A stretch of 38,575 bases of DNA, from positions 1-38,575 of the IMG/VR virus record IMGVR_UViG_3300039106_000191; one strand, given 5' to 3'. The stretch comes from a virus. The notes below the pieces were generated by a model. The model did no database searches, was not told the DNA's origin, and was given only the letters and a program-made list of their open reading frames with translations. Each line of letters starts with the position of its first letter. Positions within the stretch are counted from its first letter, which is position 1. Below, piece by piece: positions 1 through 38,575 of the stretch. Position numbers and translations under genes: made by a program.

Positions 1-708
1 ACGGACATTGATGTTGAGGACATGGCTGGAGCCTTTAATCTTGCATCAGCGTTAGAGGCTGGTGGTGTGCAACCTTTTGTGGAGAAGTCACGAAGCAAGG
101 GTTATCATGTTTGGGTGTTCGCATCTGAACTTGTCCTTGCACGAGATATGCGCCGTATGATGTTGGCTGCCCATCAGGTAGCCGACTACCCCGCCCGTGA
201 AGTCAACCCTAAGCAGGAGACACTCGCAAGCACATCACAGTACGGCAACTATGTACGACTTCCATATCCTGACTGGTCTAACATGGAGAAACCAAATAGG
301 CGTATGATTACTTCAACAGGAGTTGCTGGTTCCTTAGAATCGTTTCTTGATTATGCCGAGCCTCGTCTTGTTTCTCCAGAAACAGTTTCTCGTCTGGCGT
401 CATATTATCAGCCTCCAAAACCAAACCTTAGTTTGGTTACTGACCATGAGGAATCAGCAAGCCTTAAAGACATTATGAAGCGGTGTTCCCCGTTGGCTTA
501 TGTTATTTGGCGTGATGGTCCATTGCCTAACAATGACCGTTCACGAACACTGGCACGGTTGGCTCACGAACTTGTTCGTAGCGGACTTCACCCCAGTGAA
601 ACCAAACTCATAATCACATCAGCGGACAAGCGTTGGGGTAAGTACCACATGCGTACCAATGGTGAATTAGAGATTGATAAACTCGTACAACGGGTTTATA
701 CAACCTAG
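1..708 (+). CDS. Archaeo-eukaryotic primase, 5'-truncated copy at contig start
   Basis: Open from base 1 in frame 1; the first residues TDIDVED are the D-x-D metal-binding motif of archaeo-eukaryotic primases, so the true N-terminus lies off the left edge. The rest holds the SRSKGYHVW motif (S-x-G-x-H type) and GNYVRLPY, both typical of the phage/TOTE-type primase domain, followed by a C-terminal region of about 90 residues. It is a second, diverged copy of the gene complete at 37632-38540. I count about 45 base differences over this shared coding part but only six amino-acid changes (M/I, T/A, P/A, V/I, S/A, S/N). The gene is followed 11 bases later by the RusA-like gene. The copy probably reflects contig closure through a sibling strain rather than a second gene. 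Confidence 0.85.
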   Translation, partial: TDIDVEDMAGAFNLASALEAGGVQPFVEKSRSKGYHVWVFASELVLARDMRRMMLAAHQVADYPAREVNPKQETLASTSQYGNYVRLPYPDWSNMEKPNRRMITSTGVAGSLESFLDYAEPRLVSPETVSRLASYYQPPKPNLSLVTDHEESASLKDIMKRCSPLAYVIWRDGPLPNNDRSRTLARLAHELVRSGLHPSETKLIITSADKRWGKYHMRTNGELEIDKLVQRVYTT

Positions 709-743
709 AAAGCAGTAACATGCAACACACCATAATCATAGAA
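1..743. repeat. Left copy of 743-base terminal near-duplicate
   Basis: Bases 1-743 align without gaps to 37833-38575. By hand I count about 49 mismatches (about 93% identity), mostly at third codon positions of the primase gene. An exact terminal repeat or assembly overlap would be identical, so the two copies come from different strains, or from a duplicated locus that has diverged under purifying selection. Confidence 0.9.
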
Positions 744-1061
744 GGTCGCCCAACACCCAAGGGTCGCCCACGACTAGGACGCAGAGGGCGTGTATTCACA
801 CCCGTCAAAACTTTAGAAGCAGAAGCAAACATTAACGGGGCATGGGTCATGTCTGACGGACCAATCTTTGAAGGTCCAGTACAAATGCGTGTCGTATTTT
901 CCAGCACCGAAACAGAAGTAACAGTGTTGGATTATGACGGTACGCAATCCAAGTTGCGTGGCGATGTTGACAACTACATTAAAACCCTTATGGATGGTCT
1001 TAACGGAGTTGCATGGGCTGATGATAAGCAAGTGCATTATGTGGAAGCGTGGAAACAATGA
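720..1061 (+). CDS. rusA: RusA-like Holliday junction resolvase
   Basis: The 113-residue product has the RusA fold signature. An N-terminal basic PTPKGRPRLGRRGRVFTP segment resembles the RusA start, GDVDNYIKTLMDGLNG (about residues 81-96) supplies two catalytic aspartates, and a DDKQV motif (about 101-105) supplies the third acidic site. RusA family enzymes are Mg-dependent dimers that resolve branched DNA; phages use them to clear recombination and replication intermediates before packaging. It lies 11 bases after the primase and overlaps the next gene by ATGA, so it belongs to the replication operon. The length is normal for the family. The start of a second copy is visible at 38552. Confidence 0.92.
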   Translation: MQHTIIIEGRPTPKGRPRLGRRGRVFTPVKTLEAEANINGAWVMSDGPIFEGPVQMRVVFSSTETEVTVLDYDGTQSKLRGDVDNYIKTLMDGLNGVAWADDKQVHYVEAWKQ

Positions 1062-1237
1062 GCCTTGTCCAAGCAGAAAAAAAACCAGATAACTACACTC
1101 GTGCTAAGGCTAGTAACGGCAAAGAGTTTCTTTGCCGTTTGTGTAAAACATGGAACCCCTCATCATCGTATGAATACATGTATCACGAAAGCCTCCACCT
1201 ATCTTTGCGATGTAAAAAATGCAGGGACACCAAATGA
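1058..1237 (+). CDS. Small zinc-ribbon protein
   Basis: The start is set at the ATG of the ATGA overlap with the RusA-like gene, giving 59 residues beginning MSLVQAEKK; a GTG nine bases upstream is in frame but less likely. The protein has two CxxC pairs, CRLC and CKKC, about 25 residues apart, which can bind one zinc ion. This resembles the small zinc-finger proteins of phage HNH-type or recombination clusters, but no HNH catalytic residues are present. Its function is unknown. Coupling to rusA and to the following nuclease-like gene suggests a DNA-related role. Confidence 0.75.
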   Translation: MSLVQAEKKPDNYTRAKASNGKEFLCRLCKTWNPSSSYEYMYHESLHLSLRCKKCRDTK

Positions 1238-1737
1238 CCGACACAACTAAGAAACCACCCAAAGGTAAATTTTCAGATTATGATATTCCAGCGAAAAAAT
1301 TCAATTTCCATGACGACCTCAAGTTTGGTCACAAGGGTGAGGCGTTGGTTACCGAGTTCCTCTCTGCAATGGAGTCTGGTGCTTTTGAAGTTAAAACCGA
1401 CAGATACCGTAATGGCAAGATGGTCTTGGAGATGGAACATAATCCTAGACTTCGCAAAGACGAAGATGGCAAAGCCGTTTGGGAAAAGTCAGGATTAAAT
1501 GTTACAAAGGCTGCGTGGTGGGTTTATGTTTACACATTAAACGGTGCCGAAGGTGCCTTTATAATTGTAAGCGTCCCCCGACTTAAACGCTACCTGAAGT
1601 TAAACCCTGAACTTTATAATCGCAAAACAATACAAACAATGGCTCGCATGTCAGGAAATCCATCTCGTGGGTTTCTTCTGTTACCTGAGCAGGTCATGGA
1701 TGTTATGACGAATCCGAGATACGACAATGAAGTATGA
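1234..1737 (+). CDS. Putative PD-(D/E)XK-type nuclease
   Basis: The start at 1234 gives an ATGA overlap with the preceding gene and a 167-residue product; an upstream in-frame ATG at 1219 is less likely. A GEALVTEFL helix carrying Glu precedes a FEVKTD segment (E-x-K), and a later stretch, GLNVTKAAWWVYVY, matches the Gly-x-x-x-T-x-A-x-W pattern seen in several small PD-(D/E)XK endonuclease families. These features suggest a metal-dependent DNA endonuclease in recombination or host-DNA breakdown. The assignment rests on motif pattern only; a non-enzymatic DNA-binding relative is possible. The gene overlaps the next one by 11 bases. Confidence 0.6.
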   Translation: MTDTTKKPPKGKFSDYDIPAKKFNFHDDLKFGHKGEALVTEFLSAMESGAFEVKTDRYRNGKMVLEMEHNPRLRKDEDGKAVWEKSGLNVTKAAWWVYVYTLNGAEGAFIIVSVPRLKRYLKLNPELYNRKTIQTMARMSGNPSRGFLLLPEQVMDVMTNPRYDNEV

Positions 1738-2050
1738 CCCAAGAAAAAGATTAAACCAACACTCAACCGAGTGGGAAGTTTTAATGATGCCTTTCTCCTA
1801 CGAAATAAAAGTAGAAGAAACAAATTGGGAAATGGTTGACATGGTGATTGAATGCATAGCAACCCTAGATGAAGCAGACCAGCGTGTGTTGTACGAAATT
1901 TTTTATGATAAAAACACATACGAAACCTTAGCGAACAATCTTGGAATTAAAGCCAAGTCTCACGCTTGGCGTAAAACCCAACAGGCGATGGACAAATTGA
2001 AACAAGCAATACTTGAACATCCTTCGTCAGGAAAATTTAACAGTAAATGA
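1727..2050 (+). CDS. Sigma-70 region 4-like DNA-binding protein
   Basis: The 107-residue product has a C-terminal half (about residues 44-95) resembling sigma factor region 4: ATLDEADQRVLYEIFYD, then YETLANNLGIKAK as the first helices of a helix-turn-helix, then WRKTQQAMDKLKQAI as recognition helix and tail. There is no region 2, so it could not act as a full sigma factor. Such stand-alone proteins in phages can contact -35 elements or host RNA polymerase and change promoter choice. It is encoded late in the plus-strand operon, overlapping its neighbours by 11 and 4 bases. A role as late-gene activator is an inference. Confidence 0.6.
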   Translation: MKYDPRKRLNQHSTEWEVLMMPFSYEIKVEETNWEMVDMVIECIATLDEADQRVLYEIFYDKNTYETLANNLGIKAKSHAWRKTQQAMDKLKQAILEHPSSGKFNSK

Positions 2051-2226
2051 GAAAGCCCAAAATGACAAACATAGAAGAATTAGAGATTCTTTTAGCAACC
2101 CTAACAAAAGAAGCGAAGTCTTACGGACTTCCATTAGCAAGATTAAGTGATATAGATAATGTACGAAAAACCATCAGAGCAGTCCAAGTGGTACGCAAAG
2201 AAAAAAGCAGAAGCATACCGAAATGA
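2047..2226 (+). CDS. Small hypothetical protein, 59 aa
   Basis: An ATGA overlap with the sigma-like gene opens a 59-residue frame starting MRKPKMTNIEELEILL and ending RSIPK. The N-terminal part looks helical and the C-terminal part is very basic. It overlaps the next gene by 68 bases, which is long for this genome, so either this short frame or the start of the next gene may be wrong. I do not recognise a family. The tight ATGA coupling, typical of this operon, is the main reason to list it. Confidence 0.45.
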   Translation: MRKPKMTNIEELEILLATLTKEAKSYGLPLARLSDIDNVRKTIRAVQVVRKEKSRSIPK

Positions 2227-2407
2227 ACTTGACCGCCCGACGCCCGCTGCGCATAAAATTAAAACCATAATGTGGGAAACCGTTGCACACGAACTGGCGT
2301 TTGTAATTCAACAACTAGAAGAAAACCCTAAAGACATTAAAACATGGAAAAAGGTTTGGCGTGCCTTAACCGTATATGAGAATGTGTGTAGGCGTGACGG
2401 ACAGTAA
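2159..2407 (+). CDS. Hypothetical protein, 82 aa
   Basis: The product starts MYEKPSEQSKWYAKKKAEAYRNELDRPTPAAHKIKTIMWETVAHEL. It is charged and mostly helical in appearance, with no membrane segment or cysteine motif. No family is recognised. No clear Shine-Dalgarno sequence precedes the ATG, and the frame overlaps the previous short frame by 68 bases, so a start further downstream is possible. It sits among small, tightly packed genes of the distal plus-strand operon. Confidence 0.6.
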   Translation: MYEKPSEQSKWYAKKKAEAYRNELDRPTPAAHKIKTIMWETVAHELAFVIQQLEENPKDIKTWKKVWRALTVYENVCRRDGQ

Positions 2408-2408
2408 C

Positions 2409-2582
2409 ATGGACTTCCCTCGTGCCCATCCCGACTGCGAACACTGCGGGACAGTATCACGAGCCTTGGTTAATTGGGCACAGACCGTACACGATTTATG
2501 TCCATGCCTTTGTCACATACATAAAACAAGCAAAGCCCGTGCAACTGAACCTAAGCCCAAAGCCAAAGGCAAGAAACGATGA
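2409..2582 (+). CDS. Small cysteine/histidine-rich protein
   Basis: The chosen ATG lies one base after the previous stop and gives 57 residues. An in-frame GTG at 2394 would add five residues and overlap the previous gene. A CEHC pair near the N-terminus and a dense CPCLCHIH segment in the middle could form a zinc site; the last 20 residues are Lys/Pro rich (KPKAKGKKR). The function is unknown; a nucleic-acid-binding adaptor is plausible. The stop overlaps the next start as ATGA. Confidence 0.6.
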   Translation: MDFPRAHPDCEHCGTVSRALVNWAQTVHDLCPCLCHIHKTSKARATEPKPKAKGKKR

Positions 2583-2815
2583 GTGGCTTTAATCCTGACG
2601 ACATGGAAGAACTAGAACGAATCTTCGCACGCACAGTGGAAGATTCGGAGAACGGTTATATAGTTGAATTTCATTTATCCAAACTGGCAGCAAAAGAAAT
2701 GGTTGAAGAATGGATGGAAGGTTTAATGGGCGACAGAGCCGCCATTAAATCATGGATGCACAACTACAGTTATATTGTGGAATCTATTATGGAGCAACTA
2801 CAGGCAGACGATTAG
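2579..2815 (+). CDS. Hypothetical acidic protein, 78 aa
   Basis: This is the last plus-strand gene before the strand switch, starting by ATGA overlap with the preceding gene. The product (MSGFNPDDMEELERIF...) is acidic and helical, with many Met and Glu residues; no family is recognised. Its 3' end overlaps tail-to-tail with the last 29 bases of the endolysin gene on the other strand, so no terminator separates the two converging operons. Confidence 0.65.
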   Translation: MSGFNPDDMEELERIFARTVEDSENGYIVEFHLSKLAAKEMVEEWMEGLMGDRAAIKSWMHNYSYIVESIMEQLQADD

Positions 2816-3254
2816 CCAAAGGGGTATTTTTTGCCCATGCTGTTTTGGTAGTTTCAATATGCAACCAAGCAGCCCATGCCTGCCCCATGCCGTGAGAGTT
2901 AGGCTCTGCTTTGTGCCAGCCACGCTTTGGAGTCCAGATTACACAACCGACATAATCCACAATCATCTGCACACCGTACTGTGCAGAATTGTCAACAAAT
3001 TCCTTCATAGCCCTTTTACCAGCAGCCCGTGTTGGGTAACGCCAATCAATCGCAGCCCCAAAATAATGCGTGGACAATGAACCGCCACCACGAACCTCAC
3101 GCTTATTTACAATACCAACACTAGTACCGCCATAACGCTTCAACAAATGGTCCTTGTATGCCTCAACATTAGGACTAGCCTTTCCCCCAAAACGAACCTT
3201 GTCAACCTTGTTTGATTTCTGCCAATTATATTCATCTGTTTTATTAACGGTCAT
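2787..3254 (-). CDS. Endolysin: M15-like zinc peptidoglycan peptidase
   Basis: The 155-residue protein carries the M15/VanY-like zinc signature: S61-T-H63-x-x-G-x-A-x-D70 within STHYFGAAIDW, and a distal W130-L-H132-I-E134. Together H63, D70 and H132 are the expected zinc ligands and E134 the likely catalytic acid. Enzymes of this family cut peptide bonds in peptidoglycan, as in phage L-alanyl-D-glutamate or D,D-endopeptidases. No signal peptide is seen, so export would need the holin. It is coupled by TAATG overlap to the giant virion protein and is the last gene of the minus-strand half. A virion-associated entry role instead of lysis cannot be excluded. Confidence 0.8.
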   Translation of the reverse strand: MTVNKTDEYNWQKSNKVDKVRFGGKASPNVEAYKDHLLKRYGGTSVGIVNKREVRGGGSLSTHYFGAAIDWRYPTRAAGKRAMKEFVDNSAQYGVQMIVDYVGCVIWTPKRGWHKAEPNSHGMGQAWAAWLHIETTKTAWAKNTPLANRLPVVAP

Positions 3255-6200
3255 TAGTTACCCTTTTCAATAAGCCCTCTACGGGCAAGTTCTTTAAGCA
3301 AATCAGCGGTATCAAACTGTTTTCCAATTATGGTTCCACGCTCCTCACGCTCACCTACTTCACGCACAGGAACACCAAACTCACTCAACCATGAACTGGC
3401 TGTTCGTTCCTGATAAGTTGGTTTACCACCAAGAAGCCCACCAGCAAGACGCTGAATCTTAGCGATAGTAGGAATAGCGTTACCAATACCGTAAGAAACA
3501 AACGGGTCAAGTTCTGTTTTGCCATCAGCATTGACACGAGCAAGAGGTCCCTGACTAAACGGAAGCCCCGTATCGCCTAACACCTTCTTGCTTATTTCTG
3601 CTATCAACCTGTCCAAGCCTTTAGCCTCGTCATATTTGTCTGTAAATGGAACCCCGTTAGACATTTGTTTACGGGCAATCATTTCAAAAGGCAACTTATA
3701 TGTAGGATACATTTGACCAATTAGTTTAGTTGGACTAGCAAATGCCTCTGCCTGCTGTTGCAGGCGAGTCATTGGCAGGTCAGGAGTAAGAAGCCATTTA
3801 CCAGCCAGACCCATAGGACCCTTTTCCTTTAACCATTCAGGCATAATCACATCAGAACTAACAGGGTTCCTATCCTTAATGTTCTGATACTGCATGTACG
3901 CCTTCGGGCGGTAAATCTGTTCAGTCATTTGTAGTGGGATGTTGCGTGTAGTCCAAATCCAAAACGGAACAAACTTCTTGGCTACTTCATCTAACTTGGA
4001 CAAATCGCTATAATCAAAATGGTAACGAGTCACACGATAGATAGCCTCATCATAAGACAACCCACGCTTTAATGTGTCTAAAGCCATAGGGAACCGTGCT
4101 GCTCTCTCCGTGAAATCGTTACCCTTACCTGCGGTACGAGTGAACCAGTTATCCATTGTCTTATTATAGATTTTAGAAGCACGGCTGCCTTTAAGTAAAG
4201 GTTGCGTAGCGATTTCGCTTTGCAACCCACGACCCGTAGCATCAACAGCCCGAAGTGCTGATTCATAAATTTCACGCATTGCAGGTTCAACAATGCCAAG
4301 TTCATCCAACCATTTTTCAGGTCCATGTTTAGCCAAGAACCCCATAGCCTTCACACCTTCACCGATGTTATCCACACCAACACCAGCAACATAGTTCATA
4401 AATGTTGAAGAAATAGCATTACGAGTTATAAACCCAACACTCATCGTTGCATAAACTTTAAAGAACTGATGATATTTCATAACAGAGTCACGCAGCGCAT
4501 TTTGATTTGCTCTAGTTTTTAACTTGTCAATTTGTGGACGAGCAATATCATAAAAATCTGGTGGCACTTCAATACCAAGACCATCACCCAAAGCCTTCCA
4601 ACCCTGAGTAAAATCATCCTTTAATATTCCACCAATAGCACCACTCATTGCTAAAGCAAGTTCGTTATCAGCCATAGGAATTAATGTTGAATCCAACAAA
4701 GCCAACTGTGCCTCATCGGCATGTAACTGTGTAACAACACGCTCCCAAGCCCTTGCTTCGGGCGTGTCGCCCATCTTGGGAATGTTGTTCATCGTGTCAC
4801 GAACCTTGTCAGCCCACTTACGGGCAGAGGTACCAGCGGCACCATCAGGTGCATCCGTAGCGATAGCCTGACGCACAAGGTCAATGTCAGCCTGTAGGGC
4901 TGCACCAGTGTTCTCACCCCAGTTTTCCAACACCTTACGCTGGTCCAGCAAAGTACTCAATCGTTCTTCCTGAACCAATTTACGAATACGCAATTTCTCA
5001 GCATCACCAGCACCAATATTACCAATACGAACCTCTAGGTCAGCAACAAGATTATTAATCTTGGTTTCTTTCTCGTTAAGAATAGAAATAGCCTTCTCAC
5101 GAGTAACTTCAATCTTTTTACCACGATAGGGAATGGTAACAGTTTTAAAAGCCTCATAATCTTTCCAAGCCCTATCAGCCTCTTTCATACGACGAGAAGC
5201 CTCACGCTTAACAACACCCATTTTCCCAGCAACACTACGAACCTGCGTCTGTGCAGCATCCCTCATAGTTAAAGCATCCTGCAACATTCTGCCCTCAGTT
5301 GTAATAGCATCCAACTTTTCAATAGCCCCAAGAGAAGCAGAGACATAATCAGAATTAGCAACCGACTGCATTAACTCGTCAGTAGTGCGAAACACAGGAG
5401 AAGTAGTACCATCAACAAGACTAGCATCTACCGCATCTTTACCATACTGCTTAGAATAAGAAAATCCATCAGGAAGCATAATTGAATAAGCACCATCAGC
5501 CAACGGGTTGTCCAAGCCATATAGCACACCTGATGGAAGCAACAGGGGTTTGCCTGTTGCGCCCATTCCTTCTTCAACCATAGCCCGCATAAAGTCCTGC
5601 ATCATTTGGTCGCCAACATAATCAGAGTTTTCTAAACCAAGTTCAGCCGCTGCGTCTTTAAAGTTTTGACGAACAACATCAAATGACTCATTAAGGAAAT
5701 CATCAGCGACAACACCCAACTCAAACTTTTGGGAACTCAAACCAGCAATGGTGGCTTGCAGTTCCGACAAAGCAGGATAAACCTGTTCAAACATTGGGTC
5801 AATCTGACCTGACTGAAGCATTTCGTTCCACGAATCAACAAACACACCGTCAGGGTCAATCCCTGACTGTCGCAAAGCAAAACCAGTTGCTTCACCAACA
5901 CCACCAGCAGGGTCCCAGAAATCATAATAATGTTCTGGCTTACGCATGTCATGCATAGAATCAGTAGGGATAGCGTGTGCGCCGACAGAACGACCATCCT
6001 GCATAAACGCATTCTGAATAGCAGACATTTCATCTGTAGTCATATCAGCGTTACCCGCAACCATTGGGCGTGTAGAAATTACACGACCAAGTGGGTCAGC
6101 ATTAGGGTCAAAAGGACGAGCAACCAAATCATCATAGGTTCCATAAAGAAAACCATCCTCTGAATAGTCAGCAGCATAACGAACCTCACCCAACGCCGCA

Positions 6201-8551
6201 AAACCGTCTAACTGTTCCACCAACGCCGTTTCTGTGTCAAGTAAATCATTAAGAACTTGACCAGCATCAGGAGGGGTTTCAGCAATCTGTCCCTGCAATG
6301 TTTTAAGTCTTGCTTGCAGTGTGCGAACTTCAGCGGTATTGCTAGGTGTCATTCCTGCGTCACGACCAATGCGGTCAATTAGTGTGTCCACATTTTTAGG
6401 TATGCGCCGTGCATCTGGATACATCTGAACATAAAGTTCACGCAACTTTGTGTAAGCAGCCTGTTGATACATTTCGCCATTTGAAATAGAATGCTTCAAG
6501 GTTTGAATCTCATCTATTAAGGACTGGTGAACATGAAGGAACGCTCCTCGTGCCTCATGTCCACGCTGTGTAGCCAACTCAAAACCATCAGCCAACTGCT
6601 TTTCAATAACAGCAATCTTTGCTTGGACAACCGCGACATCTTTATCAATGACACCAACCTTGGCAGCGTTACTATCCATAATTTTCTGTGCCCATTTAAC
6701 AGTATCCGCTGCCGTTGCTTTAGCATTATACGCACCCTTGTTTACTGCCGTTACAATGTCACGGCGTAAACCCTTAATAGAAGCATGTGATGCTGAAAGA
6801 CTAGCAACCAACTTAGGGTCTGGTACAAGTTTCTGGTCTATAACTTTTGCAAAGTCAGGACCAAAATCCATCAAACGACGAACATACGCTTCACGCCCAC
6901 GAGCATTAGCCATGCTGTATGCGTAACCGTCAAGAACCGCACCAATGTCTGTCTCAAAAAAGTCAACATCTGCTTTAGTTTTGTTTCTAAAAATCTTATT
7001 AATTTCGTCAATGCTTCCAGTTTGAAGTTCTTCTTCCATGAACTTCTCACCCTTGCGGTATTTACGATGCAGGGCTGCGCCAGAATTAGAACCTAATTCG
7101 GCAGAAGCCAAATCAATATCTTTAAAGAATGTTCTAAAGTCGCTTTTTTCACCGTAAGCAATTTTTAAAGCATCTTCAGTCATGCGGTGATGAACATAAT
7201 CATCAACCATTCCAACTTCTTTAATTCGTCCACCATATTGAAGATTGAATTTATTAAAAATATCGTTAACACCACCACGACCAAACTTGCCATTTTGCCA
7301 TTCAATAATGTCCTCAGCCCATTTTCTTTTTTGAGGACTAGCAGACGCACGCAAAACAGGGTCCTCAATAAGACGCAACACTTCCGCACCTACTTCGTTA
7401 CCAGCATCACGAATCTCTTTAACAATAGGATTAACATTATTAAGACTACTGCGATAAAATGCTGCTTTAAAACCTTTGGCAGCCCGTGCTGATGTGTAGT
7501 GAGATATTTCTTCAAGAACAACTTGGTCAGCAACACCTCTGTTGCGACCAATTTCTTTAGCAATTAAACCAGCACGACTAGAAGGAGCAACCAAAATACG
7601 AGCGTTAGTTAAACCAGCACGACCAATCATGTCCCCGACACCACCACGCAACAATGTACCCACACCACGCTTACCACTGATTAAGTTAGCAACAGTTTCA
7701 GTTTTAGGAACAACTTCCCCCATAAAACGAACACCATACTTAACGCTTTCAGCAGCACGCACTTCCTTTGGAATTGCTGCTGCACCATAACGCATAATGT
7801 CATCAAACTTACCAATAAGTTGAGGATGCTTAGCAATCATACTTTCAGTACCAAACTTTATAGCAAGTTCAGTACGCCCAGCCTTACCAATCATTCCAAC
7901 TGCGCCGACACCAACATAAGTAGTTGGGTCCAAAGCCATGTCAACAGCAAAATCAATAGTGGTATCAAGCCACTTAACACCAGTCTGAGGTGCTAAACGA
8001 AAATTTTTATCTTTACCCTGCGATACAAACTCAGACCAAGAAGCCCTAGCGCCATTTTGTTTGCGATAAACATTACCAGAGTCCATATACATAGCACCCA
8101 TGTCGCCAAGTTCTTTAAGACCCGACTGGGCAAAACGAGAAACAGTCTGAGTAGCATCAACAGCCTTAATAATACCTTTTAATGGTGCACTCAAAACAGT
8201 ACTAGCAGCACCACCAACAGCACCCAAAACACTAAAACCACTACTAGGAGCCTTAGGCTTTCCACCCTCAAGATAAGTTTTATCCAACTGCTTAATAGTT
8301 GACTTCTTCTGCGAATCAGTCATAGGGCTAGAAGAAATCTTAGCCAACGCATTAGAATAAGCAGAATCCAACTTCAACTGCTCCTGAGATTTACTCGTCT
8401 TTGTCCCCGCACTGTTGGCAATAGGTGTACTAGTTAAGTCAATACTTGCACGAATAGCGGCACCACGCTTCTTAGACGCAGCGAACTTGTTATCAGGTTC
8501 GTTGGGTTTAGGAGGTGTGGTGTTACTAAAAGGTGAACGGACAACAGCCAT
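3254..8551 (-). CDS. Giant virion protein, probable internal/DNA-ejection protein (1765 aa)
   Basis: By size and position after the nozzle, fibre and internal-protein genes this is the podoviral large internal or ejection protein. The N-terminus is disordered, then a Gly/Ala-rich hydrophobic part (about residues 105-215, including VGVGAVGMIGKAG) could meet membranes. A long charged helical middle contains coiled-coil-like runs. A C-terminal region (about 1400-1600) holds FITRNAISS, a conserved-looking FVPFWIWTTRNIPLQM and several aromatic segments shared by large virion proteins of environmental phages. I find no clear lysozyme or peptidase motif. The gene takes 14% of the genome. The start at 8551 follows AGGAAAATAATG. 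Alternative: a polyvalent-type protein with an unrecognised enzyme domain. Confidence 0.7.
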   Translation of the reverse strand: MAVVRSPFSNTTPPKPNEPDNKFAASKKRGAAIRASIDLTSTPIANSAGTKTSKSQEQLKLDSAYSNALAKISSSPMTDSQKKSTIKQLDKTYLEGGKPKAPSSGFSVLGAVGGAASTVLSAPLKGIIKAVDATQTVSRFAQSGLKELGDMGAMYMDSGNVYRKQNGARASWSEFVSQGKDKNFRLAPQTGVKWLDTTIDFAVDMALDPTTYVGVGAVGMIGKAGRTELAIKFGTESMIAKHPQLIGKFDDIMRYGAAAIPKEVRAAESVKYGVRFMGEVVPKTETVANLISGKRGVGTLLRGGVGDMIGRAGLTNARILVAPSSRAGLIAKEIGRNRGVADQVVLEEISHYTSARAAKGFKAAFYRSSLNNVNPIVKEIRDAGNEVGAEVLRLIEDPVLRASASPQKRKWAEDIIEWQNGKFGRGGVNDIFNKFNLQYGGRIKEVGMVDDYVHHRMTEDALKIAYGEKSDFRTFFKDIDLASAELGSNSGAALHRKYRKGEKFMEEELQTGSIDEINKIFRNKTKADVDFFETDIGAVLDGYAYSMANARGREAYVRRLMDFGPDFAKVIDQKLVPDPKLVASLSASHASIKGLRRDIVTAVNKGAYNAKATAADTVKWAQKIMDSNAAKVGVIDKDVAVVQAKIAVIEKQLADGFELATQRGHEARGAFLHVHQSLIDEIQTLKHSISNGEMYQQAAYTKLRELYVQMYPDARRIPKNVDTLIDRIGRDAGMTPSNTAEVRTLQARLKTLQGQIAETPPDAGQVLNDLLDTETALVEQLDGFAALGEVRYAADYSEDGFLYGTYDDLVARPFDPNADPLGRVISTRPMVAGNADMTTDEMSAIQNAFMQDGRSVGAHAIPTDSMHDMRKPEHYYDFWDPAGGVGEATGFALRQSGIDPDGVFVDSWNEMLQSGQIDPMFEQVYPALSELQATIAGLSSQKFELGVVADDFLNESFDVVRQNFKDAAAELGLENSDYVGDQMMQDFMRAMVEEGMGATGKPLLLPSGVLYGLDNPLADGAYSIMLPDGFSYSKQYGKDAVDASLVDGTTSPVFRTTDELMQSVANSDYVSASLGAIEKLDAITTEGRMLQDALTMRDAAQTQVRSVAGKMGVVKREASRRMKEADRAWKDYEAFKTVTIPYRGKKIEVTREKAISILNEKETKINNLVADLEVRIGNIGAGDAEKLRIRKLVQEERLSTLLDQRKVLENWGENTGAALQADIDLVRQAIATDAPDGAAGTSARKWADKVRDTMNNIPKMGDTPEARAWERVVTQLHADEAQLALLDSTLIPMADNELALAMSGAIGGILKDDFTQGWKALGDGLGIEVPPDFYDIARPQIDKLKTRANQNALRDSVMKYHQFFKVYATMSVGFITRNAISSTFMNYVAGVGVDNIGEGVKAMGFLAKHGPEKWLDELGIVEPAMREIYESALRAVDATGRGLQSEIATQPLLKGSRASKIYNKTMDNWFTRTAGKGNDFTERAARFPMALDTLKRGLSYDEAIYRVTRYHFDYSDLSKLDEVAKKFVPFWIWTTRNIPLQMTEQIYRPKAYMQYQNIKDRNPVSSDVIMPEWLKEKGPMGLAGKWLLTPDLPMTRLQQQAEAFASPTKLIGQMYPTYKLPFEMIARKQMSNGVPFTDKYDEAKGLDRLIAEISKKVLGDTGLPFSQGPLARVNADGKTELDPFVSYGIGNAIPTIAKIQRLAGGLLGGKPTYQERTASSWLSEFGVPVREVGEREERGTIIGKQFDTADLLKELARRGLIEKGN

Positions 8552-9342
8552 TATTTTCCTAGGTTTCTTTTTATTAAATCAGTAGCAGAATATTTAAGAG
8601 GGTTTATTTTCTTTTTCTTAGCACCAGCAACGAACTGTTGTTCAAATTCTTTAACCAAACTGTCAACACTTTTACCGCTGACTGTAGTAGCGCCTTTAAA
8701 GCCTTCAGCATATTTAGCAGCCTTCTGTTTAGCCAATGCTTCAATGGTTGTAGGAATCCCAGCCAAACCAGCAATACCCGTTGTTTCAGTAAGGTACTGG
8801 TCAGTAATGTTTCCAGTATCTTCACTAATGCCAGTAATTCCTGCATCTTTACGCTTTTTATAGAACGCACTCATGTTGGATTTTTGGCGTTGTGTTTCAG
8901 CACTCATAAAAGGCTTAACATCTTTGTCAAGTTGAGCAATAGTTTGTGTGTAACTATTTTCGTCTAAACCAAACTCGGCAGCCTTGGCTGCCCGTGTTTT
9001 AGGATTAGTAAGAGAGTTTTTATATGCAGCAATTTCAGCAGCATTACCACCCGAAGCACGGACATAATCAAACCAAGATTGGGTCAAGTTTCTATATTTA
9101 GGGTCCATCATGTCATAACGCAACTCAACATCGTTAGACGCTGCACTCGTGTCGTACAATTCATCAGGATTAAACTTTGCGAGTGGGGAAGCCTTTTTGG
9201 TTCCCATTTCTTGCAACTTAGATATTGCTTGAGGATTTTTCAACAAAGCAGCAATCAATTGCCCCTGTGAAACCTTCTTACTAATAGATTTATAGTCGCC
9301 ACCGCCAAGGAGGTAATTAATAATATCTTTGTCTGTAGCCAT
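8551..9342 (-). CDS. Virion-associated protein, internal protein candidate (263 aa)
   Basis: The 263-residue protein is Ala/Lys-rich and helical, with no cysteine cluster or membrane segment. It overlaps the start of the giant protein by one base, so the two are translated together and probably act in the same particle substructure. Podoviruses commonly encode two or three internal proteins just before the largest one, which is the arrangement here. No sequence family is recognised; the role is inferred from position. A GAGG element lies upstream of the ATG. Confidence 0.55.
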   Translation of the reverse strand: MATDKDIINYLLGGGDYKSISKKVSQGQLIAALLKNPQAISKLQEMGTKKASPLAKFNPDELYDTSAASNDVELRYDMMDPKYRNLTQSWFDYVRASGGNAAEIAAYKNSLTNPKTRAAKAAEFGLDENSYTQTIAQLDKDVKPFMSAETQRQKSNMSAFYKKRKDAGITGISEDTGNITDQYLTETTGIAGLAGIPTTIEALAKQKAAKYAEGFKGATTVSGKSVDSLVKEFEQQFVAGAKKKKINPLKYSATDLIKRNLGK

Positions 9343-9371
9343 AATAAACCTCTATATATACACTAAATGTT

Positions 9372-10850
9372 CTATTTAGCGGTCCAGTTCTTACCATTCC
9401 AAGTCCAGTTTTTACCCTGAGGACCGTTCTTCCAAACCTGACCTTTGGTCGGTTTTGCAGGTGCTTTAGCAAGGTTTTCTGGTTTTTTAATAATCTGAAC
9501 TGGTTTGTTTGCTGTCTTAGCCTTCTTAGGAACACCATATTCACCTGCTGCTTGTGCTTTGGTTTCGGCAGCAGTTTGCTTACCAGACATTAAAGCATCA
9601 ATGCCCTTAGAAATATAAGACTGACGCAAAGACTCAGCATCAGAAGTAGCACCAAGTTTACTTTGATTAATATTACCAAGTTCGCCACGGCGAGCAGAAC
9701 TAATATCCGCCATTTCACCACGGCGAGCCGTGTTAATACCTGAAGTGTCCTGAGCCTGTAAACCAGCAATGTTTCCAGCCAACGCCTGCTGTGCAGCAGT
9801 GTTGGCGCCCATACCAGCAGTTCTCAAAGAAGCCATATAAGCCTTATCGGCAGAACTGAGTTGTGCATTAGCACTTGATTGCATCTTCGCTATAGCGTCA
9901 ATATAAGCCGCATCTTGCGAGGACACACCTTTAGCCTCATTACCTGTGGCACCATAGGCAGCCAAAGCGTCACCCAACCCCTGTTGGGCTTGAGGAAGAT
10001 TAGCAACCTGTGCATTAGCAAAAGCAGTCGCATCAGGCAATCCAGCAAGAAAACTAGCACCCGCATCACTAATGGTTTTACCTGCTTGTGCCCCTTGCTG
10101 AGTATAATACTTCTGCATGGCAGCAAGTTGCGCATCATAATTAGTTGTTGCTGCTGTTGTTTGGTCATCATAATATTTGTTTACATCCGTTGTTTGCCCA
10201 GCAAACTTAGGAGTAAAAGCCTTAACAGCCTCATCATAAGCCGATTGACCCAAGGTGTTATATTGTGTTTGTGCTGTTGCACCAGCCTGTTCTTGCATGT
10301 TTGCCGCATTAATATTAGCCTGATACTTAGCAGCCAACTCAGCAGCCGTAGGTGTTTTAGTACCGCCACTACCAGCAATAGCCGCTTGTGATTTCAAAAA
10401 CGCAAGAAGGGCATCATTAGAATCGGCTGGTTCTTCCAACGCCGTATTTACAGCACTAGTAGCAGTAGGTCCAGTACGCAACGCTTGAGTCTGTTGAGCA
10501 GTTGGTGCCACACCACCCTGACCGCCACGGGTTGGTGTACTACCAACAGGTTTAGGAGGGGTGTTTGCCCCAGCATTAGGAGCCACAGTAGTTGAAGTAG
10601 TAGAACCACCCTTGGTATTCGTCTTAGGTTTAGGAACACTAGTAGTTGTTGCTTTAGGTGCGCCAGTAGTTGTAGGACTAGCATTACCTACAACAACATC
10701 AGGTGCGCCACCACCACCAGCAATTTTAGTTTGACCAGTAACAACATCCACATACTGTGTACCAGCAGGTGCAAAACCATTCGGCGGGTTGTCCACGCCT
10801 GATGATGTTTCAAACCGACCTGTTTTTGGATTCCATTTTGCTCGTGCCAT
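9372..10850 (-). CDS. Low-complexity virion-associated protein (492 aa)
   Basis: The N-terminus (MARAKWNPKTGRFETSSG) and the C-terminus (KNWTWNGKNWTAK) are similar short Trp/Lys/Asn-rich motifs flanking a Thr/Pro/Gly-rich linker (about residues 45-125). A long Ala/Gln-rich helical part follows (about 130-430), with a doubled ISSARRGE/NTARRGE element near 385. This suggests an extended or oligomeric internal-virion component rather than an enzyme. It precedes two further internal-protein candidates in the same direction. An AGGAG site lies upstream of the start. No family is recognised. Confidence 0.55.
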   Translation of the reverse strand: MARAKWNPKTGRFETSSGVDNPPNGFAPAGTQYVDVVTGQTKIAGGGGAPDVVVGNASPTTTGAPKATTTSVPKPKTNTKGGSTTSTTVAPNAGANTPPKPVGSTPTRGGQGGVAPTAQQTQALRTGPTATSAVNTALEEPADSNDALLAFLKSQAAIAGSGGTKTPTAAELAAKYQANINAANMQEQAGATAQTQYNTLGQSAYDEAVKAFTPKFAGQTTDVNKYYDDQTTAATTNYDAQLAAMQKYYTQQGAQAGKTISDAGASFLAGLPDATAFANAQVANLPQAQQGLGDALAAYGATGNEAKGVSSQDAAYIDAIAKMQSSANAQLSSADKAYMASLRTAGMGANTAAQQALAGNIAGLQAQDTSGINTARRGEMADISSARRGELGNINQSKLGATSDAESLRQSYISKGIDALMSGKQTAAETKAQAAGEYGVPKKAKTANKPVQIIKKPENLAKAPAKPTKGQVWKNGPQGKNWTWNGKNWTAK

Positions 10851-10858
10851 AATAACTC

Positions 10859-11296
10859 CTAGTAACTCTGCTGTGACTTAATATCAACAGCCGTAGATAA
10901 AACACTACCCTGCTGTTGCAGGCGTAGTTTTGCAATATAATCTTCCAATTCACTTTGCGCTACAGCCTCGGCTGTTTGCGCATCCTGTAAAGAACCATTC
11001 ATATTTTCAGTTTCACGACCCAATTCGGATTGCAAATTAGCGGCATATTTTTCAAGTCCAGCAGTACGAATGCCTGACTTAATGTTTGGTCCGCCAAAAC
11101 CACGGCGACCAAAACTAGAAATCAATGGTTGAAAACCTTCAGTGTATTTTTTGTTTAAATCAGCAATGTTGCGTGTACCACGCAACTGTCCAAGAGCAGC
11201 GGCTTGTGTGTTGGCAACACTGGAGGCTGCACGCTTGCGTCGTGCTGCTGCTTCTGCAACACCAAAATCACCATAAAAAGCAGATGGGTCAGCCAT
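10859..11296 (-). CDS. Small virion-associated protein (145 aa)
   Basis: The product begins MADPSAFYGDFGVAEAAARRKRAASSVANTQAAALGQLRGTRN and is Ala/Arg/Gln-rich and helical throughout, with a Gly-rich patch (SFGRRGFGGPNIKSG) near residue 65. Its start is fused by TAATG overlap to the stop of a 45-residue gene. Size and position fit a small internal virion protein, but the assignment is positional only. Confidence 0.55.
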   Translation of the reverse strand: MADPSAFYGDFGVAEAAARRKRAASSVANTQAAALGQLRGTRNIADLNKKYTEGFQPLISSFGRRGFGGPNIKSGIRTAGLEKYAANLQSELGRETENMNGSLQDAQTAEAVAQSELEDYIAKLRLQQQGSVLSTAVDIKSQQSY

Positions 11297-11433
11297 TATT
11301 TTACCTTCTTTAATTGGTCAATTTCTTGCTGCATTTTTGCAAGTTCACGAATCAATGATTGAAGCAAATCAATCATTGCTTTACCGTTATATTGCGTGGA
11401 CAACAAGCCCAGTGTGTTTGGATTCCAAGCCAT
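11296..11433 (-). CDS. 45-residue helical peptide in tail module
   Basis: This short frame reads MAWNPNTLGLLSTQYNGKAM, then IDLLQSLIRELAKMQQEIDQ and a LKKVK tail. The C-terminal 25 residues form a regular heptad pattern of Leu/Ile, so a small coiled coil is likely. The frame fills exactly the space between the collar fibre and the next virion gene, with a TAATG overlap downstream, which argues that it is real. It could be a fibre chaperone or a small structural linker. Confidence 0.65.
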   Translation of the reverse strand: MAWNPNTLGLLSTQYNGKAMIDLLQSLIRELAKMQQEIDQLKKVK

Positions 11434-11435
11434 AA

Positions 11436-12239
11436 TTAATCGTGCTTAATGATGTAGTTAACGGCGACGAACGGCTGGTAGAACTCAACCCCTGAACCCT
11501 TAGTGGCGGTAGCACCAGAAATTGTATGACCATGCGCCCCGTCTTGACCAATAAGATGGAAGTGAGTTCCAACAGTTGATGTGTTTGACACAGCGGTTGC
11601 CAGAACAACATCGTCTATCTGGTCTGCGGCGTTAAATACTGTTCTTTGTGAAACAGTTGTTTGGGTATATGTGTGATTATGTTCTCCTGCATAATCTGTT
11701 CCACCAGTATGACCGTGGTTACCAACAGCAACCGCTGCTAAGGTTCCAGCACTGTGAGCGTGAGAAGGTAGTTGTGTTTCATCAGGGGTGACGGTACCGC
11801 CCGTACCGAGCAGTGTGCTACCTGTGCCAGAACCAGTTTTACCCATAGGGAATTTGCCTATAAGGTTTGGTGTTACTGCGACATTTTGTAGGACTGAATA
11901 AAGAGATGGGTAGGTTGCCGAACTGAACGCATTACCATTACAAAGAAGCCAACCAGCAGGTGCAGAAACACCAGCGTAAGCACTGATAGTTCCTACAGGG
12001 ACAAGAAACCTTTGCAAGGCAACAGCCAAATCGTCATAAACGATGGTGTTGTTGCTAATTTTATCTGATGTGACAGCCGATGGTCCTAGTTTGCTATTGG
12101 TAATAGCACCGCCATCTATGTTTGCTGCTGTTGATAAACCTTCAACAAATGTTTTTATAACATTAAAGTTAGTGTTAACTTCACTTGCTTTTGCTGGTGT
12201 ACCAGCACTGAAAGTGTTTAATCCTGAAACTGTTGCCAT
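11436..12239 (-). CDS. Tail fibre protein with phage collar domain
   Basis: The 267-residue protein has an N-terminal helical segment (about 1-90), then a phage tail-collar domain (about 93-140) with the characteristic PVGTISAYAG...PAGWLLCNG pattern. A C-terminal part carries repeated H-x-H pairs (SHAHS, NHGHT, EHNHT, THFHL, AHGHT), which in long-tail fibre tips coordinate iron. It probably forms a trimeric receptor-binding or fibre-tip element. It follows the nozzle gene by one base. A second, larger collar protein is encoded at 24896-26551. Confidence 0.8.
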   Translation of the reverse strand: MATVSGLNTFSAGTPAKASEVNTNFNVIKTFVEGLSTAANIDGGAITNSKLGPSAVTSDKISNNTIVYDDLAVALQRFLVPVGTISAYAGVSAPAGWLLCNGNAFSSATYPSLYSVLQNVAVTPNLIGKFPMGKTGSGTGSTLLGTGGTVTPDETQLPSHAHSAGTLAAVAVGNHGHTGGTDYAGEHNHTYTQTTVSQRTVFNAADQIDDVVLATAVSNTSTVGTHFHLIGQDGAHGHTISGATATKGSGVEFYQPFVAVNYIIKHD

Positions 12240-12240
12240 T

Positions 12241-13890
12241 TTAACCCTTTACCCTTCGTGGAACCCACTTATAACCAATACTATTAAAACCCCAAGGTTT
12301 TTTTTGTTCACCACTAAAACGCAACTGAACGGTTTTAGCAAGACCTAGATTTTGTAATTTTTGGATGCTTCCACCCAAAATATCATTAGACCAAACAGAA
12401 GAATACTGGTCCTCACCAGCACCTTCCAAAGTCCAATTGTTTGTATCCCAAATCAATCCAATAGATGTACTTAAAAGACTTATATCAAATTCTCTTTTTT
12501 GAGAACCAACAGCCTCCTGATAGTCGTGAAAAACTTTAACATTAACAGTTTGATTTGCTTCAGTTTCACGCATAACCAAATCAGGACGACGAAACATTTT
12601 ACGCTGCAAATAAGAACCACCATCAAACCATTTTGTGCGGTACACAGTGCTAAAACCAGAAATAGTTCCATCAACATTTATATAGTCAAAATACAAATCA
12701 TATTTGTCCACTTCAAGAACACACGGGACATTTGGATGAATAGCAACTCTTATTTCGTCACCTGCTGAAGTTCTAAAATCCACACCACCACGAACACCAT
12801 AACCATCAGCAGTAGAAAACATTGTGTATGAACCCATAGATGGGTCATACACTAAATTAATTGTTTCCCTGATAGCGACATTGCTAGAAGAATCATAAGG
12901 CAGAGACACCCAAAGACGACGACCCATCCAACTAAGAGAAACCTTTTCAGGTAAACCAGTATTTATATATCCAAGGTCATAAGCAGGACGCAACGGTTCA
13001 AATATGTTTTGCAAATTAGTACCATCAAACAAGTACACACCTTTACGATTAGAGTAAAAGAAAACACCCTGTTGTGTCACCGCAAAAGAACTGGGACTGT
13101 AACATCCAATATCGTTAGATATTTGAACAACTTTAAAATCTGAAGTATCATAACCATAAAGATAATAAATGGCATATTCTTTAAAAATAACAAGTCCACC
13201 ATTAACAACACAAATACCTGTTATGTGCGACCCGCCACCTTCAATATCAATATAATCAGCCAATTGCCAATTATTAGGATAATCAGCAATAGACCATCTA
13301 AGTCTATTAGGGTGGTTCTCACCCGATTCAACTGTATGTGCAACAAACATGCGGTTTGCATGTTCAGCAATATATTCAGCCTGTGGAATTTTATAGTGTG
13401 TAGGTGACGCAGAAGTTTGCCAAGGGTTAGGTGAAGTACCAGAAGCAGTTAAAGTCGTAGCAGTACCAGTGCCAGTCCAGTAATATCCAGCAGTAGCAGC
13501 AGTTCCAGCAACACCACAAACCATGTAAAGCAAAGAACCCCAACTAGCACAACCAACACCATTTTCGTTGCTAGTAACAATATCAACAGAACTTGAATCT
13601 TGTATATTAGTAAAAACAGCACCATTTAAATAAGAAATTTTATTGTTGTTATTTAAAACCAACCTATTTGTTTCACCATAAAAAGCAAACAAACGATGAG
13701 GTGCCCAAGTACCAGAAACATTTGTGGTGTTAATGCGTTGCATTCCACCACGACTAAAAACACCACCACGAGGGTCAACTTCAACATTAAACATTTCAGG
13801 AGACTCATTATTAGCCAACTGATACTGGTCCGAACGCAAATTCAAACCACCAGTAAAATCCTTCTGCTCAAAAATCTGTATATTAGACAT
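12241..13890 (-). CDS. Tail nozzle (T7 gp12-like) protein
   Basis: The 549-residue protein opens with FTGGLNLRSDQYQLANNESPEMFNVEVDPRGGVFSRGGMQRIN, the standard N-terminus of podoviral nozzle/stabilisation proteins. Alternating strands consistent with a beta-propeller follow. Members form a hexameric nozzle beneath the adaptor ring and guide DNA out of the particle. Its neighbour upstream is the tail adaptor, overlapping by one base, and its neighbour downstream is the collar fibre, giving the expected adaptor-nozzle-fibre order. The length is on the short side compared with T7 gp12. Confidence 0.75.
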   Translation of the reverse strand: MSNIQIFEQKDFTGGLNLRSDQYQLANNESPEMFNVEVDPRGGVFSRGGMQRINTTNVSGTWAPHRLFAFYGETNRLVLNNNNKISYLNGAVFTNIQDSSSVDIVTSNENGVGCASWGSLLYMVCGVAGTAATAGYYWTGTGTATTLTASGTSPNPWQTSASPTHYKIPQAEYIAEHANRMFVAHTVESGENHPNRLRWSIADYPNNWQLADYIDIEGGGSHITGICVVNGGLVIFKEYAIYYLYGYDTSDFKVVQISNDIGCYSPSSFAVTQQGVFFYSNRKGVYLFDGTNLQNIFEPLRPAYDLGYINTGLPEKVSLSWMGRRLWVSLPYDSSSNVAIRETINLVYDPSMGSYTMFSTADGYGVRGGVDFRTSAGDEIRVAIHPNVPCVLEVDKYDLYFDYINVDGTISGFSTVYRTKWFDGGSYLQRKMFRRPDLVMRETEANQTVNVKVFHDYQEAVGSQKREFDISLLSTSIGLIWDTNNWTLEGAGEDQYSSVWSNDILGGSIQKLQNLGLAKTVQLRFSGEQKKPWGFNSIGYKWVPRRVKG

Positions 13891-14609
13891 TACAGACCCC
13901 AGTTAGAACGATTGCTACCCAAGCCTTGAATCCAACCCTTATATGTAGGGCGACCAGTGGTTTGACCATGAGTTAAAATAAGAGGATTATGGCTATTAGG
14001 AGTAGTAGAGTTCTTAACAGCCAAAGCAACACCCTCATCAAAAGCGCCCTTATACATTTGAGCCATAGCAGAATCTTCCAACTGTTGATACACACGACTG
14101 CACGCATAATAAACAAGAGGGAAATGCAAACTAGGAATAGCATCAACATCTCCACCCTCAGTTTGCCAATCATAAGGTTCACGATAACCACGGCACACCA
14201 ATGTCCGAGCATTATTAGGCTTAGGATACAAATGAATACTTCCAGCCCACACAGCATAAAACAACGGGTCAGACGAAGTATCGTATGACCCGATATATGT
14301 GCCCTCAGCCATGTCAAAACCAATCATGTCAAGACGATAACCAGTACCACGGTTATCTACAATACTGGAAATCTGCCCCATAGGTTCATCAGTGATTTCA
14401 GCCAACTTGTACTCACGAACACCATTTTGAGTATTAAAATTAAAAGAATACTCCAAAAATGCCCAACGCTTTTCAGTATCCAAAATACGATAATACCCAT
14501 CACGAATATAAAGATTAAGAATAGAATCAGACAAGTCAACAGCATCTAAATCCGTAATGTCACGAACAGCCTGACGAATATCAGCAGCAGTTAAAGACCT
14601 ATACGCCAT
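13890..14609 (-). CDS. Tail adaptor (T7 gp11/gp4-like) protein
   Basis: The 239-residue protein begins with helical MAYRSLTAADIRQAVRDITDLDAVDLSDSILNLYIRDGYYRI, then a beta-rich segment (about 60-150) with the LYPKP pattern, and ends with helices rich in YYACSRVYQQLEDSAMAQMYKGAFDEGV. This order is that of head-to-tail adaptors that form a dodecameric ring below the portal in short-tailed phages. It is joined to the nozzle gene by a one-base overlap. Confidence comes from sequence pattern, size and order together. Confidence 0.75.
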   Translation of the reverse strand: MAYRSLTAADIRQAVRDITDLDAVDLSDSILNLYIRDGYYRILDTEKRWAFLEYSFNFNTQNGVREYKLAEITDEPMGQISSIVDNRGTGYRLDMIGFDMAEGTYIGSYDTSSDPLFYAVWAGSIHLYPKPNNARTLVCRGYREPYDWQTEGGDVDAIPSLHFPLVYYACSRVYQQLEDSAMAQMYKGAFDEGVALAVKNSTTPNSHNPLILTHGQTTGRPTYKGWIQGLGSNRSNWGL

Positions 14610-14835
14610 CGATTACCGCCTTTTTAGAAGAACGCAAATGACCCATACATAATGTTTCGTTCTTCACACGCATCCCCTCACAAGTGTCCTCCTTCGCAGA
14701 ACACTTGTTACCCCTACCCAAATAAGGGGCAGAAGGGTTAGCCAACTGGGACCCTTCGGTTTGGTACGCAGGACGCTGATTAGACACAGGAACACCATAC
14801 ATTGCGTGGACAGGAACAGAACCAGAAATACTCAT
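14599..14835 (-). CDS. Small Cys-rich protein (C-x6-C-x10-C-x2-H)
   Basis: The 78-residue product carries CSAKEDTCEGMRVKNETLCMGH, a spacing of cysteines and a histidine seen in small phage proteins that begin C-x-A-K and end C-x-G-H, likely a single zinc site. The N-terminal half is Pro/Gly/Ser-rich and probably flexible. It overlaps the adaptor gene by 11 bases. A structural accessory role is possible, but its function is unknown. Confidence 0.65.
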   Translation of the reverse strand: MSISGSVPVHAMYGVPVSNQRPAYQTEGSQLANPSAPYLGRGNKCSAKEDTCEGMRVKNETLCMGHLRSSKKAVIDGV

Positions 14836-14856
14836 ACTAATAGGGTCTTTGTTCTA

Positions 14857-15699
14857 CTAACGGTCAGAAATAGGGCGAGTACCGCTGTACTTTCCATAAC
14901 CACTTCGGCTTTTAGAAGCAGCCTCAAGAATCCTATTTCTTAACAACAACTCAGCATTACGCTTTTGTTTAGGTGTTTTAGCATTAGCAATGCGGTCTTG
15001 AATCTTATCAACATCAGACTGTATCTTGAGAGTACGCTTTTGCTTAGTAGTCATAGGAGGAAAAGCACCAGCCTCGGCAGGTTTCCGTTTGGCTCCAGCC
15101 CCACCCTTAGGTGTTTTAGGACCAGCAGGCTTCTTAGCCGTAGTGCCAGCAGTAGGGGGCTTAGGACGCTTAGGTGGTTTTTGCCCACGACCAATGCGAG
15201 CCGCATCGTCTTTGGCTTGTCCACGCATCTTATCACCCTCATACGACCCCTTAGAAGGCTTTACAGGACGCATAGATGCCTTATCAGGAGGTTTAACAAT
15301 GGACCCACGGACATCAACAGGTTTAGCAGAACCAGCCGACTTCGGCTTGGATGGAGTATCTCCAGCCATACGAAGTCGTTTGTTAGCCATCCGTTCAGCA
15401 GCAGCCTGCTCCGAAGTAGTCTGAGCCATCTTCTTACCCTTAGGCACATAATTATACTTAGGGCGTTCAGGCTTTACAGCAGCAATTTTGCCGACACCCT
15501 TAGGTTTTGCAGGTTTAACAACCATAGGTCTAGTTGGCTTAGGAAGGGGCTTGGGTGTTTCTTTAGGAAACTTAGACTTACCCATGGAAATACCACGAGC
15601 AGCCTTAACCTTTAATTCTCTTGTGGTTTTTATATTAGCCATTTTAAGAATTTGCTTTAAAAGGTCATCCCCAAAATTTATATTTGGTTTCTTAGCCAT
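14857..15699 (-). CDS. Very basic Lys/Pro-rich protein (280 aa)
   Basis: The protein is dominated by Lys, Pro, Arg and Ala, in histone-H1-like runs of K-P-x motifs across residues 40-200. A more ordered C-terminal helix follows (DKIQDRIANAKTPKQKRN) and then a GKYSG tail. It shares YVPKGK and the AKTP...GKY end with the 227-residue neighbour at 16130, suggesting gene duplication. It lies between capsid and tail genes, so it is probably packaged or made late. DNA binding or condensation is inferred from charge only. Confidence 0.6.
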   Translation of the reverse strand: MAKKPNINFGDDLLKQILKMANIKTTRELKVKAARGISMGKSKFPKETPKPLPKPTRPMVVKPAKPKGVGKIAAVKPERPKYNYVPKGKKMAQTTSEQAAAERMANKRLRMAGDTPSKPKSAGSAKPVDVRGSIVKPPDKASMRPVKPSKGSYEGDKMRGQAKDDAARIGRGQKPPKRPKPPTAGTTAKKPAGPKTPKGGAGAKRKPAEAGAFPPMTTKQKRTLKIQSDVDKIQDRIANAKTPKQKRNAELLLRNRILEAASKSRSGYGKYSGTRPISDR

Positions 15700-15701
15700 A
15701 A

Positions 15702-16130
15702 TTATTTTTTCTTTACACTAGGAGCAGATTTAACTGCTTTATCCAAAACCGCAGAACCACTAAGAAGCATCCCGCCCTTAACTACACCACGAGCAAGTTT
15801 TGCTGATTTATAATACTTAGCACCTTTAACGGCTGAGTTTACAACTTTAAAACCTTTACCATAAGGGATAAGCCAAGCACCAGTTTTACCTACCACATCT
15901 TTATAACCTTTACTTGGGTCACCAAGTTGGGATTTTACGACATTAGTAGTTGTCTTTACGGCTTTATTTCCACCTTTAGAAATAGCCTGCGTGGACTTGT
16001 TACTCACATTTTGCGCTTGACTTAACTTGGCAGAAGCCACTGCTGAAGCGCCACGAGGGGCAGGTTTATTAAACAACTTACTCGCTGCATTAATAATGTC
16101 TTTCAAATCTTGTGGTTTCTTAGGAGGCAT
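15702..16130 (-). CDS. Basic virion-region protein (142 aa)
   Basis: The product (MPPKKPQDLKDIINAASKLFNKPAPRGASAVASAKL...) is Lys/Ala/Ser-rich. A central segment has Gly/Lys repeats and a mildly hydrophobic stretch, MLLSGSAVLDKAV, near the end. Its start overlaps the stop of the next upstream gene by one base. No family is recognised. It is the middle one of three consecutive highly basic proteins downstream of the capsid terminator. Confidence 0.55.
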   Translation of the reverse strand: MPPKKPQDLKDIINAASKLFNKPAPRGASAVASAKLSQAQNVSNKSTQAISKGGNKAVKTTTNVVKSQLGDPSKGYKDVVGKTGAWLIPYGKGFKVVNSAVKGAKYYKSAKLARGVVKGGMLLSGSAVLDKAVKSAPSVKKK

Positions 16131-16813
16131 TACTTTCCAAAGTTTCCGTACTTGCCACGATGTTCACGCAACACACGACGAGCAGCAACTTTACCCGCAG
16201 GAGTCTTAGCACTATCTACATTAGCAACCAACTTCGCCTGCACCTTAGCAGCCTCAGCATTACGCTTGCCAACACCAGACCCCATAGCACCAGCACGAGA
16301 ACGACCCTCAGCAGCACGACCCTTAGGAACATAACGAACCTTACCAGTCGTAGGACTAACAGTCCGACCAGTACCACGAGCCGTTTCAACATCAATCTTA
16401 TTCATAACCTTGGTATTTTTCTTAACCATAGTTTCCTTGGCTGTCTTTGTAGCCAAATCACGCTGTGCCTTAGACTGACCAGCCTTATAAGCCTTAGTGC
16501 CTTCAGTTGGGGAACCATCCCACTTTAAACCCTTACCAGACTGTGAACGACCAAACTTGTTAGCCATCGCCGTTGTCTTAGCCCTTTCAGCCTTAGCAAC
16601 ACGAGAACGAGCAAACTGTCCTTCAATTTTGCCAGCCTTGCTTCTAATTCCCATACCAGTAGAAGTGTTCTTCTTTGTAATCTTAGAAACAACACGATTA
16701 GCCTGTGATTTCTTGCTTGACCCAGCAGCGCCAGAAAGTGCCTTTACAAGCATCTTAGCCAAATCATCCTTAATTGGTCCCAGACCAATTGCTGGTTTTC
16801 TTTTTGCAGCCAT
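16130..16813 (-). CDS. Very basic Lys/Arg/Ala-rich protein (227 aa)
   Basis: The 227-residue protein is strongly basic along its whole length. It contains VRYVPKGR near residue 160 and ends with SAKTPAGKVAARRVLREHRGKYGNFGK. Both elements have counterparts in the 280-residue protein at 14857, which argues for paralogy. It is the first gene after the terminator that follows the capsid gene, so it may be made at a lower level than capsid. Nucleic-acid binding is inferred from composition. Confidence 0.6.
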   Translation of the reverse strand: MAAKRKPAIGLGPIKDDLAKMLVKALSGAAGSSKKSQANRVVSKITKKNTSTGMGIRSKAGKIEGQFARSRVAKAERAKTTAMANKFGRSQSGKGLKWDGSPTEGTKAYKAGQSKAQRDLATKTAKETMVKKNTKVMNKIDVETARGTGRTVSPTTGKVRYVPKGRAAEGRSRAGAMGSGVGKRNAEAAKVQAKLVANVDSAKTPAGKVAARRVLREHRGKYGNFGK

Positions 16814-16836
16814 AATATATCCTTAAATAAATGAAA

Positions 16837-16865
16837 GGTGGGGAGGGATTGCTCCACTCCCCACC
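16837..16865 (-). terminator. Rho-independent terminator after the capsid gene
   Basis: A perfect 9-bp stem, GGTGGGGAG with CTCCCCACC, can extend by an inner GGA/TCC. On the minus strand it is followed directly by a T-rich tail (TTTCATTTATTT, down to 16825). It lies 27 bases past the capsid stop codon and would limit read-through into the basic-protein and tail genes, favouring capsid expression. Confidence 0.8.
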
Positions 16866-16891
16866 ATTACCAGTTTTGTTCTAATCCCGAA

Positions 16892-17857
16892 TTAAGCGGT
16901 CTTAGCGGTCAACTTACCTTGCTTAGCACGGTTACGGATTGTGAGGTTACCGTAGCACATGATGAGTGCGTAACGGGCATCCATGTTCTCAGGACGAACA
17001 AAGTTCGTATTTGAGAACCACTTACCTGAGTGACCTACAAGGGTGATGTACTTACTGTTAAGGAAGAACATGTTTCCAGCAGGTGCGTGTGCATCGTACA
17101 TTACAGGGGCATTCTTGAACAACAAGTTCTGGAATCCAGAGTTCTGCTTGTCAGTGTCGGTGTAACGAACCTGAGGCTGAAGCAATGATTCATACTTTTC
17201 AAACAAAGTCTGAGTAGTAAGAACAAGGTCAGGATGGTCATTACCAACAGATACTGAGTTATACGCAGTAGCCATTTGTGCAAGAGTCAAAGCACCAGCG
17301 GTGTTTTCCTCATATGAACGCCACCAGTTGTTGTCCTGACCAGTTGCTGAGTTGATACCGCCAACAGTGTTGCCTGATTCAATCAAGTTTCCAAGACCAT
17401 TCCAAGACTTACCTGAGTCAGTTCCACCAGCACCAAGAGTGTCGGTACCGTTACCAAAGAACATACGGTTGAAACCTTCACGCATGGATTCTTCAGCCTG
17501 CATGATTTTGGCTTCCAGCAAGTTAATAACTTCCTGCTCGCCATTGTTCTTTGCTTCTTCAATACCGCTGATTGCGATAGAAGCAGCATACTGCTTCCAG
17601 TCGTATTCAGCAGCCGAGATGCCTGTTTGTGGGGTAAGGTCAATTGTGTCATAACCAGAGTATGGCTTTACAGTGCTGCTTTCTCCGTAGATAAGCGGTT
17701 CAACAATTTTCGTACCACCATTAATCATGCGGATACGACCATTGGTCATAAGGTGTTGTGTCAACGGACGAGCCGAGAACACATTGTCTGTCAACTGATT
17801 GCGATAGTTTGCAAGTGTTGTTGAAAGGATTGCATCAAAGTTGCTATTTCCTGGCAT
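16892..17857 (-). CDS. Major capsid protein
   Basis: The 321-residue protein has the layout of HK97-fold coat proteins of small tailed phages. It has an N-terminal arm (FDAILSTTLANYRNQLTDNVFSARPLTQHLM), an E-loop region (about 45-80), and a central helix with IAISGIEEAKNNGEQEVINLLEAKIMQAEESMREGFNRMFFG. A-domain strands include DLVLTTQTLFEKYESLLQPQVRY, and the end is RNRAKQGKLTAKTA. It lies directly after the scaffold and portal genes, the standard order. A good TAGGAG ribosome site precedes the start, and a strong terminator follows, both fitting high expression. Confidence 0.92.
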   Translation of the reverse strand: MPGNSNFDAILSTTLANYRNQLTDNVFSARPLTQHLMTNGRIRMINGGTKIVEPLIYGESSTVKPYSGYDTIDLTPQTGISAAEYDWKQYAASIAISGIEEAKNNGEQEVINLLEAKIMQAEESMREGFNRMFFGNGTDTLGAGGTDSGKSWNGLGNLIESGNTVGGINSATGQDNNWWRSYEENTAGALTLAQMATAYNSVSVGNDHPDLVLTTQTLFEKYESLLQPQVRYTDTDKQNSGFQNLLFKNAPVMYDAHAPAGNMFFLNSKYITLVGHSGKWFSNTNFVRPENMDARYALIMCYGNLTIRNRAKQGKLTAKTA

Positions 17858-17875
17858 ATTATTATCTCCTAGATA

Positions 17876-18661
17876 TTAAAAATTTGTGTTTAGTTGGTTT
17901 TTGGCTGCTGCCCAAGCATCTGAAATACTAGAGATAGATTCAAAAGTGCTATTGGTGGTACTTGCCGTAGCGGAACTACCACCAGAAACAACAGCCGCTT
18001 CACGCTTAGCCTCAACAACAGAAGATTCCTTCTGCTTTTGTAACTCAGACGCTTGTGCTTCTAGTTGTCTTTGCTTATTAAATTTATCAAAAGCCAGTTG
18101 CTTATAAACTGCTTCCAAATCGGTTGTGTTACTCCGCAAAGCGGATTGAACAACCTCATTAGTGTCAAAATCGGGATAGGTAGATTGAAGGCGAGAAATC
18201 TCTTTTTCAATCTGCTGCTGAGACTGGTATTCTTCAAACTGCGCAATACGCTGGTCTAGTTCACGGATTCTACGCTCACTAGGGTCTAAATCTTCATCAT
18301 ATGAATCTTCAACCAACTGCTGTGCCTGAGAATTTGAGATGCCATAATGGCGACTCAACAACTCAATCGTTGCAGCGGGGTCCCTATCAAGTGCTGTCTG
18401 CAAAGAATTTGCAAATTCCAAAGATTGCCTTTGGGTTGCTAACTCTTGCGTTTTGCGTGTGTAATCTGCTTGCCGTTGATAACCAGCAATAGCCTCAGAA
18501 AGTGGAACATTCAGTTCTTCTCCATCAAACTTAACAGGTACTCTATGATTAGAATATTCTGCAATGTCTAAAGATGGACTATCATCAACTTGACTTACCT
18601 CACTGGAACTAGGTGACCCTACGGGTTCTACATCAGATTCGGTTACGAACTCATCGTTCAT
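17876..18661 (-). CDS. Capsid scaffold protein
   Basis: The 261-residue acidic protein has a disordered Ser/Asp/Glu-rich N-terminus, a short conserved EAIAGYQRQADYTRKTQEL segment (about 57-75) common in podoviral scaffolds, and long Gln/Glu/Lys-rich coiled-coil helices (about 125-225). A Ser/Thr-rich linker and an amphipathic C-terminal helix (SISDAWAAAKNQL) follow; the latter likely binds the coat protein. It is placed between portal and capsid genes, as expected for an assembly factor that leaves the procapsid. An AGGAG site lies upstream of the ATG. Confidence 0.88.
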   Translation of the reverse strand: MNDEFVTESDVEPVGSPSSSEVSQVDDSPSLDIAEYSNHRVPVKFDGEELNVPLSEAIAGYQRQADYTRKTQELATQRQSLEFANSLQTALDRDPAATIELLSRHYGISNSQAQQLVEDSYDEDLDPSERRIRELDQRIAQFEEYQSQQQIEKEISRLQSTYPDFDTNEVVQSALRSNTTDLEAVYKQLAFDKFNKQRQLEAQASELQKQKESSVVEAKREAAVVSGGSSATASTTNSTFESISSISDAWAAAKNQLNTNF

Positions 18662-18716
18662 TATATTTTCTCCTAGAGTCCTATAATGGTTGCTCTACAT
18701 ATGGCAAGGCTGTTCC

Positions 18717-20462
18717 CTACTGTGGAGGTTGTCCCTGCATCTGCTGCAACTGTGCCATCATCTCAGGAGTTAAACCCTGCGGTGGTGCCCCTGCCCCCTC
18801 TGGGGGCATTGGACCACCCTGAGGTGGCATACCACCCATCTCAGGTGGTTGTGGTGCTGCTTGGACAAACTTCTCTGGGTTCTTAATGTTGAAACCAAAT
18901 TGCAACACATAAGAAGCAAGTTCCTGCATGTTAACAATACCAGCACCAGCAAACGGAGCCAAAGCATCAACAAGTTGCAGAGTCTGTTGACGGCGTTGCG
19001 ACTCATTGTGGGGTTGCGTAGAGCCACCCACTACTTCAAAGTCAAACTCACCCTCAAGATACTCACGGTCAAAAGTAACCCAAAACGGTTCACCATCTTT
19101 ACCAACAAGACGAGCAACCTGCTCACCAGTCATATACTGCTGAGCAAGCATAACCATACGGCGAGCAACCTCAGAAATAGCCATCTCAACAATAGCCAAC
19201 TTGTCTGCTGTCCGAGCATTAGCAGCATCGGCAACAGCCGAAATTTCTGTAGCAGTACGGCGAATCTCAGGGATTCCGCCGTTCATAAACTCAGGCAAAC
19301 CAGTAATACGGTTAATGTCGTTAGTAATCATTTCCGACTGGTTATAAAACTCAGGAGGACTAATTATGGCAGGGAATGCGGAGACAACATTGCCGAGTGG
19401 CTCATCAGAAACCACAGGGACCATAACATTGTCCTCATCAGATTCAAGGGCGCTACGACCAAACTGGTCAAACGCTGATTCCTTATAGAGGTACTTGCGT
19501 GCAAACCGTTTACGATGATTCATCATCTGTGAACGGGTTTCATTCAACTCACGCTGCAATGGTTCAATCTGCTCTAGGTCGCCAATGGGGTAAAAAACAT
19601 CAGGCACATCATAATTCCGAAGCATAACAAAAGGATGTCCAAAAGCATAAGGCATCTTAGTTGGTTTAATAAGGAACGATTCACCACCGTCACTAAAAAC
19701 CGACATCGTTTTATTACGGATGTCATAATATTCCCAAATTTCTGCATAACCATAATTCTTGTCATAAACCTTACGCTGACTAGGGTCCTCACTATAACGA
19801 CTAACAGCCATAATAGTAACTTCTTCACGAGCAGTCTTATTGTACCGTTTATCCGACTTCACCTCAGCAAGAGGACGACGGATGCGTTGAGCAATCCACT
19901 TAGCATCATGCATAGATGTAGCATCAGAGTCTATAAACACATCAAACACTGACACCCGTTCTGCAAACGGGGAGTCAACCGTTATGACAGAATTACTAGT
20001 AGATTCACCACCAGCAACATTGTCATTGTAATCACTTTCAGTATCTTCACCAATTGAAGCCTCCTCAACAAAACGGTAACCAGTTTTAATCCAGCCATGC
20101 CCACAGATAAGCAGGTCTTTAACCGAACGGCGAAACTCCTCACGGATACTGCGGTATCTCCACCAGTAGTTAACAACAGCCTCAGCAACAACCGCATTAG
20201 GTGCGTTGTCGGGCTTTGTAGCGTTGACAGTAATCTTAGGGTAGTTAATAGCCACAGCAGGAGCAATAACATTAATAGTGGAGAACGAAATGTTAATCAA
20301 CATTCTGTCCTCGTCACTATAATGGTCATAGTGTTTACCTTTGTAAATATCAATTAGACGCTTCCATGTAGCGTCGTACCCTTCATCTTTGCGCCACTTT
20401 TTGGAGGCGTTAAGATGTTCTCGGTATGTTGATAGTTGTTCGGACTGTGGTTTACGAGCCAT
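18717..20462 (-). CDS. Portal protein
   Basis: The 581-residue protein matches P22-like/podoviral portals: an N-terminal helical part (WKRLIDIYKGKHYDHYSDEDRMLINISFSTINVIAPAVAINYPKI), a wing region with VKDLLICGHGWIKTGYRF, and a stem region with EPLQRELNETRSQMMNHRKRF. A crown part contains TATEISAVADAANARTADKLAIVEMAISEVARRMVMLAQQYMT, and the tail is Pro/Gly/Gln-rich and low-complexity (about 540-581). Twelve copies form the channel through which DNA is packaged and ejected. It sits upstream of scaffold and capsid genes and downstream of the terminase. Confidence 0.92.
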   Translation of the reverse strand: MARKPQSEQLSTYREHLNASKKWRKDEGYDATWKRLIDIYKGKHYDHYSDEDRMLINISFSTINVIAPAVAINYPKITVNATKPDNAPNAVVAEAVVNYWWRYRSIREEFRRSVKDLLICGHGWIKTGYRFVEEASIGEDTESDYNDNVAGGESTSNSVITVDSPFAERVSVFDVFIDSDATSMHDAKWIAQRIRRPLAEVKSDKRYNKTAREEVTIMAVSRYSEDPSQRKVYDKNYGYAEIWEYYDIRNKTMSVFSDGGESFLIKPTKMPYAFGHPFVMLRNYDVPDVFYPIGDLEQIEPLQRELNETRSQMMNHRKRFARKYLYKESAFDQFGRSALESDEDNVMVPVVSDEPLGNVVSAFPAIISPPEFYNQSEMITNDINRITGLPEFMNGGIPEIRRTATEISAVADAANARTADKLAIVEMAISEVARRMVMLAQQYMTGEQVARLVGKDGEPFWVTFDREYLEGEFDFEVVGGSTQPHNESQRRQQTLQLVDALAPFAGAGIVNMQELASYVLQFGFNIKNPEKFVQAAPQPPEMGGMPPQGGPMPPEGAGAPPQGLTPEMMAQLQQMQGQPPQ

Positions 20463-20464
20463 AA

Positions 20465-20914
20465 TTACTTCTTCTTTGGTGCAGTCTTTTTAACAGGTGT
20501 CTTTTTAACTGGTGATTTTTTTACTGCCGTACCAAGAGTTTTTTGTATTTTTCTAGCATTTCCAGCACCCATTTTTTGTTCAGCCATAAAAGCCTGATTA
20601 AATTTCTTTTTAGAATCTCTTGTTAGGTATTTGTCGCTAAGGAAATATTCCATAGGACCATTACTGTCCCCGTACATACGGGCACCCTTGTCCTGTCGGC
20701 GGTCCTCAATTCCTTCCAATCTGGAAGAAACTTTTTTCTGTGCAGCCGTCTTAGGTTTTACAATTTTACTAGGATTTCTTTCAAGATAGTCAGCACGCCC
20801 GCTACCACGGGCGTAACGCTTCATGTCTAGGACTTCTTTTTTACTTAACTTAACTCCTTTTTTTGCAAGGAATTTAGCAATATCATCAAGTGCGGATTTA
20901 GGTTTAGCAGCCAT
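20465..20914 (-). CDS. Basic protein (149 aa)
   Basis: This Lys-rich protein has an N-terminal helical region (ALDDIAKFLAKKGVKLSKKEVLDMKRYARGSGRADYLERNP) and a Lys/Pro/Thr tail made of K-K-x-P-V-K repeats. It overlaps the holin-like gene by one base and ends two bases before the portal start. A minor virion or DNA-binding role is possible, but no family is recognised. Confidence 0.55.
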   Translation of the reverse strand: MAAKPKSALDDIAKFLAKKGVKLSKKEVLDMKRYARGSGRADYLERNPSKIVKPKTAAQKKVSSRLEGIEDRRQDKGARMYGDSNGPMEYFLSDKYLTRDSKKKFNQAFMAEQKMGAGNARKIQKTLGTAVKKSPVKKTPVKKTAPKKK

Positions 20915-21105
20915 TATTTGCTCCTTCCGAAAGCAGCGTCGTTTGGGTTAAGCCAGCGAACAACAGGAGGCAAAAAGGCAGCCACTACAGCAGCCCATAA
21001 AGCCTTGGGGGATGTTTCACCAGCAATAATAACCGTCAGGACGGTTGCTGTTGCGGAACGGGCATAGGATGCCAAAGCACATTTGTTTTCTTGACTGATT
21101 TTCAT
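20914..21105 (-). CDS. Holin-like small membrane protein
   Basis: The 63-residue protein has two hydrophobic segments, about residues 13-29 and 33-49, joined by a short GETSP turn, and ends in WLNPNDAAFGRSK. The end resembles small holins of actinophages, which often close with an NPxDxAFGR motif. Two membrane passes and a charged tail fit a class II holin that would open the membrane for the endolysin. It is not next to the endolysin gene, which lies about 18 kb away on the same strand. It could instead be a minor structural membrane protein. Confidence 0.65.
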   Translation of the reverse strand: MKISQENKCALASYARSATATVLTVIIAGETSPKALWAAVVAAFLPPVVRWLNPNDAAFGRSK

Positions 21106-21479
21106 TTCATTTTCCGTTTCATTGGTGTAGTTTTAACTGGTTGACGCTTTGCTGGTTTAGGAATTTTAATTGGTCCCGTTGACTTGCTGTTAGGTTTTGC
21201 AGGTCTAGGAATTGCATTAAATCTAGGCATTGGTTTTGGTTTAACACGGTTAGGGTCCACAGGGAGGCGTGGCATTCCTCTAGGCTTAACACGGTTAGGG
21301 TCTAACGGGCGGCGTTCAAGAGTCCTTCCATTAGCACTTCCACCTTTAGGTGTTGGTTCACCACCACGCATGGGTTCACGCTTTCTTGCCCTTCCACTAC
21401 CAAGACGCTTCTTTTCCCTCATGGCATCATCAATACCCTTGGGAGTATAAGGAAATGATTTATTTCCAACTTTTGGCAT
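21102..21479 (-). CDS. Basic Pro/Arg-rich repeat protein (125 aa)
   Basis: The ATG at 21479 overlaps the previous stop as TAATG and gives 125 residues starting MPKVGNKSFPYTPKGIDDAMREKKRLGSG. A GTG start at 21503 would only extend it into the neighbouring gene. The middle holds a tandem repeat, DPNRVKPRGMPRLPV followed by DPNRVKPKPMPRF, and the tail is K/P-rich. The N-terminal YTPKGIDDAMREKKRLGSG may be a small folded helix. No function is recognised; the basic repeats suggest nucleic-acid or membrane contact. Confidence 0.6.
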   Translation of the reverse strand: MPKVGNKSFPYTPKGIDDAMREKKRLGSGRARKREPMRGGEPTPKGGSANGRTLERRPLDPNRVKPRGMPRLPVDPNRVKPKPMPRFNAIPRPAKPNSKSTGPIKIPKPAKRQPVKTTPMKRKMK

Positions 21480-21676
21480 TATTTCTCTTTTCCATCGTGC
21501 CACCCAATATGGGTGTCAATCTTAGTTCCAACTTCATCAACCTTATATAGGACCCGATTAAGAAGTTCACGCCCCTCAGCATGCTGGCTTGTATTCTCAT
21601 TACGCAACTTCTGCATAACAACCACTATAGGTCCACCAATAATGGCAACAACAATGGGTACAAGCCACGCTTCCAC
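21479..21676 (-). CDS. Small one-pass membrane protein (65 aa)
   Basis: An N-terminal membrane segment (about residues 4-21, WLVPIVVAIIGGPIVVVM) is followed by a charged helix, QKLRNENTSQHAEGRELLNRVLYKVDEVGTKIDTHIGWHDGKEK. Similar small proteins with one membrane pass followed by a coiled-coil helix ending in H-x-x-W-H are frequent near the lysis genes of actinophages. It may act as an accessory holin, antiholin or spanin-like factor. It lies two genes upstream of the holin-like gene in the same operon. Confidence 0.6.
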   Translation of the reverse strand: MEAWLVPIVVAIIGGPIVVVMQKLRNENTSQHAEGRELLNRVLYKVDEVGTKIDTHIGWHDGKEK

Positions 21677-21907
21677 TTAAATCCAACGACTTCCGACAGG
21701 TTCAATGTTTAAACCTTTGGCTTTAGCATCAGATTCTGTTTTACGCTGAATCTCACCAATAGTAGGACCACTAAAAGCCTCTTTACCATGAGTAAAACCA
21801 AGACGAATACCCTTAACATGGCATTTAAAGCACACATAACCACGCTTCTGAACAGTTTCCTCCACCAAAGAGCCACAATTCACGCATTTAAAGTTCGTTA
21901 CTTCCAT
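21677..21907 (-). CDS. Small zinc-ribbon protein (76 aa)
   Basis: Two CxxC pairs, CVNC (residues 8-11) and CFKC (about 26-29), form a classic zinc ribbon; the rest contains HGKEAFSGPTIGEIQRK, a pattern I associate with small proteins found beside terminases in environmental phages. It lies directly after the large terminase gene. It may assist packaging or structure, but its function is not established. Confidence 0.7.
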   Translation of the reverse strand: MEVTNFKCVNCGSLVEETVQKRGYVCFKCHVKGIRLGFTHGKEAFSGPTIGEIQRKTESDAKAKGLNIEPVGSRWI

Positions 21908-21927
21908 AATAATAGCAATCTTGTTCC

Positions 21928-23529
21928 TTAAAGAGGAACTTTTAGACTGGCACGAATATTATGCGCCCCAATCGGCACTTTACCCTCATTTTGTTCACTG
22001 AACATGTGCTGTTCCCACCACATAAGACTATTTTTGGGTACAACCACATCCCCACGGAACTCAGGAAGCCAAACATACTTCAACATCTGATTAGTAATAG
22101 CCAAAGACATAGTACGGTCATCATGCGGAGAACCCGCAGTTCTACCGTTGTCCTTGCGCACATAAGTACGCAACTCCGCAATAGTCCTCTGACAATAAAT
22201 AATCAACTCCTCATTACGAATAGCAGCCGACAACTCATCAATAGACAACGGTTTAGTAACCGTAGTCGTTTTCCACCCCAAAGTTTCAGTAGCCTGAGGA
22301 TTACGCTGAGTAATCTTACGCTGCCTAAATAGATTACGATACCCAGCCCGTTGAGCAGCCTTAATTGTAGTCAAACCGTGATTGTTGGACTCAATAGCCA
22401 CAAGGCACTGGTTATACCACCAACCCAAATCAGCCAATATCTCACCAAACACATCAGGTTCACAATGTCCATGCCAATGAGCAACAACTTCCCCAGTGGT
22501 GGCATCCACCACATGGGCAGAACTGAAGTCACCATAACTGAAACCTTCCGCCACATCAGCCCCAATCACATAAACACTATCAACAGCAGGAAAAGCCCAA
22601 ATACTAAGAGGACCATCTTCGCCCTCGTCAAACTCGTATTTTTTGTCTGCGTACACATGAAGAAACCCAACCATAGGTTCAAGGGTTTCAAAACTGTCCA
22701 GCATGTCAATGTCAAATACAGGGTTACCTGATTTGACAAAAGCCTCCTCAGGGCTACGGGGATATTCCTGATGTAACTGCCAAGGTTGCATGTTGCGTGC
22801 CTTGACTGTGTACCAGTCCTCGTCACGGTCACCAGCAGACCAAGGAAAGAAAATACCTTCAAACTGGTTGGTGCCCGTTTGGGAACCAACCCACATTTGG
22901 TGAAAGAAGTTACCAGACCCGTTTGCGGTGGACAAACCAATTACACGCCCGCCGACATCGGCAATAGGTTCAATAGAAGCCCACGCTTCCTCAGGGTTAG
23001 GTAAGAAAGCCCACTCATCCACAATAACTAAATAAACCGACTCACCACGAGCAGGGTCAGAACCACTAGGTAAAGATTCAATAGCAGACTCATTATCAAA
23101 CATCATCTTCTGCTGATGGTCAGTCGTTTGCTTAGGTCCCCGTTCCTTCATCCACTGAGGCATAAACCTAAAACCATACTTAGACTTAGCCAACAGTTTA
23201 ACTGACTCTCGTTCAGTACGACTAAGCATGACCACGAAACGGTCAGGGCGAAAAAAGACAAGCCAAAAAGCATAGGCAGCAGCCAAAGTAGAAAAACCAA
23301 TCTGTCGTGCCTTCAAAACAATACTATAGCGTTCAGACATCCACACACGCATAGTTTCAACCTGTGCTTCACGCATCTCAAACTTTATACGACCCCGTTC
23401 AGGATGTTTAATATGCCAATAGTTTTCACAAAAATAAACAAACGCATCCAACTGCTGGTCCAAAGTAGCATCCTCAGGACCACGACACTTACGCCATTCC
23501 CGTTCATTAATTAACTCTTGTAAATCCAT
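21928..23529 (-). CDS. terL: Terminase large subunit
   Basis: The 533-residue motor protein has a Walker A variant KARQIGFST (73-81), a Walker B VYLVIVDEWAF (165-175) with catalytic D171-E172, and a coupling segment IGLSTANGSGN (about 197-207). The C-terminal RNase H-like nuclease has acidic residues in IGADVAEG (D325), VAIESNNHG (E380) and HDDRTMSLAI (D470/D471). It packages DNA through the portal and cuts concatemers. The length is normal and all key motifs are intact. It overlaps the glycosyltransferase gene by one base. Confidence 0.95.
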   Translation of the reverse strand: MDLQELINEREWRKCRGPEDATLDQQLDAFVYFCENYWHIKHPERGRIKFEMREAQVETMRVWMSERYSIVLKARQIGFSTLAAAYAFWLVFFRPDRFVVMLSRTERESVKLLAKSKYGFRFMPQWMKERGPKQTTDHQQKMMFDNESAIESLPSGSDPARGESVYLVIVDEWAFLPNPEEAWASIEPIADVGGRVIGLSTANGSGNFFHQMWVGSQTGTNQFEGIFFPWSAGDRDEDWYTVKARNMQPWQLHQEYPRSPEEAFVKSGNPVFDIDMLDSFETLEPMVGFLHVYADKKYEFDEGEDGPLSIWAFPAVDSVYVIGADVAEGFSYGDFSSAHVVDATTGEVVAHWHGHCEPDVFGEILADLGWWYNQCLVAIESNNHGLTTIKAAQRAGYRNLFRQRKITQRNPQATETLGWKTTTVTKPLSIDELSAAIRNEELIIYCQRTIAELRTYVRKDNGRTAGSPHDDRTMSLAITNQMLKYVWLPEFRGDVVVPKNSLMWWEQHMFSEQNEGKVPIGAHNIRASLKVPL

Positions 23530-24560
23530 TAGTAAAACTCCATATTAGATTTTAAACGCCCATCATCAGGATTAGCGTTTAAAGCCAACCTTCCATAAAA
23601 CAAAGCCCTATCAGAATCACCAGTGTAGTGAAAACCAAGTGCTGCTAGGTCGTCAAATTGCCAACCCCACGCATCCGATTCACACAAATAATCCAAAGGC
23701 TTATCTTTAATTATTAAACCCATATTAGTCGCATAACATAATGCTGCATAATCTTTAATGTCATAATAATACTGCATTAAAGCAAACCAGTTTTCCCGAC
23801 GACCAGAATCCTCAGCAACAGCATTATACAACCAATACAAACGCTTACTAGGTTCACACCTACTAAGATAACGACACGAAGCCGCTTTCTCAGGACCCCA
23901 AACAGACAACCCTAGGTGAGTCTTAAAGTGCGTAGCCGCAGTTTCATAATCACCATTAAAGAAATATTCCCTAGCCAAATAAAACTGGTTACGGTCATCC
24001 AAAGGTTCCTCTTTAACAGCCAACTTCAACAAATCAAAATACTGTCCACGACTTTTAGAAGAATCAGGATGATGATGAATTTCCAATCCACACCATTCCT
24101 GAACTTCTCCACCACCAACAGATTTTATAACCTCATGCACAGGATGTTTCCAAGTATAACCATGCCGTTTATGTATCTTGTCCCCGCCATATGTTAAACC
24201 TTCAGAACCGTCACTATTCCAAGACCAAACATACTTGTATCGTGGGCGTGTAACATTAGAAGCAACCGCTTCCAAATGTTTACGCCAACCATCAACAAGA
24301 ACCTCATCCATATCCAAAGCAATACACATATCAATATCGGCAGGAAGCATGGACAAAGAAAGATTGCGTGCAGTGTCAAAACGCCAAGGCTTTAAAGAAG
24401 CATCCACGGTTATAACACCTAAAGATTTGGCTAGTTCAACTGTTTTATCTGTTGAACCTGTGTCTAGTATGAAACAGTAATCAGCATCTTTGCAGGATTC
24501 CGCCCATCGTTCTACAAATTGTTCTTCGTTTAATGCAATCGTATATACAGCGATTTTCAT
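23529..24560 (-). CDS. Family 2 glycosyltransferase with helical repeat tail
   Basis: The 343-residue protein has a GT-A fold N-terminus: AVYTIALNEEQFVERWAES, a nucleotide-sugar binding LDTGSTDKTVELAKSLG, and a metal-binding D-x-D type ALDMDEVL near residue 88. Its C-terminal half (about 190-340) looks like tetratricopeptide repeats (DDRNQFYLAREYFFNGDYETAATHFKTHL). Such enzymes transfer a sugar from a nucleotide donor to protein or surface glycans. It is encoded inside the structural operon, between terminase and fibre genes, so a virion protein is a likely target; modification of host surface glycans is the main alternative. Confidence 0.85.
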   Translation of the reverse strand: MKIAVYTIALNEEQFVERWAESCKDADYCFILDTGSTDKTVELAKSLGVITVDASLKPWRFDTARNLSLSMLPADIDMCIALDMDEVLVDGWRKHLEAVASNVTRPRYKYVWSWNSDGSEGLTYGGDKIHKRHGYTWKHPVHEVIKSVGGGEVQEWCGLEIHHHPDSSKSRGQYFDLLKLAVKEEPLDDRNQFYLAREYFFNGDYETAATHFKTHLGLSVWGPEKAASCRYLSRCEPSKRLYWLYNAVAEDSGRRENWFALMQYYYDIKDYAALCYATNMGLIIKDKPLDYLCESDAWGWQFDDLAALGFHYTGDSDRALFYGRLALNANPDDGRLKSNMEFY

Positions 24561-24581
24561 TTTTATCCTTCAAGAATTAAC

Positions 24582-24893
24582 TTAATCAGGTGTTCTACCC
24601 ATAACACGAATTGGACCACCAGAATTAGGAGGGTCATTAATTTCTACAGTGTTACTTAACGGCAAAGTTATGTACTCGGTTAAATTACGCAAATAAGAAC
24701 GGTAGTTTATCCATTCAGTTTTTTCAGTTTCTGACAATGGAGAATCAATCATAATTCTCCAATCTGTTTGGGACAATATAACATTTCTGTGTTGCCGTAA
24801 AACAATAAGAAATTCTTCTGGTGTGTCGGCACATTCAGGAACACTAGTTTCTGGATTTTGCTTAATTGGTACACAATCAAGATAAAGAATCAT
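24582..24893 (-). CDS. Tail assembly chaperone-like protein
   Basis: The 103-residue protein contains RQHRNVILSQTDWRIMIDSPLSETEKTEWINYRSYLRNL, the pattern of the phage tail assembly chaperone family (R-N-x-x-L-x-x-T-D-W ... D-S-P-L-s ... W-x-x-Y-R-x-x-L-R). In many phages this gene sits next to tail-fibre genes and helps fold or attach fibres. Here it directly follows the collagen-like fibre gene with two bases between them, which supports a fibre chaperone role. Confidence 0.75.
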   Translation of the reverse strand: MILYLDCVPIKQNPETSVPECADTPEEFLIVLRQHRNVILSQTDWRIMIDSPLSETEKTEWINYRSYLRNLTEYITLPLSNTVEINDPPNSGGPIRVMGRTPD

Positions 24894-24895
24894 TA

Positions 24896-26550
<1,655 letters not shown>

Positions 26551-26551
<1 letters not shown>

Positions 26552-26889
26552 TATGCCCTGCTGACATCAGCCAAAATCGTACACTTACCTGAAAGGATAG
26601 TACTAACAACTGAAGCGTTTGTTCGTTGCAAATCCCAAAATGCGGGTCCAGCAACCAAAGTTGCGCTATCACCAGCAGTCAGAGTTAAAGTAACAACGCC
26701 ATTAGGACCGTCTGTTACAACACAAGTAAAGGAAGCCGCTATAGATGCAGAATCACGAAGGTAACGGATTTGGGAAATGAAGGTATTACCAGTAATTACA
26801 ATAGGCACATTGGCAGAGTCTTTTAATGTAATTACAAATACTTCCGTGTCGCCACGCATGATTTTAATGTTTTGAGTAGCAGGAACCAT
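26551..26889 (-). CDS. Ig-like beta-sandwich structural protein
   Basis: The 112-residue protein is beta-strand rich: [36 protein letters not shown], then [43 protein letters not shown]. This pattern of alternating strands with a closing D-V-x-R resembles the N-terminal domain of baseplate upper proteins and Ig-like adaptor domains of phages. It overlaps the fibre start by one base, so it probably links the collagen-like fibre to the virion or decorates the head. Confidence 0.65.
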
Positions 26890-26897
26890 ACTAATGC

Positions 26898-27026
26898 CTA
26901 ATCTGTTCTAAAGTAATTCATACGATGAACCTTTATAGGTTCTTCTTCAAACCAGCATTCAGGGCATTCCCTGAGTGAGTTTGGAAACTCACATCCACAC
27001 TCAGGACACTCAGTCTGAAGTTCCAC
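26898..27026 (-). CDS. Small zinc-ribbon protein (42 aa)
   Basis: A GTG start at 27026 opens VELQTECPECGCEFPNSL, continuing to CPECWFEEEPIKVHRMNYFRTD. The C-P-E-C-x-C and C-P-E-C pairs form a compact zinc ribbon. The frame fills the gap between the small terminase and the Ig-like gene, overlapping the former's stop by 17 bases. Other in-frame GTG starts lie further upstream, so the exact start is uncertain. The repeated CPEC pairs make a chance frame unlikely. Confidence 0.6.
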   Translation of the reverse strand: MELQTECPECGCEFPNSLRECPECWFEEEPIKVHRMNYFRTD

Positions 27027-27441
27027 TGGATTCCAACCTAGCCACTTTTTCAGCCGAAGCCACACTGGCAATTAATTCCTCTAGGTCTTTATCTGAAATT
27101 TCATTAAGAGACTGAGTGTGAGTAATGTTCACCTGTTGAGGAGCCAACTTGTTGGTAGCCTGAAGATACAACTGAGCAGCCTTGTTGTCCCCGCCGAGCG
27201 CACGCTGGTATATGGTGTCCATGAGTTTCTGGGTGCGCTCAGGGCTACCTTGCAAATCCTCTACCCGTTTCTGCCATTCTTGTTTAAAGTATGGTTTCTT
27301 TTGCCAGCGGCGTAATGTTGCGCTGTCCACGCCTTCTTGTTTGGCATAGGCTTCTTGTGTGGGTGGTTGTCTCATGGGGCTGGGCACTACTAGCCAGTTT
27401 AGGTATTTTTCTTGGCGTTCATCAATATGACTGGATTCCAT
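27010..27441 (-). CDS. terS: Terminase small subunit-like DNA-binding protein
   Basis: The ATG at 27441 gives 143 residues (MESSHIDERQEKYL...); a TTG at 27507 could extend it by 22 residues but lacks a ribosome site. A helix-turn-helix, PTQEAYAKQEGVDSATLRRWQKKPYFKQEW, is followed by a helical oligomerisation part (TQKLMDTIYQRALGGDNKAAQLYLQATNKLAPQQV) typical of small terminases. These proteins recognise the packaging site and recruit the large subunit. It is the first gene of the minus-strand operon and is separated from terL by five other genes, which is unusual. Confidence 0.8.
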   Translation of the reverse strand: MESSHIDERQEKYLNWLVVPSPMRQPPTQEAYAKQEGVDSATLRRWQKKPYFKQEWQKRVEDLQGSPERTQKLMDTIYQRALGGDNKAAQLYLQATNKLAPQQVNITHTQSLNEISDKDLEELIASVASAEKVARLESSGTSD

Positions 27442-27508
27442 ACAAATAGTGGTATTGTTCCTTGACCACTGAGGGTGGTTATTCAACCACTCTCTGCTAG
27501 GGAACAAC

Positions 27509-27528
27509 GGGGGGGATTATAGGGGGGG
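27509..27528. promoter_or_regulatory. TATAAT on minus strand between two 7-base G/C runs
   Basis: Seven G, then ATTATA, then seven G on the plus strand. Read on the minus strand this is C7-TATAAT-C7, with a perfect -10 hexamer about 75 bases before the small-terminase ATG. No convincing -35 lies 17 bases upstream. It is in the only divergent intergenic region, where a promoter for the 25-kb structural operon is needed, so it is a candidate for that. Confidence 0.4.
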
Positions 27529-27602
27529 TATGGCGAATACTAGAACTTGCGTTCGTAAGATAAGCAAGTGCCAGTATGGATACTGTTAAGGATAATAGTA
27601 TT

Positions 27603-27626
27603 GTAAACAAACAATGGTTTGTTTAC
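27603..27626. promoter_or_regulatory. 24-base palindrome, operator or hairpin
   Basis: GTAAACAAAC, four bases AATG, then GTTTGTTTAC: a perfect 10-bp inverted repeat. It lies in the divergent region, just before the first plus-strand gene. It could be an operator for a dimeric regulator or an RNA hairpin in the leader. No T-run follows on either strand, so it is not a terminator. Confidence 0.55.
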
Positions 27627-27669
27627 CCATAGCCATAATGCGTGGACAAAAGAGTGGGGCTATGGGTTT

Positions 27670-27972
27670 ATGGCTTATAAGCATGATATAGACAAAATGG
27701 CTCCTTGGACAGAGGTTAAGGTACGATGGAGAGATGCATACAGCCCAGCGTCAGGCTGGCATGACACAGAAGATTACGAGCCGATGGACAGTATTGCGAC
27801 TACGACTGGTAGGCTATGGGTTGGATGTCAGGAGCATTACATTACTATTGTTGGTACTATCTTTGAGTCTGAACTACCTCATCCCGAAACCGTTGGGGAC
27901 ATTAACCACATACCTATTGATTGGGTTTTGGATATTGAAATCCTACCAGTTTCACAACCGTACAAGGAATAA
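27670..27972 (+). CDS. Hypothetical protein, first plus-strand gene (100 aa)
   Basis: The ATG at 27670 opens MAYKHDIDKMAPWTEVKVRWRDAYSPASGWHDTEDYEP and a predicted beta-rich C-terminus (RLWVGCQEHYITIVGTIFE). A TTG at 27619 inside the palindrome is in frame but unlikely as start. The gene opens the rightward strand next to the divergent control region. No family is recognised; the fold may be an SH3-like small beta barrel, which I cannot verify. Confidence 0.6.
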   Translation: MAYKHDIDKMAPWTEVKVRWRDAYSPASGWHDTEDYEPMDSIATTTGRLWVGCQEHYITIVGTIFESELPHPETVGDINHIPIDWVLDIEILPVSQPYKE

Positions 27973-27978
27973 ACCAAA

Positions 27979-28146
27979 ATGAAAAAAGGCATGGACAAAC
28001 CAGTCTGGGAAAAGAAAAAACCCAACAAGAAATCCACACCATTGTCCCCCGCACAAAAAGCAATGGCTAAAGCCCGTGCCAAAAAGGCAGGGCGACCATA
28101 CCCTAACCTAGTTGACAACATGGCAGCCTCACGAAAGAAAAAGTAA
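27979..28146 (+). CDS. Short basic protein (55 aa)
   Basis: The frame reads MKKGMDKPVWEKKKPNKKST, then PLSPAQKAMAKARAKKAGRP and YPNLVDNMAASRKKK. The LSPAQKAMAKARAKKAGRPYPNLVDN core recurs in small phage proteins of environmental and actinobacterial phages, as far as I recall. It starts six bases after the previous stop and is fused by TAATG to the next gene. It is very basic, so nucleic-acid or ribosome contact is possible. Its function is unknown. Confidence 0.7.
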   Translation: MKKGMDKPVWEKKKPNKKSTPLSPAQKAMAKARAKKAGRPYPNLVDNMAASRKKK

Positions 28147-28424
28147 TGGCAAGCATCAAACGAGGGTCAGAAACATTCAGTGGATACAACAAACCCAAAG
28201 CCACACCCAACCACCCAACCAAATCACACGCCGTCTTAGCCAAACAAGGCAGCACAACAAAACTAATAAGGTTCGGACAAAAAGGTGTAACAGGGTCACC
28301 AAAGAAAGCAGGCGAATCAGCAGCATACGCTGCACGCCGCAAATCCTTTCAAGCCCGCCATGCAGCCAACATTGCCAAAGGCAAAATGTCTGCTGCATAC
28401 TGGGCAAACAAAGTCAAATGGTAA
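28146..28424 (+). CDS. DUF5872-like small basic protein
   Basis: The 92-residue protein contains SHAVLAKQGSTTKLIRFGQKGVTGSPKKAGESAAYAARRKSFQARHAANIAKGKMSAAYWANKVKW, which matches the DUF5872-type pattern (K-x-I-R-F-G-Q-x-G ... R-R-K-S-F-x-A-R-H ... G-K-x-S-A-A-Y-W-A). These domains are common in phages and have no established function. It overlaps the previous stop as TAATG and ends 13 bases before the tRNA gene. The conserved Arg/His/Trp end suggests nucleic-acid contact, an inference. Confidence 0.75.
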   Translation: MASIKRGSETFSGYNKPKATPNHPTKSHAVLAKQGSTTKLIRFGQKGVTGSPKKAGESAAYAARRKSFQARHAANIAKGKMSAAYWANKVKW

Positions 28425-28437
28425 ACCCCACCACCAA

Positions 28438-28513
28438 TCTCCTCTAGCATAACTGGCAGTGCAACGGACTGTTAATCCGTCAAGTCTTGGTTCAAGCCCA
28501 AGGGGGAGAGCCA
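28438..28513 (+). tRNA. tRNA-Asn (anticodon GTT)
   Basis: The full cloverleaf folds by hand. The acceptor TCTCCTC pairs with GGGGAGA (one G-U). The D-arm is GCAT/GTGC with an 8-base loop containing GG, and the anticodon stem ACGGA/TCCGT has loop CTGTTAA (anticodon GTT at 28471-28473). A 5-base variable loop, T-arm CTTGG/CCAAG with loop TTCAAGC, discriminator G and an encoded CCA end complete it. It may compensate for Asn codon use (AAC/AAT are frequent in the structural proteins) or replace a host tRNA cut by defence nucleases. Confidence 0.95.
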
Positions 28514-28595
28514 CACACAGGGGTATCCCACCCCCCTCCAGAAACCCCCAAAATAACGCATCGGCTCTAGGTTGGTTAGTACTTAGACACATGCA

Positions 28596-28619
28596 CCCCC
28601 GCACCCCCCCATGCCCCCC
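28596..28619. repeat. Three C-runs with 3-base spacers
   Basis: C5-GCA-C7-ATG-C6. The complementary strand has three G-runs with very short loops, long enough for a four-tract quadruplex if the seven-base run is split. More C-runs occur 40-70 bases upstream. Confidence 0.6.
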
Positions 28620-29117
28620 TAGCGCACAGGGAGTTAGCAGTGGGATAGTGTTGGTGGCATTGGATTATAGTCCGATTATGCACCCATAATCAGCCAAAAA
28701 ATAGAATGCATTCATCGTGCACGCCCATAACTGCGTACCGTGTGCATGTATGAGGCGCATGTATTTCCTGTGACATGAGAATCGTGCGCATTATGCCTGC
28801 CATTCGGCGGTTGGGGGCGACGATGGAATCGTTGTGATGGGGCGTCTGTAGGCAAGGCGAGGCAGTTTCCACAATTTTTTTTTCCTATATGTGGCAAGGG
28901 TTTGAGAGTTAGTTTCGTTATGGATGGTTGCAAAGTGATTCAGTGTTGGTCCATGATATTGGGGCAATTCGGCATTCCAATAGTGTCGGGTTGAGTCATG
29001 GTCACGGGATGAGCCATGACGGACTAGGTAGTGCTATCGGGATGATGCAGTTACCTAGCCCTAGCAATAGCGATGCAGTGCTTGCCACTGTCTGAGGTTC
29101 GTCTAGTACATTATACG

Positions 29118-29133
29118 ATTTAACAAGTTAAAT
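29118..29133. promoter_or_regulatory. Palindrome ATTTAAC-AA-GTTAAAT
   Basis: A perfect 7+2+7 inverted repeat whose centre AAC-N2-GTT is shared with the palindrome at 29174-29189, with 56 bases between centres. Equal size, spacing and core suggest two sites for one dimeric DNA-binding protein upstream of the early operon. Confidence 0.55.
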
Positions 29134-29140
29134 GGTAATG

Positions 29141-29164
29141 CTAGGACATGATTGGTTGTCCTAG
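29141..29164. promoter_or_regulatory. Inverted repeat CTAGGACA/TGTCCTAG
   Basis: An 8-bp perfect stem with loop TGATTGGT. The flanks AATG and TGTT (29137-29168) extend it with A-T and G-U pairs. It lies between the two 16-base palindromes. No T-run follows, so regulatory structure is more likely than termination. Confidence 0.5.
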
Positions 29165-29173
29165 TGTTATTGT

Positions 29174-29189
29174 TATGAACTTGTTCATA
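29174..29189. promoter_or_regulatory. Palindrome TATGAAC-TT-GTTCATA
   Basis: A perfect 7+2+7 inverted repeat with the same AAC-N2-GTT centre as 29118-29133, followed by a further half-site-like GTTCAC at 29192. Candidate operator overlapping the early promoter region; no good -35/-10 pair could be fixed by eye. Confidence 0.55.
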
Positions 29190-29226
29190 CTGTTCACGGT
29201 ATGCTTGCTGGCATGGCAGATAAGCG

Positions 29227-29244
29227 ACAAACCTTAGGGTTTGT
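29227..29244 (+). other. Leader hairpin ACAAACC-TTAG-GGTTTGT
   Basis: A perfect 7-bp stem with a four-base loop, 25 bases before the tRNA-like fold. If transcription starts near the palindromes at 29118-29189 it would lie in the 5' leader of the early mRNA. Confidence 0.5.
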
Positions 29245-29268
29245 TGGGACTGTCCTTAATTCATGTCG

Positions 29269-29341
29269 TCAAGGTGATAGTCACACACCTCTTAATGGAG
29301 TTAAGAGGTGTGAAAAGGTGCGATTCCTTTACCTTGTACCA
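29269..29341 (+). ncRNA. tRNA-like fold without D-arm, in early leader
   Basis: Exactly 73 bases fold like a tRNA lacking its D-arm. The 5' acceptor strand TCAAGGT pairs with ACCTTGT (six pairs plus a T-T end mismatch). A T-arm follows the pattern AAAGG-TGCGATT-CCTTT (5-bp stem, 7-base loop) directly before the acceptor strand, and the end is A-CCA (29338-29341). The middle is a single 12-bp hairpin CACACCTCTTAA/TTAAGAGGTGTG with loop TGGAG, replacing D- and anticodon arms. It is either a decayed tRNA or a mimic used in mRNA processing or regulation. A standard tRNA is excluded. Confidence 0.4.
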
Positions 29342-29370
29342 CTACTAAAGTAGTGACCTTATCCTTATTT

Positions 29371-29389
29371 AATTTACTGGAGGTAAATT
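29371..29389 (+). promoter_or_regulatory. Ribosome-site hairpin 1: AATTTAC-TGGAG-GTAAATT
   Basis: A 7-bp stem touches the ATG at 29390, with the Shine-Dalgarno core in loop and closing pair (TGGAGG). One further pair forms between T29370 and the A of the start codon. Same architecture as five others to 33494. Confidence 0.8.
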
Positions 29390-29644
29390 ATGGAAACAAC
29401 AACAATCATCACGAACTCTAAAGAGTTCATTGAATCAAAAGTCCAACTTGGTTGGAAAATCACTGACACCATCCATTGGGATGAGGAACCTCTTTTTGAC
29501 ACCGAAGGTGTTTGGATGGATAATGTCAATGTAATTGACTACCATTTTGAGGATGCCGAAGGCACCCCGATGGGTTCTTTGCAAGTTGTTGTCGGTGAGG
29601 AACTCACCGAGTCATCATGGATGGACTTTGATTGGGACTTCTAG
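29390..29644 (+). CDS. Early hypothetical acidic protein (84 aa)
   Basis: The 84-residue product (METTTIITNSKEFIESKVQLGWKITDTIHWDEEPLFDTEGVWMDN...) is acidic and rich in Trp and Asp, with no family recognised. It is the first gene after the non-coding region and the first of six genes preceded by a ribosome-site hairpin, so it is probably made early. Its acidic character would suit a DNA mimic or a host-takeover protein, but nothing specific shows that. Confidence 0.65.
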   Translation: METTTIITNSKEFIESKVQLGWKITDTIHWDEEPLFDTEGVWMDNVNVIDYHFEDAEGTPMGSLQVVVGEELTESSWMDFDWDF

Positions 29645-29674
29645 TCCCAACTTTGTCCATCATTATACACAATC

Positions 29675-29693
29675 AATTAACTGGAGGTTAATT
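29675..29693 (+). promoter_or_regulatory. Ribosome-site hairpin 2: AATTAAC-TGGAG-GTTAATT
   Basis: A 7-bp stem next to the ATG at 29694. Compared with hairpin 1, two stem positions are changed on both arms together (TTA to TAA, TAA to TTA), so pairing is kept by compensatory change. Confidence 0.8.
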
Positions 29694-29882
29694 ATGCAAA
29701 CTGGAGATAAAGTAATCTTTACCTTAGGTAAGAGACAAGGGCAAATTTGGGAAGTCGCTTGCGACAATGGGGACGATTTGGAACTTGTTCCAGTTGATTC
29801 CAACCCAAACATGCCACGACCAACTTTGTTGGTCAATAAATACATCGTCCGTCTTAACAACGAAGTTGAATCTCGTTACTAG
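29694..29882 (+). CDS. Small hypothetical protein (62 aa), SH3-like pattern
   Basis: The ATG at 29694 directly follows hairpin 2 and gives MQTGDKVIFTLGKRQGQIWEVACDNGDDLELVPVDSNPNMPRP then TLLVNKYIVRLNNEVESRY. A longer frame opening at 29535 overlaps the previous gene and is ignored. The pattern G-D-x-V-x-F ... G-x-I-W-E-V ... L-E-L-V-P resembles small SH3/KOW-like barrels that bind nucleic acid or polymerase, an inference. It is the second gene of the early operon. Confidence 0.65.
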   Translation: MQTGDKVIFTLGKRQGQIWEVACDNGDDLELVPVDSNPNMPRPTLLVNKYIVRLNNEVESRY

Positions 29883-29900
29883 TAATTACTGGAGGTAATT
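29883..29900 (+). promoter_or_regulatory. Ribosome-site hairpin 3: TAATTAC-TGGAG-GTAATT(A)
   Basis: A 6-bp stem before the ATG at 29901, with a seventh pair using the A of the start codon. The loop is again TGGAG. Confidence 0.78.
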
Positions 29901-30074
29901 ATGTCAATGTCCCGCAAAAATTTTGAGGCTATTGCTGAAGCAATAAACAAAGCCAGTGAATGTGACAACACAGAGGAATTGCTTACCGTGTTGTTTCTTG
30001 AACTGTCCATGCATTTTCTAGAAGAAAATTCTCAATTTGACAGTGAAAGATTCGCTAAGGCTTGTGGCTTTTAG
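29901..30074 (+). CDS. Small hypothetical protein (57 aa)
   Basis: Hairpin 3 leads into a 57-residue frame beginning MSMSRKNFEAIAEAINKASE and ending ERFAKACGF, with a helical, amphipathic look (TEELLTVLFLELSMHFLEEN). The frame resembles small phage proteins of the pattern R-x-x-F-x-x-I-A-x-x-I ... F-x-x-A-C that occur in many environmental phages. Its function is unknown. Its stop codon lies in the 3' arm side of a 7-bp hairpin (30062-30080). Confidence 0.7.
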   Translation: MSMSRKNFEAIAEAINKASECDNTEELLTVLFLELSMHFLEENSQFDSERFAKACGF

Positions 30075-30151
30075 CCACAACTTGGACAAACAATCTAAAG
30101 ATACCACACTACATGTGGGGGGAACGAAGTGACCCCCACAGTAGTTGTGGT
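30062..30151 (+). other. Two stacked intercistronic hairpins
   Basis: First, TTGTGGC-TTTTA-GCCACAA (30062-30080) spans the stop codon. Second, a long stem at 30103-30151: ACCACA/TGTGGT, CTAC/GTAG and TGTGGGGG/CCCCCACA with two single-base bulges and an 11-base loop. No T-run follows, so these look like mRNA stabilising or processing structures ahead of the AAA+ gene. Confidence 0.65.
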
Positions 30152-30175
30152 GACCATAACCCTAGCCCAACTTTA

Positions 30176-30194
30176 TAATTACTGGAGGTAATTA
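30176..30194 (+). promoter_or_regulatory. Ribosome-site hairpin 4: TAATTAC-TGGAG-GTAATTA
   Basis: A perfect 7-bp stem two bases before the ATG of the AAA+ gene at 30197. It is the only one of the six not touching the start codon. Confidence 0.8.
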
Positions 30195-30196
30195 CA

Positions 30197-31486
30197 ATGG
30201 CAAATCCAAAACCAACCATCCTGAGTGTAGATAAATCTACAAACCGAGTCACTTATTGTGACCATCTCGGAGTCACGAGAACCGATAGGTTCTCGTTTAT
30301 GCCGAAGAACGGTCAAACCGCTGCTTTATCCTTTATAGGATATAAATTCACTGGTCGTCCTCCTATGCATTTCACTTCTAGTGAAATTAGCGAGGCTTGG
30401 ACAACTGCTTTAGCAAATTACAATCCAACACCAACTACTGAATCGGAGATTCCAGTGCCACCAACACCACAACCAAAACCACTTCCAAACACCACTTCTA
30501 GTGGTGGTATGGATGATTTCATGAAGCAACTTATCGCTCAAGTTCTTGGGGACTTTGTCCCTGAGGTTGACGCTAGTAAGGTTGCCGAAATCGTAAACGA
30601 TTCCATTAAGGAACCACTTGAGATTATGGCTAAAGCCACTGCCGAAGTTGCCGACCTACGGTCTGCTGTTGATAGGCTTCGTCCGAAAGTTACTCATGTT
30701 ACCCTTGGTAACAATGAGAGGAACGAATTAGAGGGTATTCAGCATAATATGTTTGCTAAGGTACTTAGCACCATTAGCAGAGGTAACCATCTCTACCTTG
30801 TAGGTCCTGCTGGAACTGGTAAGTCAACCATTGCAGAAAATGCTAGTCAAGCCTTAGGGCTTGGTTTTAGTAGCAAGTCTTGCTCTAGCCAGTCAACCGA
30901 GGCAAGTTTACTTGGTTATATGTCAGCCACTGGTGGTTATGTCGGAACTTCGTTCCGAACAGCATATGAAACTGGTCAAGTATTTCTACTTGACGAAGTG
31001 GATAATGGTAACCCGAATATCCTCACTGTTCTTAACAGTGCTTTGTCTAACACTTTCATGTCCTTTCCTGATGGAATGGTGAGTCGTCACAAGAACTTTG
31101 TTCTTGTTGCTACTGCTAATACCTTTGGTAATGGTGCTACTGCTGAATATGTTGGTCGTAATGCTTTGGATAAAGCATTTCTTGACCGATTCGTTAGCCT
31201 GAATATTGATTATGATGCCGACATTGAGCAAGCAATGCTTGATTCTGTCAAGGGACTTGACGGTAATATCGGAACTCATTGGCTACAAGTAGTCCGAAAA
31301 GCACGAGCCAATGTTTCAAACTATGGTTTGAAGGTTGTGGTTTCACCACGAGCCACACTTGCTGGTGCTAAGTTGCTTTGCGACAAGGACATTTGGACTA
31401 TGGCAGAAGTTATGGAATCTACGATTCTTGCTGGTGTCAAGGATGACCAAAAGGTCAAAATCATGGAAGGTATAACCCTCAAGTAG
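30197..31486 (+). CDS. MoxR/CobS-like AAA+ ATPase
   Basis: The 429-residue protein has an N-terminal part (1-75) of unknown fold, a Pro/Thr linker (76-105), a helical region (106-165) and a C-terminal AAA+ domain. The latter shows Walker A GPAGTGKST (203-211), Walker B VFLLDEVD (262-269), sensor-1 VATANT (304-309) and an arginine finger in LDRF (329-332). It belongs to the AAA_5/MoxR-type group that remodels partner proteins, often working with a VWA-like partner encoded next door. Here the next gene is a conserved partner, so the two likely form one machine. Strong hairpin ribosome site. Confidence 0.85.
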   Translation: MANPKPTILSVDKSTNRVTYCDHLGVTRTDRFSFMPKNGQTAALSFIGYKFTGRPPMHFTSSEISEAWTTALANYNPTPTTESEIPVPPTPQPKPLPNTTSSGGMDDFMKQLIAQVLGDFVPEVDASKVAEIVNDSIKEPLEIMAKATAEVADLRSAVDRLRPKVTHVTLGNNERNELEGIQHNMFAKVLSTISRGNHLYLVGPAGTGKSTIAENASQALGLGFSSKSCSSQSTEASLLGYMSATGGYVGTSFRTAYETGQVFLLDEVDNGNPNILTVLNSALSNTFMSFPDGMVSRHKNFVLVATANTFGNGATAEYVGRNALDKAFLDRFVSLNIDYDADIEQAMLDSVKGLDGNIGTHWLQVVRKARANVSNYGLKVVVSPRATLAGAKLLCDKDIWTMAEVMESTILAGVKDDQKVKIMEGITLK

Positions 31487-31518
31487 AGGGTCATACTTTC
31501 TAATACAACCGCAACTAC

Positions 31519-31537
31519 AATTTACTGGAGGTAAATT
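31519..31537 (+). promoter_or_regulatory. Ribosome-site hairpin 5: AATTTAC-TGGAG-GTAAATT
   Basis: Identical stem and loop to hairpin 1, next to the ATG at 31538, while the surrounding sequence differs. Confidence 0.8.
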
Positions 31538-32386
31538 ATGCAACCTAAAACATACACAACAAACAAAGTTCAGTTCACTGAATTTGACTCGCTAGGCGAT
31601 TTTATTCGCTACGCCAAGGACAACCCGACTCCTAAAGAGTCTAATCAAGCCAAACGAGAATCGTTTAATTACACCGACAACCTTAGCGATGCTTGCAACC
31701 TTGCTTTGCATGGTTGGGATGAGATTCGTGCCGAAGTTGATGCTCAACTAGATGAACTAGTTGAACATATCAATGATGCATTCGGTGAATTTTATGTCTC
31801 CGAACATTCCACTAGTGGTGCTTTCGTTGACATGGGGCGATTCGTCACTGGTGAACCTGAATGCATGGTGTCGTTCGTTTCAGAACCACAAGCCCGAATG
31901 GGTCGTGTTGTCAAAATCGTTATGAACGCTGTAGTTAGTGGTCATGTCAGGGCTGACTTAATCAAAAAGCGTGGCATAGCCATTCTTGCTTTGGTTGACA
32001 CAATTCATAAACTCGGCGTAGGCATTGAATTATGGTGGGAAGAATCCATGACTGGCGGCAAGCAAGAGTTTTCAACTCTTGTTAAATTGCATTCGTCAGA
32101 AGAACCTATGGACATTAACTCGTTAATGTTTGCATTGGCTCATCCCGACATGCTTCGCCGTTTGCAGTTCTCAGTGCAAGAACAACATAAAGAATGGAAG
32201 GCTCAGGGTGCTTATATCGGTGGTGGCTACGGTCACATTCACGATTTGTTCTCTCCTGCCAATTGTGATTATGATGTTCTAGTTGAGAAACTACAAAATG
32301 GCGACCAAAAAATCGTTGCAGATACTCTGCAATGGGTATTATCAACAGTTCAAGGCTTAGGTCTTGTAGAGGAAGTAAACGCATAA
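31538..32386 (+). CDS. DUF7192-like partner of the AAA+ ATPase
   Basis: The 282-residue protein matches what I recall of DUF7192: NLSDACNLALHGWDEIRAEVD near the N-terminus, then VDMGRFVTGEPECM and VVKIVMNAVVSGHVRADLIKKRGIAILALVDTIHKLGVGIELWW. The last stretch has the look of a VWA/Rossmann core. A C-terminal region follows (MFALAHPDMLRRLQFSVQEQ). Such proteins follow MoxR-type ATPases in several phages, so a chaperone-substrate or effector pair is likely. Its stop overlaps the next start as TAATG. The function is not established. Confidence 0.65.
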   Translation: MQPKTYTTNKVQFTEFDSLGDFIRYAKDNPTPKESNQAKRESFNYTDNLSDACNLALHGWDEIRAEVDAQLDELVEHINDAFGEFYVSEHSTSGAFVDMGRFVTGEPECMVSFVSEPQARMGRVVKIVMNAVVSGHVRADLIKKRGIAILALVDTIHKLGVGIELWWEESMTGGKQEFSTLVKLHSSEEPMDINSLMFALAHPDMLRRLQFSVQEQHKEWKAQGAYIGGGYGHIHDLFSPANCDYDVLVEKLQNGDQKIVADTLQWVLSTVQGLGLVEEVNA

Positions 32387-32607
32387 TGATACAACAATCA
32401 CCAACATACATGGCATATAATGCTCAACTAGGAGGCTGGGCTTTCAGCCCCAGTTACATAACTGATGCTGATGTCGTTTACGACATTTCGCATTGGACAT
32501 GGCAAAACATGTCAACCTTTATGACTTCCATACCTGAATCTTCCAAGATTGACTTCTTGGAAGCCAGTGGTGTTCTAGTGGCTAAAAAGCCTGAAAACAT
32601 TGGGTGA
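32386..32607 (+). CDS. Hypothetical protein (73 aa)
   Basis: The TAATG overlap sets the start at 32386, giving MIQQSPTYMAYNAQLGGWAFSPSYITDADVVYDISHWTWQNM... An AGAGGAAG site lies upstream. The protein is aromatic-rich with no recognised family. It is translationally coupled to the AAA+ partner, so it may be the third member of that unit. Confidence 0.6.
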   Translation: MIQQSPTYMAYNAQLGGWAFSPSYITDADVVYDISHWTWQNMSTFMTSIPESSKIDFLEASGVLVAKKPENIG

Positions 32608-32609
32608 TT

Positions 32610-32837
32610 ATGAATTACCACAAAAATGACCTCAGCGTTTCCGCTGCCTGCCTACTGCTTATGTCGTTCTTAATGTATTGTTCATATGCTGAACTTGCAG
32701 ACATAACATTTTGGCAGTCAGGAATAATATCCATCGTGTTCAGTCTCGGTGTGATAGTGTTAATAGCCAAAGGCTGGTTAATGGCTGTCAAAGCAGTTAT
32801 AACTGACTACAAATTTCACAACAACAGAAAACAATAA
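32610..32837 (+). CDS. Two-pass small membrane protein (75 aa)
   Basis: The ATG at 32610 lies two bases after the previous stop; a GTG at 32604 would make a GTGA overlap. Two hydrophobic segments (about residues 10-27 and 36-58) are joined by ELADITFWQSG, and the end is basic (FHNNRKQ). This is an inner-membrane protein expressed with early genes rather than in the lysis region, which might suggest superinfection exclusion. That role is inference only. Confidence 0.6.
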   Translation: MNYHKNDLSVSAACLLLMSFLMYCSYAELADITFWQSGIISIVFSLGVIVLIAKGWLMAVKAVITDYKFHNNRKQ

Positions 32838-32850
32838 AGAAAGAACCTCA

Positions 32851-32979
32851 ATGGATATTGAACATTACATAGAAGCGAATCGCTGGGAATTACCAATTCC
32901 CGAAGGTGTCACACAAGAAGAACTAGACGACATACAGTCTATGTTGATTGCATTTATGCAAGAAAGAAAAGAAAAATGA
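32851..32979 (+). CDS. Small acidic protein (42 aa)
   Basis: The frame reads MDIEHYIEANRWELPIPEGV then TQEELDDIQSMLIAFMQERKEK. It overlaps the next gene by ATGA, and a weak GAAAGAA purine stretch precedes it. The amphipathic helix at the end is consistent with a small partner protein. No family is recognised. Confidence 0.65.
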   Translation: MDIEHYIEANRWELPIPEGVTQEELDDIQSMLIAFMQERKEK

Positions 32980-33368
32980 AAAAGCAAGACTTCATTTATG
33001 AATGTCCCCGATGTGGCTTAACGGTCAACATGTTTGAACAACGACTAGCATTATCTAGGTTAGATAACAAAACTGGTGTTTGTTCATTATGTGGTCAAGA
33101 CGAAGCGTGGGAAGCGTTCACTCTTGGCAGAGTGATTGACTGGCGTACAACAGATAAAGAGTACGAAGTCACTTTCACTAGAGAAATTGTTTACACCACT
33201 AAAGTGATGTTGCCTAGTTCTTACGACGACAACGACGACATTCATGGCATCATTACAGACATGGTGCATGACAGTATTCAGAATGACAATAGTTTCTTCC
33301 TTGATGGATGTACTATCATTAATGAAGAATTTAATATTCCACAAGACATTGTGGTAGTGTCTAAATAA
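32976..33368 (+). CDS. Zinc-ribbon protein (130 aa)
   Basis: An N-terminal zinc ribbon, CPRC (residues 10-13) with CSLC (about 36-39), is followed by a beta-rich region (YEVTFTREIVYTTKVMLPSS) and an acidic stretch (DDNDDIHGIITDMVHDS). The protein may contact nucleic acid or polymerase through the ribbon. It is coupled by ATGA to the 42-residue gene. No specific family is recognised. Confidence 0.65.
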   Translation: MKKQDFIYECPRCGLTVNMFEQRLALSRLDNKTGVCSLCGQDEAWEAFTLGRVIDWRTTDKEYEVTFTREIVYTTKVMLPSSYDDNDDIHGIITDMVHDSIQNDNSFFLDGCTIINEEFNIPQDIVVVSK

Positions 33369-33376
33369 ACAATCGT

Positions 33377-33458
33377 TGCCTTGTTGGTACAAGTATCCAC
33401 AGACAGCAAGGCACTATCGTGTCATGGGTTGAGAAAAAAAATCAACTCATGGCACGAT
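33377..33458 (+). other. Two hairpins in the gap before the DUF3846-like gene
   Basis: TGCCTTG/CAAGGCA (33377-33413) is followed at 33416-33458 by a 17-bp stem, ATCGTGTCATGGGTTGA with TCAACTCATGGCACGAT, containing two G-U pairs. The loop is GAAAAAAAA. No T-run follows the second stem. The G-U pairs hold only in RNA of the plus sense, which suggests a plus-strand RNA structure. Confidence 0.65.
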
Positions 33459-33476
33459 GACCAGAACCCAAACAAT

Positions 33477-33494
33477 TAATAACTGGAGGTTATT
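33477..33494 (+). promoter_or_regulatory. Ribosome-site hairpin 6: TAATAAC-TGGAG-GTTATT(A)
   Basis: A 6-bp stem touching the ATG at 33495, plus a seventh pair with the A of the start codon. Relative to hairpin 3 both arms changed in step (TTAC/GTAA to TAAC/GTTA). Confidence 0.78.
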
Positions 33495-34106
33495 ATGTCA
33501 ATTAAAATAGGAATGTTCCTACCGTGTGGTTCAGGAGTTGAACCCGAACCAATCTTCATTGAAGATTATAATTCAATCCAAGACGCAATCGGCGGTCACT
33601 TTGATGTGGTCCGTCACGATGTCCACGACAACGGTGAACACAAAGGTGTCATTGTCGGTTATGTCCATGACGAAGGCTTGTTGCTCGGTCAAGAAATGAA
33701 CTTTCTTGCCACGAACTTGTTCAAGCGAAACCTAGTTGGTGATTGTGTAGTCCTTTGGGGTACTTCACCTAACGGTGCTTATGACGGTGATGATTACGAC
33801 ATGCCTGATTTTATGGTTGAATACATTCAATCGGAACTGCTGGAATCAACTAGCGAAGCGTACAACCAAAGTATGGTTATGGGTATGGCAGTTAAATATG
33901 CTGTTAAGCATGGCTATATTTCACTGGATGGTGCTAAGGACATTGCTAATCGTTTGCATCAAGCATCGGTGCGTGGCAACAAAGATGAGGTGGTATCCAC
34001 TTGGAAAGAGATGGATGCACTTATTAAGTGGGTCGCTGAACATGCGGAAGATAACTCGTCAGACATGGATGAGTTCATTATGGAAATGCTAGACGAGGAG
34101 GATTAA
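33495..34106 (+). CDS. DUF3846-like protein (203 aa)
   Basis: The N-terminal half matches the DUF3846 pattern: a short strand, EPIFIEDYNSIQDAIGGHFDVVRH, then VGYVHDEGLLLGQEMNFLATNLFKRNLVGDCVVLWGTS. This domain is common in actinophage and other phage early regions and has no established activity. The C-terminal half is helical and acidic and ends in MDEFIMEMLDEED. It is the last gene with a hairpin ribosome site; its stop overlaps the next gene as TAATG. Confidence 0.7.
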   Translation: MSIKIGMFLPCGSGVEPEPIFIEDYNSIQDAIGGHFDVVRHDVHDNGEHKGVIVGYVHDEGLLLGQEMNFLATNLFKRNLVGDCVVLWGTSPNGAYDGDDYDMPDFMVEYIQSELLESTSEAYNQSMVMGMAVKYAVKHGYISLDGAKDIANRLHQASVRGNKDEVVSTWKEMDALIKWVAEHAEDNSSDMDEFIMEMLDEED

Positions 34107-34333
34107 TGTCTATTAATCAAATTAAAACACCAGTAAAAAAGAAACCAGTGAAGAAAGCGGGGAAGCGTAAGGCTTCCCCGCAACCCATGACATACAAATC
34201 AGGGATTTATGAATGCCCTAAATGTCACACAACGATTGAGATATTCGTGAAAATGACATCACCACCTGCATGCCACAATCACTACCTCAAAGAGTTTGCG
34301 ATTATGGCACCGAAGAAAAAGGTTAAGGAATGA
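34106..34333 (+). CDS. Small basic zinc-ribbon protein (75 aa)
   Basis: A Lys-rich N-terminus (KTPVKKKPVKKAGKRKA) precedes a CPKC pair and a CHNH element, likely one zinc site. It overlaps its neighbours by TAATG and ATGA, and has a GAGGAGG ribosome site in the previous gene's end. It may bind nucleic acid. The function is unknown. Confidence 0.65.
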   Translation: MSINQIKTPVKKKPVKKAGKRKASPQPMTYKSGIYECPKCHTTIEIFVKMTSPPACHNHYLKEFAIMAPKKKVKE

Positions 34334-35082
34334 CGGAGTGGCTAGGGTGTGGTGTGTCCACACATGATGAGTATTGTTTATGTGATGTTATCATCACTGC
34401 CCCTCTTGTCCCAATGACGGAGTGTGTCCGTGACGGTGTGACCGACATGTTTATGGGAGAGGAACTCGTTGCTCTTAGAGGCTACGAAGGTGATTGGGAC
34501 CGTTACAAAATCCTTAATTATTTTGAGGATTTGGTTACATTTTGGGATGCTTGGCATGCTGGTTTATCTCCTGATTTTGTTGCTACATCCCTTCAGGATG
34601 TACCGCCGTTGTTTCTTGAACACGAAACTCAACTTTATGTAAAGTGGAAACAGATTCGTGTTAAGGTGCAGTATTGCATGGACAGATTTGACGAATGTCT
34701 CGTTGACATTCTGAAGCACATAAACATTTCTGCTCAGGAGTTCGCTGATGCTGTGTGTATCGCTAAAGCAGGGAGCGATTGGGATTATGATAAGGTGCAG
34801 AAATTGGATGAGTTGTTTATGAAAACGAACCTTGTGTTTGTTGACATTGCTAGGGAAATGGATTTGTCTGTGAACATTATAGATGGGATGCGTAAATACT
34901 GGCAGCCGAGGCGAACTCGCCTTGGATTCACTGGCGAGAATCAGGCGAAAATCTTTTTCAAGCAGTTATGTGGTGACTTAACCTTGTCTAATAAACAGAT
35001 TGTAACTATGGTGGAAGATGCCTATGGTGTTAAGTACAGTACAGGTGCAATTTCTAAATGTAGGAAACGGATGATGTCATGA
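34330..35082 (+). CDS. Hypothetical protein with possible C-terminal DNA-binding helices (250 aa)
   Basis: The protein starts by ATGA overlap. The middle is helical (LYVKWKQIRVKVQYCMDRFDECLVDILKHI). The C-terminal 80 residues include two helix-turn-helix-like stretches: FVDIAREMDLSVNIIDGMRKYW and LSNKQIVTMVEDAYGVKYSTGAISKCRKRM. This suggests a transcription regulator, perhaps acting on the palindromes upstream of the early genes, but no family is recognised and the link is speculative. Confidence 0.6.
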   Translation: MTEWLGCGVSTHDEYCLCDVIITAPLVPMTECVRDGVTDMFMGEELVALRGYEGDWDRYKILNYFEDLVTFWDAWHAGLSPDFVATSLQDVPPLFLEHETQLYVKWKQIRVKVQYCMDRFDECLVDILKHINISAQEFADAVCIAKAGSDWDYDKVQKLDELFMKTNLVFVDIAREMDLSVNIIDGMRKYWQPRRTRLGFTGENQAKIFFKQLCGDLTLSNKQIVTMVEDAYGVKYSTGAISKCRKRMMS

Positions 35083-35093
35083 TGTCACGAGTG

Positions 35094-35128
35094 CATGGAC
35101 AAACCCGTACCATTGACTATTGTCCATG
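35094..35128. promoter_or_regulatory. Inverted repeat CATGGACAA/TTGTCCATG
   Basis: Nine-base arms separated by 17 bases, in the gap before the Cas4-like nuclease gene. The spacer holds a TTGACT that could be a -35 element. The TGGACAA word also occurs in other gaps (27646, 30083, 36052). Confidence 0.45.
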
Positions 35129-35170
35129 TATTATTGCTATTGTTAATGGGGACTACCCTCGGAGGAAAAT

Positions 35171-36022
35171 ATGAGATTTGATAAAGAATCAAAAATAGTT
35201 TATGTACGCCAGTCATGGTTGAATGATTTAATCATTTGCCCTGAACGGGCAAGATTAAAACTAGTGAAACCAGAGTTATCTGGTCCGTCTGACGCTACCA
35301 TTATGGGTACTGCGTTGCATTATGGAATTGAGCAAGTGTTGGCTGGTGCAGATGCAACCACCATTGCCACAATCGCTCTTGAACATTGGGAAGAATTAAA
35401 AGCGCAGCCCTATAAAGTTACAAACCTTGACCCCGATAAATCTGTCGGTCAGATTCAAGGCATGGCTCAAGCCTTTGTAGATGGGATTCTCCCCACCGTT
35501 CAACTCGGCGGTGATGTTGAATACAAATTCAAATACCCAATGGGCATAACAGTTGACGATTGGGAAGTGTGGTGCGAAGGCACCATGGATTACCTGCAAC
35601 CTGACGGCACAATTTGGGATTGGAAAACATCCTCTAGGACTTATTATGCCAAAGAAAAACAGTCGCAATCCATTCAGGCAACAGTTTACTGTAGCGCAAT
35701 GGTTTATGAAGGCAAAACGGCATATCCTGCGGATTTCCGTTATGGCGTTATGGTCCGTCAAGAAAAACCTAAACCGCAAATCGTTTACATGGAACGCACA
35801 GCAGAACACGAATCATGGCTTAAACACATGGTACGACCTGCAATCCAGCAAGCAACCCGTATCGGGGTTGTGGAATCCAACTGGCTGATGAACGACACCT
35901 CAGCGTTGTGCTCAGACAAATGGTGCCCATACTGGTCCATGTGTAAAGGTGCACACATTTCAGACCGTGGTCTGTCCTTGCCTTTCCAGTCACCTAGCAT
36001 GATTGTTTATGATGCTAGTTGA
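35171..36022 (+). CDS. Cas4/RecB-like PD-(D/E)XK nuclease with probable Fe-S site
   Basis: The 283-residue protein shows the RecB-type nuclease order: H50 in GTALHYGIE, D140 in CEGTMDYL, the D150-x-K152 in IWDWKTSS, then a Q-rich helix KEKQSQSIQATVYC. Four cysteines, C23 (ICPERA) and C247, C252, C258 (CSDKWCPYWSMC), have the one-plus-three layout of Cas4/AdnAB iron-sulfur clusters. Such phage enzymes trim DNA ends for recombination or replication. It has a GGAGG ribosome site without the hairpin and starts the replication module. No CRISPR genes are near, so a CRISPR role is not suggested. Confidence 0.85.
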   Translation: MRFDKESKIVYVRQSWLNDLIICPERARLKLVKPELSGPSDATIMGTALHYGIEQVLAGADATTIATIALEHWEELKAQPYKVTNLDPDKSVGQIQGMAQAFVDGILPTVQLGGDVEYKFKYPMGITVDDWEVWCEGTMDYLQPDGTIWDWKTSSRTYYAKEKQSQSIQATVYCSAMVYEGKTAYPADFRYGVMVRQEKPKPQIVYMERTAEHESWLKHMVRPAIQQATRIGVVESNWLMNDTSALCSDKWCPYWSMCKGAHISDRGLSLPFQSPSMIVYDAS

Positions 36023-36049
36023 CATTTCCTCCATTAGTGCTGATACACT
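36019..36049 (+). promoter_or_regulatory. Candidate promoter TTGACA...TACACT
   Basis: A perfect -35 TTGACA begins within the end of the nuclease gene, followed by a 19-base spacer and a TACACT -10-like element (GATACA at 17 bases is the alternative). It would drive the helicase/primase genes. The spacer is longer than ideal. Confidence 0.4.
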
Positions 36050-36093
36050 GATGGACAACTCTCCCCAAATAACACACCATAGGAGGTGTACCA

Positions 36094-36546
36094 ATGGTCA
36101 GTAAAGACCAATCCATCATCATGCAGGTTGCGGCTAAAATCGCATCCGAATTGACACCCAAGACAAATGACATGTCAAGCAACATCATGGCTTTTAGCGA
36201 AGCCTATGATGCTGTTTGTGAAATTATCCTAACCTCGCAAGGGTTCGGTGTTTCATCCGCTACAGAAACGGTGCCTCCAGCACCAGTAGCGGATGAACAG
36301 TTGTTGATTCAACAGTCATTCCCACAGGCAACTCCGTTGACGAGTTCCTCAACCGCCACCAGTTTCACTGTGACGATTAAGGGAAAGCAACACGGACCAA
36401 TCCCTGAGTGGCTTAACGATGCTTGCGCTGTGAAAGGCGTTAGAGAAGTATGGGACAACCGTGACACAATCGCTGGTAACCCAAAACGCCCTTGGTTTAA
36501 ATCAACCACAGGAAACGATGCTTTTTGGGCACCACGAGGCAACTAA
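36094..36546 (+). CDS. Conserved-looking replication-module protein (150 aa)
   Basis: The N-terminal helical half (SIIMQVAAKIASELTPKTNDMSSNIMAFSEAYDAVCEIILTS) is joined by a Pro/Ser/Thr linker to a compact C-terminal half: VTIKGKQHGPIPEWLNDACAVKGVREVWDNRDTIAGNPKRPWFKSTTGNDAFWAP. The latter is aromatic and basic and could bind single-stranded DNA or a partner helicase. It lies between nuclease and helicase genes, where SSB-type or loader proteins often occur. A short hairpin ACACC-ATAGGA-GGTGT overlaps its ribosome site. Confidence 0.6.
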   Translation: MVSKDQSIIMQVAAKIASELTPKTNDMSSNIMAFSEAYDAVCEIILTSQGFGVSSATETVPPAPVADEQLLIQQSFPQATPLTSSSTATSFTVTIKGKQHGPIPEWLNDACAVKGVREVWDNRDTIAGNPKRPWFKSTTGNDAFWAPRGN

Positions 36547-36564
36547 AAAAATAAAAGGAACAAC

Positions 36565-37629
36565 ATGACTCCGAATTTCACGGAGCGTTGGGATGCACTT
36601 GGGCGTGGGGAGTTAATCCCCACGCCTGATGTGTCTAACGCCACAAAAACAAGACAATATTATGAGCCTTTAGTAAAGGCAGCGGACGAGTTTGTTCATT
36701 GGGCACAAAACCCCAACGAGCGTGTCTATCTAGGTTTCCCCGACATTGACAACGAAATGCGTGGCATCGCACCATCAGAGATGTGCATGATTAACGGTTA
36801 TAGCCATTCAGGTAAAACCATGTTCCTGCTACAGATTCTATTAGCCAATAGAAACCTGCCCGTTGTGTACTTTTGTCCTGACGAGCCACGAACCTTGACC
36901 TTGATTAAGTTGACTTGCATTATGCATGGCATTGACGCTGGTGAATTAGAAATGGCTGTAGCCCGTAACGATACGGATGCTATAAAGTTGTTGCGAGAAA
37001 CTGCTAACGAGTCGTTTCCTAAGTTGGCTGTCTTTGACCAAATGATGAGCCTTAATGAGATGGAACATTCACTTGGCGAAATTCGTGACATGTGGGGTCA
37101 ACCTGCGTTGCTTGTCTTTGACTATCTTGACTTGCTTGCTGGCGGTGGTGAGGACATCCCATCTAAAGCGAACACGATTAAGTCGTTCGGTAAACGCCAT
37201 AATATCCCGATGCTGGTTTTGCACCAGTCATCACGCACCGCAGGTGCTGATGGCAAGAAGCAAACCATCTCATCAGGTGCTTATGGTGGCGAACAACAGG
37301 CTACACATATCATTGGTGTACGCCGTAAGAAGTTTGACATTGAAGCACAGATTCGTGAGATTGAAGAACGCTTGGACAAATCAAACAACACTGAACGCCT
37401 GCTGGAACGGCTAGAAATGTTGCGTTATGATTTGCGTATCCATCAGAACACTGTCACTATCAACCTTGTAAAGTGTAAACGCCCTGCGTCTAAACTGGTG
37501 GATGATGTGGACTTTGAGATTGAACAGGGCACGGGTCGTTTAACACGGCTCACAGGTCTGCCTTCAACCATCCCCACAGTGGCAGATTCGTATGAACAAC
37601 TAGCACTTGCAGATGATGATTGGATTTAG
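36565..37629 (+). CDS. DnaB/RecA-like replicative helicase
   Basis: The 354-residue protein has Walker A GYSHSGKT (78-85), a catalytic Glu/Asp-containing strand VVYFCPDEP (100-108), Walker B LLVFDYLDLL (182-191) and a sensor-like LHQSSR (219-224). It lacks the N-terminal DnaB primase-binding domain, as is common in short phage helicases. An insertion of charged helix (IREIEERLDKSNNTERLLERLEML) occurs before the last strands. It probably unwinds DNA together with the primase encoded two bases downstream. An AAGGAACAAC site precedes the start. Confidence 0.85.
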   Translation: MTPNFTERWDALGRGELIPTPDVSNATKTRQYYEPLVKAADEFVHWAQNPNERVYLGFPDIDNEMRGIAPSEMCMINGYSHSGKTMFLLQILLANRNLPVVYFCPDEPRTLTLIKLTCIMHGIDAGELEMAVARNDTDAIKLLRETANESFPKLAVFDQMMSLNEMEHSLGEIRDMWGQPALLVFDYLDLLAGGGEDIPSKANTIKSFGKRHNIPMLVLHQSSRTAGADGKKQTISSGAYGGEQQATHIIGVRRKKFDIEAQIREIEERLDKSNNTERLLERLEMLRYDLRIHQNTVTINLVKCKRPASKLVDDVDFEIEQGTGRLTRLTGLPSTIPTVADSYEQLALADDDWI

Positions 37630-37631
37630 TT

Positions 37632-38540
37632 ATGGACATAACAGAGGACCTGCTTGACAGGTATATAAAACTGTTCAGAGGCAGAGGCGATGTGTACGGT
37701 GCCGAAGAAGGCGCTTGCATTAAAGAACCTTTGACTAGAGAAGTGTTCCGCAACCACCTTAACGGTGTTGCTCCTATTGGTGTGTACCCGATGGTTCCTT
37801 TAAAGGACGACTGGTACACAGTGTGGGGTTGCACGGACATTGATGTTGAGGACATGGCTGGAGCCTTTAATCTTGCATCAGCGTTAGAGGCTGGTGGTGT
37901 GCAACCTTTCGTGGAGAAGTCTCGTAGCAAGGGCTACCATGTTTGGGTGTTTGCATCCGAACTGGTGCTGGCACGAGACATGCGCCGTATGATGCTGGCT
38001 GCCCATCAGGTAGCCGACTACCCTGCTCGTGAAGTGAACCCTAAGCAGGAGACACTTGCAAGCACATCACAGTACGGCAACTATGTACGGCTTCCATATC
38101 CTGACTGGTCCAACATGGAGAAACCAAACAGGCGTATAATTACTTCAGCAGGAGTTGCTGGTTCTTTGGAATCGTTTCTTGATTATGCCGAGGCTCGTTT
38201 AGTTTCTCCAGAAACAATTGCCCGTCTGGCATCATATTATCAGCCACCAAAACCAAATCTTAGTTTGGTTACCGACCATGAGGAATCAGCAAACCTTAAA
38301 GACATTATGAAGCGTTGTTCACCTTTGGCTTATGTTATTTGGCGTGATGGTCCATTGCCCAATAATGACCGTTCACGAACACTGGCACGACTGGCTCACG
38401 AACTTGTTCGTAGTGGACTTCACCCCAGTGAAACCAAACTCATAATCACATCAGCAGACAAGCGTTGGGGTAAGTACCACATGCGTACTAACGGTGAATT
38501 AGAGATTGATAAACTCGTACAACGGGTTTATACAACCTAG
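37632..38540 (+). CDS. Archaeo-eukaryotic primase (complete copy)
   Basis: The ATG two bases after the helicase stop gives 302 residues; a TTG at 37620 inside the helicase gene is unlikely. The AEP core shows the catalytic D-x-D in CTDIDVED (68-74), the nucleotide-binding SRSKGYHVWVF (97-107), NPKQE (136-140) and GNYVRLPYP (149-157), as in TOTE-type and phage primases. The C-terminal 90 residues resemble a helical primase C-terminal domain (DRSRTLARLAHELVRSGL). It makes primers, and because no other polymerase is seen it could also extend DNA (PrimPol activity), an inference. Confidence 0.9.
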   Translation: MDITEDLLDRYIKLFRGRGDVYGAEEGACIKEPLTREVFRNHLNGVAPIGVYPMVPLKDDWYTVWGCTDIDVEDMAGAFNLASALEAGGVQPFVEKSRSKGYHVWVFASELVLARDMRRMMLAAHQVADYPAREVNPKQETLASTSQYGNYVRLPYPDWSNMEKPNRRIITSAGVAGSLESFLDYAEARLVSPETIARLASYYQPPKPNLSLVTDHEESANLKDIMKRCSPLAYVIWRDGPLPNNDRSRTLARLAHELVRSGLHPSETKLIITSADKRWGKYHMRTNGELEIDKLVQRVYTT

Positions 38541-38575
38541 AAAGCAGTAACATGCAACACACCATCATTATACAG
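37833..38575. repeat. Right copy of 743-base terminal near-duplicate
   Basis: Gap-free alignment to 1-743 with an offset of 37832 bases, which gives the likely unit genome length. Differences are spread along the stretch and mostly silent. The right copy continues into the first codons of a second RusA-like gene. Confidence 0.9.
38552..38575 (+). CDS. rusA: RusA-like resolvase, 3'-truncated at contig end
   Basis: The first eight codons (MQHTIIIQ) of the gene complete at 720-1061 (MQHTIIIE) are cut by the window edge. Four of 24 bases differ from the left copy, continuing the strain-level divergence seen in the primase gene. Confidence 0.8.

Follow-up and report, generated by a model that had tools for sequence, protein, structure and literature searches.

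An early leader with a tRNA-like element

The window analyzed here is the whole 38,575-nucleotide (nt) virus record IMGVR_UViG_3300039106_000191, which has its late genes on the minus strand and its early genes on the plus strand. The leader region starts with an ordinary tRNA-Asn gene, which was called by both ARAGORN and Rfam and is kept in many relatives. It continues as a noncoding, hairpin-rich leader of about 750 nt, after which comes the tRNA-like element at positions 29269 to 29341 described below. The first early open reading frame (ORF) encodes 84 amino acids and found no match in PHROGs; the early AAA ATPase gene downstream of it was used to gather related loci. The features of this region are as follows.

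28438-28513, plus strand: tRNA-Asn(GTT), opening the leader region
29270-29275, plus strand: 5′ acceptor strand CAAGGT
29276-29282, plus strand: mini D-arm GA-TAG-TC of 2 bp
29284-29312, plus strand: 12-bp hairpin CACACCTCTTAA-TGGAG-TTAAGAGGTGTG at the anticodon-arm position
29314-29330, plus strand: T-arm AAAGG-[TGCGATT]-CCTTT
29331-29336, plus strand: 3′ acceptor strand ACCTTG
29338-29341, plus strand: 3′ tail ACCA
29340-29355, plus strand: hairpin CACTAC-TAAA-GTAGTG, which starts within the CCA
29371-29389, plus strand: hairpin AATTTAC-TGGAG-GTAAATT with a Shine-Dalgarno sequence in its loop
29390-29644, plus strand: first early ORF
30197-31486: early AAA ATPase gene

The Shine-Dalgarno hairpin that precedes the first early gene is repeated before later ones, and such small A+T hairpins with TGGAG in the loop were seen at 29371-29389, 29883-29901 and 30176-30194 and also at 29663-29701. 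At the ends of the window, positions 1-740 and 37833-38572 are copies of one another along 740 nt, with an identity of only 93.6%, and part of the ORF at 37620-38540 recurs at 22-708; this end repeat may represent an imperfect terminal redundancy or a mixed assembly.

The large noncoding phage RNAs GOLLD and ROOL are found close to tRNA genes (PMC12286853), an arrangement that the tRNA-Asn gene and the roughly 750-nt noncoding leader of the window resemble. Unlike these RNAs, the leader had no Rfam match: the GOLLD and ROOL models found nothing in 28400-29700 (E ≤ 10) or in the relatives scanned, and this identity was rejected as lacking Rfam support. A distant-mode search of the 1-kb leader against phage records returned no matches.

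Anatomy of the element and comparison with chance

The element reads T-CAAGGT / GA-TAG-TC / A / CACACCTCTTAA-TGGAG-TTAAGAGGTGTG / A / AAAGG-TGCGATT-CCTTT / ACCTTG-T / ACCA. The sequence-only reading of this stretch had proposed a tRNA-like fold with paired acceptor strands, a 5-bp T-arm with the 7-base loop TGCGATT and an A-CCA end, and these parts are indeed present. The strands at 29270-29275 and 29331-29336 form six Watson-Crick pairs, the T-stem (29314-29318/29326-29330) closes a 7-nt loop at 29319-29325, and ACCA occupies 29338-29341. The acceptor stem has six pairs and not seven, because the outermost layer counted in that reading, T29269-T29337, is a U.U mismatch; the acceptor/T-arm stack of the window thus comprises 11 pairs and one U.U layer. 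The statement that a D-arm is lacking had to be corrected, because a tiny D-hairpin is kept at 29276-29282 and, as shown below, is compensated in a relative. Its loop residues A279-G280 correspond to tRNA positions 18-19, as G320-C321 of the T-loop do to 55-56. The 12-bp hairpin, a perfect inverted repeat (strands 29284-29295/29301-29312), had been taken to replace both the D-arm and the anticodon arm. The hairpin itself and its place at the anticodon-arm position were borne out, but the D-arm is not replaced, and the part that has been lost or exchanged is the anticodon arm. The hairpin loop has 5 nt, and the 7-nt anticodon loop of a tRNA is absent from the window element. The predicted fold has an energy of −26.7 kcal/mol, compared with −14.6 ± 2.9 kcal/mol for dinucleotide shuffles (z of −4.2), and none of 200 shuffles was as good.

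Programs that search for known RNAs, which had been suggested as a check, did not recognize the element as a tRNA. In the window, ARAGORN called the tRNA-Asn at 28438-28513 as the sole tRNA and no tmRNA. Rfam 15 at its gathering cutoffs had no match at the element, with RF00005 finding the tRNA-Asn only. Even at E ≤ 10 nothing overlapped 29269-29341, and the list held only the real tRNA and chance snoRNA matches. Identity with a tmRNA was accordingly rejected, with neither an ARAGORN call nor an Rfam match. The sequence GGTGCAATTCC is similar to the L4 loop of cobalamin riboswitches; this reading of the T-loop was discarded, as Rfam gave no match and the remaining parts of that fold are absent. 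We found no description of a related element in the open-access literature, to which our search was confined. With neither an Rfam match nor a published description found, the element appears to belong to an undescribed family of structured RNAs.

The leader has many other hairpins, which could speak for a chance cluster of inverted repeats. We scanned 386,499 bases from 41 viral loci for a strict architecture, namely a 4- to 7-bp T-stem, a 7-nt T-loop and 11 to 13 stacked pairs in total. The plus strand gave 38 matches, comprising 27 elements and 11 ordinary tRNAs, while the reverse strand gave none and dinucleotide shuffles gave 0 to 2 each (mean of about 0.35 over 20). Pairing among these matches is not evidence by itself, because the scan selects for pairing. 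Together with the syntenic positions and the compensating changes described below, the scan refutes a chance origin, to which we leave a negligible probability. The earlier judgment that the structure is more than a chance three-way junction is backed by conservation, compensating changes and syntenic position.

Conservation of the fold in related phages

Related loci were gathered through the early AAA ATPase, yielding 26 loci and then 80 with a profile, with some contigs present in both sets; gene boundaries in these relatives are mechanical ORF calls. The same element recurs, in the same gene gaps, in dozens of related phages whose sequences are largely different. Near-letter-perfect copies were present in four loci (L003, L004, L005 and L029). 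In L003, the D-hairpin is CT-TAG-AG where the window has GA-TAG-TC, so that both pairs are swapped in a compensating manner, and the T-stem AAGGG/CCCTT likewise compensates for AAAGG/CCTTT. Acceptor pairing is retained with other sequences in L008 (GGGCAA/TTGTCC) and L009 (CCACAC/GTGTGG), and the D-hairpin extends to 3 bp in L008 and others. The L008 element (GGGCAA, GGC-TAGT-GCC, AAGAACC-TAC-GGTTCTT, GCAAG-TGCAATT-CTTGC, TTGTCC-ACCA) keeps the T-loop and the flanking hairpin ACCACTACT..GTAGTG, but none of its acceptor, D, middle and T stems has the sequence seen in the window, and every one of them is paired.

The middle hairpin is missing in L009, L011, L016, L020 to L026 and L083, where a form of about 48 nt remains that consists of acceptor, D-hairpin and T-arm. 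What is conserved across the family is the acceptor/T-arm stack, the T-loop, a two-purine motif in the D-loop and a 3′ R-C-N-A; no conserved anticodon or anticodon loop was found across the elements. Measured from the elbow, the stack has the length of that of a tRNA, with 10 to 13 layers and usually 11 to 12, although the strict scan itself required 11 to 13.

Independent evidence for the pairing came from alignments built without reference to structure. In alignment A2 (5 sequences), 98.7% of the cells pair, compared with 32 to 61% when the strands are slid, and none of 500 shuffles matched the covariation score. In A3 (8 sequences), 100% of the cells pair and 17 of them are changed on both sides; for A8, 96.1% of the cells pair, and both partners have changed in 8 pairs. 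Because the aligned sequences are related, the shuffle counts do not amount to probabilities. The mixed-length MAFFT alignments A5 and A7 were too poor for a model, and A8 was used instead. RNAalifold, unprompted, drew three arms in each of two alignments, namely acceptor, D and T for A2 and acceptor, middle and T for A3. A covariance model built from nine sequences (R1) recovered L094, L011, L063, L066, L073, L009, L008 and others, with 27 of 27 at E ≤ 0.5 on the plus strand; the window element was detected through its T-arm only (E of 0.32), because its middle hairpin is long. The T-arm and acceptor pairing, on whose conservation in relatives the sequence-only reading had been made to depend, was thus found conserved, and it is nearly certain that the fold is real and selected.

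An exact search for the T-arm pattern retrieved near relatives only. The ATPase profile found in bacterial genomes only distant cellular ATPases of 25 to 38% identity, the best match (L110) being without the element. In LeBron, Tunturi_4 and phiM5, cultured phages related through the ATPase or the gene after it, no element lay near the gene, and megablast for the nearest phages of L096 and L101 found none. A divergent copy was seen in L053 at about 1190-1290, with acceptor strands GCCAACTG/CAGTTGGC, the loop TTCATCA, which falls outside the T-loop consensus of the scan, and the tail ACTA. Upstream of the element in L008 (3990-4110) lie repeated modules of the form GCGCTGACATCGCAG-[GACAC..GTGTC three-way hairpin]-TTACTGTCC, and related pieces (ATTACCGTCC and ACTGTCC) precede the element in the window, L006, L009 and L011.

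Covariation between the D-loop and the T-loop

The two loops that meet at the elbow of a tRNA vary together in this family. Elements with AG (TAG) in the D-loop have the T-loop UGCRAUU, and those with GG in the D-loop have UUCRANU. Under a first-match rule, this pattern held for 46 of the 49 curated elements (Fisher p of 5e-11, a value that ignores relatedness in a hand-curated table in which near relatives are included and treated as independent). The 5′ acceptor strands for this table were corrected by hand with the help of synteny in L011, L074 and L078 to L080, where decoys occur. The three exceptions (L029, L008 and L026) have an earlier GG, yet TAG is also present in their hairpin loop.

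The switch between the two versions was observed at short range. It separates the window from L006, a near relative with an element in the same slot and an ATPase 93% identical, and it separates clear homologues, CCGCA-AGG-TGCGG with UUC in L092 and CCGCA-ATAG-TGCGG with UGC in L094. Both versions also coexist inside single genomes (L082 and L094). In tRNA numbering, position 18 varies with position 55, and G19-C56 is constant. In tRNA, residue 18 contacts residue 55 and residue 19 pairs with residue 56, which creates the flat face on which RNase P stacks (PMC4810234). The covariation suggests that the same contact would form in three dimensions in the element, including a putative A18-G55 geometry, and the A18-G55 and G18-U55 versions would then constitute a natural data set on the tolerance of the tRNA corner.

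The 3′ end and the following hairpin

The 3′ ends were compared in 42 elements (again a hand-curated table with near relatives treated as independent). Position 73 was a purine in 38, C74 was present in all 42 and A76 in 40. Position 75 was U in 25, C in 7, G in 7 and A in 3, i.e., a pyrimidine in 32 of 42. The family consensus is therefore R-C-N-A, of which the ACCA of the window is one instance, and not CCA; most elements end in R-C-U-A. A hairpin of at least 4 bp follows the element in 37 of 42 cases, compared with 43% at random places, and mostly begins 2 to 4 nt past the acceptor stem.

These data bear on the earlier suggestion that the CCA end serves for charging, which loses its basis when C75 occurs in only 7 of 42 elements and neither an anticodon nor an anticodon loop is conserved; aminoacylation of the element is unlikely. 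A worn-down or functional tRNA, such as an aminoacylated tRNA-like RNA, would account for the acceptor, T-arm and ACCA of the window element, and the tRNA-Met of MW202803.1, a phage related through its terminase, is apparently shortened in its D-arm. Such an identity has a very slim chance, as neither ARAGORN nor Rfam calls the element, many relatives have no anticodon arm, CCA is a minority end and the arms display compensating change instead of decay. Nor did we find support for erosion as the present state of a structure that keeps such changes in dozens of phages and occurs twice per operon in some. The best reading of the element is a kind of tRNA-like processing signal which, for want of an anticodon arm, falls outside the tRNA family.

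The RNA of RNase P pairs through U294-G293-G292 with R73-C74-C75 of its substrate (PMC12710915). Tails of the form R-C-Y are able to base-pair with the U-G-G face of the RNase P RNA described there, which may differ from that of the host, and R-C-G and R-C-A tails (10 of 42) would pair less well with the GGU of this RNA. The main alternative, because most members have no CCA and a hairpin starts right after the element, is that RNase Z or another 3′-side enzyme is the main reader. It would cut past the discriminator base, so that the next hairpin becomes the 5′ end of the early mRNA. RNase Z also clamps the elbow, and CCA is an antideterminant for it (PMC4919913), in keeping with the prevalence of R-C-U-A over R-C-C-A. 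The hairpin 2 to 4 nt past the acceptor stem of most elements would then give a protected 5′ end, like a hammerhead product with its stem I. This alternative nevertheless seems unlikely to us, since C74, invariant in all 42 elements, is expected for pairing with RNase P and unnecessary for RNase Z, and since the window element itself ends in ACCA, the RNase Z antideterminant.

Gene gaps shared with hammerhead sequences

The elements occupy two slots: slot A, where the leader gives way to the first early gene, and slot B, which separates that gene from the AAA ATPase gene. In slot B the element starts 11 to 27 nt past the upstream stop codon, and in both slots its end lies 33 to 116 nt (median of 47) before the next start codon. 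Eight loci (L048, L063, L064, L066, L073, L084, L092 and L094) carry mimics in both slots. In other loci the slot holds a match to the type II hammerhead instead, namely in both slots of L017, L019 and L068 and in slot B of L018, L056, L065 and L075. The slot B hammerhead matches lie −1 to 12 nt past the upstream stop codon. The two kinds also occur side by side, with a mimic in slot A and a hammerhead match in slot B in L065 and L056, and mimics in both slots followed by a hammerhead match further down in L063 and L066.

The L017 match, GGAC-GAAA-CACGGGGC..GCCCCGTG-TC-CGTGAG..CTCACG-CTGATGA-GTCC, fits the type II core and three stems. Our hammerhead script returned 21 matches on the forward strand, none on the reverse strand and none in three shuffles; in the window it found no hammerhead core (CUGANGA/GAAA). 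Rfam at its cutoffs reports none of these sequences and gave one weak type III alignment, so that they are putative active ribozymes.

To our knowledge, hammerheads have a single job, which is to cut RNA, and a tRNA mimic is not known to cut itself. If the hammerheads are active, the mimics that stand at the same gene borders most likely mark a cut as well. That the element is itself an unrecognized self-cleaving ribozyme with a tRNA-like fold would agree with the slots common with hammerhead matches and with the presence of other uncharacterized elements there (L013/L014). We consider this highly unlikely, as the conserved bases all fall in the tRNA elbow and the 3′ R-C-N-A, the stems change freely and no further invariant bases that might form an active site were seen. 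The element could also act bound and not cut, its fold shielding the early mRNA from 5′-3′ decay or binding a host tRNA-binding factor and so affecting the stability or translation of the downstream gene. Its position at a median of 47 nt (33 to 116) before start codons, followed by a hairpin and the Shine-Dalgarno hairpin, would suit such a role. An uncut element leaves the hammerhead matches in the same slots and the retention of R73-C74 unexplained, and we regard it as quite unlikely.

The hammerhead matches lie at 4513-4580, 4903-4963 and 8081-8141 in L017 and at 4582-4645 and 4891-4954 in L019. Matches between early genes were also seen in L068, L075, L065, L056, L054, L018, L022, L063, L066 and L070, with at most three per locus. 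In L013/L014, a repeated structure of the form CGGAGCCGTNTAYTG-[long GC hairpin]-GGTGGTACTCATCTCCGATGAGT, without an Rfam match, precedes both early genes (at about 4510-4600 and 4900-4960). Its loop CTCCG is able to pair with an upstream CGGAG, and it may form a pseudoknot and perhaps represents a third processing element.

A candidate RNase P mark in early mRNA

We propose, with a probability of roughly 0.6, that the element is a mimic of the tRNA elbow resembling mascRNA and that host RNase P cuts the early transcript there; processing by RNase P or RNase Z had been one suggestion of the sequence-only reading. The mimic would consist of an acceptor stem, a mini D-arm, a T-arm and a 3′ R-C-N-A, with the anticodon arm missing or exchanged for an arbitrary hairpin. 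RNase P is known to measure the T-stem/acceptor stack from the elbow (PMC4919913). The host enzyme would dock on the corner formed by the D-loop and T-loop, measure the acceptor/T-arm stack and cut at its 5′ side, i.e., at about 29269/29270 in the window. Such a cut would detach the early mRNA from its long noncoding leader, and at a second copy between genes it would fall behind the stop codon of the first gene; in either case the mRNA downstream would begin with a fold at its 5′ end. RNase Z may make a further cut at the 3′ side, which would yield an mRNA that starts with the next hairpin.

RNase P is favored as the reader because the parts that it recognizes, namely R73-C74, the elbow with its 19-56 pair and a stack as long as that of a tRNA, are kept, while the part that serves the ribosome and synthetase, the anticodon arm, is lost and is dispensable for RNase P. 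Against RNase P stand the CCA present in a minority of elements only, the following hairpin that overlaps the CCA and the variable base before the acceptor strand. With slightly less confidence, but still on balance, we think that, throughout this lineage of phages, two devices that can stand in for each other cut the early polycistronic RNA where one gene meets the next, namely self-cleaving type II hammerheads and anticodon-less mini-tRNAs read by host RNase P. If this is true, the phages would practice tRNA punctuation with purpose-built, nontranslating mimics, and the 18-55 elbow contact would exist in two mutually replaceable versions. The slot sharing would also assign a clear function to the natural hammerheads of these phages, namely cutting at gene borders, something that can rarely be demonstrated. 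Finally, the minimal members of about 48 nt would lend themselves to RNA engineering as compact RNase P tags.

Comparison with known systems

In mitochondrial tRNA punctuation, tRNA-shaped RNAs between genes mark the cuts in polycistronic RNA, and the punctuators are functional tRNAs; the phage elements, unlike these, are without an anticodon. C4 RNA, a small antisense regulator, is not known as a tRNA-elbow mimic that stands between cistrons and has D- and T-arms. According to the citation of Hartmann et al. 1995 in PMC12710915, the C4 antisense RNA of phages P1 and P7 is an RNase P substrate. By this description, and not by sequence, C4 resembles our element as a phage non-tRNA RNA that engages host RNase P, which for the element is a prediction.

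The closest anatomical parallel is offered by mascRNA and menRNA, the 3′ tRNA-like elements of MALAT1 and MENβ, which combine a reduced D-arm and an elbow with a long stem at the anticodon position and which RNase P cuts at the 5′ side (PMC11693755). They share with the phage element the acceptor and T-arm, a reduced D-arm that contributes two purines to the elbow, a longer stem with a compact loop at the anticodon position and the embedding in a longer transcript. They are parts of human nuclear long noncoding RNAs, whereas the phage element is part of an early mRNA. In addition, mascRNA is also cut by RNase Z and receives its CCA by addition, whereas the phage R-C-N-A is encoded and a second hairpin follows immediately. 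The phage elements further differ in their AG/UGC D-loop variants, in the many members without a middle hairpin and in the copies between genes. The likeness is one of anatomy only; we presume convergence and do not claim common descent. If the element is cut as proposed, a bacterial virus would mature its messenger by tRNA mimicry, a strategy known from human MALAT1.

Other viral RNA devices are related by location or task. In the haloviruses HF1 and HF2, a hammerhead variant stands 13 nt ahead of an early helicase gene, and the 5′ end found in vivo maps within 3 nt of the cut site (PMC3088659). Hammerheads of phages and viruses, both type II and variants, thus share with the element the location just before early genes, but their self-cleaving core is structurally unrelated to the tRNA mimic. 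Theta ribozymes adjoin phage tRNAs (PMC10879173) and, like the element in its proposed role, are phage RNA devices for processing transcripts that contain tRNAs; unlike the element, they are HDV-like and serve the maturation of real tRNAs.

A distant tRNA ancestry of the element is possible, and the shortened tRNA-Met of MW202803.1 (our locus L190) is a possible starting point for the mimic. In that genome, the ARAGORN calls for tRNA-Trp and tRNA-Met, at 19690-19837, overlap by 9 nt.
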